The notes below the pieces were generated by a model that saw only the letters and a program-made list of their open reading frames with translations, searched no databases and was not told the DNA's origin. This document shows, piece after piece, positions 1 to 64,000 of a DNA stretch of 64,000 nucleotides. This DNA is from Cellvibrio sp. PSBB023 (GTDB taxonomy: Bacteria; Pseudomonadota; Gammaproteobacteria; Pseudomonadales; Cellvibrionaceae), in NCBI RefSeq assembly GCF_002007605.1, contig NZ_CP019799.1, positions 2,644,001 through 2,708,000 of the forward strand, read 5' to 3'. How positions within the stretch are numbered: the first letter of the stretch is position 1; each line of letters begins with the position of its first letter. The position numbers and the translations under genes are program-made.

Positions 1-20
1 TAAGTTAATAGTATGAGCCC

Positions 21-50
21 GTAGGTTGGGGTGAGGAACGAACCCCAACA
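21..50. repeat. Short palindromic intergenic repeat
   Basis: Perfect 8-bp arms, GTTGGGGT at 25-32 and ACCCCAAC at 42-49, with the flank GTAG as in other intergenic palindromes of this window (1470-1491, 39807-39824). This is a REP-like dispersed hairpin by appearance. The rest of 1-244 shows no gene; positions 1-20 may include the end of an upstream gene that cannot be seen. Confidence 0.6.
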
Positions 51-244
51 TTCGTAATCGCAAACTGCGCATTACTTTAATCAACGACGCACGAATTTGT
101 GTGTTAGTGGCTATGGAAACATGGTCATATTATTAAATAAACATGAAAAACCAATAAATAGCTCACATACTTTATTTCTTATTATTGAGAGCATTTGATT
201 TTAAATATGCGCAGCAAATTAAACCAGCAAAAAGGAGATTCATT

Positions 245-952
245 ATGGAATATCAAAATGGCAGACGAACCTTATATCGTTATGATGAAATGACTCTGTT
301 AGATAGAGCCATTGAAGCGTTGACTCGGAAAGCTGAAAAATACTTTGATGATTTGAACATAGCAGAACGATCACCACCTGATGTTCGGGAAAAAAGGAAA
401 ATGGAGCTGGAAAAAGCGAAAAGGCATCTAGATCATGAAAGACGCCTTGCCGAAGTTATTGTAGATGTACAAGTTGACCTACAAATGTATAGAGCAAAAG
501 GTCGACTTGCGACCCAAGGCACTAATCTTGAGATTGCGAAGAAACAAAAACAGCTGCTAGAAGAAACGCACCACCCAACAGAAATTCTTGAAAAGTACAT
601 GCGTGCAGTACCGATTCCAAAACCTAGCAAAAACCATTCAGCTCATCACATAACACCAGGGATTGGAAAAACCAAGGATGCTTATCGAGCAAGACTGAGA
701 ATTCACAGATTCGGCATTCGCATTAATGACCCCGACAATGGCGTTTGGCTTCCTCGAGCAACCAAGCACACACCACACTGGTCAATGCCCGAAGCCAAAG
801 GCCACAATCGATACCATACCCATGGATATGAAAGTTGGCTATTCAGACGATTACAAACAAAATCCAGTGAAGAGTTCATCAGACAAGAACTTCGCCTTAT
901 CGGACAAGCATTACAAGAAAACAATATTCCCCCAGAAGCCAGAAAAAAATAA
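245..952 (+). CDS. AHH-family HNH/endonuclease VII-fold nuclease toxin
   Basis: The C-terminal half carries an AHH-type nuclease domain: SAHHITP at about residues 132-138 of this start, then a run rich in His and aromatic residues (KHTPHW, HNRYHTHGYESWLF). AHH nucleases are toxin tips of polymorphic toxin systems and cut DNA or RNA. The N-terminal half is charged and probably helical or coiled; no PAAR, RHS, LXG or signal peptide is visible, so how it is delivered is unknown. The ATG at 245 is chosen because an AAGGAG lies just upstream; a TTG at 185 would add 20 residues. It is followed after 12 bp by an immunity-type gene, which supports the toxin reading. Confidence 0.8.
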   Translation: MEYQNGRRTLYRYDEMTLLDRAIEALTRKAEKYFDDLNIAERSPPDVREKRKMELEKAKRHLDHERRLAEVIVDVQVDLQMYRAKGRLATQGTNLEIAKKQKQLLEETHHPTEILEKYMRAVPIPKPSKNHSAHHITPGIGKTKDAYRARLRIHRFGIRINDPDNGVWLPRATKHTPHWSMPEAKGHNRYHTHGYESWLFRRLQTKSSEEFIRQELRLIGQALQENNIPPEARKK

Positions 953-964
953 CCCGAGGCAATA

Positions 965-1462
965 ATGGACATTTATGCAATTCGAAGAGATGGCTACGAC
1001 TATCAAGAGCTAGACCTTGAGATAGACGATTTTCTAGAAATATTCCCAGAAAATATGGATTACAACACCATTCATAATTTCAGTATGGAAAATTTAGCTT
1101 TAGCTAAATACTGGAAGCCAATTAAAACCGGACTTTCTGAAATAGATGGTGAAAAAAACTTGATGCCAGACATCTGTAGCTGGATAGGTGCAACATTATT
1201 TCTTTCCCCAAAAGCATATAGGTTTTTAAAAGAAACCCTAACCCCTTTTGGCGAGCTTTTACCTGTGTTAATTGGAGATGACACATATTACATTTTCAAT
1301 TGTTTAACTGTTGTCGACGGAGGCGCCTCAGCAGAAAGCACAAAAGATAAGCTAATATTTAAAATGCCTGAGCAATACTGCATTGATATCTACTGTACGG
1401 ATCGACTTAAAGATGCAATAGAATCCTTTGATTTGCGTGGCGTTATTTTCGAAACGCCATAG
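965..1462 (+). CDS. Imm11-type (DUF1629-like) immunity protein
   Basis: A 165-residue acidic cytosolic protein without signal peptide. The block PDICSWIGATLFLSPKAYRFL followed by an LLPV..GDDTYYIFN..TVVD stretch resembles the Imm11 family (formerly DUF1629, MXAN_0049-like), whose members neutralise polymorphic toxin nucleases. It starts 12 bp after the AHH nuclease stop codon, so the two are probably co-transcribed as a toxin-immunity pair. The family assignment is from remembered motif similarity; the role as immunity protein is inferred from the pairing. Confidence 0.7.
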   Translation: MDIYAIRRDGYDYQELDLEIDDFLEIFPENMDYNTIHNFSMENLALAKYWKPIKTGLSEIDGEKNLMPDICSWIGATLFLSPKAYRFLKETLTPFGELLPVLIGDDTYYIFNCLTVVDGGASAESTKDKLIFKMPEQYCIDIYCTDRLKDAIESFDLRGVIFETP

Positions 1463-1469
1463 TCCGTAT

Positions 1470-1491
1470 TGTTGGGCAACCATGCCCAACA
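1470..1491. repeat. Perfect palindromic intergenic repeat
   Basis: TGTTGGGCA (1470-1478), loop ACCA, TGCCCAACA (1483-1491), 9-bp perfect arms just after the immunity gene. A degenerate relative lies at about 1674-1698, ending in CCAACCTACG like the repeat at 21-50. It may act as a weak terminator or be a REP-type repeat. Confidence 0.6.
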
Positions 1492-1513
1492 GTACCTTTC
1501 TCACCAAAGTGTT

Positions 1514-1669
1514 ATGCCCATGAAAAAGCCAACTAGTAGCGCGCCGCCAAAATCCTCAACCGATTCAATATTGGAAGGCATTAAAAGAGGCGAAAAAGCC
1601 ATCAAGGAGGGGAAGGTATATACACATGCACAAGCCAAAGAAAAACTTAAAAAATGGCTTCAACCTTGA
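1514..1669 (+). CDS. Small antitoxin-like protein, orphan
   Basis: A protein of about 51 residues (ATG at 1514 or 1520). Its C-terminus, GKVYTHAQAKEKLKKWL, is of the kind found at the end of RelB/Phd-like addiction antitoxins, where it forms a toxin-wrapping helix. No toxin gene lies beside it, and it is flanked by short palindromic repeats. It could be a leftover antitoxin of a degraded module or an independent small protein. No good ribosome binding site is visible. Confidence 0.4.
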   Translation: MPMKKPTSSAPPKSSTDSILEGIKRGEKAIKEGKVYTHAQAKEKLKKWLQP

Positions 1670-1736
1670 AGTGTTTGGCATTGCTGTCCAACCTACGGTC
1701 GCAATAAATAATTAATCGAAAATTTAAAGGAACACT

Positions 1737-2336
1737 ATGAACAACCACTGGCTTTACGAAACCACCTTACAAGGCAAACTCGTTACACTCGCCCCGTTAA
1801 AGCGCGAGCATGCGGATGCGTTGGTTGAGGCGGCCAGCGATGGTGAGTTGTGGAACCTGTGGTATACCTCTGTACCAAACAGCACAACCATTAATGCTTA
1901 TCTTGATCAGGCATTTAACGATCAAGATAGCGGGCGGGCGCTGCCGTTTGTGGTGATGGATAATGCAACCCAAAAAATCATCGGCACCACGCGTTACTGC
2001 AACGCCGACAAGCTGAATCAGCGCGTTGAAATTGGTTACACCTGGTACGCAAAGTCATTTCAAAAAACCGGCACGAATACTGAGTGCAAATATTTATTGC
2101 TGGCTCATGCCTTTGAAACACTCAACGCAATTGCCGTGGAATTTCGTACCCACTGGCATAACCATGCATCGCGCGCGGCGATTGCACGGTTGGGCGCAAA
2201 GCAGGATGGAATTTTACGCAACCACCAGAAAAGCCCGAATGGCGTTTATCGCGATACCGTCGTGTTCTCGATTATTGATCAGGAGTGGCCAGCAGTTAAG
2301 AAAGGCCTTCTATATCGTATGACCCAGTGCCCTTAA
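1737..2336 (+). CDS. GNAT family N-acetyltransferase (RimJ/RimL type)
   Basis: The 199-residue protein has the RimJ/RimL-type GNAT layout: a start of GKLVTLAPLKREHADAL, a central IGTTRYCN strand, the VEIGYTWY strand, and a late block with the H-N-ASRAAIARLGAKQDGILRNH pattern typical of acyl-CoA-dependent acetyltransferases acting on protein N-termini or small amines. The substrate cannot be told. An AAAGGA lies upstream of the ATG. It stands alone between the repeat-rich start of the window and a diguanylate cyclase gene. Confidence 0.85.
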   Translation: MNNHWLYETTLQGKLVTLAPLKREHADALVEAASDGELWNLWYTSVPNSTTINAYLDQAFNDQDSGRALPFVVMDNATQKIIGTTRYCNADKLNQRVEIGYTWYAKSFQKTGTNTECKYLLLAHAFETLNAIAVEFRTHWHNHASRAAIARLGAKQDGILRNHQKSPNGVYRDTVVFSIIDQEWPAVKKGLLYRMTQCP

Positions 2337-2506
2337 GCGCGTCGTTGATACGCTTCTTGTGGCCAAATCCTCATATACCAAACAGTATTAGATTGTAGAT
2401 TTTCACGCCAAAAAAGTTATTAGTCGCCCACCGGCAATTTCACCAAGCTACTGCCATACTCTGCTGCAGTTGTCAGTCTGACAATTCCTTGCCGCTGGGA
2501 TCCCTT

Positions 2507-4339
2507 ATGAAGTTAATTAGAGCCTACTTGTTTTTGCGAGTGTTTCTGGCTGTCTTTTTTCCTATTTTGCTTGTGGTATTGGCGGTGTATCCCTTATTCA
2601 AACGGATACAAACCAACAACACCGCATTTGATGAGATAGCCGCCAGTTACAGCAGCATCTCCCGCGCAAACCAACTGGGGCAGTACATTATCGATGCCGA
2701 GACGGGCGTGCGCGGTTTTGCCTTGACTGGCATGGAGGCATTGCTGGAGCCCTATTTCACCGCGCAGATTAACTTTCAACGCACAGTAGACGAAATGAGC
2801 ATTACGTTTAAATCTGACCCGGTGCAGTTGGCACGGCTCACAGAGCTGGAGCAGGACTTTATCAAGTGGCGCAGGGACTTTGCCGAGCAGGAAATTCAAC
2901 TCGCCCGCAGCAAACAGGATGTGAGTGCGCTGATCCCGGAAGGCAAGGCCGAAATGGATAAGATGCGCAAACAATTGCGCACGATTATCCAGCAGAGCAC
3001 TGAGCAATTAAATCAAGGCAAGTTGGCACAGGCCAACATCAGCCAGACCTCCATGCTGATCGCCAGTATCGGTATTACGGTTGCGCTGGTGTTGGGGTTA
3101 ATCCTGTCCGCCGCCGTAGCCTATTCGCTTTCCAAATCCATTCAAAAAATGATTGCTGTCGCGCGCAAAGTGGAAGGCGGTGATTTATCGCAACGGGTGG
3201 AAATAAAAGGTAAAGATGAAATAGCGCAATTGGCCCGCGCATTTAATGCGATGGCGCAAAACCTTCAGCAAAAAGTGAACAATGAACTCAATGAGCGCAA
3301 GGTATTGAACCAGCGTGTGGAAGCCCTGGTTGATGCTCGCACACGGGAAAGCAAGCAGATCAGCCATTTCAGCGAAATGCTGCAAGCCTGCCAAACCTTC
3401 GACGAGGCCGCCGAGGTAGTGCGCCAAACGGCATTGCATTTATTTAAAACAGATGCGGGGGCGCTTTATTATTTGCAACAACAGGATATGAAGCAGCTAA
3501 CCAGTTGGAATCAGGTGCAATCTGCCGATAGCTGCAACTACGACGACTGCTGGTCCATGCGCCGCGGGAAATTACACCAGCTATCCAATCAAGGCACCGC
3601 GTTGCCGTGCAAACATTTAACCGGCCCGGTCGCGGCAGCCCTGTGTATTCCATTGCTCGCCAAGGGCGATGTGGTGGGGTTTTTCCATTTACAGGCACCG
3701 GCCACACTACCTGATTACCAAGCGACATCCTGGCTGGAACAAAATGTGGATCTGGCCGTAACCATGGCAGAACACATCGCCCTGGCGCTTGCCAACATCA
3801 CCCTGCACAATCATTTGCGCGAGCAGAGCCTGCGCGATCCGCTCACTGGTTTGTTTAATCGCCGCTACCTGGAAGAGGCGGCCAGCCGTGAGTTGCAGCG
3901 CGCGGAGCGCAATGCGTATCCGCTGGCGGTACTGGTGCTGGATGTGGATCACTTCAAACGCTTTAACGATGAATACGGTCATCAAGCTGGCGATGAAATA
4001 CTGATCCATGTGGCGGATGAGCTACAGGAACATTTCCGTGGTGATGATGTGGTGTGCCGCTTTGGCGGTGAAGAATTTGTCGCCCTGCTCCCCAATATTA
4101 GCGAGCAACAAGCACTGCAACGGGCCGAGCAATTGCGTAGCGCGATTGAGCACAGCGAATGGCTGATTGATGGCAAGCACTTGCGCGTTACCGTATCCAT
4201 TGGCGCGGCTATTTTCCCTGAACATGCGTCAGACCTGGATAGTTTGATTAATCTGGCGGATGAAGCGCTCTATCAGGCCAAAAATACTGGCAGAAATAAG
4301 GTAGTCAGTCATATGCTAGCGGCACATTCACACGAATAA
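2507..4339 (+). CDS. Membrane diguanylate cyclase, CHASE3-HAMP-GAF-GGDEF
   Basis: Makes cyclic di-GMP from two GTP in response to an extracytoplasmic signal. Order: TM helix at residues 5-25, a periplasmic CHASE3-like helical domain (ETGVRGFALTG motif) to about 170, a second TM at about 185-205, HAMP with EGGDLSQRV, a GAF-like domain at about 290-430, and a GGDEF domain from LRDPLTGLFNRRYLEE. The active site is GGEEF (intact), and RGDD five residues before it matches the RxxD inhibitory site. The ATG at 2507 is preferred to the TTG at 2489 because it starts directly at the membrane helix. The sigma factor gene follows after 9 bp. Confidence 0.92.
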   Translation: MKLIRAYLFLRVFLAVFFPILLVVLAVYPLFKRIQTNNTAFDEIAASYSSISRANQLGQYIIDAETGVRGFALTGMEALLEPYFTAQINFQRTVDEMSITFKSDPVQLARLTELEQDFIKWRRDFAEQEIQLARSKQDVSALIPEGKAEMDKMRKQLRTIIQQSTEQLNQGKLAQANISQTSMLIASIGITVALVLGLILSAAVAYSLSKSIQKMIAVARKVEGGDLSQRVEIKGKDEIAQLARAFNAMAQNLQQKVNNELNERKVLNQRVEALVDARTRESKQISHFSEMLQACQTFDEAAEVVRQTALHLFKTDAGALYYLQQQDMKQLTSWNQVQSADSCNYDDCWSMRRGKLHQLSNQGTALPCKHLTGPVAAALCIPLLAKGDVVGFFHLQAPATLPDYQATSWLEQNVDLAVTMAEHIALALANITLHNHLREQSLRDPLTGLFNRRYLEEAASRELQRAERNAYPLAVLVLDVDHFKRFNDEYGHQAGDEILIHVADELQEHFRGDDVVCRFGGEEFVALLPNISEQQALQRAEQLRSAIEHSEWLIDGKHLRVTVSIGAAIFPEHASDLDSLINLADEALYQAKNTGRNKVVSHMLAAHSHE

Positions 4340-4348
4340 CGCCAAACT

Positions 4349-5587
4349 ATGCCTGCCAGTATCGAAGCCCAAATCAATGCTATTTATCGCAATGAGTCGC
4401 GCCGGGTGCGGGCGACATTGATTCGGTTGTTGAAGGATTTTGATTTGGCGGAGGAGGCAACGCAGGACGCGTTTGCAGCAGCCTTGCAGCAGTGGCCGAT
4501 AGATGGTGTACCAAATAATCCACGCGCCTGGCTGGTATCCACCGGGCGCTTTAAGGCGATAGACCATGTGCGACGACGAGCGCGATTTCAAACCGCGCTG
4601 GTGGATATAGCCGACGCATTGGAAGCGGCGATTAGCGATAGTGAAGAGTGGGATGAAGATCGACTGGAAGACGATCAGCTGCGGCTGATATTTACCTGCT
4701 GCCACCCCAGCCTCGCGCCGGAAGCACAATTGGCGCTCACCTTGCGCGAAGTGTGCGGGCTGACAACCGAGGCTATAGCCCGCGCGTTTCTCACCACTCC
4801 CAGCACCCTGGCACAGCGAATAGTGCGCGCCAAACATAAAATCCGCGATGCCAAAATCCCCTATGAAATTCCCTCCCGCAGCGAATTGCCCGCGCGATTG
4901 GATGCCGTGCTACAGGTCATTTATTTGGTGTTTAACGAAGGTTATTCCGCCTCCTCGGGCAATGAATTAATTCGCCAGGAGTTGGCGCAGGAGGCGATTC
5001 GCCTCGGGCGTTTGGTGGCGGAATTATTGCCAGAAGCAGAAGCACTCGGGCTGTTGGCACTGATGTTAATTCAGGACTCACGCCGCCACGCACGATTGGA
5101 TGCGCAGGGCGATTTAATCCGCCTGGAGGATCAGGATCGCACCCTATGGAACCGCGAACAGATTGCCGAGGGCGCGACCTTAATCCAGCGTGCCCTACCC
5201 ACGGGCGAAGCCCATAGCTATTGCATCCAGGCGGCGATTGCCCTACTGCACGCCGAAGCGCCCCACTTTGCCGACACTGATTGGCGTGAAATCGCCGGGT
5301 TTTACGATTTACTGCTGCGCATTAACCCCAGCCCGATAGTAGAACTCAACCGCGCGGTAGCCATTGCCATGCGCGATGGCCCCGCCGCTGGCCTGACCTT
5401 GATTGATGCTCTGCTGGCACGCGGCCAACTAAACGACTATCACCTCGCCCACGCTGCCCGCGCCGAGCTGTTGCAACAATTAGGCGAGCAGCCGGCCGCC
5501 ATCACCGCCTTTGAAACCGCCCTTTCACTGACCCAACAAGCCACCGAGCAGCGTTTTTTACAGCGTCGCCTGGCACTGCTGAAATAA
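4349..5587 (+). CDS. ECF sigma factor with C-terminal TPR-like extension (ECF42 type)
   Basis: A 412-residue ECF sigma factor, far longer than the roughly 190 residues of simple ECF factors. Sigma2 is at the start (DFDLAEEATQDAFAAAL, NPRAWLVSTGRFKAIDHVRR), sigma4 at about 105-165 (TTEAIARAFLTTPSTLAQRIVRAK). The rest is a helical TPR-like extension (LLLRINPSPIVELNRAVA, QLGEQPAAITAFETAL). This layout with neighbouring DGPF/YciI genes is that of the ECF42 group, which has no classical anti-sigma factor and depends on its C-terminal extension. The DUF1428, VOC and DGPF genes downstream are its likely targets or partners. Confidence 0.9.
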   Translation: MPASIEAQINAIYRNESRRVRATLIRLLKDFDLAEEATQDAFAAALQQWPIDGVPNNPRAWLVSTGRFKAIDHVRRRARFQTALVDIADALEAAISDSEEWDEDRLEDDQLRLIFTCCHPSLAPEAQLALTLREVCGLTTEAIARAFLTTPSTLAQRIVRAKHKIRDAKIPYEIPSRSELPARLDAVLQVIYLVFNEGYSASSGNELIRQELAQEAIRLGRLVAELLPEAEALGLLALMLIQDSRRHARLDAQGDLIRLEDQDRTLWNREQIAEGATLIQRALPTGEAHSYCIQAAIALLHAEAPHFADTDWREIAGFYDLLLRINPSPIVELNRAVAIAMRDGPAAGLTLIDALLARGQLNDYHLAHAARAELLQQLGEQPAAITAFETALSLTQQATEQRFLQRRLALLK

Positions 5588-5680
5588 TTTTTTAGCGCTT
5601 GTCGAATTCCCGCCACGCCAATCGACTATTCATCAACTACCTGGTAGTTAAACCCCAATCACCCATAAAGGAGAAAGGTT

Positions 5681-6043
5681 ATGACTCACTATATTGATGG
5701 TTTTTTACTGCCCATTGCCCCCGAGAAAATTGCTGAATACCAAAAAATGGCGAGCCTTGCCGGTTCGGTGTGGAAAGAGCACGGCGCGCTGGCCTATTGG
5801 GAATGTGTGGGCGATGACCTGAACATTACCGATATGGTTTCCTTTAAACAATCGGCGGGCTGTAAGGACAACGAGACCGTTGTGCTTGCGTGGATTGTGT
5901 ACCCCTCACGCGAAGCGCGCGACAAGATTAATGCCGCCGTCATGGAAGATCCACGCCTGAAAGATATGTGCAATAACGATTCACTGTTTGATTTCAGGCG
6001 CATGGCTTACGGCGGTTTTACCGAGCTGGTGCGATACCAATAA
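5681..6043 (+). CDS. DUF1428 family protein
   Basis: A 120-residue cytosolic protein starting MTHYIDGFLLPIAPEKIAEY, the typical DUF1428 opening, with the later FRRMAYGGFTELV ending. DUF1428 proteins have a dimeric alpha+beta-barrel (ferredoxin-like) fold and no established reaction. AAAGGAG lies 7 bp before the ATG. It is the first gene after the ECF42-type sigma factor and is followed by VOC and DGPF genes, the usual company of this sigma group. Confidence 0.85.
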   Translation: MTHYIDGFLLPIAPEKIAEYQKMASLAGSVWKEHGALAYWECVGDDLNITDMVSFKQSAGCKDNETVVLAWIVYPSREARDKINAAVMEDPRLKDMCNNDSLFDFRRMAYGGFTELVRYQ

Positions 6044-6084
6044 CTCAACCATTTCATGCTTAGCGTTTAACAAGGAATTGCATT

Positions 6085-6489
6085 ATGCCAACCCAAGTAT
6101 TTATCAATTTACCCGTGAAAGACCTGGAAAAATCCAAAGCGTTTTTTGCCCATTTGGGCTATTCGTTCAACCCGCAATTTACCAATGAGCAAGCCGCCTG
6201 CATGGTCATTAGCGACACGATTTACGCCATGTTATTAACCGAACCGTTTTTCCAGGGCTTTACCAAAAAAACTATCGCCGATGGTCACAGCAGCAAAGAA
6301 GTGTTGATTTGTCTCTCCTGCGAGAGCCGCGAGGCGGTGGATGAGATGGTCAAAAAAGCCTGGGAAGCAGGCGGCACAGCGCCTATGCCCGCACAGGATC
6401 ACGGGTTTATGTACTATCACAGTTTTGAGGATTTGGACGGCCATCACTGGGAAGTGATGTATATGGACCCAGCGCACATACAAGAGTAA
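6085..6489 (+). CDS. VOC (glyoxalase/bleomycin-resistance) superfamily protein
   Basis: A 134-residue protein with VOC fold features: QVFINLPVKDLEKSKAFF at the start and a closing YYHSFEDLDGHHWEVMYMDP. The usual metal-ligand positions are partly replaced, so the activity cannot be stated; many such single-domain VOC proteins accompany DGPF genes. AAGGAA precedes the ATG. It belongs to the sigma-DUF1428-VOC-DGPF cluster. Confidence 0.85.
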   Translation: MPTQVFINLPVKDLEKSKAFFAHLGYSFNPQFTNEQAACMVISDTIYAMLLTEPFFQGFTKKTIADGHSSKEVLICLSCESREAVDEMVKKAWEAGGTAPMPAQDHGFMYYHSFEDLDGHHWEVMYMDPAHIQE

Positions 6490-6521
6490 ATACAGCACCA
6501 ATTAGAGGAGCGATGCCCGCT

Positions 6522-6908
6522 ATGAAATATTTATGTCTGGTGTATTACGACGAAAACATTATCAACAACATGAGCGCAAGCGACTGGAAAGCGCTCAACC
6601 GCGAGTGCGAGGCTTGCGGCCAAGGCTTGCATGAAAGCGGGAAAATGTTGGGCGGCAACGCCCTTCACCCCACCACAACCGCGACCAGCTTGCGCATCCG
6701 CGATGGCAAAACACTGATCACCGATGGCCCCTTTGCCGAAACCAAAGAACAACTGGCCGGGTTTTATTTACTGGACGCACGCGATTTAAATGAAGCCATC
6801 CAACTCGCCAGCAAAATTCCCCCGGCGCGACTGGGCACCATTGAAATCCGCCCTATTAGGGAATTGGACCCGGAAAAGGATGAACGCTTTGTACAGCAGT
6901 TCGCCTGA
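6522..6908 (+). CDS. DGPF/YciI-like protein
   Basis: A YciI-like protein with the DGPF signature: TDGPFAETKEQLAGFYLLDA, then the PPARLGTIEIRPI ending. The ATG at 6522 gives the family-typical start MKYLCLVYYDE, with AGAGGAG 11 bp upstream; the ATG at 6513 is only 2 bp from that site and is less likely. DGPF proteins are regularly encoded beside ECF42 sigma factors; their reaction is not established. It is the last gene of the cluster. Confidence 0.88.
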   Translation: MKYLCLVYYDENIINNMSASDWKALNRECEACGQGLHESGKMLGGNALHPTTTATSLRIRDGKTLITDGPFAETKEQLAGFYLLDARDLNEAIQLASKIPPARLGTIEIRPIRELDPEKDERFVQQFA

Positions 6909-6954
6909 TCGCCGCCGTAACCGCCCCTCACAAATATCACCTGATTATGCCCTT

Positions 6955-6978
6955 TTATCGCCCTTTGCCGGGCGATAA
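6955..6978. terminator. Hairpin after the DGPF gene
   Basis: Perfect 9-bp stem TTATCGCCC (6955-6963) and GGGCGATAA (6970-6978) with a 6-nt loop, 46 bp after the sigma cluster. No T-run follows, so it is only a possible terminator. Confidence 0.4.
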
Positions 6979-7021
6979 GCCCAATTGTTTATAAGTAGTA
7001 AAAATGCCGGTTTTTACCGAC

Positions 7022-7035
7022 TGTAAACGATTACA
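7022..7035. promoter_or_regulatory. LacI-type operator-like palindrome
   Basis: TGTAAACGATTACA is a near-perfect palindrome (TGTAA.CG.TTACA) with the central CG typical of LacI/GalR-family operators. It lies about 235 bp upstream of the gene for the Tat-exported subunit of the sugar-oxidation operon. No LacI-family regulator is encoded in the window. Confidence 0.45.
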
Positions 7036-7088
7036 TATTTACAAATATTGACCCCGCTTAACCCCAAGTGGTTCTACACTGATGTCGG

Positions 7089-7112
7089 CCGCCCTGTTTC
7101 AGGGCGGTTTGG
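7089..7112 (+). terminator. Rho-independent terminator-like hairpin
   Basis: CCGCCCTG (7089-7096), TTT loop, CAGGGCGG (7100-7107), followed by TTTGG. It lies between the operator-like palindrome and the 7258 gene, so it could end the sigma cluster transcript or be in the leader of the next operon. The remaining sequence of 6909-7257 shows no gene. Confidence 0.5.
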
Positions 7113-7257
7113 TTTCAGGCACCCATGGCACCAAAAGAGCTGGAGAGAAGGTTCAACATAGAACCAAGTGATACGCCGCTGCGGTATCTGAAACGTGATT
7201 AATGCAATTTTACTTAACCGTTTTCACAACTTTTACACAATAATCATGAGGCTCTCC

Positions 7258-7866
7258 ATGAACCTTCCGGCTCTGCCTTCTGGCAGCGATGGCGTATCGC
7301 GCCGCGCTGCACTGAAACAATTGGCTCTGGCCTGTGGCTTGGCTCTCTCCGCCAGTTCACTGTCTGCCCTGGCCGCCAGTTTTAGCGCGCCCACCGATTT
7401 CAGCCGCAGCAAGAAAACCCTGCTCACGGCGAAACAATTGGAACTGGTGCGTGCACTGGGCGATATCATTATCCCCGCAACCGATACTCCCGGTGCAGTT
7501 GCCGCCGGTGTGCACGACTTTATTAATCACTACACCGCCTATTGCGCCAGCAGCGCCGAGCAACAACAGTTGCTGGCAACGCTTGCGCGCATAGAATCCG
7601 CGGCGCACGACGAATTTAAAACGGCATTTACAGCACTCACCAATGCACAGCAATTGCAGTTGCTCAATGCAATGGAGCAAGCGCAAAACGGCTTTAGCCA
7701 AGCTGATCGCAAGGGTTTGAAACAGCTCAAGGCACTGGTGGTGTTTGGCTATTACACCTCTGAACCGGGCGCCACCCAGGAGCTGGCCTACCTCGCCATT
7801 CCTGGCGGCTACAAGGGCAATTTCAAACTCAAAGAGATAGGCCGGGCCTGGGCGCTGAATTTTTAA
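7258..7866 (+). CDS. Gluconate 2-dehydrogenase subunit 3 family protein, Tat-exported
   Basis: A 202-residue protein with a Tat signal (SRRAALKQLALACGLALSAS) and the small-subunit pattern LTAKQLELVRALGDIIIPATDTPGA. The ending YYTSEPGATQELAYLAIPGGYKG is usual for this family. Such subunits accompany GMC flavoproteins and help carry them folded across the membrane. The ATG at 7258 is chosen for the ATGAGGC upstream; GTG 7195 and ATG 7246 are weaker. The GMC subunit gene follows 79 bp later. Confidence 0.88.
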   Translation: MNLPALPSGSDGVSRRAALKQLALACGLALSASSLSALAASFSAPTDFSRSKKTLLTAKQLELVRALGDIIIPATDTPGAVAAGVHDFINHYTAYCASSAEQQQLLATLARIESAAHDEFKTAFTALTNAQQLQLLNAMEQAQNGFSQADRKGLKQLKALVVFGYYTSEPGATQELAYLAIPGGYKGNFKLKEIGRAWALNF

Positions 7867-7945
7867 GCGCGCCACTCACGGCACACACTTTTTGCTCCCC
7901 ATTCGCTATTGGTGATAACGCCTTTTAAATTGGTGAAACAACATC

Positions 7946-9679
7946 ATGGAAAAAAATATTTACATCATCAAAACACAAGAAGTGTTTGATGCAATTGTGG
8001 TTGGCTCCGGTATTGCCGGTGGCTGGGCCGCTAAAGAACTGACGGAAAAGGGCCTGAAAACCCTGCTGGTTGAACGCGGCCGCCCGGTGGAACACCGCAA
8101 GGATTACATCGGCGAAGGCCTGAAAGCCTGGCAGATGCCCTTTCGCGGCAGCGTCGAAAAAGCACTGGTCGATGAACAGCATTACGTACAGAAAAAATGC
8201 TACGCCTTCAACGATGCCACCAAACACTTTTTTGGCAACGATAAAGACTTCCCCTACAGCACCCCCAAAGACAAACCCTTCGACTGGATTCGCGGCAATC
8301 AATTAGGCGGAAAATCCCTGCTCTGGCATCGCCAGTCCTACCGCTGGAGCGATCACGATTTTAATTCCAACGCGCGCGATGGCGAGGGTGTGGATTGGCC
8401 GATTCGCTACAAGGATATCGAGCAGTGGTACGACAAAGTAGAACTGCACGCGGGCATTAGCGGCTCCAAAGAAAATCTGGAGATCCTACCCGACAGCCAA
8501 TTCCTGCCGCCGTTTGAAATGAACCCGGTGGAAAAAGAAATGAAAGCGCGCATCGAGAAAAAATGGAGTACGCGCAAATTAATTATTGGCCGCACCGCGC
8601 ATTTGTCAGTACCGGCATCGCACCATTTGGCACAGGGCCGCTTGCAATGCCAGGCGCGCAATGAGTGCCAGAAAGGCTGCTCCTTCGGGGCTTACTTTTC
8701 CACCCAAAGCTCGACCCTGCCTTCGGCGCTGGCGACCAATAATCTCTCCATCGCCACCAACAGCATCGTGCACAGCGTGATTTACGACCCCAAAACCAAT
8801 CGCGCCACTGGTGTGCGGGTGATAGATGCCGAGACGCTGGAAACCCGCGAGTATTTCGCCAAGGTAATTTTCCTGTGCGCCTCAACGCTGGGCACCACAC
8901 AAATCATGCTCAACTCGGTCAGCGAGAGCTTCCCTACCGGCATCGCCAACTCCTCCGGCGCGCTTGGCCATTACTTGATGGATCACCTTTATGGCGCCGG
9001 TGCCATGGGGCGTGTGGAAGGTTTTGAAGAGGATTACTACTCCGGTCGCCGCCCGATTGGATTGATCATGCCGCGCTTCCGCGACTACAACGAGAAAAAC
9101 CCTAACTTCAAACGCGGCTACTTTTACATGGCCGGCGCCCAACGCGCCAGCTGGGAACAACTTGGCACAGGCGACGGTTTTGGCGCCGAGTTTAAAGCCA
9201 ATATTCGCCAACCCGGCCCCTGGTATTTCAACCTGAGCGGCTCGGGCGAAATGTTGCCGCGCTATGAAAACCAGGTCTCGCTGCACCCCACACTGAAAGA
9301 TAAATGGGGCATGCCGCAGTTGCACATTGAATGCAGCTTCTCCGACAACGACTGGAAAATGATGGAAGACATCGCCGATACCGCCGCCAATATGCTGGAG
9401 GCCATTGGCTTGAAAGATGTCAAAAAAGATATTCGCGCAAAACGCGATTGGCACCCCGGATTGTCCATTCACGAGATGGGCACCGCACGCATGGGTAAAG
9501 ATCCGAAAACATCAGTGCTTAATGGCTGGAATCAGGCGCACGATGTGCCCAACCTGTTTGTCACCGATGGCGCCTGTATGACGTCATCCGCGTCGCAAAA
9601 CCCGTCGCTGACCTATATGGCACTCACGGCGCGCGCAGCAGATTACGCGGTACAACAACTCAAACTCGGCAAGATTTAA
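7946..9679 (+). CDS. GMC family FAD-dependent sugar dehydrogenase, large subunit
   Basis: A 577-residue flavoprotein with an N-terminal FAD-binding Rossmann motif GSGIAGG (residues 20-26), a GNQLGGKSLLWHRQSYRWS block, a Cys-rich stretch (CQARNECQKGC) and the C-terminal GMC active-site regions HEMGTARMG and SQNPSLTYMAL. It has no signal peptide of its own, so it probably travels with the Tat-signal partner encoded just before. The family oxidises sugars such as gluconate or the C3 hydroxyl of glucosides, passing electrons to cytochrome. No cytochrome subunit gene is next to it. Confidence 0.9.
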   Translation: MEKNIYIIKTQEVFDAIVVGSGIAGGWAAKELTEKGLKTLLVERGRPVEHRKDYIGEGLKAWQMPFRGSVEKALVDEQHYVQKKCYAFNDATKHFFGNDKDFPYSTPKDKPFDWIRGNQLGGKSLLWHRQSYRWSDHDFNSNARDGEGVDWPIRYKDIEQWYDKVELHAGISGSKENLEILPDSQFLPPFEMNPVEKEMKARIEKKWSTRKLIIGRTAHLSVPASHHLAQGRLQCQARNECQKGCSFGAYFSTQSSTLPSALATNNLSIATNSIVHSVIYDPKTNRATGVRVIDAETLETREYFAKVIFLCASTLGTTQIMLNSVSESFPTGIANSSGALGHYLMDHLYGAGAMGRVEGFEEDYYSGRRPIGLIMPRFRDYNEKNPNFKRGYFYMAGAQRASWEQLGTGDGFGAEFKANIRQPGPWYFNLSGSGEMLPRYENQVSLHPTLKDKWGMPQLHIECSFSDNDWKMMEDIADTAANMLEAIGLKDVKKDIRAKRDWHPGLSIHEMGTARMGKDPKTSVLNGWNQAHDVPNLFVTDGACMTSSASQNPSLTYMALTARAADYAVQQLKLGKI

Positions 9680-9700
9680 ACTCAACAAAAGGTAACTACT

Positions 9701-10564
9701 ATGACTTTATCCAAAACAATAAAAGCACTCACTATGGCCGCCATCACCAGCGTTAGCCTTTCTGCCATGGCCGCTAATGTGGCGCCAACCGAACCGCAAT
9801 TGAGCGTGCAGCTCTGGTCAGTAAAAGACGATGTGGCGAAAGACTTTGAAGGCACCCTGAAAAAACTGAAAGCCATGGGATTTGACGGTGTGGAGTTTGC
9901 GGGCAATTTTGGCGCTTATGCCAATGATCCCAAAGGCCTGAAAGCCTTTTTGGATAAAACCGGCCTGAAGGCCTCTGCGGCGCACGTACCCTTTGAGAAA
10001 TTGAATGCAGAAAACTTTGATAAAACCGTCGCGTTTTATAAAGCCATCGACTGTAAATACCTGATTATCCCTATGGATATGCGCGCCTTCACCACCGATG
10101 GCGCCAAAGAAGTAGCAGCGGAACTCGCGGCGATTCAAACCAAACTCACCCCACACGGCATGCACACCGGCTATCACAACCACGAAGGTGAAATGCTTGG
10201 CGAAATGGGCAAAACCCCCTGGGATGTGATTGGCACCAACACCTCGCAAGAAGTGGTATTGCAGCAAGATGTGGGCTGGACAGAAGTCGCAGGTAAAGAC
10301 CCTATTGCCTTCATCAAAGCCTACCCGGGCCGTACCATTACCACTCACTACAAGGCATCAGCACCCAAGCCCGGCAATACCGAGCACCCGATCATCGGTC
10401 AGGACACCACTGACTGGAAAGCACTGATCAATGCCAACAAAACCTACGGTGGCACCCTGTGGCTGGTGGTTGAGCAGGAGTCTTACCCCGAAGGTATGAC
10501 CCCGATGCAAAGTGTTGAGGCCTCACTCAAAGGTTTGCAAAAAGTCATCAGCGATATGAAATAA
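9701..10564 (+). CDS. Secreted TIM-barrel sugar isomerase/epimerase-like protein
   Basis: A 287-residue AP-endonuclease-2-type TIM barrel (xylose-isomerase-like) with a signal peptide (about 1-24, ending SAMAAN). Barrel features: LSVQLWSVKDDVAKDFEGTL, GFDGVEFAG, GYHNHEGE, QQDVGWTEVAG, WLVVEQE, holding the Glu/His/Asp residues that bind the metal in this family. Being exported it is not a cytosolic sugar-phosphate isomerase; with the GMC pair before it (21 bp away) it more likely acts on oxidised (keto) sugars or glycosides. A strong terminator follows. Confidence 0.87.
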   Translation: MTLSKTIKALTMAAITSVSLSAMAANVAPTEPQLSVQLWSVKDDVAKDFEGTLKKLKAMGFDGVEFAGNFGAYANDPKGLKAFLDKTGLKASAAHVPFEKLNAENFDKTVAFYKAIDCKYLIIPMDMRAFTTDGAKEVAAELAAIQTKLTPHGMHTGYHNHEGEMLGEMGKTPWDVIGTNTSQEVVLQQDVGWTEVAGKDPIAFIKAYPGRTITTHYKASAPKPGNTEHPIIGQDTTDWKALINANKTYGGTLWLVVEQESYPEGMTPMQSVEASLKGLQKVISDMK

Positions 10565-10597
10565 GCGATTTCGCTGTGGTTTAAGTGGTTTAAAACG

Positions 10598-10627
10598 AAA
10601 AAGGCCGATCATCTGATCGGCCTTTTT
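10598..10627. terminator. Bidirectional rho-independent terminator
   Basis: AAAAAGGCCGATC, loop ATCT, GATCGGCCTTTTT. It has T-runs in both directions and lies between the convergent TIM-barrel gene and the TerC-family gene. Confidence 0.92.
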
Positions 10628-10662
10628 CGTTGTTCAACTTATTTTAGGATGGGGCAGTGGTA

Positions 10663-11427
10663 TTACTCGCGCGAATCGGTTTGATCGCCCGGATAATCCT
10701 TACGCAGCTCCACCGGTTTGTCCGTCGTTTTGCGCATTTTGATATTGATCATCTCCACGCCCAGCGAGAAAGCCATGGCGAAGTAGATATAGCCTTTAGG
10801 TACATGCACATCAAAACCTTCCACCAACAGGGTAAAGCCGACGATCACCAAAAATGACAGGGCGAGGATTTTGATGGTGGGGTGAGCATCCACAAAGTCA
10901 CCAATGGACTTGGCAGCAAACAACATCACACCCACGGCAATAATGATCGCCGTTGCCATAATCGGCACCTGACTGACCAAACCGACCGCTGTGATCACCG
11001 AGTCGAGCGAGAAAACGATATCGAGGATCGCAATCTGCACCAGCACTATGAGCAAGCCGTGGGCGGCTACATTGCGCGCCTCTTCCACCGCACCTTCCAG
11101 GCTGCTGTGAATTTCGTGGGTCGCTTTGGCGATAAGGAATAAACCACCGCCGATCAAAATAATATCGCGTCCGGAAATTTCCTCGCCCAGCACGCTGAAC
11201 AGCGGATCAACCAGCCCCATCACCCAGGCCAGGGAAAATAGCAGCCCCAAGCGCGTAATCATCGCCAGGCCCAGGCCGACCGTGCGTGCAAACTTGCGCT
11301 GATGCTCCGGTAAGCGCCCCACCAGAATGGAGATGAAAATAATATTGTCGATCCCCAGTACAATTTCCAATGCCGTTAATGTTGCCAATGCAACCCAGGC
11401 CTCCGGACTTGCCAACCATTCAAACAT
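10663..11427 (-). CDS. TerC family integral membrane protein
   Basis: A 254-residue membrane protein with about seven hydrophobic segments. The two family motifs with acidic residues in the membrane are clear: ALEIVLGIDNIIFISIL near the start and AILDIVFSLDSVITAVGL in the middle. TerC proteins are linked to tellurite resistance and metal (manganese, calcium) homeostasis or export. The single-gene unit has terminators on both sides. No ter stress-operon partners are present, so a housekeeping metal role is more likely than tellurite resistance. Confidence 0.92.
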   Translation of the reverse strand: MFEWLASPEAWVALATLTALEIVLGIDNIIFISILVGRLPEHQRKFARTVGLGLAMITRLGLLFSLAWVMGLVDPLFSVLGEEISGRDIILIGGGLFLIAKATHEIHSSLEGAVEEARNVAAHGLLIVLVQIAILDIVFSLDSVITAVGLVSQVPIMATAIIIAVGVMLFAAKSIGDFVDAHPTIKILALSFLVIVGFTLLVEGFDVHVPKGYIYFAMAFSLGVEMINIKMRKTTDKPVELRKDYPGDQTDSRE

Positions 11428-11510
11428 GATTCCACTCTCTGTTATTCAACCCGGGTTAGTCACCGGTCATTACCCACGCGCTGTGGGGGCGCCATTCTAC
11501 CTACTTACAA

Positions 11511-11541
11511 AAAAAAACCGCATTCACAGAATGCGGTTTTT
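11511..11541 (-). terminator. Rho-independent terminator of the HD-GYP gene
   Basis: CCGCATTC (11518-11525), ACA loop, GAATGCGG (11529-11536), with A- and T-runs at the sides. On the minus strand it lies directly after the stop of the 11565-12932 gene. Confidence 0.9.
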
Positions 11542-11564
11542 ACCGGAACTTAACGAAAAAACGC

Positions 11565-12932
11565 TTAATTGCGGGTCGTCAGGCGGCTGAGCAAAGCCAT
11601 CAGGCCCTTTTTCTCGTGTTTCATCAAATAGTGATCGCGAATACCGGCGATATCCACATCGTAGCTACCGGGCTCCAGGTCGCGGGCGATTTCAATTTTT
11701 TCGATCTCATGGCGGCTTTTTTTACCGGTATCGATCAGTTCCTGCTTGCGCTTGTCGTCCTCGGCCAAGTCCAGCAACAGGTACTCACTGAGCGGCTGCT
11801 TGAGGGTATCCAGCACCACAATCACCTTGGGTTTCAGGCGTCGCTCAAAGTTTTGCTCAACCACCACTGCCACTTCACCGGTGCTCAACTCCACCAGCGT
11901 ACCGGTGGGGTACAGGCCGATGGCGCGAATAAATTCAACCACCAGCTCTTCCTGAAACTGGATATTGCGCAGCTCATATAACTTGGCAACGGCTTTGGAG
12001 GGCGCGATAGGATCGCGCGAACCGCGAGGATTGGTCACATGGTCGTAATAGGTCACTATGCCGGCAATTTTGCCCAGCAGCGGAATCTTGTCGCCGGATA
12101 AGCCATGGGGAAAGCCAGTGCCATTCAACCGCTCGCAGTGGGTTTTGACCACCGCGATAACCCGCGGCTCCACGCCCTGGGTTTTGCGCAGGATTTCGCA
12201 GCCCAGCTCCACAAAACTTTCGTAGAGCGCCTCTTCTTCCGCACTGCGATCGAGGTTGGTGATCAAGGCGGCATCCAGCATCACCTTGCCGACATCTTTC
12301 AGCAAGACACCCATCGCCAGCACATCCAAATCGCGTTTGGGTAAGCCGATATGACGGCCAAATAAAATCGCCCACACCGATGAACGCACCGCGTGGCTGT
12401 AGGTGTATTCGTCTTTTTCCTGCACCCGCGACAGCCAGGTAAAGGCGTCGGGGTTGCGCACCACGCTGTCCACCATTTCACTGGCAACACGCTTGGTTTC
12501 ACCGAGGGATAAATCGTCAAACTGGTTCTTTTCCAGTTGCTCCATCACCTCCACAACCGCGCCGTAAACCTTCTGGTGTAACTGGCGCGCCTGTTTTACC
12601 TCGCGCTGCAAAGGCGTGACATCGCGGTACAAGCCGCGCTGGATTTTGAGGGGAGCCAGGGTTTCGGTAAAACTGTTCACACGCTCGCGCGTGGTGGTTT
12701 TTTTGGTGGGAGCGGCGATGGTTTTTAAATTGGCGGAAATAGGCCCGCGCCCTTTTTCCACGTCGATATAAACGTAATGGCACAGCGCCTTGAGCTGGTT
12801 GATCTCGCCCAAATCGCGCAGGTAAAACCCCTGCAGTGGAAAGGGTGTCTGGGACCAGGGGCGGTCCAAACCAGACACATACATGCCGATGGTTAATTCG
12901 TTGACATCAACTTTAACCTGCTTTATTGCCAC
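11565..12932 (-). CDS. DUF3391 + degenerate HD-GYP domain protein
   Basis: A 455-residue cytosolic protein. The N-terminal DUF3391 domain (VDVNELTIGMYVSGLDRPW) is typical of c-di-GMP phosphodiesterases. The HD-GYP domain follows at about 180-330 but its metal ligands are altered: LLKDVGK stands where HD-GYP proteins have LLHDxGK, and THCERLNGTGFP where they have HHExxDGxGYP. By family knowledge this should abolish or strongly change c-di-GMP hydrolysis, leaving a possible binding or scaffold role. It is preceded by GCGAGG and ended by a strong terminator. Confidence 0.88.
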   Translation of the reverse strand: MAIKQVKVDVNELTIGMYVSGLDRPWSQTPFPLQGFYLRDLGEINQLKALCHYVYIDVEKGRGPISANLKTIAAPTKKTTTRERVNSFTETLAPLKIQRGLYRDVTPLQREVKQARQLHQKVYGAVVEVMEQLEKNQFDDLSLGETKRVASEMVDSVVRNPDAFTWLSRVQEKDEYTYSHAVRSSVWAILFGRHIGLPKRDLDVLAMGVLLKDVGKVMLDAALITNLDRSAEEEALYESFVELGCEILRKTQGVEPRVIAVVKTHCERLNGTGFPHGLSGDKIPLLGKIAGIVTYYDHVTNPRGSRDPIAPSKAVAKLYELRNIQFQEELVVEFIRAIGLYPTGTLVELSTGEVAVVVEQNFERRLKPKVIVVLDTLKQPLSEYLLLDLAEDDKRKQELIDTGKKSRHEIEKIEIARDLEPGSYDVDIAGIRDHYLMKHEKKGLMALLSRLTTRN

Positions 12933-13137
12933 GCCTCGCTCTCCATATCACCCAATGGTGTTATCAGCCTTATTAGATCGGGGCGGCGACAGTGACAGCG
13001 CTCGCCCGCGTCGGGGGAGAAAATCTTCCTAAAAACACAGATGCTGCGGCGAGTGTAATGAAGATAATGACGCCGCACCAGCACCCGCAGCGCAATGGCT
13101 ACTAAAAGGTGCCGGCACGCGACGAATGACCGATAAA

Positions 13138-14202
13138 TTATGCGTGGTAGCTGGCAGACAAATCGTGAACGGCGTTGATAAAGGCGCCGGCGTGGGCTGG
13201 GTCCACTTCGGGAGTAATGCCGTGCCCCAGGTTGAAAACATGGCCGGAACCCGCCCCAAAAGAGGCAAGGATACTGCCCACTTCCGCGCGAATACGCTCC
13301 GGTGAGGCATAGAGGATACTTGGGTCCATATTGCCTTGCAGCGCCACTTTATTGCCTACGCGCGCGCGCGCTGCGCCTATGTCGGTGGTCCAATCCAGTC
13401 CCAGCGCAGTAGCACCCGTCGCCGCCATAGCTTCCAACCATTGGCCGCCACCTTTGGTGAATAAAATCACCGGCACCTGGCGACCTTCATGTTCACGAAT
13501 CAAACCACTGACGATCTTCTGCATATAGTTCAGCGAAAACTCCTGATAGGCCGCATGGGATAAGGCACCACCCCAGGTATCAAAAATTTGCACAGCTTGC
13601 GCACCCGCCTGAATCTGGGCGTTCAGGTAAACAATCACCGACTCAGCCAATACATCCAACAGTTGGTGCATTACCTGGGGCTGGTTGTAGAGCATTTCCT
13701 TGGCGCGACGGAAATCGCGGCTGGAGCCACCTTCGATCATGTAAGTCGCCAAGGTCCAGGGACTGCCGGAGAAACCAATCAGCGGCACACGACCATTCAG
13801 CTCGCGGCGAATAGTTTTCACCGCGTTGACTACATAGGGCAGATCCTGTTCAGGGTTAATCACCTTGAGCGCATTCACATCGGCTTCGGTGCGGATGACT
13901 TTCTTGAATTTAGGGCCTTCACCGGTTTCAAAATACAGACCTAGTCCCATGGCGTCGGGGATGGTGAGAATATCGGAGAAGAGAATCGCCGCATCCAGCG
14001 GATAGCGCTCCAGCGGTTGTAAAGTGACTTCACAGGCGAGTTCAGGGTTAGTGCACAGCGCCATAAAATCCCCCGCCAAGCTGCGGGTCGCGCGGTACTC
14101 GGGCAGATAACGACCCGCCTGACGCATCATCCATACCGGGGTGACATCTACCGGTTGCTTTAACAGGGCACGCAGAAAACGGTCGTTCTTAAGTTCAGTC
14201 AT
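13138..14202 (-). CDS. hemE: Uroporphyrinogen decarboxylase
   Basis: Converts uroporphyrinogen III to coproporphyrinogen III by removing four carboxyl groups, in haem synthesis in the cytosol. The 354-residue length fits the family, and the signature [16 protein letters not shown] is at residues 21-36. Other conserved blocks: [40 protein letters not shown] and [18 protein letters not shown] precedes the ATG. It appears to be a single transcription unit between the HD-GYP gene and the Na/Pi transporter. Confidence 0.97.
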
Positions 14203-14291
14203 GAATAGCTCTCTTGTAATGGCCCGCGCAATGAGTCGCGCTGCCGGACTAAGGCTGATGTGGGCCGCAGTATATCAAGTGTCGCTGTGGA

Positions 14292-15875
14292 TTAGGCGAC
14301 AGCGTCATGTTTGCTGGCAACCTGGTAATTGAGCCGCTGCAAATTGTGATCGATGCGCAGCACGTGGATGCTCACCCGATGAATCCAGCGCGAGGCTTCC
14401 ATCAGGCTTACTCCTTTGTCCAATTCAATCTGACCGGTAGCGATTTGCGCCATGGTCAGCTCGCGCAACTGCTGCTCCTGCACCGCCAATTGATCCACCA
14501 ACAAGCCAGCCTGTACGTCATCAAGCGGCTCCTTGTGCACCACGCCATTAACCAACTGCGTGAGGATAGTGCGCGCAATTTGCAGGCTGCGCTCATCGCG
14601 CAATACCAGTGCGACATGGGGATTTTGGCAGCGCTCATACAGGCGCTGCAAATGGTCGAGCAGATGGATGCAGGCCAGCAGATCCTCCCATGCGCGCCCT
14701 TCGCCGCCGGCGAGGTGGAGCTTATCCAGATAGGCACGGGATTCCCCCAAAGCCCGCGCCGTTTCCACCAGCGACACCGGGCGCGGGGTCTCGCCCAGCA
14801 TATGCATCAATTGTGCAGCCAATTGATGCACCTGAGCGGTGAGCAGTTTGCGCACCTCGCCCAACGCCAGCTCAGGATATTTGAGCAAACTGGCATCCAA
14901 CAGATCGCGCTCATCGCTGGCGCGCTCGGGAATCAGGCGCTCAATCAAACGGGAGTAATAGCCAATAAAGGGCAGGATCAGCAGCACACCAATCAAGTTA
15001 AACAGGCTGTGAAAGCTCACCAGTGCAAATTCGCCAAAGGGTTCGTTGGGCAACCAGTAGTGCCACAGTGCCATGTAAGGAGTGATCAGGAATACCGCGC
15101 AACCGCTGACGATGGTATTGAAAACCACATGGGAAAACCCGGTGCGACGCACATGCACATTGCCGCCGATGGTGGCGATGGCCGAGGTAAAGGTAGTGCC
15201 CACGTTCATGCCCACCACCAGCGATGCCGCTTGCTCAAAATTGATCAAGCCGGAATGCATGGCGGTCAGGGCAGAAATCACCCCGGTGGTTGATGACTGG
15301 GTAACCAGGGTGAAGGCTATGCCCACCACAACCAATACCAAGCGACCAGACAAATGATCCGCAGGCATGAAGCCAAGATTGATATGAGCTTGCAAACCGC
15401 TCATGCCCTGCTGCAGGCCATCGATCCCGACAAACATCAAACCGAACCCGGCCAGGCTGTAGGCCAACCCCGAGCGGCGTGCACCACCGAACAGGCGCAG
15501 AAGTGCGCCAATTAAAATCAGCACCGAGGCGATAGCGCTAAGTTTGAGTTTGAAACCCACAATCGCCACCAGCCAACCGGTAAAAGTGGTGCCAATACTC
15601 GCCCCCAGCACCACGCCCAAGGCCTGGGAATAGGCCAGTACACCGGCACCGACAAAACCGACGGTGATCATCATGGTCGCGCTGGAGGACTGGGTAAGTA
15701 TGGTCGCCACAATACCGGTGAATACACCAGATACCGGGCTGCGGGTAAAGCGTACCAGCGCGCGCCGCACAGATTCGCCAGCGAGATTTTTCAGGCCTTC
15801 ACTCATCAGGCTCATGCCCAATAAGAACAGACCAATACCACCGGCGACATCAACAATGACAGAAGACAAATTCAT
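14292..15875 (-). CDS. Na/Pi cotransporter family protein with PhoU-like tail
   Basis: A 527-residue inner-membrane protein. The N-terminal half has two inverted Na/Pi repeats with their signatures (ILTQSSSATMMITVGFVGAG and FTLVTQSSTTGVISALTAM) and about nine hydrophobic segments. From about residue 330 it is soluble, helical and PhoU-like. The family (YjbB/NptA) moves phosphate with sodium, often outward in bacteria. GAGGAAAC precedes the ATG. It lies downstream of gltBD on the same strand but after a terminator. Confidence 0.9.
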   Translation of the reverse strand: MNLSSVIVDVAGGIGLFLLGMSLMSEGLKNLAGESVRRALVRFTRSPVSGVFTGIVATILTQSSSATMMITVGFVGAGVLAYSQALGVVLGASIGTTFTGWLVAIVGFKLKLSAIASVLILIGALLRLFGGARRSGLAYSLAGFGLMFVGIDGLQQGMSGLQAHINLGFMPADHLSGRLVLVVVGIAFTLVTQSSTTGVISALTAMHSGLINFEQAASLVVGMNVGTTFTSAIATIGGNVHVRRTGFSHVVFNTIVSGCAVFLITPYMALWHYWLPNEPFGEFALVSFHSLFNLIGVLLILPFIGYYSRLIERLIPERASDERDLLDASLLKYPELALGEVRKLLTAQVHQLAAQLMHMLGETPRPVSLVETARALGESRAYLDKLHLAGGEGRAWEDLLACIHLLDHLQRLYERCQNPHVALVLRDERSLQIARTILTQLVNGVVHKEPLDDVQAGLLVDQLAVQEQQLRELTMAQIATGQIELDKGVSLMEASRWIHRVSIHVLRIDHNLQRLNYQVASKHDAVA

Positions 15876-15903
15876 CTGTTTCCTCGCTCCCTAAAAGTAC
15901 AAA

Positions 15904-15931
15904 CGCCCCGTCAAGTGAACCTGACGGGGCG
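15904..15931 (-). terminator. Rho-independent terminator after gltD
   Basis: CGCCCCGTCA (15904-15913) and TGACGGGGCG (15922-15931), a 10-bp perfect stem; on the minus strand it is followed by TTTGT. It separates gltBD from the Na/Pi transporter gene. Confidence 0.85.
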
Positions 15932-16046
15932 GTAAGGGTGATGGGCGAAACCTAAAGGATACCCATCAAATGCCTGAAAACCAGAGAGGATATTGCCAAT
16001 GCTCCACCCCACTGGGAATCAGACTTGCATACCTATATTTGCAAAC

Positions 16047-17492
<1,446 letters not shown>

Positions 17493-20400
17493 TTATTCGC
17501 CGCGCTGGCGGAAACTGACCAACAAACTACCCAAAGACGCCGCCTTAGGTTTCACCAACCAGAACTTGCCGATGTAATCGTCGAAGTTGTCCAGCAGGTG
17601 TTGGCCCCATGCACTTTCAGTCTCTTTTACAAATTCTTCAATCACGGTGCGCAAATGGTGGCGATGTGCCTCCAAGGCTTCGGTATTGATGCGGTGGATA
17701 TCCACCAACTCGTGATTATAGCGATCCACAAAGTCGTTGGCTTCATCCAGCACATAAGCAAAACCACCGGTCATACCTGCGCCAAAGTTCACGCCTGTTT
17801 GACCCAGCACTGTCACCACACCACCAGTCATGTATTCGCAGCAGTGATCACCTGCGCCTTCCACTACCACATGGGCACCGGAGTTACGTACACCACAGCG
17901 CTCGCCCGCCGTACCGGCAGCAAACAATTTACCGCCAGTAGCGCCGTATAAGCAGGTATTACCCAAAATGCTGGTTTTGTTCGATTTGAAACCGGAGCTG
18001 CGTGGAGGGCGAATCACCAGCTTGCCGCCCGCCATGCCTTTACCCACATAGTCGTTGGCATCGCCTTCCAGATACATATCCAGGCCGCCGGCGTTCCACA
18101 CACCAAAACTCTGACCGGCAATACCAGTGAGCTTGAGTGTGAGCGGCTTGTCGGCCATGCCTTGGTTGCCGTAGCGCTTGGCGATTTCACCGCTGATACG
18201 CGCACCAATGGAGCGGTCGCAGTTGGTGATATGGAACTCAAACTCGCCGCCGGTTTTGGCTTCAATCGCTGGCAGCAATACTTTAATCATGGCCTCAGCG
18301 GTTTCGCCTTTATCGAAAGGCTCATTTTTGCTAACGGCACAGAGTTGCGGCTTGGTTGCCAAATAGTCATCGGTATAGATGATCGGGCTCAAATCCAACT
18401 GTTGTTGCTTGGTGGTTTCACCTTCCAACACTTTCAGCAGATCCACACGGCCAACCAACTCGCCAAGGGTGCGCACGCCCATACGCGCCATCCACTCACG
18501 GGTTTCTTCAGCCACGAACTTGAAGAAGTTCATCGCCATTTCCACGGTGCCGATGTAATGGTCTTTACGCAGCTTGTCTTGTTGGGTCGCAACGCCGGTC
18601 GCACAGTTGTTCAGGTGGCAAATACGCAGGTATTTACAGCCAAGCGCCACCATGGGACCCGTACCAAAGCCGAAGCTTTCCGCGCCGAGCATGGCCGCTT
18701 TAACAACATCCAGACCGGTTTTCAAACCGCCGTCCGCCTGTACGCGAACTTTGTCGCGCAGATCGTTAGCGCGCAGGGTTTGATGGGTTTCAGACAAGCC
18801 CAATTCCCATGGCGATCCGGCATATTTAATGGAGGTCAAGGGGCTTGCCGCTGTACCGCCGTCATAACCGGAGATGGTGATCAGGTCAGCGTAGGCCTTG
18901 GCCACACCGGCAGCGATAGTCCCCACGCCGGGGCGCGATACCAGCTTCACCGATACCAGCGCATCGGGGTTGACTTGTTTCAAGTCATAAATCAGTTGCG
19001 CCAAATCTTCGATTGAGTAGATGTCATGATGCGGCGGTGGTGAAATCAAGGTCACACCGGGCACCGAGTGACGCAGGCGCGCGATGAGCGCATTCACCTT
19101 ACCGCCGGGCAACTGGCCGCCTTCACCGGGTTTTGCACCCTGAGCGACTTTAATTTGCAGCACTTCGGCGTTCACCAGATACGCAGGCGTTACACCAAAG
19201 CGACCAGAGGCCACTTGTTTGATTTTGGAGGATTTCACCGTGCCATAACGCGCGGGGTCTTCACCACCTTCACCGGAGTTGGAGCGGCCGCCCAAGCGGT
19301 TCATGGCTTCAGCCAAGGCTTCATGCGCTTCAGGCGACAGGGCGCCAAGCGACATACCCGCTGAGTCAAAGCGTTTGATAATGCTTTCTACCGGCTCCAC
19401 TTCCGACAGCGGAATGGGTTTGCACAGGTCTTCGCGAATCGCCAACAAATCGCGCAGCATGGATACCGGACGCTTGTTCACCAGATCGGCATAGTTGCGC
19501 CAGAGCGCATAGTTGCCACTCTGCACGGCTTTTTGCAGGCTTTGCACTACATCAGGATTGTAGGCATGGTATTCAGAACCATGTACATACTTGAGCAGGC
19601 CGCCTTGTACGATTGGCTTGCGCTCAATCCAGGCAGTTTGCGCGAGGATTTTCTGATCGGCTTCCAGGTCTTCAAAACGCGCACCGGCCACACGGGACGG
19701 CGTGCTCTCAAAGCACATGCTGATCACTTCTTCCGATAAGCCAATGGCTTCAAACAACTGGGCGCTGCGGTAAGAGGTAATGGTGGAAATACCCATCTTC
19801 GACAGGATTTTGAGCAAGCCCTTGTCGATACCTTTACGGTAGTTTTTGTAGGCGGTGTCCACATCCACCAACAGCTCGCCGGTTTCGATCAAATCGTTCA
19901 ACACGTGGTAGCTGAGGTAGGGGTATACAGCCGTGGCGCCATAGGCAATCAGGGCAGCAATTTGATGGGGGTCGCGTGCGCTGCCGGTTTCAACAATCAG
20001 GTTGGAATCACAACGCAAGCCAACATTGGTTAAGTGTTGGTTTACCGCACCCACAGCCAGCAGTGCAGGAATCGGCAACTGGCCTTTTTCAAAGCCATAG
20101 TCGCTCAATACCATCAGCACTTTGCCCGACTTAACCGCTGCCGCAACATCGTCGCACAGCTTGGTCAGCGCCGCTTTCAGGTTGGTCTCTTCGGCATTGT
20201 AATACAGCGAGAATTTCACCAGATCGTAACCGGGGCGATTCAAGCTCATCAAACCGCGGAATTTTTCTGGTGATAGCACCGGCGAACTCAGAATGACGCG
20301 ATCCGCATGTTCGGGCAGCTCGTCATAAACCGGCAATTCACGGCCCAGACAAGTCTCCAGCGACATCACAATCGCTTCGCGCAACGGGTCGATGGGCGGG

Positions 20401-21944
20401 TTGGTCACCTGCGCAAATTGCTGGCGGAAGTAGTCGTAAAGTGAGCGCTGTTGGCGCGACAACACGGCCATGGGAGTATCGTCGCCCATGGAGCCTACGG
20501 CTTCCTGACCACCTTCAGCCAGTGGGCGAAGCAATTGGTCGCGCTCTTCAAAGCTCACCTGGAACATTTTCATGTTGGCTTTGAGGGCAATGCCTTCAAT
20601 ACCGTTTTCTTTCGCATCAGTATTGAGCGTTGATTCAATACGCAAAGCGCGCTCTTTCAGCCACTTTTTATAGGGCTGGGTGGACTTCAACTGGTTGTCG
20701 ATATCCTGGGTGTTGTGCAGGGTGCCAGTGGCTGTATCGATCGACATGATTTGGCCTGGGCCAAGGCGGCCTTTGGCAACCACATCGGCAGGATCATAGG
20801 CGTACACGCCCACTTCCGAGGCCACGGTGATCATATCGTCTTTGGTGATAACCCAGCGCGAAGGGCGCAAGCCGTTGCGGTCAAGGGTACATACCGCGTA
20901 GCGACCATCGGTAATTACCAAACCGGCGGGGCCATCCCAGGGTTCGATATGCATAGAGTTGTATTCGTAGAACGCACGCAGATCCGGGTCCATGTTCTCC
21001 ACGTTCTGCCATGCTGGTGGTACCAGCATACGAATAGCGCGGTGCAGTTCCATGCCACCCAGAGTCAAAATTTCCAGCATGTTGTCCAGACTGGATGAGT
21101 CAGAACCAGTGCGGTTCACCAGCGGAGTAACGCTATGCAGCTCGGGCAGGAGTGGCGTTACGAATTTTGGAGTACGCGCCACCGCCCAATTGCGGTTGCC
21201 TACAATAGTGTTGATCTCGCCGTTGTGGGCGAGCATGCGGAACGGCTGGGCCAGTGGCCACTGGGGCATGGTGTTGGTGGAGAAGCGCTGGTGAAATACA
21301 CAGATCGCTGTCTCCAAACGCTCGTCAGCCAAGTCAGCAAAAAAGCGCGGCAGATCCACAGGCATCATCAAGCCTTTGTAGGACAGGATACCGGTGCTCA
21401 AACTGGCCACGTAGAAGGCTTTGTCGTCTTTCAGGCGAATTTCCGCTTTGCGACGCGCCATAAACAATTTGGAGTTGACCTCTTGCAGGGTCAAATCCGG
21501 GTTGTTAACAAACAGGTGATTAAAGGTTGGCAGCGACTTCATGGCGATAGGGCCAAGGCAGCTGGGGTCAACCGGCACGTCGCGCCAGCCAGCCACAATC
21601 AGCCCTTGCGCGGTCAGCTCTTCGGCGACAACAGCACGGGCCTTATCGGCGATAGCCGGGTCGCGGCTGAGCATAATCGCGCCCACACCGTAAATAGAGG
21701 TCAGCTCAGCACCACAGGCTTCTTTCGCAACGGCGCGCAAGAAACTGTCCGGTTTTTGGATCAACAAGCCACAACCGTCGCCGGTTTTACCGTCCGCATT
21801 GATACCACCGCGGTGGGTCATGCAAGTCAGGGCTTCAATTGCCGTAGTAAGCAGACGATGGCTGGTCTTGCCCTTTAAATGGGCAATCAAACCAAAACCG
21901 CAGTTATCTTTGAACTCGTCTATCTGGTAGAGGCCAGTGGTCAT
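17493..21944 (-). CDS. gltB: Glutamate synthase (NADPH) large subunit
   Basis: Makes two glutamates from glutamine and 2-oxoglutarate. Starting at [19 protein letters not shown], the Cys at residue 15 is the class II amidotransferase nucleophile, exposed after removal of a short propeptide. The central and FMN-binding domains follow, with the 3Fe-4S ligands in [12 protein letters not shown] and the C-terminal GXGXG beta-helix domain ([22 protein letters not shown]). 1483 residues is full length. The ATG at 21944 matches family starts; an in-frame codon 54 bp upstream is discounted. Confidence 0.98.
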
Positions 21945-22034
21945 AGGCTGATTCTCAACAAAAATCACTATCAAGGGATACGTATGCGTTAAGCGCAAAG
22001 CTCATGCGAAAGCCGCGCCAAATTGCGTCCCAGA

Positions 22035-22061
22035 CAAAAAAGCCCCTGAGGTGTAGGGGCT
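22035..22061 (-). terminator. Rho-independent terminator
   Basis: AGCCCCT (22041-22047) pairs with AGGGGCT (22055-22061); on the minus strand it is followed by TTTTTTG. It ends the transcript of the minus-strand lipoprotein gene at 22203-22658, upstream of gltB. Confidence 0.85.
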
Positions 22062-22202
22062 AGGCAAATGGGCGCAGGATATTACCCGCTTAGAGGGGCA
22101 TTAGCAAGACAACGGGAGCCAAGTCAGTTGTCAGCTTATGCGACAAACCGGAAGACAGGTAGATGACAAAACCATCACCAAGAGCTTACAAGGGGTGACC
22201 AC

Positions 22203-22658
22203 TCACGACTTTTGCCAGCGCTCGGCGCCGAGCACTTGCTTGTCGCCAAACGCCTCTTTGTCGGCAGGCGTGGCGCTTTCCTTACACTCGCCGCGAACCC
22301 ACAGGTGGTAGCGGGAGATACTGCGATCCAACTCAAAAAAACCGTCGCGGCAATAACCTGCATGCTTCACCACAAACTCGGTGTTTTCCAGCAATCGCTG
22401 ACGCGTGTTGCGACCAACATTAACGCCACCCTCATAAAAATCGCGGCGTGCATCGCTGCCATCGCGACTGACGCGGATGTGGTTCGGGATTTGATCTTCC
22501 GGCCAGCGCAGACGATAGGTAAACATCTTGCTCTCATTGGGCAGGATTTCCACCTCCAGGGTTTCGCTCATTTCACTTTTGACATAACTGCGGCCTGTAG
22601 AACTGCACCCCACCAACAGGCTCAAGCCTATCGCCAGCAATACCCGGTATATCTTCAT
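22203..22658 (-). CDS. Small lipoprotein of unknown function
   Basis: A 151-residue protein with a lipoprotein signal, MKIYRVLLAIGLSLLVGCSS, cleaved before Cys-19. The mature part has charged and aromatic strands (FTYRLRWPEDQIPNHIRV, VKHAGYCRDGFFELDRS) and two further Cys (CRDGF and GECKES) that could pair in the periplasm. I do not recognise a family. The start is the ATG before the lipoprotein signal; an in-frame codon at 22826 would add 56 residues without signal features. It is divergent from the FlgT-like gene. Confidence 0.75.
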   Translation of the reverse strand: MKIYRVLLAIGLSLLVGCSSTGRSYVKSEMSETLEVEILPNESKMFTYRLRWPEDQIPNHIRVSRDGSDARRDFYEGGVNVGRNTRQRLLENTEFVVKHAGYCRDGFFELDRSISRYHLWVRGECKESATPADKEAFGDKQVLGAERWQKS

Positions 22659-22816
22659 GCACCCACTCCACTCAACCCTGGCACCACCACAGCAACCACG
22701 GGAATAATTAATCAGTCTTTGGCCGCCAGGGCCTAAAGAATTGGTTGCCGGGGCCGATAATCTGGCGATAGCAACTTGCCTTGCGCCACTATACCCGCTT
22801 AACACCGGAGCCTGCC

Positions 22817-23953
22817 ATGGGTTCAACCATATCGCTCAATCGGCTACCTCACCGGGTCAATAGCCTGCTGTTGACCAGCATTCTGGGACTGAGTTCAGCG
22901 CTGGTAGCCGCCAGCCCGCTGGTACCCGAGGATATTGCCTACAAACCGGAAGGCACCGTCCCCCTGAGCAAACACACCGACGATACCGTGGTAGTTGGCA
23001 CCGCAGACCTGCCTGGCAATCCAGCCAGCGCACCACAAGCGCAGGAGGGCAGCGCCACACCGACTTATCTGCGCCAGAATCGCTGCCCGGATCATAGCCG
23101 CAACTACAATAACCTGCATAAGTCCCTGGCGATCACCCGCTTTACCCGTCGCAATCCGCAGAGCGCCAACGCTGGCAACCTTTATGCTGTCGAAGCGGGC
23201 ATGCCGACGTTAATCCGCGAGCACCTGACCCAATCCCGCAGCATGGTTGGCCCGGAGATACTTGCCCAGAGTTTTGCCCTGCCGCACCTCAGCGAGACCC
23301 TACTTAAGCAACAGGCGCAGAAAATTGCACGTCAGGCACGCACCCAATTTGTACTCAGCGGCACAATCGATGACATGGCGATGACCGCGCCCAACAGCAC
23401 CTACAACCCCAGCCTCTACCGTCAGGTGGCCAATGGCTTTCATGATTTAACGGGCATAGAAAAATTTGACCCACGTACCCGCGTTTTCAACCTGGATCTT
23501 GAGCTGCGCGATGGCTTTACCGGCGAACCACTCATGAGCCGTCGCTACACCACCAGCGGTGTTTGGAATACACGCCGCACGGCCGGGTTTGATTCGTCAG
23601 CATTTTTTGAAACGCCTTACGGCCAGAAAGTGGCAGAACTCAGTGAGGCCATCAGTGCCGATATCACCCAAACCCTGGACTGCCAACCCTTTATCGCCAA
23701 CATTGATGCCTATCCGGGGCAGACGCAAATTGTGCTTCAGGGTGGCGCCAATAACGGCTTACAGGCCGGAGCCACCATGCAGCTGTATCAAGTGATTGTG
23801 GTGGGTTCCAGCAGCGAGTATCAGGTGAGCGAGACACGACTGGTCAAGCGCCCTACCCGTCTTCACCTGAGCGAGGTTTACCCCTCACATAGCACCGCCG
23901 TGATTGAAGACGGCAGCTATCTGAATGGCCACTATTTGGCGGTTATTGAATAG
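22817..23953 (+). CDS. flgT: Secreted FlgT-like protein (probable flagellar assembly protein T)
   Basis: A 378-residue exported protein; the signal peptide runs to about residue 37 (LGLSSALVAASP). The middle region NLHKSLAITRFTRRNPQSANAGNL followed by a search-like LPHLSETLLKQQAQKIARQARTQFVLSGTIDD, and the C-terminal GGANNGLQAGATMQLYQV, resemble the middle and C-terminal domains of FlgT, which builds the H-ring of polar flagella. No other flagellar gene is next to it. GGAG precedes ATG 22817; a TTG at 22781 would break the signal peptide. The family call is moderate. Confidence 0.55.
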   Translation: MGSTISLNRLPHRVNSLLLTSILGLSSALVAASPLVPEDIAYKPEGTVPLSKHTDDTVVVGTADLPGNPASAPQAQEGSATPTYLRQNRCPDHSRNYNNLHKSLAITRFTRRNPQSANAGNLYAVEAGMPTLIREHLTQSRSMVGPEILAQSFALPHLSETLLKQQAQKIARQARTQFVLSGTIDDMAMTAPNSTYNPSLYRQVANGFHDLTGIEKFDPRTRVFNLDLELRDGFTGEPLMSRRYTTSGVWNTRRTAGFDSSAFFETPYGQKVAELSEAISADITQTLDCQPFIANIDAYPGQTQIVLQGGANNGLQAGATMQLYQVIVVGSSSEYQVSETRLVKRPTRLHLSEVYPSHSTAVIEDGSYLNGHYLAVIE

Positions 23954-23964
23954 GCGAGGATAAA

Positions 23965-25461
23965 CTACCGTTCGCCAAATCGATGATCGAGATACTCATC
24001 GTGGGTAGGCAGGGTTTTTACCATATTGAGGATTGCCGAGCGCGCCAGCGCCAGCTTTTCAGTGATCTGCGCCAACTCGATATTGTCGACCCGCGGGCTG
24101 TATTTGGCAGGTCGAATCCCCATGCCTTCAAACACCGATTGCCAACTGGTACTGCGAAACAATTCGTCGTGCTCTTCGCGCACAATGCCATGTGCTTTAA
24201 ACAATTCGATACGCTCGCGCAGCGAATCCGGCAGCGGCATGGTTTGGCACCAGCGCCAAAAATCGCTGTCACTGCGCTCGCTGGTGCAGTAGTGCAGCAG
24301 GATAAAATCGCGTACCTCTTCGTAATCAGCCCCCATACGACGGCTGTATTCGCGCCGCAAGCTGGGGTCACATTCCAGATCGGGGAAAAAGCGCAAAAAA
24401 TAATCCATACCTCGGGTAATTAAATGGATCGCCGTGGACTCCAGCGGCTCCACAAAACCACCGGATAGCCCCAACGCCAAACAATTGTTTTTCCAAAATT
24501 CCAGACGCCGCCCGGCAGTAAAACTGATCAGGCGCGGATCGTTAATGCGCGGCGCATCCAGATTGCTGAGCAGCGTGGTTTTGGCGTCCGCATCGGTGCA
24601 AAAACGGCTGGAATATACATAGCCATGCCCGGTGGCATTGCGTAGCGGAATCCGCCAGGACCAACCTGCTTTACGCGCTGTGGCCGTGGTGTAAGGCATA
24701 CGTGATCCGGCCGCTTCGGTTTTCACCACAATGGCGCGATCACAAGGCAAATAGTGCGACCAATCCTCAAAACCCGCCGCCATGGCGCCATCGATCAGCA
24801 GCGCACGAAAACCAGAGCAATCGATAAAAAAGTCACCCTCAATTTTGCGTCCATCCGCCAATACCAGCGCCGAAATAAACCCATTATCACGGCGCTCCAC
24901 GGCGACATAATTGCCTTCGCTACGCGTCACCCCGCGCGCTTCGGCATAGCGGCGCAGATAAGCGGCCACCAACTTGGCATCCAGGTGAATGGCATAGCCA
25001 GCACCGCCGATAGGCGTATTCATGGATTGGGATGGCAAAAAGAAACGCCCCTGCGCAGCCATCACCGAACAGGGCGAAAAATCCTGCAAGGGATAAGATT
25101 CACCAGCCATAGTCGCCTTCAGCCAGCACTGATAGAAATCCTGACTGCCGATGCGCTGACCTATAGCGCCATAGGGGTGAAAGTAGGATTGATTGCGATG
25201 GCGCCAATCGACAAATTTAATACCGAGCTTGTAGCAAGCCTGGGTCTCGCGAATAAAGTCCTCTTCATCAATACCGAGGCTGGTAATCAAGCGCACCACA
25301 GGGGGAATAGTCGATTCACCCACCCCGACCGCACCTATATCGTCCGACTCGATGAGTTCGATACTGCACAGGTCGCGACGTACATGTGCCGCCAGCATCG
25401 CCGCCGCGATCCAGCCCGATGTGCCGCCACCGAGGATGACGATTTTTTTGATTGAATTCAT
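23965..25461 (-). CDS. Tryptophan halogenase family flavoprotein
   Basis: A 498-residue FADH2-dependent halogenase-type protein. It has the FAD motif GGGTSGWIAAAMLAAHV at residues 10-26, the GVGESTIPP block, the family lysine in CYKLGIKFVDW and the halogenase signature WSWRIP. The substrate is not predictable; these enzymes chlorinate or brominate indoles, and environmental gammaproteobacteria carry several of unknown target. GGAG precedes the ATG. The gene lies 30 bp downstream of the OxyR-like gene on the same strand, so both may be one transcript. No flavin reductase gene is nearby. Confidence 0.92.
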   Translation of the reverse strand: MNSIKKIVILGGGTSGWIAAAMLAAHVRRDLCSIELIESDDIGAVGVGESTIPPVVRLITSLGIDEEDFIRETQACYKLGIKFVDWRHRNQSYFHPYGAIGQRIGSQDFYQCWLKATMAGESYPLQDFSPCSVMAAQGRFFLPSQSMNTPIGGAGYAIHLDAKLVAAYLRRYAEARGVTRSEGNYVAVERRDNGFISALVLADGRKIEGDFFIDCSGFRALLIDGAMAAGFEDWSHYLPCDRAIVVKTEAAGSRMPYTTATARKAGWSWRIPLRNATGHGYVYSSRFCTDADAKTTLLSNLDAPRINDPRLISFTAGRRLEFWKNNCLALGLSGGFVEPLESTAIHLITRGMDYFLRFFPDLECDPSLRREYSRRMGADYEEVRDFILLHYCTSERSDSDFWRWCQTMPLPDSLRERIELFKAHGIVREEHDELFRSTSWQSVFEGMGIRPAKYSPRVDNIELAQITEKLALARSAILNMVKTLPTHDEYLDHRFGER

Positions 25462-25491
25462 GACTGCTCCACTCGCGTCAACGCCGAACCC

Positions 25492-26445
25492 TTAATAGCC
25501 TTGCACACCCAACAGGCTCTGCTCCGCTGAGTCAGGCTCCGTTGTAAAACGCCAATAGGCTCCACTGCATGCCTGTATGGATCGGCGCAGCACATCAATT
25601 GCCTTGTGCCGGGGGAAGCTGGCGCGCCACGCCAGTGCCAAGGTGCGTTCAGCACCCGGGATATCCAGCGGCCTTGCCACCAGCCGGTTGGCCAGGCATA
25701 CACTTGGGGTCGCTGCCGAGCGAGGCACTATGGCCAACCCCTGACCTGCGGCCACCATGTAGCGCAGGGTTTCCAAACTGTTGATGCGAGCGCCGGGCAA
25801 AGGCACAGATGCCAGCTCAGGCAGCAACGCCAATACCTGCGCACGCAGACAATGGCCGTCCGCCAGCAATAGCAATGGCTGTCCGGCAAGCGCCGTCGCA
25901 TCAATAGTCGCCCTCGCAGCCAAGGGGTGAGCCTGCGGCAGTATAGCCACCAATGGCTCGTCGTAGAGCGCTTGAACCACCACATCAGCTTGGGCAAATG
26001 GCAAGGAAACCAGCATCGCATCCAGTGTGCCGTCGCGCAGCTGCTGACCCAGATGAGCGGTCACATCCTCCTGCACGACCAGTGGCATGGCAGGCGCCTG
26101 CTGCTGCACAAAGGGAATCAATTGCGGCAACAAATAGGGCGCCACAGTGTAGATCACCCCGAGACGCAAGGGATCACCCAATTGATCGCGCCCGGCATCC
26201 GCCAGTTGCTGAATGCCTTCCATGCTCTGCAGTACGCGTCGCGCCTGCGCAATAATTCCCTGGCCCAACGGCGTTGGATGAACCCCACTCTTGGTGCGCT
26301 CAAATAACACCACACCCAGCGCCTCTTCCAATTTTTTAACTGACACACTGAGATTGGGCTGACTGACATTACAACGCTGCGCCGCACGCCCAACGTGCCG
26401 CGTATCTGCCAATTCAACGATGTAGCGCAATTCGGTAAGGGTCAT
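25492..26445 (-). CDS. OxyR-like LysR-family regulator lacking the second redox cysteine
   Basis: A 317-residue LysR-type regulator aligned over its whole length with OxyR: N-terminal HTH (MTLTELRYIVELADTRHVGRAAQRCNVSQPNLS) and the IYTVAPYLLPQLIP effector domain. The peroxide-sensing Cys is present in DGHCLRAQVLALLPEL, but position +9, where OxyR has the resolving Cys-208, is Leu. Disulfide sensing as in E. coli OxyR is therefore not possible with that residue. No katG or ahpC lies next to it; instead the tryptophan halogenase follows after 30 bp. Confidence 0.85.
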   Translation of the reverse strand: MTLTELRYIVELADTRHVGRAAQRCNVSQPNLSVSVKKLEEALGVVLFERTKSGVHPTPLGQGIIAQARRVLQSMEGIQQLADAGRDQLGDPLRLGVIYTVAPYLLPQLIPFVQQQAPAMPLVVQEDVTAHLGQQLRDGTLDAMLVSLPFAQADVVVQALYDEPLVAILPQAHPLAARATIDATALAGQPLLLLADGHCLRAQVLALLPELASVPLPGARINSLETLRYMVAAGQGLAIVPRSAATPSVCLANRLVARPLDIPGAERTLALAWRASFPRHKAIDVLRRSIQACSGAYWRFTTEPDSAEQSLLGVQGY

Positions 26446-26716
26446 ATCCGCTCAGCTATGCTGCTCTGTTGTCCACCAATAAAGACGCCCAGTTTGCCCT
26501 GTTGCGCCGGGCGATACAAAAGCTACGGCGACGATTGGCAAACATTCTCTAAACGAAAGAACATCACTAAAGTGTCGATTTTTTTATCACTATTTTGACG
26601 CCAAATCCAAAAATGAGACACCCATCACAGCAAAATCATGTACTTACCTAACTTGGCACTTAATTTGCTCTCTTTGCGAAAAGAACTTGGTTAAATCACT
26701 CACTTGGAAAATTATC

Positions 26717-27547
26717 ATGCTCAACACCCTCAAATTGCTTGGATGCTTAACCCTGGCCACGCTTGCAACCAGCTCTGCAATGGCCGCGCCTATCAGTTTT
26801 GACCTGGTCAACCCTGATTCACGCAATGGCGTTTTGAACTCTACCTACGCTAAACAATACAACTACGAAGAACAGGATCTTGGCCTGTCAGTGACCGGTT
26901 GGTCTTACGGCACCCAAACCACCACCACAACCACTTGCACCAAGTACAACAAGCAAGGCAAGTGCACCAAAACCACTAGCACCACCACAACCTCTGTCAA
27001 AAAAGAAATTGAACAAGACTACGTCGGCAGATGGGATGGCTTGGGTGTTGAGAAAACTGACTCACCCAACCACGCCGTTGACAATGAAGGTGGCGATTTC
27101 GACATGCACCTCCTGTCATTTGACGAGTTGGTCAAGCTGATTTCTATCGATGTGGGCTGGTACCAAAACGATGCCGACATCTCCATTTTGGCGTTCAATG
27201 GCAGTAGCTTTGATAGCAGCTCCCTATTAGGCAAAAAATGGGAAGACTTGCTGAGCAACAACTGGTCACTGGTAGGCAACTACTACAACGTAGACATCAC
27301 CGGTAACTCAGGTGCCGTTAACTTTGACGGCGTAGTGTCACAATACTGGCTGGTTGGCGCTTACAATCCGGCGTTTGGCGACGTTTTCAGTGGTCCTAAC
27401 AAAAACAAAACTGGTGGTGACGACTTCTACAAATTGAAAGGCGTTACCGTAGAGAGACCACCGGTTGAAGTACCTGAGCCAAGCGCCCTGTTGTTACTGG
27501 CACTGGGCTTGATCAGCTTGGGATGTGTTCGCCGCCGCAAGGTGTAA
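26717..27547 (+). CDS. PEP-CTERM sorting-domain surface protein
   Basis: A 276-residue exported protein with a signal peptide (MLNTLKLLGCLTLATLATSS) and a C-terminal PEP-CTERM tail: VPEPSALLLLALGLISLGC then RRRK. It is thus a substrate for an exosortase-type transpeptidase and is probably released or anchored at the outer surface. The body has a Thr-rich insert (TTTTTTCTKYNKQGKCTKTT) and acidic strands and resembles exosortase-dependent XDP1-like proteins. No exosortase is in the window. ATG 26717 is chosen because the signal peptide starts there. A strong terminator follows. Confidence 0.87.
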   Translation: MLNTLKLLGCLTLATLATSSAMAAPISFDLVNPDSRNGVLNSTYAKQYNYEEQDLGLSVTGWSYGTQTTTTTTCTKYNKQGKCTKTTSTTTTSVKKEIEQDYVGRWDGLGVEKTDSPNHAVDNEGGDFDMHLLSFDELVKLISIDVGWYQNDADISILAFNGSSFDSSSLLGKKWEDLLSNNWSLVGNYYNVDITGNSGAVNFDGVVSQYWLVGAYNPAFGDVFSGPNKNKTGGDDFYKLKGVTVERPPVEVPEPSALLLLALGLISLGCVRRRKV

Positions 27548-27567
27548 TTGCTCACAGCTATCCAAGA

Positions 27568-27592
27568 AAAGGGCGCCTTGTGCGCCCTTTTT
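27568..27592 (+). terminator. Rho-independent terminator after the PEP-CTERM gene
   Basis: AAAGGGCGC (27568-27576), loop CTTGT, GCGCCCTTT (27582-27590) followed by TTT. Confidence 0.92.
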
Positions 27593-27722
27593 TATTGCCT
27601 ATAAATCTCAATCGCTTATGATGACGTCCGCTCCACGCAACAAAAAGCTAAAACAATAACAAGCTCAAACAACAATAAGTTCAGACACAACAAGAACAAT
27701 CGATTCCCGAGGTACATCAACA

Positions 27723-28496
27723 ATGCGCAACAGATTCCTGATTTCCATCGCACTGGGTTACTCCCTGGTTGTGGCGAGCCTGAGTGCTCAGGCACAACAA
27801 TTTAACGTCCTGTTATTTACCAAGACCAACGGCTTCCACCATGAGTCTGTCAATGAAGGCGTAACCGCCGTGCGAAAGCTCGCCGTACGCCATGACTTTG
27901 CGGTGGATTGGCACGAAGACGCCAGCATTTTCAATGATGAACGATTGAAAAAGTATCACGCCGTGGTTTTCCTGCTCACCACAGGCGATATTCTCAATGA
28001 TGAACAACAAGCGGCGATGGAACGTTTTATTCGTTCCGGCAAAGGCTTTGTTGGCATTCACAGCGCCTCCGATACCGAATATGACTGGGACTGGTACACC
28101 AAAATGGTAGGCCGCACCTTTCATATCCACCCAGCGAACCAAACTGCCGAGCTGGAAGTGATCGACCGTAAATTCCCAGGCCTTGATCGCATGCCCGACC
28201 GCTTTTTGTGGACCGATGAATGGTACGAGTTTGGCGCCGAGCGCATTAAAGGCTTGAACTACATTCTGGCAGTTGACGAGAAAACCTATGACCCACGCGC
28301 CCAATGGGGTGAGAAAAAAGGCGTCGGCATGGGCAAATTCCACCCCATCGCCTGGTACCACAACTACGATGGTGGTCGCGCGTTTTACACCGCCCTGGGG
28401 CACCTGCCGGCAACCTATAGCGACACCCTGTTCCTTGAACATATCTACGGCGGTATTTACTGGGCTGCAACCGGTAAAGGCCTGCGTAAAAAATAA
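27723..28496 (+). CDS. Secreted ThuA-domain protein
   Basis: A 257-residue protein with a signal peptide ending SLSAQAQQ at about 25. The mature part is one ThuA-like domain of the class I glutamine amidotransferase-like fold: VLLFTKTNGFHHESV at the start, VFLLTTGDILNDEQQAAMERFI, GFVGIHSASDTEYDW, and a late HPIAWYHNYDGGRAFYTALGH. ThuA domains are tied to sugar metabolism; some act on keto-sugars. It lies 34 bp before the mannosyltransferase gene but may have its own role. Confidence 0.9.
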   Translation: MRNRFLISIALGYSLVVASLSAQAQQFNVLLFTKTNGFHHESVNEGVTAVRKLAVRHDFAVDWHEDASIFNDERLKKYHAVVFLLTTGDILNDEQQAAMERFIRSGKGFVGIHSASDTEYDWDWYTKMVGRTFHIHPANQTAELEVIDRKFPGLDRMPDRFLWTDEWYEFGAERIKGLNYILAVDEKTYDPRAQWGEKKGVGMGKFHPIAWYHNYDGGRAFYTALGHLPATYSDTLFLEHIYGGIYWAATGKGLRKK

Positions 28497-28530
28497 ATCC
28501 AACACATAACGCTAACTAAAAAAATACACT

Positions 28531-30033
28531 ATGAAACTTTTCCTGAAGACCTACGCACGTTTTATTTACCCGGCGGTGATCCTCATCATTTCGCTGGGTA
28601 TTTATTTCCCTTTTTACGGTAGCCCCCAAGCTATGTTTTGGGATGAAAACTACCATGTCGCCTCTGCGCAAAAACATATTGATGGCGTGATGTACATGGA
28701 ACCTCACCCTCCCCTTGGCAAAATGCTGATGGCAGTGGGTGAGGTGATGTTTGGTGGCAACGGCGAGATCGACAAGCAAAAGTTGCTGGAGACAGACTAT
28801 CTGACCGGTGACAATGCACCACCGGCCATGACCTACAAAGGCTTTCGCTGGCCCTCGGTCATTATGATGGCGTTTGGTGTGTTATTTTTTTACGGCATTA
28901 TTAATGCGATTACCCAACGCGCATGGTTGGCCGCTGCGTTTACCAGTCTGGTGATTTTTGATAACGCCCTGGTAATTCACTCGCGCGCCGCCATGCTCGA
29001 AGGTATCCAACTCTTTTTTATTCTTGGCGCCCTCTATTATTTTGTGCGCGTCGCTACTGATTTTATCCATCACCACAAGGCTATTTTATTAAAACACTAC
29101 GCCCTGCTCGGAGTGTGGATCGGCCTTGCCATTGCGGTAAAAGTAAATGCCTTTATTTTGCTACTGCTGTTTGTGATGCTGTTTGGTGTGGATCAATGGA
29201 GTGCAATTAAACAATGGCAATGGCGCGCCTTAATCGCCCGCCTTGCGACTACCGTACCCGCCGGGGTTATTCCGGTAGCAGCCGTATTTTTGGCGGTGTT
29301 TTATGTACATATCGGCATGGGCACCACCATTGTGAAAGACCGCACTTACAAAGCCTCGCCCGAATACCTCGCCCAAATTCGCGCGGGTAACACCTGGTCA
29401 CCCAGCACCTTTATGCTGGGCATGAAAGACAACCTGAAATATATGTCGGAATATGCCGATGGCGTACCGCGCCTGGATGTGTGCAAACCCGATGAAAACG
29501 GCAGCTATGCCATGGGCTGGCCACTGAGCAAAAAAACCATTAGCTATCGCTGGGACAAAAACACCGTGGACGGCAAAGTCGTGGTGAAATACAAATACCT
29601 GATTGGCAACCCAATTGTGTGGTTCTCGGTATTGGGCGGCATTATTTTATCGGCAGGCTTAATCATTGGCCGCTATGTTTACAACAATCCCATTAAAGAT
29701 GAAAAACTGTTTTATTGGATTTGCGCTTTCACTGCACTCTACATCAGCTACATGGTAGCGATCCTGCAAATCGAACGGGTGATGTACTTATATCACTACC
29801 TGGTGCCGCTGCTATTTGGCGCCGTCAATTTGGCACTGGTATTTAATTACATCTACCGCGATGAAGTGCTCGCCAACAACAAACACACCATTATCAATGC
29901 CAGTTTATTCGCACTGCTGGTCATCGCCGTGTTCGCATTTTTCTCGCCCTTCACCTATGGCTTCGGCTTGACCGAAGATCAATTTGAAATGCGCAACTGG
30001 TTCAGCTTCTGGAAATTGCAGGTGGTGAGATAA
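28531..30033 (+). CDS. PMT-family (GT39) dolichyl-phosphate-mannose protein mannosyltransferase
   Basis: A 500-residue polytopic membrane protein with about ten hydrophobic segments. The first extracytoplasmic loop has the PMT motif: MFWDENYHVASAQKH, then MEPHPPLGKML, where the Asp-Glu pair is the expected catalytic site. Bacterial PMT proteins transfer mannose from a polyprenyl carrier to Ser/Thr of exported proteins. It overlaps functionally with the next gene, whose ATG starts 2 bp after its stop. Substrate proteins are not known; PEP-CTERM or Ser-rich exported proteins are candidates by inference only. Confidence 0.87.
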   Translation: MKLFLKTYARFIYPAVILIISLGIYFPFYGSPQAMFWDENYHVASAQKHIDGVMYMEPHPPLGKMLMAVGEVMFGGNGEIDKQKLLETDYLTGDNAPPAMTYKGFRWPSVIMMAFGVLFFYGIINAITQRAWLAAAFTSLVIFDNALVIHSRAAMLEGIQLFFILGALYYFVRVATDFIHHHKAILLKHYALLGVWIGLAIAVKVNAFILLLLFVMLFGVDQWSAIKQWQWRALIARLATTVPAGVIPVAAVFLAVFYVHIGMGTTIVKDRTYKASPEYLAQIRAGNTWSPSTFMLGMKDNLKYMSEYADGVPRLDVCKPDENGSYAMGWPLSKKTISYRWDKNTVDGKVVVKYKYLIGNPIVWFSVLGGIILSAGLIIGRYVYNNPIKDEKLFYWICAFTALYISYMVAILQIERVMYLYHYLVPLLFGAVNLALVFNYIYRDEVLANNKHTIINASLFALLVIAVFAFFSPFTYGFGLTEDQFEMRNWFSFWKLQVVR

Positions 30034-30035
30034 TC

Positions 30036-30617
30036 ATGGCTATTCAATCCTTTATCAACAAAGCAACACTGCTGAATAAAAATTCTATTTTCACTGCCCT
30101 GATCATAGTGGTTGCGATTTTAATTCTGGTGCGCATTGCACCCGTAACCGTGGACCCAGTGGTGAAGCTGGTCATCAGCAAAAACCGCGTGAGCATTGGC
30201 AATATTTATCAACCACGGGATATAGAATTTACCCGCGAAGTCATGGTTGACCGCTTGAACCTACTTGAAAAAAGCCGGTTCAGTCACCCCAAGCTCGGCA
30301 ACATCGCCACTTATAGCGATGATTTTTTCGTAGACGTAAACCACACCATCACCATTAAACAAGCAGACACCTATCGCTTTTTGATGGGCAGTGATGACGG
30401 TTTCTCCCTGCGCATCGACGGCAAATTAATTTGCGAACATCTGAGCGACCGCCCGTACAGCGTACAGGTCTGTATGACGCACTTAAGTGAAGGCCAACAT
30501 CAAGTCTCCATGAGCTACTTCCAAGGCTTCGGCAACTCCGGCTTCACCGTGCAATACGCCCGCGGCGATGAAAAACCCAACTGGTTCGGCGACGACTCCA
30601 AGAGCGTGAAGTTTTAA
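30036..30617 (+). CDS. Membrane-anchored PA14-like domain protein
   Basis: A 193-residue protein with one N-terminal TM helix (about 17-36, SIFTALIIVVAILILVRIAP) and an extracytoplasmic part resembling a PA14 fold: ADTYRFLMGSDDGFSLRIDGKLI, LSEGQHQVSMSYFQGFGNSG. PA14 domains bind carbohydrate. It starts 2 bp after the PMT mannosyltransferase stop, so the two are translationally linked and may work together, for instance in recognising acceptor glycans. A strong terminator follows. Confidence 0.8.
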   Translation: MAIQSFINKATLLNKNSIFTALIIVVAILILVRIAPVTVDPVVKLVISKNRVSIGNIYQPRDIEFTREVMVDRLNLLEKSRFSHPKLGNIATYSDDFFVDVNHTITIKQADTYRFLMGSDDGFSLRIDGKLICEHLSDRPYSVQVCMTHLSEGQHQVSMSYFQGFGNSGFTVQYARGDEKPNWFGDDSKSVKF

Positions 30618-30640
30618 TCACAACGACACCGCCCCATGAA

Positions 30641-30665
30641 AAACGCCCGCACTGCGGGCGTTTTT
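30641..30665 (+). terminator. Rho-independent terminator
   Basis: AAACGCCCGC, loop ACT, GCGGGCGTTT followed by TT. It ends the ThuA/PMT/PA14 cluster and marks the left side of the cassette region. Confidence 0.93.
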
Positions 30666-31059
30666 CATTTAGACCCGAAAGAAAGTCAGTTAAGAAAATC
30701 AGGCAGCGTTATGCTGCGTAATTGACATTCACAAACACGTAGCACTAGCATCGAACAAATAGCCCAACCAGCACATAGCAAATGTAGGGCGCGCCTCGCG
30801 GAGCAGGCCGCCGAAGGACAGGAAAGAGCCCAAAGCGGACAGCAAGCCAAATGAGCGCAGCAACTAATTGAGATTGTTTGTACTGTATAACTCCACAATT
30901 AATTCGGAGTGACAGTTAACCCTTTGATTTAGCACGAACCAAATCGAATGCAGGCTCATCTACTTTTGGAGTTATACAGCACCACACCAAATTAGTTGGA
31001 ATAACGTTCTGCGGGTTATATAGTTGGCGCAATTTAATAAACTGTTAGGGATTAAAAAC
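30666..31059. other. Gene-free stretch at the left edge of the cassette array
   Basis: No convincing gene. It contains a core-site-like GCGTTATGC at 30706-30714, the same nine bases as at the right end of the attC at 35411-35517; a GC-rich stretch at about 30785-30860 that looks like a dispersed repeat; a 13-bp inverted repeat (30883-30895 and 30967-30979); and GGGTTATAT shortly before the first cassette gene. It could be a decayed attI/attC boundary or an ORF-less cassette. Confidence 0.4.
30883..30979. repeat. 13-bp perfect inverted repeat
   Basis: CTGTATAACTCCA at 30883-30895 and TGGAGTTATACAG at 30967-30979 are exact reverse complements 71 bp apart. A smaller inverted pair, ACTCC and GGAGT, lies inside. 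It sits directly left of the first cassette gene. Confidence 0.7.
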
Positions 31060-31827
31060 ATGCTATCACCACACAAATGGGAAATAGGCGTATCTGCTGG
31101 TAGTTATTACCCGAGCCTTACGCAAGATTTTTGGGGTAATGACATCGGTCTTGCATATGACGACGATCATCTAGGTATGCAATTTTATGCTTTCTCTTAC
31201 CATATCGATGAAATTGAAGATCCCGAACATGTGGCCTGCCGGCTATTTAGTCTTAATTTGTTATTGAACGGAGCGCTTAGGGTCGCTTGGAATAAAAATT
31301 TTGCCGTTCCAGTTGAGTTTACGCATTTTGCACTATGTGATGGTGGGGGCCAACATTCTGTACACGCTGCGAATATCGAAAACAATCCCTTTAGTCAAAA
31401 CGCCGACATAGATAAGTACGAGCATGAAGCCACTCCCGCCAGTGGCAGGCTTTCATCACGAATATTCAATCTCTGTAAAAAAGATGAGGTATTACGGTCT
31501 TTAATATTTCAAGTTGGGCTGATTTCACTAAATTCTTCCTTGGAAACGATAATGACATGGGGAACTCTGTACAAGATATACGATAGCGTCAAATATCATT
31601 CGAAGAAAAATAACTACGATTTTTTGAAATTGGGAGATCCCGGTCGGATTAATCAATTCACGGCCGCATGTAATAGCTCGCTACTTCTTGGGGTTTATGC
31701 GCGCCATGGTGATATGGGGTGGGGTCAACCTGCGGCGGCGATTACAGATATTAACGAAGCGACAAGCCTTATACTCGATCTCGCTAATAAATTTTGTTTG
31801 GTGCATATTGGTGCTCAGCATCCCTAA
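31060..31827 (+). CDS. Integron cassette protein 1, unknown function
   Basis: A 255-residue cytosolic protein without recognised family. Its C-terminal half is helical: SLETIMTWGTLYKIYDSVKYH, later FTAACNSSLLLGVYARHG, loosely recalling HEPN/ApeA-type helical domains, but the match is too weak for a call. ATG 31060 is chosen because a TTAGGGA lies upstream; a TTG at 31024 would add 12 residues. The stop codon lies inside the R'' box of the attC that follows, as is common in cassettes. Base composition is more AT-rich than the chromosome on either side. Confidence 0.75.
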   Translation: MLSPHKWEIGVSAGSYYPSLTQDFWGNDIGLAYDDDHLGMQFYAFSYHIDEIEDPEHVACRLFSLNLLLNGALRVAWNKNFAVPVEFTHFALCDGGGQHSVHAANIENNPFSQNADIDKYEHEATPASGRLSSRIFNLCKKDEVLRSLIFQVGLISLNSSLETIMTWGTLYKIYDSVKYHSKKNNYDFLKLGDPGRINQFTAACNSSLLLGVYARHGDMGWGQPAAAITDINEATSLILDLANKFCLVHIGAQHP

Positions 31828-31941
31828 CAAAAAGCTGCACGCGGAAATATTTTACTACGCTCGCTTTTGTGTATTTCGCTGCGCTACATTTTCACACAAA
31901 AGCGCTCTCCGTAAAATATTCCGGTGAGCTTGGCGTTATGT
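31822..31941 (+). repeat. attC site 1 (integron cassette recombination site)
   Basis: CCCTAAC (31822-31828) as R'' and GCGTTATGT ending at 31941 as R'. Between them are paired arms: AGCTGCACGCGG with CCGGTGAGCT, AATATTTTAC with GTAAAATATT, and CGCTTTTGTGT with ACACAAAAGCG. The imperfect palindrome of 120 bp with conserved ends and variable middle is the attC layout. Confidence 0.8.
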
Positions 31942-31951
31942 GAATATTGAA

Positions 31952-32266
31952 ATGAGCATTCCAAAGAAAGGAAGTAGAAAAATTATAGTGGGCGAAAATG
32001 AGTTTTTGTGGCTCATCAGGTCAAAACCCACATATTCGCAGGACTGTTTAGGTGCAGAAATGACTGCGGTCGTTGAACTGGTGGAATTGAACGGCTCTAT
32101 CTTGCGAATTACTTTTCCATTTTCACGTCCAGACACGTCTCTTAAATTAAAGTCTGGTAGCGTAACTCCGAGCATGGTTGAGCAAAGCATTAAAAATGCT
32201 ATTTCTCAAGGCTGGAACCCTAAGGCTTCTAACAGTGTTTTTGAATATAGGCATACAAGTACATAA
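31952..32266 (+). CDS. Integron cassette protein 2, small unknown
   Basis: A protein of about 104 residues (ATG 31952; GTG 31940 would add four and overlap the attC R' box). No signal peptide or TM. It has beta-rich strands (AVVELVELNGSILRITFPFS) and a C-terminal VTPSMVEQSIKNAISQGWNP pattern seen in small hypothetical proteins of bacterial accessory regions. Function unknown. It lies between attC 1 and attC 2, and its stop codon falls in the R'' box of attC 2, so it is a complete single-gene cassette. Confidence 0.7.
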   Translation: MSIPKKGSRKIIVGENEFLWLIRSKPTYSQDCLGAEMTAVVELVELNGSILRITFPFSRPDTSLKLKSGSVTPSMVEQSIKNAISQGWNPKASNSVFEYRHTST

Positions 32267-32400
32267 CAAGCGGTTGCAACGCCGCTACAGCGCTTCGCGC
32301 TTACGCTCGACAGTTTGCAAGCAGCGCATTTAGCGAATCGCTACGCGAAGTTTATCGTAAATGCGCCGCTTACAAACTGCGGTTGAACCGAACGTTACAT
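32261..32400 (+). repeat. attC site 2
   Basis: ACATAAC (32261-32267) as R'' and AACGTTACAT (to 32400) as R'. Paired inner arms include GCGGTTG with CAACCGC-type ends, AGTTTGCAAGC with GCTTACAAACT, and GCGCATTTA with TAAATGCGC. Length 140 bp, longer than attC 1. Confidence 0.75.
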
Positions 32401-32406
32401 TTGAAT

Positions 32407-32808
32407 ATGAAAAATCACATAATCGCAAGCATCATGGTGCTTTTATCTTTAAGGTGCTATTCATCAGAATGGATAGCAGTTGGCCAGCAACCTGACCTGC
32501 CAAATGCTGGTCAGCTTGAAAGCCAACTTTGGAAGTATTTAGAGAACAACAGCAAAACTGAATTCCAGCCTAGGGAAATATACAGGTATCAGTACAAATT
32601 TATTGGTGAGTCTTTAATTCTGATTAATGCACTATGCATTCAGTCACCTGAAGTTGAAGCTGAGCTTGGCACTTATCCGGGGCCAACCACAGAAGAACTA
32701 AAAAAACAGTTATATCAAGTGCAGGACGGTGGGAGCTGCTTTTTTAACATTAAATACAATCTTAAAAGCGAACGCTTTCATTCTCTCTATGTAAACGGTA
32801 GTGCGTAA
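32407..32808 (+). CDS. Integron cassette protein 3, exported unknown
   Basis: A 133-residue protein starting MKNHIIASIMVLLSLRCYSS, a signal peptide cleaved after about residue 20. The mature part has three Cys, of which two (ALCIQS and GSCFFN) could form a disulfide, and a hydrophilic middle. No family recognised. The ATG at 32407 begins the signal peptide, 7 bp after attC 2; a start 24 bp upstream would lie in the attC. It ends next to attC 3. Confidence 0.7.
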   Translation: MKNHIIASIMVLLSLRCYSSEWIAVGQQPDLPNAGQLESQLWKYLENNSKTEFQPREIYRYQYKFIGESLILINALCIQSPEVEAELGTYPGPTTEELKKQLYQVQDGGSCFFNIKYNLKSERFHSLYVNGSA

Positions 32809-32810
32809 AA

Positions 32811-32925
32811 ATGTAACAAAGCAATCAAACGGATGGATTTTTAAGTTGCTCTTTTGCCATTCCGCTTCGCTCCATTTTATGGCAAAAGAGCAACTTAAAA
32901 ACCACCGTTTATCGCGGCGTTAACT
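32811..32925 (+). repeat. attC site 3
   Basis: GTAACAAAGC near 32813 as R'' and GCGTTAACT (to 32925) as R'. A long paired stem: AAGTTGCTCTTTTGCCAT with ATGGCAAAAGAGCAACTT, 18 bp perfect. It is closely similar to the attC at 35411-35517, as usual for sites within one chromosomal integron. Confidence 0.88.
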
Positions 32926-32944
32926 CCACTTAGAAATATAGCGC

Positions 32945-34225
32945 ATGGTAAAAATTAAAGTAAATGACCCATGCCCATGTGGTAGTGGTAGAAAATACAA
33001 GAAATGCTGTAAATATAAAGATGTTATCTGGGAGCAAGATGATACCGGTGATTATTACCAAGTAATTCCAATAAAAGGAAAACTTGAAGAATTGGTCGAG
33101 CAATTGGATGATGAAATATATAAGCATTTTGAACGCGAGCGGCTACCAGACGACCCGTTAATGCCTCATACGTTAATGTTTAGTGATAAGGATCACGAAA
33201 GAAAAATGATTGAGATAATGGAGAAAGTAGGCACTAATCCTGCTTTTATTTATGCGTACAAGCGGACTGGCATTCTTCTTACTGATGGAATGGTAGAGAA
33301 GGCCACTGGCTCTCTTGTCGACGAATGGGATAACGCCGTCGCTGAGTACTATGCTTTTGGTGGCGACCCAGAGAGAGAAAGTGAAGATAGGCAGTTCGAA
33401 TCAAAGCTGAGCCTTCTTATTGATGACATTGATTCGCTCATATATTTATTCGGTATCTGCATCAAAAAGTATTTCAACGAGGACTTCTCTGATGACTCCG
33501 CGCCGGATGGTGCAGAAATATTGTCCCCAGTAGCGTATATGGGATTAAATCTCGCAAAGTCTCAGAGAACACTTAGATCGATCAAGTATCTGATTGTTGA
33601 AGACTATAACGAAGATGCACTTAAACTTGTTCGTGGCATATATGAAAATTATCTTCATATTATTCTCGTCAAAAACAAACCAGATAGTGTTGTTTCTCTT
33701 GTAGATGCAAAGTACGGTATTCGAGATGGAACTTTTAAGTATCTAGAAAAAAATGGTAAAGAAGATAGGCGTAAAGTGGTTCGCTGTTCCACTGGAGATA
33801 TTTATCCGTCGAATATTTCAGGATATAAAATGGCGGAGTCAAGTAATCGAGATTTTGATATAGATTTCTACGACCTCTTTTATCAAAGAGTATCTGATGT
33901 TGTTCATCCAAGTGTTTTTAATATTAGGGATTATGTTCGAGACGATAAACTTAGTCCACTGGATTCTGACTGGAAAGAGGAGGCAGTAATATACTCCGTC
34001 TTTGTTGGGTGTTTGATTAGCTTTGAAATTATGGATATTAAGCATCTTCCCGCTTCGTTGCAAGGAGACTGTGCGGCAGTAGCTCGAAGGTTGCTAGCTC
34101 ATCTAATTGAAACGCTCGAATTTTTAAGGATGTGGAGCGATAGAATCGGAATTGAGCATCCAGAGTTAAAATTAGTTTGCAAGCGATCTAATGAAATCCT
34201 TTCAAATATAGGTGTAAAGAGTTAA
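32945..34225 (+). CDS. Cassette protein 4: SEC-C zinc motif plus DUF5677-like domain
   Basis: A 426-residue cytosolic protein. Residues 8-22, DPCPCGSGRKYKKCC, are a SEC-C metal-binding motif (CxC...CC). The C-terminal part (about 200-400) has LRSIKYLIVEDYNEDALKL then RGIYENYLHIILV and YQRVSDVVHPS, which resembles DUF5677, an alpha-helical domain of unknown activity. At 1281 bp it is a large cassette. It may be a defence or stress protein, but nothing in it proves this. The stop codon TAA lies inside the R'' box of attC 4, which is interrupted by the IS. Confidence 0.82.
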   Translation: MVKIKVNDPCPCGSGRKYKKCCKYKDVIWEQDDTGDYYQVIPIKGKLEELVEQLDDEIYKHFERERLPDDPLMPHTLMFSDKDHERKMIEIMEKVGTNPAFIYAYKRTGILLTDGMVEKATGSLVDEWDNAVAEYYAFGGDPERESEDRQFESKLSLLIDDIDSLIYLFGICIKKYFNEDFSDDSAPDGAEILSPVAYMGLNLAKSQRTLRSIKYLIVEDYNEDALKLVRGIYENYLHIILVKNKPDSVVSLVDAKYGIRDGTFKYLEKNGKEDRRKVVRCSTGDIYPSNISGYKMAESSNRDFDIDFYDLFYQRVSDVVHPSVFNIRDYVRDDKLSPLDSDWKEEAVIYSVFVGCLISFEIMDIKHLPASLQGDCAAVARRLLAHLIETLEFLRMWSDRIGIEHPELKLVCKRSNEILSNIGVKS

Positions 34226-34229
34226 CAAG
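34220..34229 (+). other. attC site 4, left fragment (R'' side)
   Basis: AGTTAACAAG directly at the end of the 32945-34225 gene is the R'' end of an attC whose remainder is found 1.2 kb further on, at 35411-35517. The insertion sequence between them split the site. Confidence 0.7.
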
Positions 34230-34265
34230 CGACTGTGGTAAAAAATCAATACCTACGACGCAAAT

Positions 34266-35400
<1,135 letters not shown>

Positions 35401-35410
35401 ATCAATCATA

Positions 35411-35517
35411 CAAGCAATCAAACGGATGGCTTTTAAGTTGCTCTTTTGCCATTCTGCTCCACCCCATCTTATGGCAAAAGAGCAACTTAAAAATCACCGC
35501 TTATCGGGGCGTTATGC
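35411..35517 (+). repeat. attC site 4, main part
   Basis: CAAGCAATCAAACGGATGG at its left, the paired stem AAGTTGCTCTTTTGCCAT with ATGGCAAAAGAGCAACTT, and GGCGTTATGC (to 35517) as R'. Nearly the same as attC 3, differing mainly in the loop. Its R'' end lies at 34220-34229 across the IS. Confidence 0.88.
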
Positions 35518-35569
35518 AATGAGAAAAGCCTATAGCAATGTATGAAACCAGTTTAAAAAGGTTTGAGAT

Positions 35570-36667
35570 ATGTATGGACAAGTAGAGAAACCGAAAAAGA
35601 ATAAAGGTCAATCAGTAGCAAATGCGATTTCTCAAAATCATAGGGGCAATGAGTCTACTTTTCAATTTGTAGATAATAGACCAGAAGCTGTTGCGCAAAG
35701 AAAGCTTCAGGAGATGGCAAATAATAGTCCGAAAGCCAAACAAATGAGTCAATTAAAGGTCTCGACTGACAACTATTCAGCACAACAGCAGCCAATCCAA
35801 AAGAAAGATTTGACCATTCAGAAAATGGATGAATCAGATGAGAAAAAACCCGGTGTATATATTGCCCCAAAAGGTAGAAAATTAAGTCCAGAGGAAGAAA
35901 AGAAGGCTCTTTTAATTGATTCAGATATAAGTTATCAACTCTATAAATTTTTAGAAAAAGAAAATTTTAATAATCTTACTTTCACAAATGAAGGAACTAA
36001 AAGTGATTACATTACGGTTCTTTTAAACACATCCATCTTCCTTGATGACGGGAAGGAACATCCGATAAGAATGAATATTCATCGCTACAACACTAAGGAA
36101 CCTGTGCTTGGCAGTATTTGGGTGAGTTATGTCAAACATAAAAAAAGTGACCTGAATGCACAAACCAACCCAAAATCATATTCTTTACTTAAAGCATGGA
36201 AATTTCAACAAAGTAAAGATACCCAAAAAGATACGGAAGCTCACCGGCCTGAATTAGAAACCACTGATAACGCAATCGATGATTCCACAATTGAAGCCCC
36301 AAATTTAAAAGAAACAAAATTATTTGCGGAAGAAATTGAAGTGGAGAGGTTTTTTGATATTAATGTGGAAGCAGAAAAGACAACAAATCAAATAGAAAAA
36401 ATATTAGAATTAATTAAAAAATTATATGAGCATGCAGGGACAATAGGCAATAAAGCTTTAAAGCTCGAAATAGAACGTCAGGGGGAAATCATTGAATCGA
36501 ATAGTCAGTCGATTACCAAGGCATTTCAAAGTAGTAATGATGAAAAATTCAAAACTATAGTAATAAAAAACGCGATTACGACGTTTAGTGAGCAAATTGA
36601 TGACTTGAAATATCTTGATAGCATTAAAGACAAATATTACGATAACATATCGAAACCTCATTGGTAG
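35570..36667 (+). CDS. Cassette protein 5: DUF4157/eCIS-cargo-like leader with unknown C-terminal region
   Basis: A 365-residue hydrophilic protein. Residues about 15-65 carry the leader found ahead of DUF4157 domains in contractile-injection-system-associated proteins: QSVANAISQNHRGNESTFQF, VDNRPEAVAQRKLQEMANNS, then a Q-rich stretch with DNYSAQQQPIQKK. The DUF4157 peptidase-like domain itself is absent; instead there is a beta-rich middle (about 115-200) and a helical, charged C-terminus (about 250-365) of unknown function. No signal peptide. It follows attC 4 by 52 bp. It may be an injected effector, but no injection-system genes are in the window. Confidence 0.72.
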   Translation: MYGQVEKPKKNKGQSVANAISQNHRGNESTFQFVDNRPEAVAQRKLQEMANNSPKAKQMSQLKVSTDNYSAQQQPIQKKDLTIQKMDESDEKKPGVYIAPKGRKLSPEEEKKALLIDSDISYQLYKFLEKENFNNLTFTNEGTKSDYITVLLNTSIFLDDGKEHPIRMNIHRYNTKEPVLGSIWVSYVKHKKSDLNAQTNPKSYSLLKAWKFQQSKDTQKDTEAHRPELETTDNAIDDSTIEAPNLKETKLFAEEIEVERFFDINVEAEKTTNQIEKILELIKKLYEHAGTIGNKALKLEIERQGEIIESNSQSITKAFQSSNDEKFKTIVIKNAITTFSEQIDDLKYLDSIKDKYYDNISKPHW

Positions 36668-36883
36668 AGATAGCTAGTAATAAGGGCAAGCAATCAAAAA
36701 AGTCCATGACAAAACCTAAAAACCATTGTAAACGGCTTTTAGACCAATTGTTACTAATTGAAATGTACATAAAAAAATACATCGAACACTGAAAAGCGCG
36801 CCGCTGATTTTGACGTTGAAGCTGTAGCCGCGACCAATCGATTGTTTTTCAGTAAAATAACGTATTCCCACAGGAGCGCGCTT

Positions 36884-37135
36884 ATGCCAAAGTTTATTCC
36901 TTACAATCACGATCAAAATTCCATGGTGGCGATTAATTTTCGCGATCAATTACAATCTGGCACTTTTGGGCACGCTATGCATTATCTCACTCACGAGAAA
37001 CTTGCCCTATCCATCTTTTATTGCGCCTACCATAATAAAGACAGCTGCAGGTCTGTTTGCAATCCTGCAATTTTATTGAGTGTTGTATTGTTCGCGCGTT
37101 CAAAAGGCATTATGTCCAGTCGTGAAATTGAATGA
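36884..37135 (+). pseudogene. IS1182-type transposase, N-terminal remnant
   Basis: The reading frame MPKFIPYNHDQNSMVAINFR, later HAMHYLTHEKLALSIFYCAYHN and LLSVVLFARSKGIMSSREIE, matches the first 80 residues of IS1182-family transposases, then stops; the DDE catalytic domain is missing. Downstream codons (CCMDYIALLGHDW) still look like family sequence for a short distance. CAGGAG precedes the ATG. It is a degraded insertion in the cassette array, probably what removed most of the attC after cassette 5. Confidence 0.75.
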
Positions 37136-37327
37136 TGTTGCATGGATTATATTGCATTACTTGGGCATGATTGGTTGAAAATCAGAAAGTAGTTAGGCAA
37201 AGTGAGCCAATAAATTATTAATCAATTGGCTGTAGGTAAATTCAGTAGTTATTGGGGTTTTCTATAGCTTAGTTATAGCAAATCCGTAGCAACAACCTTA
37301 GTTAAATATCATTAAATTAGGAGTCGT

Positions 37328-37688
37328 ATGCGAAAAATAATTTTTTTTAATGGCAGCAATATTGGGCGCTGAAAACAGCTGGGCAGGACAATGGGTTAGT
37401 TTAAATCCAGCTGATATAGTCTCGATACAAATTACACAATCCACCAACTCAGCTGCTCAAACAGAGGGGCTATATATAGCACTAAAAAATCCGATCATTG
37501 GTGAGGCTGCATCATATTGCGCGAGGAAAGATTTTGTTGTTATCACCGACGCTAAACTAATAGACAGAGCATTCTCCGCCTATTTATTTGCGGCTGCCAG
37601 TCAGAAAACTATCCAGTTTTATCTTGACGGTGCAGGGAAGTGTGCCTACAACGGTCCAATTGCAACAATTTTTACATTAAACCCCTAA
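37328..37688 (+). pseudogene. Cassette gene 6, exported protein interrupted by a frameshift in a T8 tract
   Basis: From ATG 37328 the frame runs MRKIIFFNGSNIGR and stops. Removing one T of the T8 run gives MRKIIFLMAAILGAENSWA, a good signal peptide joined to GQWVSLNPADIVSIQITQST and on to the stop at 37688. The mature part (Cys-containing, about 100 residues) is related to the protein at 38722-39051: W-V near the start, TEG-Y, an ITDAKLIDRAFSAYLFAA block and a Gly-Cys near the end. The two resemble small DUF5992-like exported proteins. A real frameshift, a slippage-controlled switch or a sequencing error are all possible. Confidence 0.65.
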
Positions 37689-37703
37689 GCCAACTATAAC
37701 AAG

Positions 37704-38629
37704 CGACCGTGGTAGAAAATCAATACCTACGACGCAAATTTAGTTGGCCTGCTATTCGCAATTATCACACACGATGGCCTTTAAAATCGTTGTCATTTTT
37801 CGCATGCAGGCCGTAAGTGCAACTTTTTGTGCTTACCCTGCTTGACGAACTTCTTGTAAAATTTTTTCATCACAGGATTGCATTGAATCGCGCTCAGTAT
37901 CGCCATATACAGCGCCGTGTGAATTGGTGCACGGCCGCCTTTGATTCGGCGTCGACCTTTCATAATGCCACTGTCACGATTGTATGGCGCAAGCCAACAA
38001 AGCGCTGTTATTTTGCATGGCGATAGCTGACCCAGCTCAAGTAACTCTCCCAACAGCGTAAAGGAACTACATCGCCGACGCCCGGTACCGAGTTCAGAAT
38101 TTCATACGTGCGCTGCCATTCCGTGACTTCACTAACTGCTTTGGTGAGCAGCTTATTGATGCTTTCAATCTCTTTATCGAGCACTTTAAGCAAACGTTTA
38201 TGGGTTGCTGTAAGAATCGAAGTCGCTTTGTGCTGACGATTCAACTCCCGGGATCCGCATCTTATTAAGTTGGCGCTTGCGTGAGAGTAATTCACGAATC
38301 CCTTCCGGGGTACTGCAAATAGACATCGAGTTCGAAAATGCAGGCATCCAATGTGATTTTTCCGATATCGATTCCTACATTTCTTTCACTGCGATCAATG
38401 TGTGCGGCGGTAGTTGTATTCATAACTCAGCCTTGCTACATTCGAGCTCGGAGCCCATTCGACTGCTTGAGTTAAAAGTAGAATCAGTAAGACGCCCACG
38501 CTTGTTAACGGACTCGATGATTCGGTTCCAGCGTTGCACCGGGCTACCTTGCTGAAGATCTATTGCTGCAGGTATGGACTCCACCTTATCGCTTTAAGAA
38601 TGATAAGAAAATTGTCAAAATCAGTCATA
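37704..38629 (-). mobile_element. Second IS110/IS1111-type element, internally deleted
   Basis: About 930 bp, same orientation and family as the copy at 34230-35410. It starts CGACCGTGGTAGAAAATC after ATAACAAG and ends GTCAAAATCAGTCAT before ACAAG. About 250 bp inside the transposase gene are missing: GAGAGTAA is joined directly to TTCACGAATCCC. It also has small frameshifts. It too sits at an attC-like TAACAAG. Confidence 0.82.
37740..38423 (-). pseudogene. IS110 transposase remnant
   Basis: Corresponds to the intact 34266-35204 gene with about 250 bp deleted, which removes the region with the second and third catalytic acidic motifs. There is a one-base loss in the C-terminal part (near 37826), altered bases around 38064, and TAG in place of the final TGG. 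It cannot make a working transposase. Identity to the intact copy in the shared 3' part is about 86 percent by hand count. Confidence 0.85.
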
Positions 38630-38700
38630 CAAGTCGTTGCAGCTCGCACACTTTGTCTGCAGGACAGTTTTTAAGTCGTAGCTTTATGGGTAAGACCAAC
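38630..38700 (+). other. attC-like remnant after the second IS
   Basis: ACAAGTCGTTGCAGC at the IS edge and a pairing CTGCAGGACAG, followed by TTAAGTCGTAGC-TTTATGGG. With ATAACAAG at 37696-37703 it may be the two halves of a diverged attC split by the second IS. A clean R' (GTTRRRY) is not visible. Confidence 0.4.
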
Positions 38701-38721
38701 ACACCAAAAAATGGAGAAAGC

Positions 38722-39051
38722 ATGAAAAAGACGATAATGCTACCAATTCTATTTGCTGCATCATTTAATTGTTTGGCTGCGGAATGGGTAGAAGCCAATC
38801 TTAATCAAATAGAACTCGCAGGGGCTGGTGTAACAGAGGGAGTATATTTTGCAAAAGATACACCATATCAAACCAGCTACACATGCCCAAACAGTCGGTA
38901 TATCTCTGTTAAAGAAACAAAAATGGCTGATAGAACACTTTCATTAGCTTTATATGCAAAAAGCACCTCTTCTAAATTAAGAATTTATATAACTGGTTGC
39001 GATGCTCAGGGCTATTTAAACGGTGTACAAAGCATGCTCGTATCACAATAA
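38722..39051 (+). CDS. Cassette protein 7, small exported (DUF5992-like)
   Basis: A 109-residue protein with a signal peptide, MKKTIMLPILFAASFNCLAA, and a mature domain starting EWVEANLNQIELAG. Two Cys (YTCPNSR and TGCDAQG) may form a disulfide. It is related to the frameshifted cassette at 37328-37688 (TEGVYFAKD vs TEGLYIALK; MADRTLSLALYAKS vs LIDRAFSAYLFAA), so the array carries two diverged members of one exported family. GGAGAAAGC precedes the ATG. Function unknown. Confidence 0.72.
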   Translation: MKKTIMLPILFAASFNCLAAEWVEANLNQIELAGAGVTEGVYFAKDTPYQTSYTCPNSRYISVKETKMADRTLSLALYAKSTSSKLRIYITGCDAQGYLNGVQSMLVSQ

Positions 39052-39119
39052 TAAATAACACCATAATTTTTTAATTGTTTTTTGTATACTTTAGAAAGTA
39101 CATAAAAAAGGAGTTCATC

Positions 39120-39584
39120 ATGAGTATTACCATTTTAAAAGACATACTAATTTCTAAAGGACAGGTAGATAGAATTTTTGAAGGCTCAGTGCCAATCAAT
39201 TTATGGCGAGCGCTAAACAAAAAATCGAACACAGGTGTTTTTAGCTTTATAGAGGAACCCACTATTCTTTCAAATGGCCGGCCTCGCGCTGCGGACATAA
39301 AAATTGAACACAGAAATGGTGTAAAGTGGGTGAGCGTAAAGAATAGGCCAAGAGGCCTAAGCACATTTGACAAGCCCGGCCTACCAAAAGGCAAAGACTG
39401 GGAATATTACAAAATCCCCAAAGGAACAGTACTACCTGAAGGCATAGCCATAGTAAAAGACGAGTACAATACAATCTTAGGTGCTCATCACTACACCATT
39501 GCTCCTGCTTATGACATGCCATTATCTCAATTCAAAGCAAAGCTTGACCAGCTTGCAATTAAATTACTTAAAGAGGCCATGTAA
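39120..39584 (+). CDS. Tse2-like ADP-ribosyltransferase-type toxin
   Basis: A 154-residue protein whose C-terminal 90 residues match the Tse2 toxin pattern from Pseudomonas: GLSTFDKPGLPKGKDWEYYK, IPKGTVLPEGIAIVKDEYNT, LGAHHYTIAPAYDMPLSQF. Tse2 is a type VI secretion effector that acts in the cytoplasm and has an ADP-ribosyltransferase-like fold. No secretion or adaptor domain is fused here. AAGGAG lies before the ATG. The stop codon overlaps the start of the immunity-like gene (TAATG), so the two are coupled. It could serve as a plain toxin-antitoxin module next to the cassette array. Confidence 0.75.
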   Translation: MSITILKDILISKGQVDRIFEGSVPINLWRALNKKSNTGVFSFIEEPTILSNGRPRAADIKIEHRNGVKWVSVKNRPRGLSTFDKPGLPKGKDWEYYKIPKGTVLPEGIAIVKDEYNTILGAHHYTIAPAYDMPLSQFKAKLDQLAIKLLKEAM

Positions 39585-39796
39585 TGGAAATTCCAAATGT
39601 TTGGGCCCCGTTATTAGTATCAGCCGTTAGAGACGCCGTTCTATTTCAAGAGCAACTTCTAAAAAGCGAAACTATTCGCAACAGGGCTGACTATGAAGAA
39701 CATCATTTACAGTTAACCCAGTTTCTGGAATTTATAAAAGAAGAATATAAATCGATTGAAGGCGAAGTCGGATTACCCTTAGAGCGCTTGCTGTAA
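39584..39796 (+). CDS. Tsi2-like immunity/antitoxin protein
   Basis: A 70-residue helical acidic protein. Its pattern (hydrophobic start VSAVRDAVLFQEQLL, RADYEEHHLQLTQFLEFIKEEY, closing GLPLERLL) resembles Tsi2, the small helical-bundle immunity protein of Tse2, which ends in a similar GLPPYDRL. Its ATG overlaps the toxin stop by one base. The function is inferred from this likeness plus position. Confidence 0.68.
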   Translation: MEIPNVWAPLLVSAVRDAVLFQEQLLKSETIRNRADYEEHHLQLTQFLEFIKEEYKSIEGEVGLPLERLL

Positions 39797-39806
39797 AATA
39801 CAAATG

Positions 39807-39824
39807 CTGGGCATTACTGCCCAG
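39807..39824. repeat. Palindromic intergenic repeat
   Basis: CTGGGCA, loop TTAC, TGCCCAG, with the flank CCTACA shared with the repeats at the start of the window. A related hairpin (TGGGTA-TTAC-TACCCA) is at 41616-41631 after the S41 gene. Confidence 0.6.
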
Positions 39825-39980
39825 CCTACATTAAATACTAACTGCTTTTATTGGAAAATAGCGGGAATTGTTTACCGCCATTTGTATCTACACTGTTACA
39901 AATTGATAACACGTGATACAGCTTTACGCGGTTTGGTGGTTTAGGTTATCCCTTCCCGGTAACCTAAAGGTGCATCAAAT

Positions 39981-41606
39981 ATGCGTTTTACAAAACATGC
40001 GGTTTTATCAAGATATATCGCGGCTATTGCCTGGTTTAGCCTGACATTATTAATTGGTTGTTCAGATGACGACCACAAGAAACCTTCCCGCTCATCTTCT
40101 TCAGCTTCCGTATCTAGCAGCTCTTCCAGCTCAGCGGCAAACAGTTCCTCCTCCAGTTCTGTGGCGGCGTCACCCTATGCGGGTGAATGGTATGCGCCTG
40201 CTTATGGTTATGTGTTATCGGTAAGCACCCAGGCGGATGAGTTTAGGGTTAAAACATATAGCGTGACAGAAGATTATTGTTTATTGCAGAACGTGACGCC
40301 TAACTTACCGCAAGAAAAGTTTGAACAAAGCTATTCCTATTCAAAACTGGCGAAGGAAACACTGCGCAAGGTGAATGGGCAATATGCCCCTGGTGTTGAA
40401 TACGAAAAAATCGCGCAACTGCCATCCACCTGTACGGAAGACCTGCAAACCTTAAAGACAGATTCCGGTTATGCCTTTAATGCCGAAAGAGACTTTGAAA
40501 TATTTTGGCACACATTTAATGAGCTCTACATTAACTTCGAATTAAGAGGCGTAGATTGGGATGAAGCCTATGAAGAAGCCGTTAATTCCCTGGGCGACAT
40601 TCATACGGAGGAAGAGCTGTTTGAATTTTTAAGTGAGCTGATTGCCCCGCTAGGTGATGGTCATGCGATTTTGATCCACGCACCACTCAGCCAAAATCTG
40701 GATGAAAGTATAACTAAAGCGTTGGAAGATGAAGACACACCCAACTTCAGCACAAACACACAATTACGGTTGTATGAAAAATTATTGAATGAGTATGTAG
40801 CGTCACTTGGGTCTGATGATGAGTTAACCGAGGAGCAAGCCGCAGAGGCGGAAAACTATATAGCGTCCAACGTTGATAATATTATGGAAACTATTTTTGG
40901 TTATGCCGATGAAAATGTTGATATTAAGGTGAAGGCAGCAGGCGAAATCACCTGGTTTACAACAAGTGAAAATATTGGGTATTTGTTTATAGGCTCAATG
41001 TCTGACTATACCGAGGGAAAATCAACCGTTATTTCTGACGTTGCTGTTGATGTTGCCATAGCAGAGGAAACTATTAACGAGGCACTGAAAGACCTTGAAG
41101 ATACGGATGGCCTGATCGTTGATGTTCGTTTTAATGGCGGCGGCCAGGATCAGGTATCGCTCAGTTTTGTGCGTCACTTTATGAGTCAGCCGCAAGTGGT
41201 GTATTCAAAATTTGCAGGCCGTGACGACTTGGCGACGCCAGTGAAAGAAGTCGTACTAGACCCGCCAGTGGATAACCTGTATCTAAAACCCACAGCCGTA
41301 TTAGTGAGTGGCGATACAGGAAGCGCCGCCGAGTTATTTACCATTGCGATGTCTTCTTTACCGCAAGTCACTATTATCGGTGAGCCAACCGCGGGGGCAT
41401 TTTCCGATGTACTGGTTAAACGCCTGACTAGCGATATTATTTTCGGGATAAGCAATGAAACTTACCTGGATACCAAAGGAAATAATTATGAGGGAGTAGG
41501 TATAGCGGCCGATATTTCAGTAGCGTTTGGCACCCCGCAAGAGCGTAAGGGCGGATATGACAATGGATTGGATACAGCGATAGATTGGATTAAGGCTTAT
41601 CACTAA
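39981..41606 (+). CDS. S41 family peptidase, lipoprotein with polyserine linker
   Basis: A 541-residue lipoprotein: signal peptide with lipobox LLIGC (Cys at about 28), then a polyserine linker (about 38-62) of the kind used in Cellvibrio-type extracellular enzymes. The catalytic S41 (C-terminal processing peptidase, tail-specific) domain is in the last 200 residues: GLIVDVRFNGGGQD, SGDTGSAAELFTIAM with the likely nucleophile Ser, IGEPTAGAFSDV. The middle helix-rich part (HTFNELYINFELRGVDWDEAYEEA) is usual for tricorn-core-like S41 members. Probably processes or degrades proteins at the cell surface. Confidence 0.9.
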   Translation: MRFTKHAVLSRYIAAIAWFSLTLLIGCSDDDHKKPSRSSSSASVSSSSSSSAANSSSSSSVAASPYAGEWYAPAYGYVLSVSTQADEFRVKTYSVTEDYCLLQNVTPNLPQEKFEQSYSYSKLAKETLRKVNGQYAPGVEYEKIAQLPSTCTEDLQTLKTDSGYAFNAERDFEIFWHTFNELYINFELRGVDWDEAYEEAVNSLGDIHTEEELFEFLSELIAPLGDGHAILIHAPLSQNLDESITKALEDEDTPNFSTNTQLRLYEKLLNEYVASLGSDDELTEEQAAEAENYIASNVDNIMETIFGYADENVDIKVKAAGEITWFTTSENIGYLFIGSMSDYTEGKSTVISDVAVDVAIAEETINEALKDLEDTDGLIVDVRFNGGGQDQVSLSFVRHFMSQPQVVYSKFAGRDDLATPVKEVVLDPPVDNLYLKPTAVLVSGDTGSAAELFTIAMSSLPQVTIIGEPTAGAFSDVLVKRLTSDIIFGISNETYLDTKGNNYEGVGIAADISVAFGTPQERKGGYDNGLDTAIDWIKAYH

Positions 41607-41636
41607 AAAATATTGTGGGTATTACTACCCAGGATT

Positions 41637-41666
41637 AATAGCTATCACTCAAGGGTGATAGCTATT
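41637..41666. terminator. Hairpin between convergent genes
   Basis: AATAGCTATCAC (41637-41648), TCAAGG, GTGATAGCTATT (41655-41666), a perfect 12-bp stem followed by AAAAATTTT. It lies between the S41 gene and the convergent secDF gene and may end both. Confidence 0.55.
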
Positions 41667-41678
41667 AAAAATTTTCTG

Positions 41679-43982
41679 TTACGGCAATAAATCAATTTCC
41701 CGTTGCTTGGGGTCTGCACTCACATGCAGCTGTGATTTTCCTTTGCGCACTCTTCGCTCACCTAACAGCATCACAATAGGCGTCGCAATTAAAATAGATG
41801 AACTGGTGCCGATAACTATGCCGAATAACATAGGCAGAGAAAAACTGGACACCGCACTGCCACCGGCAATCGCCATAGGCAAAATCGCCAGAAAGGTAGT
41901 GATCGAGGTGAAAATGGTGCGCGTGAGCGTTGAGGTAATACTCTCGTTGAGTAATTGTACCAAGGGCTTATCTGGCGTGAGACGCAGGTTTTCACGAATG
42001 CGATCAAATACAACGACTTTGTCATTTACCGAATAACCAATTAACGCGAGCAATGCCGCCACCGCAGTGAGGTTAAACTCCACTCCAGCCAAGGCAAAAA
42101 AGCCGATGGTCTTGGTGAGATCCAGCGCGAGAGTGAGTGTCGCAGCCAGTGCAAAGTGGGATTCAAACCTTACCCACAAATAACCGAGCATGCCCAAGCC
42201 TGCCAGAATAATCGCGAGGATTGTCGCATCACCAAAATCACCGCTAACACGAGGGCCAACCATTTCTACACGCGGAAATGCAGCGTCCGGTGCGATGGCG
42301 GTAACAGCAGATTTAACGGCTTGCACGCTGGTGCCATTAGCAATATCTTCCGCAGATGGCATGGGCAGGCGCAGCAGGTAGTGACCATCGTTCCCGAATT
42401 CCTGAATGGCTACTTGTCCCTTACCTTCATCTGCCAAGCCTTTGCGCAAGGCGGCGACATTGGTGTCTGGCGCTTGTACTTCAATGACGGTGCCACCACT
42501 GAAATCGATGCCGTAATCCAGCCCCGGGCTAAAAAATAAAAACACAGAGGCAAGTGACAATACGGCCGAAGCCATCAACCCGAAAAAACGCGCGCGTAAA
42601 AAGGGAATGGTATTTTCACTGATGCTATCTAACCATTTGATGCCGGAAATAATTAACGATTGTTTACCCAATTTACGCACACGCCATTCCATCACCAAAC
42701 GTGTAAATGAAATGGCCGTGAACATGGAAATAATTAAGCCAACAGCCATAGTCACGGCAAAACCGCGTACCGGGCCACTGCCAAATAAAAATAATAAACT
42801 GATGGCAATCAGCGAAGTGACATTGGAATCCAGAATAGTGCTGTAAGCGCGCTGGAAGCCACCACTGAGGGCGGCCATGGCCGGTTGCCCGCGCCGCGTT
42901 TCTTCGCGGATGCGTTCATTAATTAAAATATTCGCATCCACCGCCATGCCAATACTTAAAATAAAACCGGCAATACCTGGAAGCGTGAGTGTTGCACCAA
43001 GCAAACTCAACACACCAAAACTCAAACCGATATTTATCGCAAGGCCAATACAAGCAATAAAACCCCAGCGACCATAAATGCCCACCATAAACGCGAGCAC
43101 TAACAGCGCGCCCACAATACCGGTGCTAATCCCCATAGAAATTGCATCGCTACCTAAATCCGGCCCGACAGTGCGCTCTTCAATTACTTTTAAAGGAGCA
43201 GGCAATGCGCCGGCACGCAATAACAACGCCAAATCATTTGCCGATGCGCTGGTAAAAGAACCGCTGATTTCGCCGCTGCCACCTTGAATCGCACTGCGAA
43301 TGACTGGCGCGGTGACGACTTTATCATCCAACACAATTGCCAATACGCGCCCGACATTGCGTTTGGTCATATCGCCAAAACGGCGTGCGCCTTCGTTATC
43401 CAATTTGAAATTGACCACGGGTTCGCCGGTATCGTGATTAAACGCAAGCCGCGCATCACTGATGTGTTTTCCCTCCATGGCAACACGCTCTTCCAGTTGA
43501 TAGCGCTCACCCGCTTCACCATTGACGGTAATAACCTTGGTGTGCAATGGCGATTGATTATTGGCCGCCCAGTGAAACGTCATGCGCGCCGTAGTACCTA
43601 ACAGATCGCGAATATGCTGGGGGTCACTCACGCCGGGAAGCTGCACCAGAATACTGTCGCGCCCCTGACGGGTGATCATGGGTTCCACCATGCCGGTTTC
43701 ATCCAGGCGACGGCGCACCACTTGCAAACTTTGCTCTACAGCATCGCGCACGATTTGTTCGTGCAGCGCCGGATTTTTATTGCGAACCAATTCGCTGGTA
43801 TCGACTTCCAGCAACAGATGCGATCCACCGCGTAGATCAAGCCCGAGGGTTAATTGATTTTTGGCATACCAATCCGGCAGTTTTGCCAGAGCGGAATCGG
43901 GTAACAGGTTGGGCAGCGCACTGAGCAGCCCGAATAGGATAATCAGACCATACACAATGGCCCGCGAAAAAAGGGTTTTCAT
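41679..43982 (-). CDS. secDF: Fused SecD-SecF protein translocase accessory subunit
   Basis: A 767-residue inner-membrane protein joining SecD and SecF. SecD part: LTLGLDLRGGSHLLLEVD, GALPAPLKVIEERTVGPDLGSDAI, and a TM block ending GIAGFILSIGMAVDANILINERI. SecF part begins about residue 455: GLDYGIDFSGGTVIEVQA and LIGYSVNDKVVVFDRIRE. These use the proton gradient to help protein export. Gammaproteobacteria normally have separate secD and secF beside yajC, so this is probably a second copy. ATG 43982 follows a GGAG; a TTG 6 bp upstream is less likely. Confidence 0.93.
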   Translation of the reverse strand: MKTLFSRAIVYGLIILFGLLSALPNLLPDSALAKLPDWYAKNQLTLGLDLRGGSHLLLEVDTSELVRNKNPALHEQIVRDAVEQSLQVVRRRLDETGMVEPMITRQGRDSILVQLPGVSDPQHIRDLLGTTARMTFHWAANNQSPLHTKVITVNGEAGERYQLEERVAMEGKHISDARLAFNHDTGEPVVNFKLDNEGARRFGDMTKRNVGRVLAIVLDDKVVTAPVIRSAIQGGSGEISGSFTSASANDLALLLRAGALPAPLKVIEERTVGPDLGSDAISMGISTGIVGALLVLAFMVGIYGRWGFIACIGLAINIGLSFGVLSLLGATLTLPGIAGFILSIGMAVDANILINERIREETRRGQPAMAALSGGFQRAYSTILDSNVTSLIAISLLFLFGSGPVRGFAVTMAVGLIISMFTAISFTRLVMEWRVRKLGKQSLIISGIKWLDSISENTIPFLRARFFGLMASAVLSLASVFLFFSPGLDYGIDFSGGTVIEVQAPDTNVAALRKGLADEGKGQVAIQEFGNDGHYLLRLPMPSAEDIANGTSVQAVKSAVTAIAPDAAFPRVEMVGPRVSGDFGDATILAIILAGLGMLGYLWVRFESHFALAATLTLALDLTKTIGFFALAGVEFNLTAVAALLALIGYSVNDKVVVFDRIRENLRLTPDKPLVQLLNESITSTLTRTIFTSITTFLAILPMAIAGGSAVSSFSLPMLFGIVIGTSSSILIATPIVMLLGERRVRKGKSQLHVSADPKQREIDLLP

Positions 43983-44051
43983 CGCCAATACTCCACAATG
44001 CTCTCGACTGCGAAAGCAAAAAATTATTGAAATCGGTATTACGGGGAGTGA

Positions 44052-44456
44052 TTAAACGAGCGGCGGCGCACGCGGAACGTTGAGCGCTTGCAATTGATGC
44101 CGACAAACACCAGACGCGAAAGTAAGACTAAAGTGCGCCACACCATGATGGGGAAATGATACGGCCAACAGATTGCCGGGCAACAAGGCCCAAGGGGTAT
44201 CTGGTAGGTCGAGGGCATCGGGCTGGGTTTTAGGGCGGGGAAAAAATCGCTTTAACGAGAGGGAGTGATCGCTGTTGGCATGCAGTGGCATATCCACCAG
44301 AGGCGCAAGGCTGCGGCGATCGGTATCGCTGACACTATGCGCCGCACCAAGCTCCCAACTGCCCAGCGCCAGGAGCCACAACAACCCCACAGCCAAAAGC
44401 CCACGCCACACCAGGGTGGGAGGCAAAGCAGGCAAATGATGGGATGGCTTGTGCAT
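44052..44456 (-). CDS. Small membrane-anchored protein of unknown function
   Basis: A 134-residue protein with one hydrophobic helix (about 16-36, LVWRGLLAVGLLWLLALGSW) and an extracytoplasmic tail with a His-Cys pattern near the end (HHGVAHFSLTFASGVCRHQ) and a PRAPP terminus. Similar short proteins with such ends sit beside metal or transport genes, but I do not recognise the family. It lies 69 bp upstream of secDF on the same strand and may be co-transcribed with it. Confidence 0.55.
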   Translation of the reverse strand: MHKPSHHLPALPPTLVWRGLLAVGLLWLLALGSWELGAAHSVSDTDRRSLAPLVDMPLHANSDHSLSLKRFFPRPKTQPDALDLPDTPWALLPGNLLAVSFPHHGVAHFSLTFASGVCRHQLQALNVPRAPPLV

Positions 44457-44686
44457 GACAGCGACCAGAACGGGTGTGATGGCATAGTGGGGCGCCAGCC
44501 GGGGTTATTCAAGCGCAGGCGCATAAAAATCGCGCATAACCTTTAGGGCACTACGCGAACTGGCGCACAGAAAAGAATACTTTTCATTTGACCTTCCGTC
44601 TCAACTTTATTAGGGTGGCCGCGCCATATGGCACTTCAATTTACATTTTTAATGTTCACTCTTAGCCTTAATTAGGGAGTTTCACA

Positions 44687-45151
44687 GTGAAAAAATCATT
44701 GGTTGTTATGGGTTTGGTTGGTCTTTTAACGGCAAATGCACAAGCGGCAGACCTGTTTGGTTCGCTCAAAAAGGCCTCTGAAACAGTAGACAAGGCACAG
44801 GCTAAAGTGGCGGAGACTCAAGCCAAAGTAGAAGAGACCAGCGCGGCAGCCAGCAACGTTTCAACTACCCCCGAGCAGTCAGCACTGGCCCTGGTAAAAA
44901 CCAAACTGGGCGATAATGCGACCAAAGCGCAGGTGCAAACCGCACTGGGTGCTCCTGTTGCCACCAGCGGTAAAGCTGACGCCGAAGTATGGCTTTACGA
45001 TGCAAGCTCGGTAAATGCAACCGCCGCCCAAGCGGCACAAGTTGCTGCAGCATTGGGCGTAAATAACGCCGGTGCAACCAAACAAGTTGCCGTACATTTT
45101 GCCGGTGACAAAGTAGTTAACGTGGTATTGGCAGACGTAGCGGCGCAGTAA
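44687..45151 (+). CDS. Periplasmic protein with BamE-like (SmpA/OmlA) C-terminal region
   Basis: A 154-residue exported protein starting at a GTG preceded by AGGGAG, with signal peptide MKKSLVVMGLVGLLTANAQA. A short coiled-coil-like part follows (KKASETVDKAQAKVAETQAK), then a segment KTKLGDNATKAQVQTALGAP-VATSG-ADAEVWLYD that resembles the two-helix/beta BamE-like fold. Function unknown. A strong terminator follows directly. Confidence 0.68.
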   Translation: MKKSLVVMGLVGLLTANAQAADLFGSLKKASETVDKAQAKVAETQAKVEETSAAASNVSTTPEQSALALVKTKLGDNATKAQVQTALGAPVATSGKADAEVWLYDASSVNATAAQAAQVAAALGVNNAGATKQVAVHFAGDKVVNVVLADVAAQ

Positions 45152-45173
45152 GTTTTCAGCGCCAGCAACAAAA

Positions 45174-45199
45174 AGCCCCGACGATTGCTCGTCGGGGCT
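45174..45199 (+). terminator. Rho-independent terminator
   Basis: AGCCCCGACGA (45174-45184), TTGC, TCGTCGGGGCT (45189-45199), an 11-bp perfect stem with A-rich flank on the left and ACTACAAAAAA on the right. It ends the 44687-45151 gene. Confidence 0.82.
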
Positions 45200-45261
45200 A
45201 CTACAAAAAATTCGCTCAAAAAAGACCACAATCACCACACGCTTCCCAAGTGAGATGCTCG

Positions 45262-45552
45262 CTAAAGGTTTTCCGACAAATCCTGTCGCCCCAAAATACG
45301 CATAATTTCTACCGCACCATCCTGGCTACTGATCCGATAATAGATACTGTCTGCACCGCAAACACTGCGTCTGTATCCCTCGCGGATATTGTCTATCGCT
45401 TGAAAAGCCAAGGGGGCGTCACTGATTTTTTCGAACTGCTCAATCAGCAACTGGTAATAACCTTCCGCCTGCAGTTCACCAAACTTGACGACTCCATGCC
45501 AGTAGATCCTTGCGAGATCCATACTCGCCTCATGGCTTATTCGATACCGCAT
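45262..45552 (-). CDS. parE: ParE/RelE-type toxin
   Basis: A 96-residue toxin of the ParE/RelE superfamily: MRYRISHEASMDLARIYWHG start, FEKISDAPLAFQAIDNIREGYRR, and the C-terminal YYRISSQDGAVEIMRILGRQD pattern with the usual Arg residues. ParE members poison DNA gyrase. Its start overlaps the end of the antitoxin gene by 23 bp, so the two are co-translated with the antitoxin first. Confidence 0.88.
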   Translation of the reverse strand: MRYRISHEASMDLARIYWHGVVKFGELQAEGYYQLLIEQFEKISDAPLAFQAIDNIREGYRRSVCGADSIYYRISSQDGAVEIMRILGRQDLSENL

Positions 45553-45790
45553 CTCGCCCCAATCCCTGTTTAATTTCCTGCAATAGAGCGTCTGGGCTCA
45601 GTGAGCTAAAACCACCCTGCTCCGCTTTGATCAACTGGGCACGAATCAGCTGTAGCTCCTGCTCGCGCAACTGCCGCTCCCGAATTAACTCCCTGACAAC
45701 CTCACTCTCATTGCCATAATGCCCCAGCTCAATCTGGGCTTTGATCCAGCTATCTTGCTGATCCGTTACCGTGATACTTTTCTTAACCAT
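45530..45790 (-). CDS. parD: ParD-type antitoxin
   Basis: An 86-residue antitoxin (start chosen at MVKKSITVTDQQ; ATGs up to 33 bp upstream are possible). It has the ParD ribbon-helix-helix opening MVKKSITVTDQQDSWIKAQI followed by GHYGNESEVVRELIRERQ, and a helical C-terminus that binds the toxin. Expected to repress its own promoter. It overlaps parE by 23 bp. Confidence 0.88.
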   Translation of the reverse strand: MVKKSITVTDQQDSWIKAQIELGHYGNESEVVRELIRERQLREQELQLIRAQLIKAEQGGFSSLSPDALLQEIKQGLGRDAVSNKP

Positions 45791-45859
45791 CGCCATCATG
45801 CCATCTCCCAAAAGCCACTGCATACTACTCAGTAGTATAACATACCACCAGAATTGGCT

Positions 45860-47164
45860 TTATTGATGCCTATTTTTCGCCTCAATCCACTGCGCCATGT
45901 ATTGCGTGCTTTTATGCTGATGGTGACGCAGCATCTGCCCGATAAAATTGGCCTGACGCTCAGTGGCGATGTTTTCTTCCAGGGTGCGCAACCGCTGTTG
46001 CAATAAGGCGGTGTAATCACAGCGATAAAAATAATCGCGCAAAATATTGAACCCTTGCTGTTGTTTTTCTTGCCAGAGCGATGGCTGCTGGTAAAGCTCC
46101 AGCGCGGCGCGTGCAAACTCATCCGCGCTGTCAGCAACGGCACCGCACCACGCCAAGCCGCCGCTCATGGACTCACTGCCGATTGTGGTGGTCACACTCG
46201 GTGTGCCGCTGTGCATGGCATCCATTAATTTACCTTTAATACCGGCACCAAAACGCAGGGGCGCAAGGCACACGCGGGCGTTTTGCATCACCGCATGAGC
46301 ATCGACGGCCCAGCCCTTGATGTGAAAACCCTCTTTGGGATTGTGCAATTGCGTTGCTTTGGGCGGTGGATAGGCACCGTAAATATGTAACTCCGGCGCG
46401 GCGACACCTGCATTCACAAACTGTGTACGGATCAGTGGCCACAATTGATGTTTTAACCAGAGCACTGAATCCCAATTGGGTTCATGGCGAAAATTACCGA
46501 TAGTGACGAAATGCTGCCGCGCTGAAAAATCGGGCACACCTGCGGCGTTTATTGCAGGCTGACTTAGAAACGGGCAATAAAATAACAGCGCAGCAGGCAC
46601 AGAAAAATAATGCTGCAGCAAGTCCATTTCTACTTCTGAAATCATCAATGAAAGATCACAGCGAAAAATGGCGGCCACTTCGCGTTGCGCCATATCGCTG
46701 GTACACATTTGCGCATAGAGTTCAGCGGCTGTCGCACGCACAGGCGACACGGATTGCCGCGCTTTTTCATCGACGGCCATTTTTTGCGTAGCTTTTAATA
46801 ATTGCTGGCGCGCCTGACGCAGGCTATGTAAGTCTTCGGTGTCCAGAATACGCAATGCGGTTGGGCATTGCTGCGCTACTCGCCAACCGAACTGCTCCTC
46901 GGTAAAAAAGCGATCAAACAATACCGCGTCCGGTTGCAGCTCTCGCACAAACTCATCAAAGCTACTGCAATTCAAGGCAATAGATTTTTCTGTCACGCCG
47001 ATTGCGCTCAAGTCAAACCGATGCTCAGACAATGCCGCTGCAGATGCAAAGGTCACGCGACAATTCATCGCCAACAATAATTGCACCAATTCCAGCATGC
47101 GACTGCCCGCCGCCGAGGATTTAGGCTCAGGCCATACATAACCAATGATCAAAATATGTTTCAT
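45860..47164 (-). CDS. Group 1-type glycosyltransferase
   Basis: A 434-residue cytosolic protein with a GT-B pattern: start MKHILIIGYVWPEPKSSAAG, a middle RQHFVTIGNFRHEPNWDSV, and the donor-site segment FHIKGWAVDAHAVMQNARVC then LAPLRFGAGIKGKLMDAMHSGTPSVTTTIGSE, where the Glu-rich donor-site motif of family 4-like transferases is found. The sugar and acceptor are unknown. It is 15 bp downstream of the flavoprotein gene on the same strand. Confidence 0.8.
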   Translation of the reverse strand: MKHILIIGYVWPEPKSSAAGSRMLELVQLLLAMNCRVTFASAAALSEHRFDLSAIGVTEKSIALNCSSFDEFVRELQPDAVLFDRFFTEEQFGWRVAQQCPTALRILDTEDLHSLRQARQQLLKATQKMAVDEKARQSVSPVRATAAELYAQMCTSDMAQREVAAIFRCDLSLMISEVEMDLLQHYFSVPAALLFYCPFLSQPAINAAGVPDFSARQHFVTIGNFRHEPNWDSVLWLKHQLWPLIRTQFVNAGVAAPELHIYGAYPPPKATQLHNPKEGFHIKGWAVDAHAVMQNARVCLAPLRFGAGIKGKLMDAMHSGTPSVTTTIGSESMSGGLAWCGAVADSADEFARAALELYQQPSLWQEKQQQGFNILRDYFYRCDYTALLQQRLRTLEENIATERQANFIGQMLRHHQHKSTQYMAQWIEAKNRHQ

Positions 47165-47179
47165 TGTGTTCCGCTCAGT

Positions 47180-48454
47180 CTATTGCCCGCGAGCTGCATT
47201 CAGATACTGGACCACGCCAACACCCGTCGCACGCCCACTGGCAAAACAACCTGTCAGCAAATAACCGCCGGTGGGCGCATCCCAATCCAGCATTTCACCA
47301 GCGCAAAATACACCGGGCATTTTAGTGAGCATAAAGGCGGTATTTAATTCTTTGGAGGCCACACCACCGGCACTGCTAATCGCCTCGTCAATCGGACGTG
47401 TTGCGGTCAGTGTGAGCGACAATTTTTTAATGGCCAGCGCCAATAAGGCGGGATTTTCCATTGTTTGTTTGCTGGTACATTCACGCAAGAGAGCCAACTT
47501 GACGGGCGACAAATGCAACTGTTTGCGCAAAAAATTACTGAGCGAATTTTTCTCGCGTGGCTTATTGAGCTTTTGCTCAATTTTTTCAAGCGACATATCA
47601 GGCAACAAATCAATATTCAAGATGGCGGAACCATTCAGCGCCAGGTTTTCGCGCAAATATTTTGACAGCGCATAAATACCTGTACCTTCAATGCCGTAAT
47701 CACTAATGATTGCCTCCGATAAAATCCGGCGCGGCATGCCCTGCGCATCCACACAACTCAACCCGACACCTTGTAAAGGTGCACCGGCATGTTGGCTGAT
47801 GAGAAACTCACTCCATGCCACATCAAAGCCACTGTTGCTCGGCACCAATTCATTCACTTGCACACCGCGCTCGCGCAGCAAGGGCACCCAAGCGCCATCG
47901 GACCCCAAACGCTGCCAGCTTGCGCCGCCAAGGGCCAGGACAACAGCATCGGCACGGATTGTTTTGCTAATGGGATTGGCATTTTCGAGCGCAGAAAACA
48001 GTAACTCGCCCTGCGCATTCCATCCCAACCAGCGATGGCGCGGATAGATTTTTACGCCCAACTCGCGCAGGCGATGTAACCAGGCGCGCAACAGCGGTGC
48101 CGCTTTCATATCAGTTGGAAATACGCGACCCGACGTGCCCACAAAGGTATCAATACCCAAACCATGCACCCACTGGCGCAGTGCATCGGCATCGAATTGT
48201 TTGAGGGAATTTATAAACTGGGCATTGGCCGAATAGCGCGCGCGAAAATCCTCAGCTGGCTCCGCATGGGTGATATTCATACCACCCACGCCGGCCAATA
48301 AAAATTTTCGCCCAACCGACGGCATGGCATCGTACACAGACACCAAATGACCCGCCGAAGCAATGACTTCCGCCGCCATTAAACCCGCCGGGCCACCGCC
48401 AATAATCGCCACCGTTTTTGCAGGAGGGATATCAAAAATATCGAATTGTTTCAA
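47180..48454 (-). CDS. TIGR03862-like NAD(P)/FAD-dependent flavoprotein (HI0933 type)
   Basis: A flavoprotein of about 424 residues with N-terminal FAD motif AIIGGGPAGLMAAEVIASAGH, the family block VGRKFLLAGVGGMNITHAEP, and a closing GEMLDWDAPTGGYLLTGCFASGR. Members are of unknown substrate. An in-frame ATG at 48487 lies inside a terminator hairpin (48459-48495), so translation from it is doubtful; TTG at 48454 is used here, and a start further in is possible. It is probably followed by the glycosyltransferase gene in one transcript. Confidence 0.85.
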   Translation of the reverse strand: MKQFDIFDIPPAKTVAIIGGGPAGLMAAEVIASAGHLVSVYDAMPSVGRKFLLAGVGGMNITHAEPAEDFRARYSANAQFINSLKQFDADALRQWVHGLGIDTFVGTSGRVFPTDMKAAPLLRAWLHRLRELGVKIYPRHRWLGWNAQGELLFSALENANPISKTIRADAVVLALGGASWQRLGSDGAWVPLLRERGVQVNELVPSNSGFDVAWSEFLISQHAGAPLQGVGLSCVDAQGMPRRILSEAIISDYGIEGTGIYALSKYLRENLALNGSAILNIDLLPDMSLEKIEQKLNKPREKNSLSNFLRKQLHLSPVKLALLRECTSKQTMENPALLALAIKKLSLTLTATRPIDEAISSAGGVASKELNTAFMLTKMPGVFCAGEMLDWDAPTGGYLLTGCFASGRATGVGVVQYLNAARGQ

Positions 48455-48458
48455 AATA

Positions 48459-48495
48459 AAAACGCCGATGAGAAATTGATTCCACATCGGCGTTT
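48459..48495 (-). terminator. Rho-independent terminator after the sialate O-acetylesterase gene
   Basis: AACGCCGATG (48461-48470), 14-nt loop, CATCGGCGTT (48485-48494); on the minus strand it is followed by TTTATTTT. It lies where the flavoprotein's longest reading frame would begin. Confidence 0.75.
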
Positions 48496-48540
48496 GTTAG
48501 TGTTTTAAAAAGTCTATTTATTGTCGAGCGGCAGCGGAAG

Positions 48541-48640
48541 GGATTCCGGTATTTGCTCAGAGACCGTGGCCCGCAAGGACGCGGGCGACGAGCCCCCAGG
48601 GAAGGGTTCACGGCGAGTCTCAGAGTGAATGCCGGAATCC
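48541..48640. repeat. 100-bp imperfect palindrome
   Basis: Begins GGATTCCGG and ends CCGGAATCC; the arms continue inwards (TATTTGCTCAGAGAC against GTCTCAGAGTGAATG) with few mismatches over about 25 bp each, around a GC-rich centre with CCCGC/GCGGG pairing and AGCCCCCAGGG. It lies between the flavoprotein and esterase genes. It looks like a dispersed REP-type repeat. Confidence 0.65.
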
Positions 48641-48664
48641 ATTACGCGGGGGGAGATATAGACA

Positions 48665-50692
48665 CTAATCTAAAACACTGGCCTCAAACGGCGATGCAGG
48701 CAGACCGGCGCTATTATACAGATTTGCCCCCTCAGGGTTGTCCGCCCAGGCATAACGCACCCACTTCGGTTGTGACACGCCATCCGCCCAAACCACCAAC
48801 TTCTGTTTTTTCACCTCTGCCTTGGCCCACACAAAGCGCTTATCCGCACCGGCAATTGCAATCTGCTTAAGATCGCCACCGCCGCGCACACGCAACCCTT
48901 TGCCGGTATCCGCGAAGGACAGCTCCAACTTATTGCCTTTGCGCGCAACTTTCTGCAATACCGGGCCAGAGGCCAACAAGCGTTTTTTACCATAGGCCAC
49001 TTTCAGCGCACTTAACGCCAGACGCTCGCCCACAGATTGTTTATTCAAGGGGTGAATATCGTTCCACTCGCCCACATCAATCGCCACCGCCATAGCGGTA
49101 TTTTTCAAGGCAAGTGTTTGACGCTGAGCTTCGCGCAACTCCGCCCATTTACTCTCCACCGGTTCGGGTTTGGCCGGTAAAAAATTGGCCAGTTGCACAA
49201 ACAGGAATGGCACATCGCCCTGTTTGAACTGCACACGCCAATCGCGAATTAAATCGGCAAACAAGTAGCGATACTCCGAAGTGCTAACCGCGCAGGATTC
49301 TTCCGCGCACTGGCCGCCCGGTTGGCGATGAACACCTTGTGCATCAGCGCGTTCCACGTTGGATTCGCCCTGATACCAAATCACCCCTTTAATTTGCAGC
49401 GGCAGCGCGGGCGCCAACTTCGCATTAAACAGTGATGCGGGGACATAGTGCAGCGTGGTAGTCGGTTTCATCGCTGGGGCATTGGCAGCGATTTGGTATT
49501 TCCATTCACCTTGCAAAGGGATGGTTTCCGTCGTGGGCAAGGCTTCATCCAGCACCAGCGCGTAGCGTTTGTCTTTCACAAAACCGGCGTTGGCGGTATA
49601 GCTGGTAATGCGAATGGCGATAGTATTTTTACCTGCCGTTAATACACCGGCCGGTACAGGATAAATCCGTGGCGGGTATTGATAACCCGTCTGGCCAACA
49701 GCCTGACCGTTCACAAACACCTGGTCACCATCCACAATGGAACCCAACCACAGCATGCCTGCTTTTTCTGCCTGGGGCGCCGTCAACACAAACTCTTTGC
49801 GCACCCACAAACTGCCGTTGGTAAAGTCACTGCCCTGCTCTTTAAAAAAGCCTGGAACTTGCACCGTATTCCAGCTATCGGTTGCCAACTCTGCTTGTGA
49901 CCAACCCTTCTGCAAGCCTATATCCGCCGCATTCAAATCGCTGTACCACTTATCGTTATTGGCTTTATCGGTGGCGATAGTCGCCTGCACATGGGCATCG
50001 TTTTTAAAGGGCTGGAGTTTTTCCAAATAATGCGGATAGGTTTTTAACGCCGGCTCGCTCATCCAGGCTTCAGCGGGCGAACCGCCCACCGGCAAGGTCA
50101 CCAGGGCGATGGGCACATGGGTGGCGCGATGCAATTGCTGCGCGAAGAAAAAGCCCACTGCCGAAAAGCTGGCCAAATTATCCGGGGTAGCGGTTTTCCA
50201 CTCACCTTGGGTGTAATCCGCCAGCGGCCCTTTGAAGGCATAGGCTACCGGTACATTGAATTCGCGCACCTGCGGCAAGCGGGTGGATTCAATCAAACCG
50301 GGGTATTGGTATCTCACCCGACGCAGGGGCAATTCCATATTCGATTGCCCGGCGGCGATCCATACATCGCCCAGCAAAATATCTTTGCGGGTCAGCGTAT
50401 TTTTACCGCTCACGGTTAACTCGTAGGGGCCGCCTGCCTTGCGCGCCGGAAAGGTCACTTGCCACTTACCTGCCTGCGCGGTGGTGGTTTGTTGCTGGCC
50501 CGCAAAGCTCACGGTGACCTGCTCACCCTCATCGGCCCAGCCCCAAATAGTGAGAGGCTTATCGCGCTGCAGAATCGCACCATCGCTCAACAGGCGTGGC
50601 AGGGTTACATCGGCATGGGCGGGCGATATTGTCGCCGCCACTAGACTTAACAAGAGCAAAAACTGTATAGGAAAGGAAAGTATCGTTTTCAT
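48665..50692 (-). CDS. Secreted sialate O-acetylesterase (SGNH hydrolase)
   Basis: A 675-residue exported protein (signal MKTILSFPIQFLLLLSLVAA...SPAHA). SGNH features: AAGQSNMELPLRRVRYQYPG with the nucleophile Ser, GVIWYQGESNVERAD, and the late DVGEWNDIHPLNKQSVGERLA with the Asp-His pair. The middle has a beta-sandwich domain (LWVRKEFVLTAPQAEKAGMLW, FVNGQAVGQTGYQYPPR). It removes acetyl groups from sialic acid or plant polysaccharides in the periplasm or outside. ATG 50692 begins the signal peptide; the open frame reaches 50878 without signal features. Confidence 0.9.
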   Translation of the reverse strand: MKTILSFPIQFLLLLSLVAATISPAHADVTLPRLLSDGAILQRDKPLTIWGWADEGEQVTVSFAGQQQTTTAQAGKWQVTFPARKAGGPYELTVSGKNTLTRKDILLGDVWIAAGQSNMELPLRRVRYQYPGLIESTRLPQVREFNVPVAYAFKGPLADYTQGEWKTATPDNLASFSAVGFFFAQQLHRATHVPIALVTLPVGGSPAEAWMSEPALKTYPHYLEKLQPFKNDAHVQATIATDKANNDKWYSDLNAADIGLQKGWSQAELATDSWNTVQVPGFFKEQGSDFTNGSLWVRKEFVLTAPQAEKAGMLWLGSIVDGDQVFVNGQAVGQTGYQYPPRIYPVPAGVLTAGKNTIAIRITSYTANAGFVKDKRYALVLDEALPTTETIPLQGEWKYQIAANAPAMKPTTTLHYVPASLFNAKLAPALPLQIKGVIWYQGESNVERADAQGVHRQPGGQCAEESCAVSTSEYRYLFADLIRDWRVQFKQGDVPFLFVQLANFLPAKPEPVESKWAELREAQRQTLALKNTAMAVAIDVGEWNDIHPLNKQSVGERLALSALKVAYGKKRLLASGPVLQKVARKGNKLELSFADTGKGLRVRGGGDLKQIAIAGADKRFVWAKAEVKKQKLVVWADGVSQPKWVRYAWADNPEGANLYNSAGLPASPFEASVLD

Positions 50693-50844
50693 AGTCAGGG
50701 CTTTTATGGTTATGAACTGAGTAACAAGAATGCCAAGTGTACTTGTATACAACAAGCGCTGTAACCCCTGATACTTGGCAGGCGAGTCATTTTTACATTT
50801 ATTTAATCGCTTGCGCATGTCATTTAGGTGCCGCCACCAGGCAT

Positions 50845-50870
50845 AAAAAAAGCAGCTAAGGCTGCTTTTT
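50845..50870. terminator. Rho-independent terminator
   Basis: AAAAAA-AGCAGC (to 50856), TAAG, GCTGCT-TTTT (50861-50870). It ends the minus-strand DUF3144 gene at 50885. Confidence 0.82.
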
Positions 50871-50884
50871 CGGGGCAATGCTAT

Positions 50885-51190
50885 TTACTCATCCGGCAGT
50901 TCGCGCACACCAATCAAGGTTGAATAATTCTCGCGGTAATCTTCCATGTGTTCTTTTAAAAAATCGCGGTAGCGGCCAGTCAGGTAATTGGTGGTGCCTT
51001 CTACATCTTCCGCGAATTCATTTTTATCCAGCGAACTCTGTGCCACCACAAAGGCATTAAAGCGCGCGGTTGCATTGATTAATGCGGCACTGACAATTCC
51101 CGGGTCGGCATGATCGCAGGCGCTATTGGCGTCTTCGATAAACTTCTCTACCAATTCCCAAAAAATATCATCGTCAGTTTTTGTGCTCAT
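50885..51190 (-). CDS. DUF3144 family protein
   Basis: A 101-residue acidic cytosolic protein: FWELVEKFIEDANSACDHAD, then VSAALINATARFNAFVVAQS, matches the DUF3144 pattern (a helical protein with the ARFNAF motif). No function is known for the family. It is a single-gene unit with a terminator after it. Confidence 0.8.
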   Translation of the reverse strand: MSTKTDDDIFWELVEKFIEDANSACDHADPGIVSAALINATARFNAFVVAQSSLDKNEFAEDVEGTTNYLTGRYRDFLKEHMEDYRENYSTLIGVRELPDE

Positions 51191-51283
51191 TGTGCTGTCT
51201 CACCCGTTAATAAAGTTGCTGTCTATTCTACGGTAGCTGTAACCAAAATGCCTCTGGCAACCAACACCAGAGGCAGTGTGCGA

Positions 51284-54160
51284 TTATTTTACCGGTGCAA
51301 AAGGTTTGTTTTTAAAGTTGGCGCCGCGCGCTTGGATAACCAGGTTTTGCCCCTGCTTGCCCAGCACCAGTTGTTGGTAGATGTTCAGCAAATCCGCCTT
51401 GGTAACCTGTTGCAGTGCAGCCACGACCCGCTCTTTGCGGTCAAAGCTAAATTTGGCTTCCTTAAAGTCCTGCAAATGCTGGGTGGCTTCAGCGCGATAA
51501 TCATTGGGTTTTTGCAGGATCTGCGCAATCTCTGCCGCTTTTAATTGCTCCAACTGTGCTGGCTCCAGGGCTTTCAAGGTGGCGAGATAATCCTTGCGGA
51601 ATTTATCCATGCGCGCTTTCAAGCTGACCAAATCGGTATTGGTGGTTTGCACATAAAGACCAAACAAAGGGTAATCATTCAACGCCGATGCGGTACTGCC
51701 CACCACATAACCCAACTGCTCGTTGGTGCGCAGTTGGGTGAAAATATCGGTGCTGAACAAGCCGTTGAGTAGCATTAACTGCGCTTGCTGCTTAAGGTCT
51801 TTTTGTGTGCCCACATAAATATCCACCAAGGCATTATCGGTTGGATCTATATCGAGCTGATCCACCAACACGCCACCGGTTTTTGGCGTAATACTTTGGG
51901 CTAAATAACGCTGTGCAGGCGCTTTGCTGCTGCCCAGTGTTTGCGCGGCATCTGTCGCTAATGCCACAACGCTGTCGTCGGTAAAATTACCGGCGGCATA
52001 AATGCGTAACAAATGATTAGCCAACACTGCTTTATGATGCGCCTGTACCTGCGCCAGCGTTATTTTCTCTGCCGCAGCGATCACTTCTGCATCGCTCCAA
52101 TTGCCCTTGGCGCGGGTCAATAAACCGAAGCGGTTAAAGGCCTGGCGAATAGGAATTTCTTTTTTGTTGTTGGCGATATTTTTGACAAACCGGTCTTTGG
52201 CTTTGGCCAGATCATCCGCGCTCAGTGTCAGGGCGACATAATCCTGCAACAGTGTGTGCACCAGTCCGGGTTGTTTTTCGGTGTAACCATAAATGCTGAA
52301 ATTCTGGCCTTTTTCTGCATTCAGCTCCAGGCCGATGGAAATACCCGCGCGCCCGGCGCGATCTACCAGCGAGGTTTGGTGCATTTTGTAAATATCGGCG
52401 AGCAGATTGGCTGCCACTAATTGATCAATGGCGTTGTAGGCAAAATCGATGTTCAGGTTCAGTTCGATAAAGCCCTTATCCTCCTGGAAATGCTGGTTGT
52501 GTACCAGCCAGGCTTCCACACCTTGCTGATTCACCAGCTGCTGCGGCTTGCTGTGTGTAGCGGCCACAATGGGCGCCGGCTTGTCGGTAAACAAATCGTT
52601 TTCCGGTGGCAATTTGAATTGCAGAGCCTTGCCAGTTTTTGCCCAGGCTTTCACTTCAGCGGGCGTGAATTTTTTTACCGCATAACTGCCTTCGTAATAA
52701 GGCACGGGCTGATCGGTGACTTCTGTTTTGCTCACGTGCCAAATACGCGCGCGCGCCGGTGTTAATTGTTTCAACACCGCTTTGATGGCACTTGCATCAA
52801 AACGCTCATAGACATAATCCGAGTTGAGCAAATTAGCGACCGGGTATTCAAACTGCTTGTAGGATAAATCCGTCGCCTGTTGCAGCGGCGGTTGCTTTTC
52901 CACATTGGCAAAATCTTTTTCCCACATGGCTTTGATTTCGCGGTAATAACGCTCATCAACACCTTTGGCTTTCATTAAATCGATATAGGCAAAAATCGAA
53001 CTAATAATTTGATTTTTGTTACTCAAGCCTTTTTCAGTTAGCTCAACGTAAACCGAAAAGGTGCCGTCCATGCCGTACTCATCGGGCGAGACACTGGCAC
53101 TTACCGAGTTGGCCAAACCTTCGCGACGCAATTGCTCACCCAGGGTGCCGGGTTCTTCCGAGGAAATCAGATAATGTAAATAACCGTTGGGTTTGACCGG
53201 CCACAGGGCACTGTTATCGGTAATGGGGAACTCGATAAATAATTGCTTGAGATCCTTCAGGGTTTTGACATAAATATGCTGGCCTTCCTCGGCGCGGGTT
53301 AAGCCGGGAACATCGACTTGTGGTCGCTTGATATTTTTATTGGGAATGGATGCAAAATGTTTTTCCGCGAGGGCTTTTAACTGCGCTTGGGATTGGTTGC
53401 CCACAATCGTCAGCTTCATGTTGTTGGCAGAGTAATAGCGGTTGTAAAACGCGCGCAGGTCATCTTGCAACAAGGCACCGGGTTTGTCGGACAGGGTTTC
53501 CAAATTACCGGTGGTAAAGCGGTGCGCCGGATGGGCCGGGTTGGACGTGAGGCCACTGATGCGATACATAATCCAGCTATCGTTAGTGCGCCCCATGGAC
53601 CACTCGCTATTTACCGCGTTGCGCTCTTTGTCACTGTACTGCGGATCAAAGGTAGGCGCGCGGAAATAGTCGCTAAAAAAATCCAGCGCCTGATCCAATT
53701 GATCGGCCTTTAGCTGGAAAAAATAATTGGTATGGTCGCGTGCAGTGTAAGCGTTCCACACCCCGGCATTGCCATCCACAAATTTTTGGAAACTGTTGGG
53801 TTCCGGGTATTTTTCGGTGCCGAGGAACAACATGTGCTCCAGGTAATGCGCCAGTCCTAACTGTGAATCCGGGTCCTGATAACTACCCACCCCCACAGCG
53901 AGCGATACAGCCGCCACTTCACTGGCCGGGTCGGTCACCAGCACCGCTTGCAAACCATTGGGCAGGAGGATTGCCGAATATTGGCGATCGTCATTGGGGC
54001 TTTTAATAATCGCCGTGTTTTCAATATCGGCAATGGATGGTTGCAGTGATTGCGCGGGCGATTGCCCCACCGATGAGGGGCGAGTGGACTCACAGCCCAC
54101 CAACGACATAGTGCCCAGCAGCAGTAAACCCGCTGCCACCGCAGAATAGCGTTTTAACAT
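51284..54160 (-). CDS. M16 family zinc metallopeptidase (pitrilysin/insulinase type), lipoprotein
   Basis: A 958-residue protein of full pitrilysin length. The lipoprotein signal is LLLLGTMSLVGC (Cys at about 23). The inverted zinc motif HYLEH occurs at about 106-110 (LAHYLEHMLFLGTEKYPEPN) with the downstream Glu in ERNAVNSEW. Four M16 repeats follow, the second pair without the zinc site. It degrades peptides and unfolded proteins in the periplasm or at the outer membrane. The gene stands alone; the 54258-55076 gene lies 97 bp upstream on the same strand. Confidence 0.94.
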   Translation of the reverse strand: MLKRYSAVAAGLLLLGTMSLVGCESTRPSSVGQSPAQSLQPSIADIENTAIIKSPNDDRQYSAILLPNGLQAVLVTDPASEVAAVSLAVGVGSYQDPDSQLGLAHYLEHMLFLGTEKYPEPNSFQKFVDGNAGVWNAYTARDHTNYFFQLKADQLDQALDFFSDYFRAPTFDPQYSDKERNAVNSEWSMGRTNDSWIMYRISGLTSNPAHPAHRFTTGNLETLSDKPGALLQDDLRAFYNRYYSANNMKLTIVGNQSQAQLKALAEKHFASIPNKNIKRPQVDVPGLTRAEEGQHIYVKTLKDLKQLFIEFPITDNSALWPVKPNGYLHYLISSEEPGTLGEQLRREGLANSVSASVSPDEYGMDGTFSVYVELTEKGLSNKNQIISSIFAYIDLMKAKGVDERYYREIKAMWEKDFANVEKQPPLQQATDLSYKQFEYPVANLLNSDYVYERFDASAIKAVLKQLTPARARIWHVSKTEVTDQPVPYYEGSYAVKKFTPAEVKAWAKTGKALQFKLPPENDLFTDKPAPIVAATHSKPQQLVNQQGVEAWLVHNQHFQEDKGFIELNLNIDFAYNAIDQLVAANLLADIYKMHQTSLVDRAGRAGISIGLELNAEKGQNFSIYGYTEKQPGLVHTLLQDYVALTLSADDLAKAKDRFVKNIANNKKEIPIRQAFNRFGLLTRAKGNWSDAEVIAAAEKITLAQVQAHHKAVLANHLLRIYAAGNFTDDSVVALATDAAQTLGSSKAPAQRYLAQSITPKTGGVLVDQLDIDPTDNALVDIYVGTQKDLKQQAQLMLLNGLFSTDIFTQLRTNEQLGYVVGSTASALNDYPLFGLYVQTTNTDLVSLKARMDKFRKDYLATLKALEPAQLEQLKAAEIAQILQKPNDYRAEATQHLQDFKEAKFSFDRKERVVAALQQVTKADLLNIYQQLVLGKQGQNLVIQARGANFKNKPFAPVK

Positions 54161-54257
54161 AGCCTAGTTCCCTTCAGAGTTAGAATTGCCAGACAGCCTA
54201 GCAGAATTTACCAAGGCTGGCGGCGCCTTGGCGGCAAGAATATACCCGGCTATGACG

Positions 54258-55076
54258 CTAGGGCGACGCCATAGGTTCCGCATCACCCGCCACCGATACC
54301 AGGCTGATGAAATGGCGTTCGCTCTGCATGGTGGCCCCTTCACTCTCATCATTGACCTCGCGCCGCCTGGTGATAAGCCTGTCGCCTATGCGCTGGTATT
54401 CCATTTGCACCGCGTTTTGAAAGCGAAACCCAATGACAATAAACACCCGCCCGCTGCCCGCCTCGGTGAGTTCACTGGCCAGCGGAACACCCTGTTCATC
54501 AATCCACAATTGCAGGCGATTGCGGTATTTTTTGACGTACTTGCGATAGCGCTTATCGATCTTTTCCCTGGGCAAACTAAAGCGCAGCAACCGCGCCGGA
54601 CGACCTTCATAACTACTGGGCGATTCGCCCAAAAAGCGATAGCGCGCCAGCATCAACTCCAGTTGGGCGACTGGATACATCAGCTCGCGCCATTCCCAAT
54701 AATCAAATTGGCCAATGGCATTGAGGGCAGAATTTTTCACATCCTCATCGACGGTTTTCGCCATTTCTTCGGCGCTGAGTTGGGCAATTAATGCAGGGGA
54801 ATAAAACATACGCAGGCCCTCGGGCGAATCTTCCAGTCGCAGTTGCAACAGCCCCTCACGCTCCTGCAAATCCTTGTCATCGCCGCTGCGACCAAAGAGT
54901 TTGAACTGCACATCCAGCGCGATGGTTTGTGTACCGCGCAACTGCTGCAAGGCGCGGCGCAAGTCACTCACCCCGATCGATTCCACGGTCGCTGTTTCTG
55001 GCGCGGCCAAGGCAATTCGGTCGCCAAACAAGAGTGACAGGCACAGCGCAGCAAGCAAACCGGTTTTCAGAGCCAT
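54258..55076 (-). CDS. Exported protein of unknown function
   Basis: A 272-residue exported protein with signal peptide MALKTGLLAALCLSLLFGDR...ALAAP. The mature part alternates strands and helices (TQTIALDVQFKLFGRSGDDK, RLEDSPEGLRMFYSPALIAQ, LWIDEQGVPLASELTEAGSG), a pattern seen in LolA-like periplasmic domains, but I do not recognise a named family. It may be transcribed with the M16 protease gene 97 bp downstream. Confidence 0.68.
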   Translation of the reverse strand: MALKTGLLAALCLSLLFGDRIALAAPETATVESIGVSDLRRALQQLRGTQTIALDVQFKLFGRSGDDKDLQEREGLLQLRLEDSPEGLRMFYSPALIAQLSAEEMAKTVDEDVKNSALNAIGQFDYWEWRELMYPVAQLELMLARYRFLGESPSSYEGRPARLLRFSLPREKIDKRYRKYVKKYRNRLQLWIDEQGVPLASELTEAGSGRVFIVIGFRFQNAVQMEYQRIGDRLITRRREVNDESEGATMQSERHFISLVSVAGDAEPMASP

Positions 55077-55271
55077 TCATCGCCTCCAGGGCACAAAAGA
55101 GAGATTAATCATAAGCGGCAGCATCCTCCGATGCGTTATTATTTGCGCACATTTTCCATGTTGATTTAAGCGACTAGATCTATGCTTAATATACGCGGCC
55201 ATTCGCACGCGCGACTATGCTTGGGCTTTGCATCGCAGCGATAATCGCCTCAGAGGTAATCTACACACATC

Positions 55272-56612
55272 ATGACAACCGCCACCTACACAGCACTGGG
55301 CAAATACCTTGACCTACTGCTGGACGCCATCTGCGTGGTCGATAAAGACGGGCATTTTATGTTTGTCAGTGCAGGCGGTGAGCGTATTTTTGGCTACCGC
55401 CCCGACGAAATGATTGGCAGGCAAATGCTGGAACTGATTCACCCTGAGGATAAAGACAAAACCCTGAAGGCGGTGGATCACATTGTGGCGGGCCAACCGG
55501 AACCGCATTTTGAGAATCGCTATATCCGCAAGAATGGCGACGTAGTGCATATCATGTGGTCGGCACGCTGGTCGGAGGAAGATCAGTGCCGCATTGCCGT
55601 CGCCCGCGATATCACCCTGCGCAAACAGGCAGAAGCTATGCAGCAAGCGGTGTTCGCCATAGCCGAGGCCTCCCACACCAGCGATGACCTCTGTAGCCTC
55701 TACCCGCAAATCCACCAGATCATTGGCGGTTTGCTGCCTGCCGTTAACTGTGTCATCGCCCTTTATGACTCACTGGCGGACTGCATCAGCTTTCCCTATT
55801 ACGTGGATAAACACACCTCGGCGCCGGCCCCACAATCGCTGGGCCACCACAGCGGCTATGCCCAGCTCATCCGCGAGGGCGAACCATTGCTGCTGGATAC
55901 CGCACAACTGGCCGACCCACAATATGCCCATTTTCTGGATGCGGACAATGTGCGCAAACCGCTCTCCTGGCTCGGTGTACCGCTGAAAATGCAGGGCCGT
56001 CCCATTGGGGCGCTGGTGATCAAAAGCTACACCCTCACCGCCTGCTACTCAGCACAAACCGTCGAGCTGCTGAATTACGTGTCCACCCAGATCGCTACCG
56101 CCATAGAGCGACGCCAGATGATGGCGCGCCTACAACAGCGTGCTCTCTACGACCAACTCACCCGCCTGCCCAACCGCGATCTGTTTTACGACCGTATCCA
56201 ATCGGCCATCGCCAGGGCGCGACGCAACCGGGAACTGATCTCGCTGTTATTTTTGGATCTGGATAAATTCAAAGAAGTGAATGACCGCTTTGGCCATCAG
56301 ACTGGCGACCTGTTGTTGGAAGCCGTAGCGCGTCGCCTGGAACTCAGTGTGCGCGAATGCGATACCGTTGCCCGTTTTGGCGGCGATGAATTTGTGGTGT
56401 TACTGGAAAATATCGATCACCCGGAACAGAGCGATCGTGTGGTGGAAAAAATTATTGATCACCTGCGCAGCCCGATTGAACTGGCAGGCAACCTGATCAC
56501 GATTACTGCCAGTATCGGCATGGCGCACTTTCCTTTGCACGGTGACAATGAAAAAGACTTGCTGCACCACGCCGATAATGCGATGTACGCCAGCAAAACC
56601 CAAGCGCGCTAG
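55272..56612 (+). CDS. PAS-GAF-GGDEF diguanylate cyclase
   Basis: A 446-residue cytosolic cyclase with no TM. The PAS domain is at about 10-125 (DAICVVDKDGHFMFVSAGGE, PDEMIGRQMLELIHPEDKDK), a GAF domain at about 130-280, and the GGDEF domain from ALYDQLTRLPNRDLFYDRIQ. The catalytic GGDEF is intact and RECD five residues before it gives the RxxD inhibitory site. It makes c-di-GMP under control of a PAS/GAF-sensed signal. Its stop overlaps by 4 bp with the convergent DUF2807 gene. Confidence 0.93.
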   Translation: MTTATYTALGKYLDLLLDAICVVDKDGHFMFVSAGGERIFGYRPDEMIGRQMLELIHPEDKDKTLKAVDHIVAGQPEPHFENRYIRKNGDVVHIMWSARWSEEDQCRIAVARDITLRKQAEAMQQAVFAIAEASHTSDDLCSLYPQIHQIIGGLLPAVNCVIALYDSLADCISFPYYVDKHTSAPAPQSLGHHSGYAQLIREGEPLLLDTAQLADPQYAHFLDADNVRKPLSWLGVPLKMQGRPIGALVIKSYTLTACYSAQTVELLNYVSTQIATAIERRQMMARLQQRALYDQLTRLPNRDLFYDRIQSAIARARRNRELISLLFLDLDKFKEVNDRFGHQTGDLLLEAVARRLELSVRECDTVARFGGDEFVVLLENIDHPEQSDRVVEKIIDHLRSPIELAGNLITITASIGMAHFPLHGDNEKDLLHHADNAMYASKTQAR

Positions 56613-57388
56613 TCGTCCTTGGCATTGACATGGCTCGCACCGGTAGCCTTGGTTTTGGTGCGCGGATTGCCGTAGTAATCCACACTGGAGGCACCACTGG
56701 CATCGGCCACCAGAGATTCAGTGACTGACACTTTGATATGGGACGCACCGCTGGCACTGACCTTGGCTTGGGTCACACTGAGCGGTTTGCCACGGAAATT
56801 ACTGGCACCACTCGCCCCCACCTCCAACTCATCACTGCGACTGGCGCCCTTGATCTCCACATTGGATGCCCCCGACAGGTCGTAGGACTGGGTCTTGGTG
56901 GTTAGAGTATCAATCCTCACATTAGCCGCACCGGACAGCCCCATCCTGACCTCATCCATCGTCAGGCGCGCAAAGTTCACATTCGCCGCACCGCTGGTCT
57001 CCAGCTTAAACTCACTCCCCTGTAAATCCCCCAAGGTAGCGTTCGCCCCGCCAGACAACTCCAAATACTGCAACTGCTTAACACCCAAGGTGACCTTAAC
57101 CTTCTCATTGCCTTGGCCAAACCAACTCAGAAAACCGCCATTGCCGCTCTTTAACCAGACACTGACGCGATTGCCCGTTTGGTCCACCTTGACCCGCTCC
57201 ATTACCTCCGCATCCGCCTCAATGCGCAAATACTCAGTACCGCTCTGGGTGATCTCCACCCGGGTATTGCCACCGCTGGTAAACTCACTGAAATTCTTCA
57301 CCGGATACACCTTGGCCAGTGTTTCTGCTAATGCCAAGGGGGTGGCGAAGCACATAATCAACCCAAACAAACCTGTGCGAACCAGCAT
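56609..57388 (-). CDS. Exported DUF2807 (head GIN domain) protein
   Basis: A 259-residue exported protein with signal peptide (ending PLALAE). The body is a right-handed-beta-helix-like array of repeats: SGGANATLG, SGAANVNFA, SGAANVRID, SGASNVEIKG, SGASNFRG, SGASHIKV, ending TKATGASHVNAKD. DUF2807 members are of unknown function, likely surface adhesin-like or auto-transporting. Tail-to-tail overlap of 4 bp with the cyclase gene. Confidence 0.88.
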   Translation of the reverse strand: MLVRTGLFGLIMCFATPLALAETLAKVYPVKNFSEFTSGGNTRVEITQSGTEYLRIEADAEVMERVKVDQTGNRVSVWLKSGNGGFLSWFGQGNEKVKVTLGVKQLQYLELSGGANATLGDLQGSEFKLETSGAANVNFARLTMDEVRMGLSGAANVRIDTLTTKTQSYDLSGASNVEIKGASRSDELEVGASGASNFRGKPLSVTQAKVSASGASHIKVSVTESLVADASGASSVDYYGNPRTKTKATGASHVNAKDD

Positions 57389-57606
57389 GATTTTCTCCCA
57401 TAAATACAGTAATGAAATAAATACAACTCAACAGCGCTTACCCCTAAGACGCACAAGTCGCCGAACCGGATTCACCCACAACTAAAAAATTACCACCCGC
57501 TGTTTTCCGCTCACAAAGCCTTGCCAAAAACAAGTCTGGCAGACAGGGTGATTTTGGCGATAATGGTGCCCTTTCGATTCAAGCCCGCTATACGAGCCTT
57601 TATGCT

Positions 57607-59937
57607 ATGACCAGCCTACCCAGTATTGCCAAACGCATTGCCGATGAATTAAACGTTCAGGAACAACAAGTTAGCGCCGCCGTGGGGCTACTGGATGAAG
57701 GCGCCACCGTGCCCTTTATCTCCCGCTACCGTAAAGAGGTAACGGGCGGGCTGGACGATACGCAAATGCGTACCCTGGAAGAGCGCCTGCGCTACCTGCG
57801 CGAACTGGAAGATCGCCGCGCAGCGATCCTGAAATCCATTGCCGAACAGGACAAGCTGACCCCGGAATTGGAGCGCGACATCCAGATCGCCGATACCAAA
57901 AACCGCCTGGAAGACTTGTACCTCCCCTACAAACCCAAGCGCCGCACCAAGGGCCAAATCGCCAAAGAAGCCGGACTGGAACCCTTGGCAGAGGCCTTAT
58001 TGGCGGACCCAAGCCTCGCACCCGACGTGGAAGCAGCAAAATACTTCAACGCTGAGCACAATATTAACGACGTGAAATCCGCCCTCGACGGAGCCAAATA
58101 CATCCTCATGGAAAAATTCAGTGAAGATGCGGAATTGCTCGGTCGCCTGCGTCATTTCCTGCAACAGGAAGCCACCTTCTCGGCGCGCGCTGTGGCAGAA
58201 AAACTCACCGACACCTCGCAAGAAGTACAAAAATTTCGCGATTATTTTGAACACGATGAACCGCTTAAATCTGTGCCGTCGCACCGTGCATTGGCGATGT
58301 TCCGCGGCCGCAACGAGGGTGTGCTGACCATAAGCATTAAAGTGGGCGATGAAGAACAGCGCATCGGCCACCCCTGCGAATCCATGATCGCCGAGCACTG
58401 GCAGGTGCAAGACAAAGGCCGCGCTGCCGATGGCTGGTTGGCAGAAGTGGTGCGCTGGACCTGGCGAGTAAAACTGCTCACCCACTTGGAAACAGATCTG
58501 CTAGGTGAGTTGCGCGAAAAAGCGGAAGAAGAAGCGATTAAAGTTTTCGCGTCCAACCTGAAAGATTTATTGCTCGCTGCACCCGCCGGGCAAAAAGCTA
58601 CCATCGGCCTCGACCCTGGTATGCGCACGGGTGTAAAAGTGGCGGTAGTGGATGCTACTGGCAAAGTGGTCGATCACTGCGTGATGTACCCGACACCGCC
58701 GTTAAATAAAATCGCCGAATCCGAAGCGATTTTGGTTCACTTGTGCAACAAACACAACGTGGGATTGATTGCGATTGGTAACGGCACCGCATCGCGCGAA
58801 ACTGAAAAATTCGCTAAAGATGTTCTCAAGCGCCACCCGGAAATCAAGGCCAGCACGGTTATCGTCAGCGAAGCGGGCGCATCGGTTTACTCTGCGTCTG
58901 AATTCGCCGCAAAAGAATTTCCGGATTTGGATGTAACGATTCGCGGTGCAATTTCTATCGCGCGTCGATTGCAAGATCCACTCGCTGAATTGGTGAAGAT
59001 CGACCCCAAATCTATCGGCGTTGGCCAATACCAACACGACGTTTCCCAGTCACAACTCGCACGCTCACTCGATGCGGTCGTTGAGGACTGTGTGAACGCC
59101 GTCGGTGTGGAGGTGAATACCGCGTCGGCTGCACTGCTGGCACGTGTGTCGGGATTGAACACCACTCTGGCGAATAATATCGTTGAATTCCGCAACCAGA
59201 ACGGTGCATTCAATTCGCGTAGCTCACTGAAAAAAGTGCCGCGTTTTGGCGAAAAAACCTTTGAACAAGCCGCAGGCTTTTTGCGCGTTGCCGGTGGTGA
59301 CAATCCACTCGACGCTTCAGCAGTTCACCCTGAATCCTATTCGATTGTTGAAAAAATCGCACAGAAAAATGCGCGCGAGATTAAAGGTCTGATTGGCGAT
59401 TCATCTTTCCTGCGCGGATTAAAAGCAGCGGAATACACCGATGAAAAATTCGGTGTTCCCACCGTGACCGACATCATCAAAGAATTGGATAAACCCGGCC
59501 GCGACCCGCGCCCGGAATTTAAAACCGCACAATTCCAGGAAGGCGTAGAAGAGATTACCGATTTGGTTCCCGGTATGATTCTGGAAGGCACAGTCACTAA
59601 CGTTACCAACTTTGGTGCCTTTGTGGATATCGGCGTACATCAGGATGGCTTGGTACACATCTCCGCGCTTTCACACAACTTTATTAAAGATCCACGCGAA
59701 GCGGTAAAAGCGGGCGATATCGTAAAAGCGAAAGTGATGGAAGTGGATGTGCCGCGCAAACGTATCGCGCTATCGCTGCGCTTGGATGACACCCCCGGCG
59801 AAAAAGTGGATGGCGGTAATAAAGGCGGCGGTCGTCCATCGCAAAACCAACAACGTGCGGCGCAGAAAAATAATCCTGCTCCAGCAGCAATGGGCAGCAT
59901 GGGTGCACTCTTGCAGCAAGCGCTGAAAAAGAAATAA
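57607..59937 (+). CDS. tex: Tex family RNA-binding transcription accessory protein
   Basis: A 776-residue nucleic-acid-binding protein. The Tex N-terminal HTH part begins [20 protein letters not shown]; the YqgF/RuvC-like domain has [20 protein letters not shown]; helix-hairpin-helix segments follow ([20 protein letters not shown]); the S1 domain is near the end ([20 protein letters not shown]). A Gly/Gln-rich tail closes it. Tex helps RNA polymerase and RNA metabolism and is conserved in gammaproteobacteria. Single gene. Confidence 0.97.
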
Positions 59938-60042
59938 GCCGGTAATATTTCATCCCCTGTTGCCCCTCATAACACTGGCGGCGCAGCAGGGGATGTCACT
60001 ACAAAATAGAAAAAATTACCCAATGCACACAAGGAGCATGCA

Positions 60043-60555
60043 ATGGAAATCGGGGCAAAAACCATCGCCGCAGGCGTGGCAGTATTTCTTCTCGGCGTTG
60101 GATCAACCTATTGGTTGATGGCCGACAATGGCAAGACCACCACCAGTGCAACACCACAACGCCAACCCGCCATGCAGGCCGCGCTGGCGCAACTCGGTAG
60201 TACACCAAGCAATAGTAATGAAACCGATGCAGGCAACGACGGTACGCAAGAAACTGACGCGATTCAAACGACCAGTGAAAGTACCGCAGACGCAGGCACG
60301 CTGACCCATGAACGTTTTCTGGCCGCTGCCGAAGCCCGCCGCGAACAGCAACTTGCCGACAAAGCCGAAGCTGATCGCATGGCGAAATTACGCCAACAAA
60401 AAGCAGACAGTGTTGATTGCAAGTTTTGGCGGCAGCAACAGCAAACCTCCAGCACTGCCGCCAAAATTGAAGAGAAAATTAAAACCCACTGCATGCTCGC
60501 CAGTGACTTGGCCAGCAGTGAAAGCAGTAGCAGTGCAGAGACAGTTACTCCCTAG
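60043..60555 (+). CDS. Membrane-anchored protein of unknown function
   Basis: A 170-residue protein with an N-terminal TM helix (about 6-26, TIAAGVAVFLLGVGSTYWLM) and a hydrophilic, low-complexity Thr/Gln/Asn-rich periplasmic part. A helical charged segment (EARREQQLADKAEADRMAKL) precedes two Cys (DCKFWRQQQQ and THCMLAS), and it ends in a Ser-rich tail. AAGGAG precedes the ATG. No family recognised. Confidence 0.65.
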   Translation: MEIGAKTIAAGVAVFLLGVGSTYWLMADNGKTTTSATPQRQPAMQAALAQLGSTPSNSNETDAGNDGTQETDAIQTTSESTADAGTLTHERFLAAAEARREQQLADKAEADRMAKLRQQKADSVDCKFWRQQQQTSSTAAKIEEKIKTHCMLASDLASSESSSSAETVTP

Positions 60556-60568
60556 TCAGCCGCGCGGC

Positions 60569-61330
60569 TTACCACAAGCCGCGCACACCTTCGTAGGTTA
60601 ATTTCACCCCCGCCAATAACAGGAAGCTGTAGCTCATCCAATAAAAGAAACGATCAGATACGCGGCGGTGCAAATAAACGCCCAGCAGTACTCCCAAAGG
60701 AGCCAGTGGCAATAACAGGAGTGAGGTGTAAAACGAGCCGCCCGATATTTGCCCGAGCAGGGCATAGGGAATCAGTTTGATAAAATTGATAATCGCAAAA
60801 AATAAAATGGTTGTGCCCGCCAGCACTGACTTGGGCATATGTTGCGGCAATAAATACATAGCGATAGGCGGACCGCCCGCATGGGCGATGTAACTGACAT
60901 AACCGGCAATGCTGCCCCAAAAACTGCCGCTGATTTTACTGGGCGCTCGCTGCGCCATACGTTCCAGAAAATGTTTGCCCCACAAGTAGTGGGCGACAAA
61001 ATAAATCGACAACACACCAATCAATAACCGCACCCAATCCGCATTTGCCATTTCAAAGGTGAGTGCACCAGCCAGCGTTCCCAAGAGTGCACCGGGCAGC
61101 AGGATTTTTAAATTGAGCTTGTCCCAGGTGCCTCGAAAACTCCACAGTCCAACGGCATCCATCGCACACAAAATCGGCAGGAGAATCGCGGCGGCAATGC
61201 GCGGGTCAATCAGCAGCGACAAGAGGGGAACAGCCAGCATACCGAAGCCACCGCCAAAGCCGCCTTTGGACATGCCTACGAGGATAACAACCGGAATGGC
61301 AAGACAATAAAAGAGAGGGTCGGTGATCAT
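60569..61330 (-). CDS. TauE/SafE (DUF81) family membrane permease
   Basis: A 253-residue membrane protein with about eight hydrophobic segments and the two internal repeats of this family: LVGMSKGGFGGGFGMLAVPL near the start and SYIAHAGGPPIAMYLLP in the second half. Members export sulfite or organosulfonates or act on other small anions; the substrate here is unknown. ATG 61330 (MITDPLFYCLAIP) is chosen as the family-typical start; ATG 61360 would add ten residues, and an 8-bp inverted repeat (61335-61342 and 61351-61358) lies in between. Confidence 0.88.
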   Translation of the reverse strand: MITDPLFYCLAIPVVILVGMSKGGFGGGFGMLAVPLLSLLIDPRIAAAILLPILCAMDAVGLWSFRGTWDKLNLKILLPGALLGTLAGALTFEMANADWVRLLIGVLSIYFVAHYLWGKHFLERMAQRAPSKISGSFWGSIAGYVSYIAHAGGPPIAMYLLPQHMPKSVLAGTTILFFAIINFIKLIPYALLGQISGGSFYTSLLLLPLAPLGVLLGVYLHRRVSDRFFYWMSYSFLLLAGVKLTYEGVRGLW

Positions 61331-61425
61331 GATTGCTGCCGCAAAAAAAAGCGGCAGCATGAACCTATTGCCGTATTTTATCCAGACCCGGCATTGAATC
61401 CGGATTGAATAATGGTGCGAAAATA

Positions 61426-61947
61426 TTATTCGAGGGTCACCGGGTAATAATCGAATTCGCAGTAACCCGAATTGCGATCACAGACTTCCAGCAACAAATA
61501 CACCCGCTGCGGTAACTGGCGTACCAGAGGGTAAATATCCACTTCGCGCGACGAATCATCGCAGGACATAAAAAAGTCATTGGTGTATTCACAAATCCAA
61601 CTGCCGCCCTGATCGCAACGGCGACCGGCACCGCACACCTGGGAGTTAATTAAAATACTGCCCGCGATGGAAGCGCGGTCATTAATACGCAAACTCACGG
61701 TGTAATCTTCCAGGCTATCTACCGACCAGAAAATTTCGTAGAGGCCATCGTACAAATAGGGATTCAAGGCCAGCGGCGGGTAATTCGGCGTCGCAGTATC
61801 CGTGTCGTAACTATCAATAATATCGTAGGCCCGCAGCTCGGGTCGGTAATCCTCTCCGGGAGCGGGTGCGGCGCTACCACTGCCACCACAGGCAACTAAC
61901 AGGGATGAAAAGATCACAAGAGTAATGGCGGTGATTATTTTTGACAT
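61426..61947 (-). CDS. Small lipoprotein of unknown function
   Basis: A 173-residue lipoprotein (lipobox LLVACGGSGSAA, Cys-20) with six further Cys in the mature part (VCGAGRRCDQGG, WICEYTND, FMSCDDS, EVCDRNSGYCEF), likely paired in disulfides. The rest is acidic and beta-rich. No family recognised. Single gene. Confidence 0.7.
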   Translation of the reverse strand: MSKIITAITLVIFSSLLVACGGSGSAAPAPGEDYRPELRAYDIIDSYDTDTATPNYPPLALNPYLYDGLYEIFWSVDSLEDYTVSLRINDRASIAGSILINSQVCGAGRRCDQGGSWICEYTNDFFMSCDDSSREVDIYPLVRQLPQRVYLLLEVCDRNSGYCEFDYYPVTLE

Positions 61948-62021
61948 GGCAGCAACTCCGGAGGGTTATGGAGTTGATGCTAGGCGCGAAGCACTGAATC
62001 GCGCCTGAATAATTATCGCCC

Positions 62022-62327
62022 CTAATGACGAAAATGAACCTGGGGTTTCAGGTTGACTGAACCGTCCTCTTCCAATACCGCGTGCTGGGTGGATTCACCA
62101 TTGGCCACCACAACCAGCGGCGGCATAAACATAGGGCGACGCACAAACCAAAGGCTCCAACCAAAACTCTCCAAACTGTGCAGCGCCAGGAGTTGTGACT
62201 CATTCAAAAAAGCCGAGAGATTAATGGGCACCGCTTTGTGCTGGCCGCGCCGGTCATCCACAAAGTGTTGTAACCGCTCGGCGAGGCTGGGTTTATTTGA
62301 GGATTTGACTGATCGTGGCTCCGACAT
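62022..62327 (-). CDS. Conserved small hypothetical protein
   Basis: A 101-residue cytosolic protein: basic N-terminus, LHSLESFGWSLWFVRRPMFMPP, then VVVANGESTQHAVLEEDGSV. Such short proteins occur in many gammaproteobacterial genomes without known role. AGGAG precedes the ATG. The following 282 bp (62328-62609) holds no visible gene. Confidence 0.68.
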   Translation of the reverse strand: MSEPRSVKSSNKPSLAERLQHFVDDRRGQHKAVPINLSAFLNESQLLALHSLESFGWSLWFVRRPMFMPPLVVVANGESTQHAVLEEDGSVNLKPQVHFRH

Positions 62328-62609
62328 AACAACACTCCTTTCAGTGATAGGAACAGGGTGATACTCACACCGATATGCAACGCGCTTCTCACCAGTGTCG
62401 TGACAAACATCATGGTTGTCAAAAACCCTATTGGAATATCACCGCCTGCTGAAAGGCTGGATTCACATAACCCTTTCCTCAACCTTCACCTCCCACCTCA
62501 CCTCCGCCCAAGGGATGCAAATTGGCGCCAAGCCGCTACAATTCACCCCATCGGCAACTCACTGCGGCAATAAAAATACAAGCCGCCCCACCTTTACCGG
62601 AGTACGACG

Positions 62610-63053
62610 ATGAAACACTTATTACTGGGACTTTTGTGTGCAAGCCTGGCCTGCACCAGTTACGCCGATAGCGCCACACAGGAAACACAACAACTGGAAG
62701 CAAAAGTTGCCGCCCTGCGCACCGCCATGATCGATGGTGACCGCGACGCCCTGCTGGCACTCTCTGCGCCCCAATTGAGCTACGGCCATTCCGGCGGCGC
62801 TATTGAAGACCAGGCGGCGTTTGTGGAGAAAATTGCCAGCGGCAAATCCGACTTTGTCACCATGGACTTACGCGAGCAAACCATTAGTATCAGCGGCGAC
62901 ACGGCATTGGTACGTCACAACCTGAAAGCCGACATTAAAGATGGCGGTGTGCCCAACACCATTGAACTGGGCATTTTATTGGTATGGCAAAAACAAGCAG
63001 GTGAATGGAAACTGCTTGCACGTCAGGCCTTCAAGTTTCCCCCAAAAAACTAA
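62610..63053 (+). CDS. Exported NTF2-like (SnoaL/DUF4440) protein
   Basis: A 147-residue exported protein with signal peptide MKHLLLGLLCASLACTSYAD. The mature part is an NTF2-like cone: LEAKVAALRTAMIDGDRDAL, LSYGHSGGAIEDQAAFVEKI, VRHNLKADIKDGG, LGILLVWQKQAGEWKLLARQ. DUF4440 proteins bind small ligands or act as isomerase-like enzymes; the ligand is unknown. The GST-like gene starts 12 bp after it, so they may be co-transcribed. Confidence 0.85.
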   Translation: MKHLLLGLLCASLACTSYADSATQETQQLEAKVAALRTAMIDGDRDALLALSAPQLSYGHSGGAIEDQAAFVEKIASGKSDFVTMDLREQTISISGDTALVRHNLKADIKDGGVPNTIELGILLVWQKQAGEWKLLARQAFKFPPKN

Positions 63054-63065
63054 ACCGGAATCCTT

Positions 63066-63650
63066 ATGAAACTTTACGGCAGTTACACCTCTCCGTTTGT
63101 TCGCCATGTGCGCATAGCGCTGCTGGAAACACAACAGGCGTTTGAATTTATTGAAACCGATCAAGCGGGCAGCAGCGCGCAATCTCCCACCCAACGAGTC
63201 CCTTTTTTGCAGGATGGCGAGGTGTTTCTCACAGACTCCGCTTCCATTATTAAATACCTGCGCGAAAAGGCCGGCCAAAGCTATTGCCACTCGGCACAGG
63301 AGTTGGATCAATTGTGTTTGGTGAATACCGCGCTGGAGGCCACGGTGAATGTATTTTTTATCAAACGCGATGGCGTGGATGTTACCGCCGTACCTTACCT
63401 ACAACGCCAGATGGCACGGGTGCAATCTACACTGGGTGAATTAAACAGAAGTGATATCGCAGCGGTAAACACTGCAGCGGCAAACTCCTCCCGCCCCTAC
63501 AGCGATGCACAATTACGCCTCGCGTGTTTTATGGGTTGGGCCAAGTTTCGCAATCAAATTGATTTTTCAGCATTTGAAGCGCTGGAGAATTTTTATCGTC
63601 ATATCAGTCATTACGCCCCCTTTGCGGCGACACAACCGCCGCAAGCCTAA
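63066..63650 (+). CDS. Glutathione S-transferase-like protein
   Basis: A 194-residue protein with the N-terminal thioredoxin-like GST domain: MKLYGSYTSPFVRHVRIALL, then RVPFLQDGEVFLTDSASIIK-YLREK with the cis-Pro and glutathione-binding region. The C-terminal helical domain is shorter than usual. It may conjugate or reduce glutathione-linked substrates; the substrate is unknown. Confidence 0.88.
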   Translation: MKLYGSYTSPFVRHVRIALLETQQAFEFIETDQAGSSAQSPTQRVPFLQDGEVFLTDSASIIKYLREKAGQSYCHSAQELDQLCLVNTALEATVNVFFIKRDGVDVTAVPYLQRQMARVQSTLGELNRSDIAAVNTAAANSSRPYSDAQLRLACFMGWAKFRNQIDFSAFEALENFYRHISHYAPFAATQPPQA

Positions 63651-63694
63651 CAGCATCGCCGCGCTTGCCACCAAGCGCGGCGATGATTCCTCAC

Positions 63695-64000
63695 TTATAC
63701 GCCATATACAATCTTGGGTTTGCGCAATTGCTGCGCGGTAAAACACAAAAAGGCCACCGCTAATATCACCGCCACTAACCACGCCTGTGCAAATGCAAGC
63801 AGTGGTACATCGCCGCCCAGCAGTAAATCCTTCACCACTAATTGCTGGGCCAGTACCGGCACCCAGCGAAACCAATCCGCGTAAGCACTGGGGTTAAACT
63901 GGGTATAAAACAGCGGCACCATAGGAATAAAAATCATCAGTCCCATATAGGTTTGCGCATCTTTAAAGCTGCGCGCAAACAGGGAAATTAAAAATTGCAG
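63695..64000 (-). CDS. ABC-2 type transporter permease, C-terminal part (runs off the window)
   Basis: The frame is open to the right edge (LQFLISLFARSFKDAQTYMG at the border), so the start and N-terminal part are beyond 64000. The visible 101 residues hold two or three hydrophobic segments (MGLMIFIPMVPLFYTQFNPS, AFAQAWLVAVILAVAFLC) and a family-typical ending. FARSFKDAQTY-PL-like sequence resembles NatB-type sodium-extrusion permeases. The partner ATPase is not visible. Confidence 0.72.
   Translation of the reverse strand: MQFLISLFARSFKDAQTYMGLMIFIPMVPLFYTQFNPSAYADWFRWVPVLAQQLVVKDLLLGGDVPLLAFAQAWLVAVILAVAFLCFTAQQLRKPKIVYGV

Follow-up and report, generated by a model that had tools for sequence, protein, structure and literature searches.

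An integron cassette array, probably on an orphan attI platform, in Cellvibrio sp. PSBB023

Integrase-less arrays in described genomes and in Cellvibrio

Among the closest described systems are the CALINs, cassette arrays without a nearby integrase. In public genomes, 2961 integrase-less clusters were found versus 2760 complete integrons, and the clusters were proposed to be degraded integrons (PMC9024848). The CALIN class is silent on attI because IntegronFinder detects attI only in class 1 integrons (PMC9024848). In Xanthomonas, dispersed CALINs without an integrase occupy species-conserved addresses, some of them beside secF or secD, and the available text of that report mentions no attI at the arrays; its authors contrast the conserved addresses with scattered attG insertions (PMC12444791).

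The present array lies in a window of 64,000 nt, the whole stretch of DNA that was analysed (2644001-2708000 of C1, the one 4.7-Mb contig of the genome, G000). It shares with the CALINs the presence of at least two attCs, cassette genes on the same strand and the lack of a nearby integrase, but it has its own attI at its head. It also adjoins a secDF gene, as some Xanthomonas arrays adjoin secF or secD. The Cellvibrio arrays are attI-headed. Host-type attCs and one resident intI-attI-array are found as in the sedentary chromosomal integrons of the Vibrio kind. In Cellvibrio, however, attI platforms outnumber integrases. The core form of attI1 and attI2 of class 1 and class 2 integrons, AAACAAAGTTRRRY and AATAAAATGTTRRRY, resembles AATAAACTGTTA here (PMC12901181). 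Those sites are located beside intI or truncated within cassettes, whereas the Cellvibrio ones are entire attI regions found at dispersed places without intI. The window array is probably made up of integron cassettes that sit on an orphan attI platform. A literature search over partly available texts returned no description of dispersed attIs without an integrase, which does not establish absence from print.

The window array, its attI and the resident integrase

The attC sites were scored with R1, a covariance model for which 11 resident-integron attCs, but no window sites, were used. The attI was scored with R2, a model trained only on seven integrase-adjacent attIs. The features of the array are as follows.

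30783..30882, plus strand: leader upstream of attI; a 263-nt match (92%) to C1:233705-233967 starts at 30783
30883..31047, plus strand: orphan attI, type M; R2 38.5 bits, E 2.6e-10 (30990-31047)
31060..31827, plus strand: cassette 1 gene, 255 aa; no match in Pfam, NCBIfam or PADLOC
31822..31941, plus strand: attC1; R1 59.5 bits; DNA fold z -5.25
31952..32266, plus strand: cassette 2 gene, 104 aa; no family match over cut-off
32261..32400, plus strand: attC2; R1 79.9 bits; z -4.23
32407..32808, plus strand: cassette 3 gene, 133 aa; exported look by eye; no family found
32811..32925, plus strand: attC3; R1 101.4 bits; z -8.48
32945..34225, plus strand: cassette 4 gene, 426 aa; SEC-C motif PF02810 (E 5.4e-8) and DUF5677 PF18928 (E 8.5e-11)
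34219..34229, plus strand: attC4 left piece; R'', ends AACAAG, IS directly after
34230..35410, minus strand: IS110-family element inside attC4; PF01548, PF02371
35411..35517, plus strand: attC4 right piece; R1 86.5 bits (35382-35517); z -6.36
35570..36667, plus strand: first gene after attC4, 365 aa; no family over cut-off
37350..37688, plus strand: gene just before attC5, 112 aa; exported look by eye; no family found
37694..37703, plus strand: attC5 left piece; R'', ends AACAAG, read from the sequence
37704..38629, minus strand: decayed second copy of the same IS110-family element, by similarity to the one in attC4
38630..38690, plus strand: attC5 remnant, 5' half only; blastn match to a resident attC (38629-38689)
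38722..39051, plus strand: gene after the attC5 remnant, 109 aa; exported look by eye; no family found

The preliminary description of this DNA, made from the sequence alone, had placed attC1, attC2 and attC3 at exactly these bases. It had also proposed a search with an attC covariance model, and R1, trained outside the window, matches four sites with 59.5-101.4 bits. The split of attC4 by an IS and its right piece were as described, but the left piece starts at 34219 and not at 34220. The right piece is 88% and 84% identical to resident-integron attCs. The stems of attC3 and attC4 have the same sequence, as had been noticed; they are perfect over 23 and 22 nt, not 18 bp. The stops of three cassette genes fall inside R'' (31827, 32266 and 34225), also as noticed, and that of the third gene (32808) is outside. 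The diverged remnant suspected at 38630-38700 is supported by blastn as half an attC, 80% identical over 61 nt (E 1e-10) to a resident attC of another sub-type; under R1 it scores only 13.2 bits (38624-38689, E 0.96). For each of attC1 to attC3 and the right piece of attC4, none of 200 shuffles folded as well as the bottom strand. The R''/R' pairing in the folded bottom strand and the unpaired central spacer that characterise an attC site were found. The two boxes are paired around internal loops in the best folds of attC1 and attC3; in attC2 the centroid structure pairs them, whereas the lowest-energy fold does not, and the folded piece of attC4 is without R''. PADLOC gave weak matches only, to the SEC-C motif of cassette 4, and Rfam at gathering thresholds gave no match within the window.

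The elements in attC4 and attC5 belong to the IS110 family. The ends of the first are uncertain by a few nt because CAAG stands at both junctions. Its transposase gene (34266-35204, minus strand) leaves 206 nt upstream of the start (35205-35410) and 36 nt past the end, so the long non-coding region downstream of the transposase that marks the IS1111 group is not present. A longer upstream region is usually the IS110 pattern, with exceptions (PMC11187229). Repeated insertion at one fixed R'' position of attC is shared with the IS1111-attC group (ISKpn4, ISPst6), from which the window element differs by this longer upstream region. A 91% copy lies within a resident-integron attC (C1:299916-301119), and the decayed second copy corresponds to the matching stretches C1:2681702-2682293 (85%) and 2682285-2682629 (92%). 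The two elements, inserting at AACAAG in R'', would have broken the two attCs later and may have frozen the distal part of the array.

The array has no intI gene. The lack of an integrase, noticed for the 30 kb to the left, extends to the whole window (tblastn with three IntI types, best E 0.33), and the suggested look-up on the same replicon returned just one integron integrase that passes the family cut-off, at C1:308962-309897 (425 bits against a cut-off of 265). It matches V. cholerae IntI4 over residues 5-311 of 312. The CALIN-like reading of the preliminary description held, as the array is without a local integrase and its attCs are of the host's own type. Its other suggestion, the far end of a large array, failed: the array begins at its own attI, and the resident intI-attI-array is elsewhere (0.299-0.310 Mb), with its intI 2.37 Mb away by map coordinates. 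The window array is therefore the attI-proximal end of a separate platform. The left border had been set at 30706, upstream of the attI, which had been missed.

The core of this attI is AATAAACTG^TTA (31036-31047), with the crossover between 31044 and 31045. Over 172 nt it is 73% identical to the attI-intI intergenic region of another genome (G020), and elsewhere in the genus this form adjoins integron integrases. Copies of the module stand at two other arrays of the same genome (233705-233967 and 2865092-2865254, 92-94%). The leader contains no likely gene, and a copy is also found in cluster B of this genome. The M module was examined for a constant left border, but homology stops at about -166, -187, -219, -233 or -259 depending on the pair. 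No single end emerged that would point to a transposon-like unit. The resident attI is of type R and the window attI of type M, whose known partners (G020 and G007) are other IntI lineages, that of G020 being 54% identical to the resident IntI. Given this mismatch of types, the resident integrase is only a candidate for acting on the window attI.

attI platforms across the genus

The suggested comparison with other Cellvibrio strains was made with R2 at a cut-off of E<=1e-3 per genome. At least 60 attIs were found in at least 15 of the 21 genomes, the site counts being lower bounds as 150 first-look candidates were scored per genome. Only 8 of the 60 R2 matches listed are within 2 kb of an intI. 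Most of the genomes are drafts, in which an integrase may be cut off onto another contig, so the clean count is that of the 24 listed sites in the three single-contig genomes (G000, G005 and G014), where one is within 2 kb of an intI. In G005, which has at least 11 attIs, no integrase passes the cut-off. A same-strand attC follows within 1.5 kb downstream at 44 of the 55 listed attIs with enough sequence; its absence at the other 11 counts against the best explanation given below. An upstream attC was found at 2 of 59 listed attIs, and in no case was the opposite strand the better-scoring one (the better-scoring strand alone was kept per site). Arrays headed by an attI but with no integrase beside them are common in Cellvibrio.

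The 12-mer AATAAACTGTTA was rejected as the sole marker. It gave 62 matches against 42 for the reversed control in the 21 genomes and 8 against 0 in G000, where one of the eight (4113993) has neither attI context nor attC. Because of this background, R2 was built and used for the counts. An earlier table of 60 distinct sites (L130 and L132 were dropped for an identical 72-nt key) had an attC at 31 of 39 sites with attI context versus 3 of 13 without (Fisher p 4e-4). The three are L146, L150 and L151; R2 scored the first and last as attI, and L150 is not among its listed matches. This table mixes types R and iii and is superseded by the tally of all 60 R2 sites.

Several platforms share their address between species. 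In the pair G000G and G005a, the left flank is 87% identical over 1219 nt, the attI is 95% identical up to +2, the right flank is 88% identical over 647 nt, and there is no other match over 36 nt. The same pattern was obtained with L142/L130/L152 and L136/L159, except that matches about as long as an attC (53-131 nt) occur past the attI. Flanks, and usually attI too, are thus conserved to the crossover while the cassette genes differ, which indicates that cassettes were exchanged after the species split. One cassette of 520 nt (97.5%) occurs at two addresses in two species, and in both its homology begins at the CG^TTATAC core. Of 458 pairwise alignments in all, 248 stop at +3 and none extends past +42; because the sites were picked by a pattern ending at +3, the one informative point is the absence of longer extensions. 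The window address has only a gap of about 160 nt in two relatives (L055 and L056), and at the corresponding place in G010 the attI is of another type. Therefore, turnover is best shown at other platforms. That recurring addresses can hold attIs of different types suggests that platforms were replaced or re-seeded at the same spots.

Origin and operation of the platforms

As judged from sequence comparison, the integrase-less attI platforms were probably left by integrase loss, attI duplication or both, and are possibly loaded in trans. Loss of intI from former complete integrons together with duplication of attI with its leader would have made the platforms; three platforms of relatives still have an intI pseudogene or short relics. 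Either an integrase encoded elsewhere on the chromosome or a formerly present one would excise cassettes as folded bottom strands of attC and insert them at G^TTA (31044/31045). It is also conceivable, and we put it forward tentatively, that one Cellvibrio integrase serves several attI platforms in trans, that attI modules, consisting of leader and attI but no intI, disperse as docking elements and that cassettes circulate among fixed addresses.

Alternatively, a complete integron at this place may have lost its intI and the array may have been inert ever since, its cassettes having entered only beforehand. This is a possible reading that we would not favour at even odds; in origin it partly coincides with the best explanation, and the two part over operation. 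Relics of the kind it expects exist in the genus. In G001 (L157) an M-type attI has an intI pseudogene next to it, G010 (L148) retains an intI relic of 25 aa, with a match of 22 aa at E 0.002, G011 (L170) retains one of 28 aa, and the intI of G012 contains one TGA. The window array is also decaying, with IS insertions and an attC remnant. However, a search around the six orphan attIs of G000 at E<0.05 yielded a single intI relic, a fragment of 31 aa on the array side of the 2200-kb attI, 3.2 kb away from it. The stretch common to two orphan M modules is often 219-285 nt long, but mostly 165-192 nt when one of them is compared with an integrase-adjacent M attI. This and the differences in cassette genes between species at common addresses argue against this reading.

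The orphan-platform reading has further competitors. Loot et al. are reported to have described attG insertion in 2024. It is a described route (PMC11023631, PMC12444791, PMC12901181), and three single attCs in G000 (2317374, 2794529 and 3984422) are without attI by R2 among the matches listed, a point that also counts against the best explanation. Nevertheless, it is very unlikely that the resident integrase inserted the window cassettes at a random secondary site of the attG type. The insertion point lies not in non-attI sequence but in one that scores as attI, and the module is repeated at the two other arrays. It is equally hard to believe that part of the resident integron, its attI together with cassettes, was moved here by rearrangement or IS recombination. 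The attC sub-type and the IS110 copies are common to both places, but the attI types differ, no intI piece was found in the window, and no window ORF matched another platform (all-against-all comparison of the ORFs in the 9 kb that follow each of 47 attIs; 55% identity, 70% coverage, E 1e-12). Chance palindromes among ordinary genes, with no integron feature at all, are refuted by the independent attC model, the attI model, the attI-attC association and the fold z-scores, which leaves this view a negligible probability.

If platforms are loaded in trans, integrase-less clusters would be docking sites loadable by a distant integrase, which is a simple and testable answer. The attIs heading the arrays would account for the conserved addresses. 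The attI, overlooked by the standard tool outside class 1, would become the thing to annotate, and one integron may be spread over the whole chromosome. Whether an integron integrase acts on attIs elsewhere on the chromosome is directly testable.

The orientation to replication was determined from dnaA (3419005) and a perfect dif match (1116735). A general bias was dropped: the bottom strand is on the lagging-strand template at five of seven listed attC places outside the resident integron (a weak match at 3055343 was left out) and not at the other two, which is not significant. In sedentary chromosomal integrons, the attC bottom strand is on the leading-strand template (PMC11023631), whereas in both the resident and the window array of Cellvibrio it is on the lagging-strand template.

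Sites of the window array and a distant integrase

The array lies in the window (C1:2644001-2708000) on the single contig (4,705,304 bp) of the Cellvibrio sp. PSBB023 genome (G000), and the closest named relative at this locus is Cellvibrio sp. OA-2007 (86% protein identity). The attC covariance model was trained with 11 attCs of the resident integron and none from the window. It placed three attC sites exactly where the preliminary description had put them, to the base, and also matched a fourth, which is split by an insertion sequence. The possible fifth site turned out to be a half-site remnant, barely matched by the model (13.2 bits, E 0.96).

attC sites of the window array, with covariance-model scores
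attC1, 31822-31941: 59.5 bits
attC2, 32261-32400: 79.9 bits
attC3, 32811-32925: 101.4 bits
attC4, split by an insertion sequence: 86.5 bits

When folded as single-stranded DNA, the bottom strands of these four sites formed long hairpins, and every site folded better than all 200 of its shuffled versions (z -4.2 to -8.5). The other features already described also held: the cassette genes are all on the plus strand, three of them have stop codons inside R'', and attC3 and attC4 have a stem in common.

One integron integrase of G000 scored over the NCBIfam cut-off (308962-309897; 425 bits against 265), and it was aligned with V. cholerae IntI4 over residues 5-311 of 312. The resident array is on its left, with 12 attCs within 299315-308078, 11 of which are the training sites. 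No local integrase was found at the window array, and the distance to this sole over-cut-off integrase is 2.37 Mb by map coordinate. Outside the resident array, the scan gave attCs at at least seven places, not counting a weak match at 3055343 (E 0.25).

attC places of G000 outside the resident array
230273-233206: four attCs
1835761-1837010: three attCs
2317374
window: four attCs
2794529
2865701
3984422

The 12-mer AATAAACTGTTA, overlooked in the preliminary description, is found at 31036-31047, immediately 5' of the first cassette gene. The attI next to the resident integrase ends with the same 12-mer (308580). Eight copies were counted in G000, against none for the reversed control, and in seven genomes of the genus a divergent intI match starts at a distance of about 240-380 bp from the 12-mer. 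It is similar to the attI2 core AATAAAATGTTRRRY and the attI1 core AAACAAAGTTRRRY in the available text of PMC12901181. The window attI (30883-31047) is of type M, the form found beside the integrases of two other genomes, G020 and G007, and is 73% identical over 172 nt to the attI-intI intergenic region of G020; the attI of the resident integrase is of another form, type R. In G000, two further copies of the M module precede other attC loci, one at cluster B (92% over 263 nt) and one at the 2865-kb array (94% over 163 nt).

Orphan attIs in the genus

An attI sequence model, trained solely on seven integrase-adjacent attIs, identified at least 60 sites in 15 of the 21 genus genomes (E <= 1e-3 per genome). 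An intI was within 2 kb of eight of the 60; seven of these are the training sites, and the eighth is in G018. Among the single-contig genomes, G000 has seven attIs, G005 eleven and G014 six, and one of these 24 is integrase-adjacent. The whole genome of G005 yielded no intI over the cut-off despite its attIs, and the sole intI of G014 is more than 130 kb away from the nearest attI. The remaining 12 attI-bearing genomes are split into 2 to 670 contigs; therefore, an integrase can be missed in them. The model gave no site in G002, G003, G004, G008, G009 and G016. Since attCs are present in G002, G004, G008 and G009 (G003 and G016 were outside that scan), other attI lineages, invisible to the model, may exist.

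Most of these attIs stand at the heads of arrays. After five of the 60 with too short downstream sequence were set aside, a same-strand attC was found within 1.5 kb downstream of 44 of 55 (median 481 nt) and was absent from that range for 11. Within 1.5 kb upstream, an attC was found for two of 59 attIs, and in no case was the better-scoring attC strand opposite to the attI. The two G000 attIs without a model attC, at 896 kb and 2200 kb, are each followed by one gene and then a remnant of the attC-targeting IS described below (a search match at 2200 kb, read by eye at 896 kb).

Some of the orphan attIs are former complete integrons, because traces of intI persist next to a single M attI in each of three genomes, as a pseudogene in G001 and as short relics in G010 and G011. 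Around the six G000 orphans no intI relic was found, except for a 31-aa fragment 3.2 kb from the 2200-kb platform. Between orphan platforms, the homology of the M modules often extends over 219-285 nt, and further where the address is shared, whereas with integrase-adjacent modules it mostly covers 165-192 nt. This longer homology points to duplication of the orphan modules themselves. Fixed ends of the M module were sought and not found.

Three tandem attIs on one strand within 6 kb were observed at G005:C1:3848439-3854407; they belong to at least two types, and model attCs follow two of them and not the third. Three loci (L044 7700-8070, L136, L062 11240-11400) have a leader containing stretches that resemble GAGTTTACGAAC and GTAGGGCGCGC...GCCGAAGG; this leader recurs at different addresses upstream of attIs of type M as well as type iii.

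Cassette turnover at sister platforms

Platforms at addresses common to several species have a conserved flank and usually a conserved attI, but their cassette genes differ. At the address G000G/G005a, the left and right flanks are 87% and 88% identical and the attI 95%, as far as +2 of the crossover; between the attI and the right flank there was no match longer than 36 nt. At G001C18/G005b/G014c and G005e/G010C18, the flank matches and the modules are 71-84% identical with the match ending at +2 to +4, and past them only attC-length matches (53-131 nt) were obtained. The attI types differ between species at two addresses (the window against G010; G005e/G010C18 against G014). One 520-nt cassette (97.5% identical) is shared by G001 and G010, where it occupies two different addresses, and its homology starts at the CG^TTATAC core on both platforms. 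At the window address itself, the upstream gene is separated from secDF by just about 160 nt in two relatives (L055, L056), G010 (L062) has a different attI-headed array, and three more relatives (L053, L057, L065) have other sequence with no model attC.

We infer that a distant integrase would put cassettes in at 31044/31045, with the type M attI being accepted by the resident enzyme and the module driving their expression. IS110-family insertions would subsequently disrupt attCs, locking the distal cassettes in place. The insertion point is after AACAAG in R'' in both the window and the resident integron. The same element, at 34230-35410 and G000:C1:299916-301119, hits this point repeatedly, and its longer non-coding region is upstream of the transposase. 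In contrast, the attC-targeting elements named in the available text of PMC11187229 are IS1111 types with this region downstream. The element is possibly an IS110-type attC-targeter.

Comparison with CALINs and neighbouring genes

The window array is by definition a CALIN, a cluster of attC sites lacking an integron integrase; however, it has its own attI. CALINs were proposed to be degraded integrons, and attIs outside class 1 are missed by the standard tool (PMC9024848, in part). In Xanthomonas, dispersed CALINs occupy conserved addresses, some adjoining secF or secD, which the authors set against scattered insertion at secondary genomic sites, attG (PMC12444791, in part). Conservation of addresses would be explained by orphan attIs. 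The window array likewise adjoins secDF (41679-43988; array side 30783-41606), and this vicinity is either a coincidence or a shared preferred address.

An S41 peptidase gene (39981-41606) is located between the array and secDF and had no tblastn match in the loci of 18 relatives. The distal end of the array has an apparent toxin-antitoxin pair, in which a gene coding for a Tse2-type ADP-ribosyltransferase toxin domain (39120-39584; PF18648, E 9.8e-25) is directly followed by a 70-aa ORF (39584-39796). The product of 35570-36667 gave no family over the cut-off in family searches; its N-terminal stretch DNRPEAVAQRKLQEMANNSPKAKQ resembles the leaders of DUF4157-kind proteins. In cluster C, a 163-aa ORF (L045 6013-6504), a candidate GNAT acetyltransferase by eye, is followed by an attC-like palindrome in a style unlike that of the host attCs.
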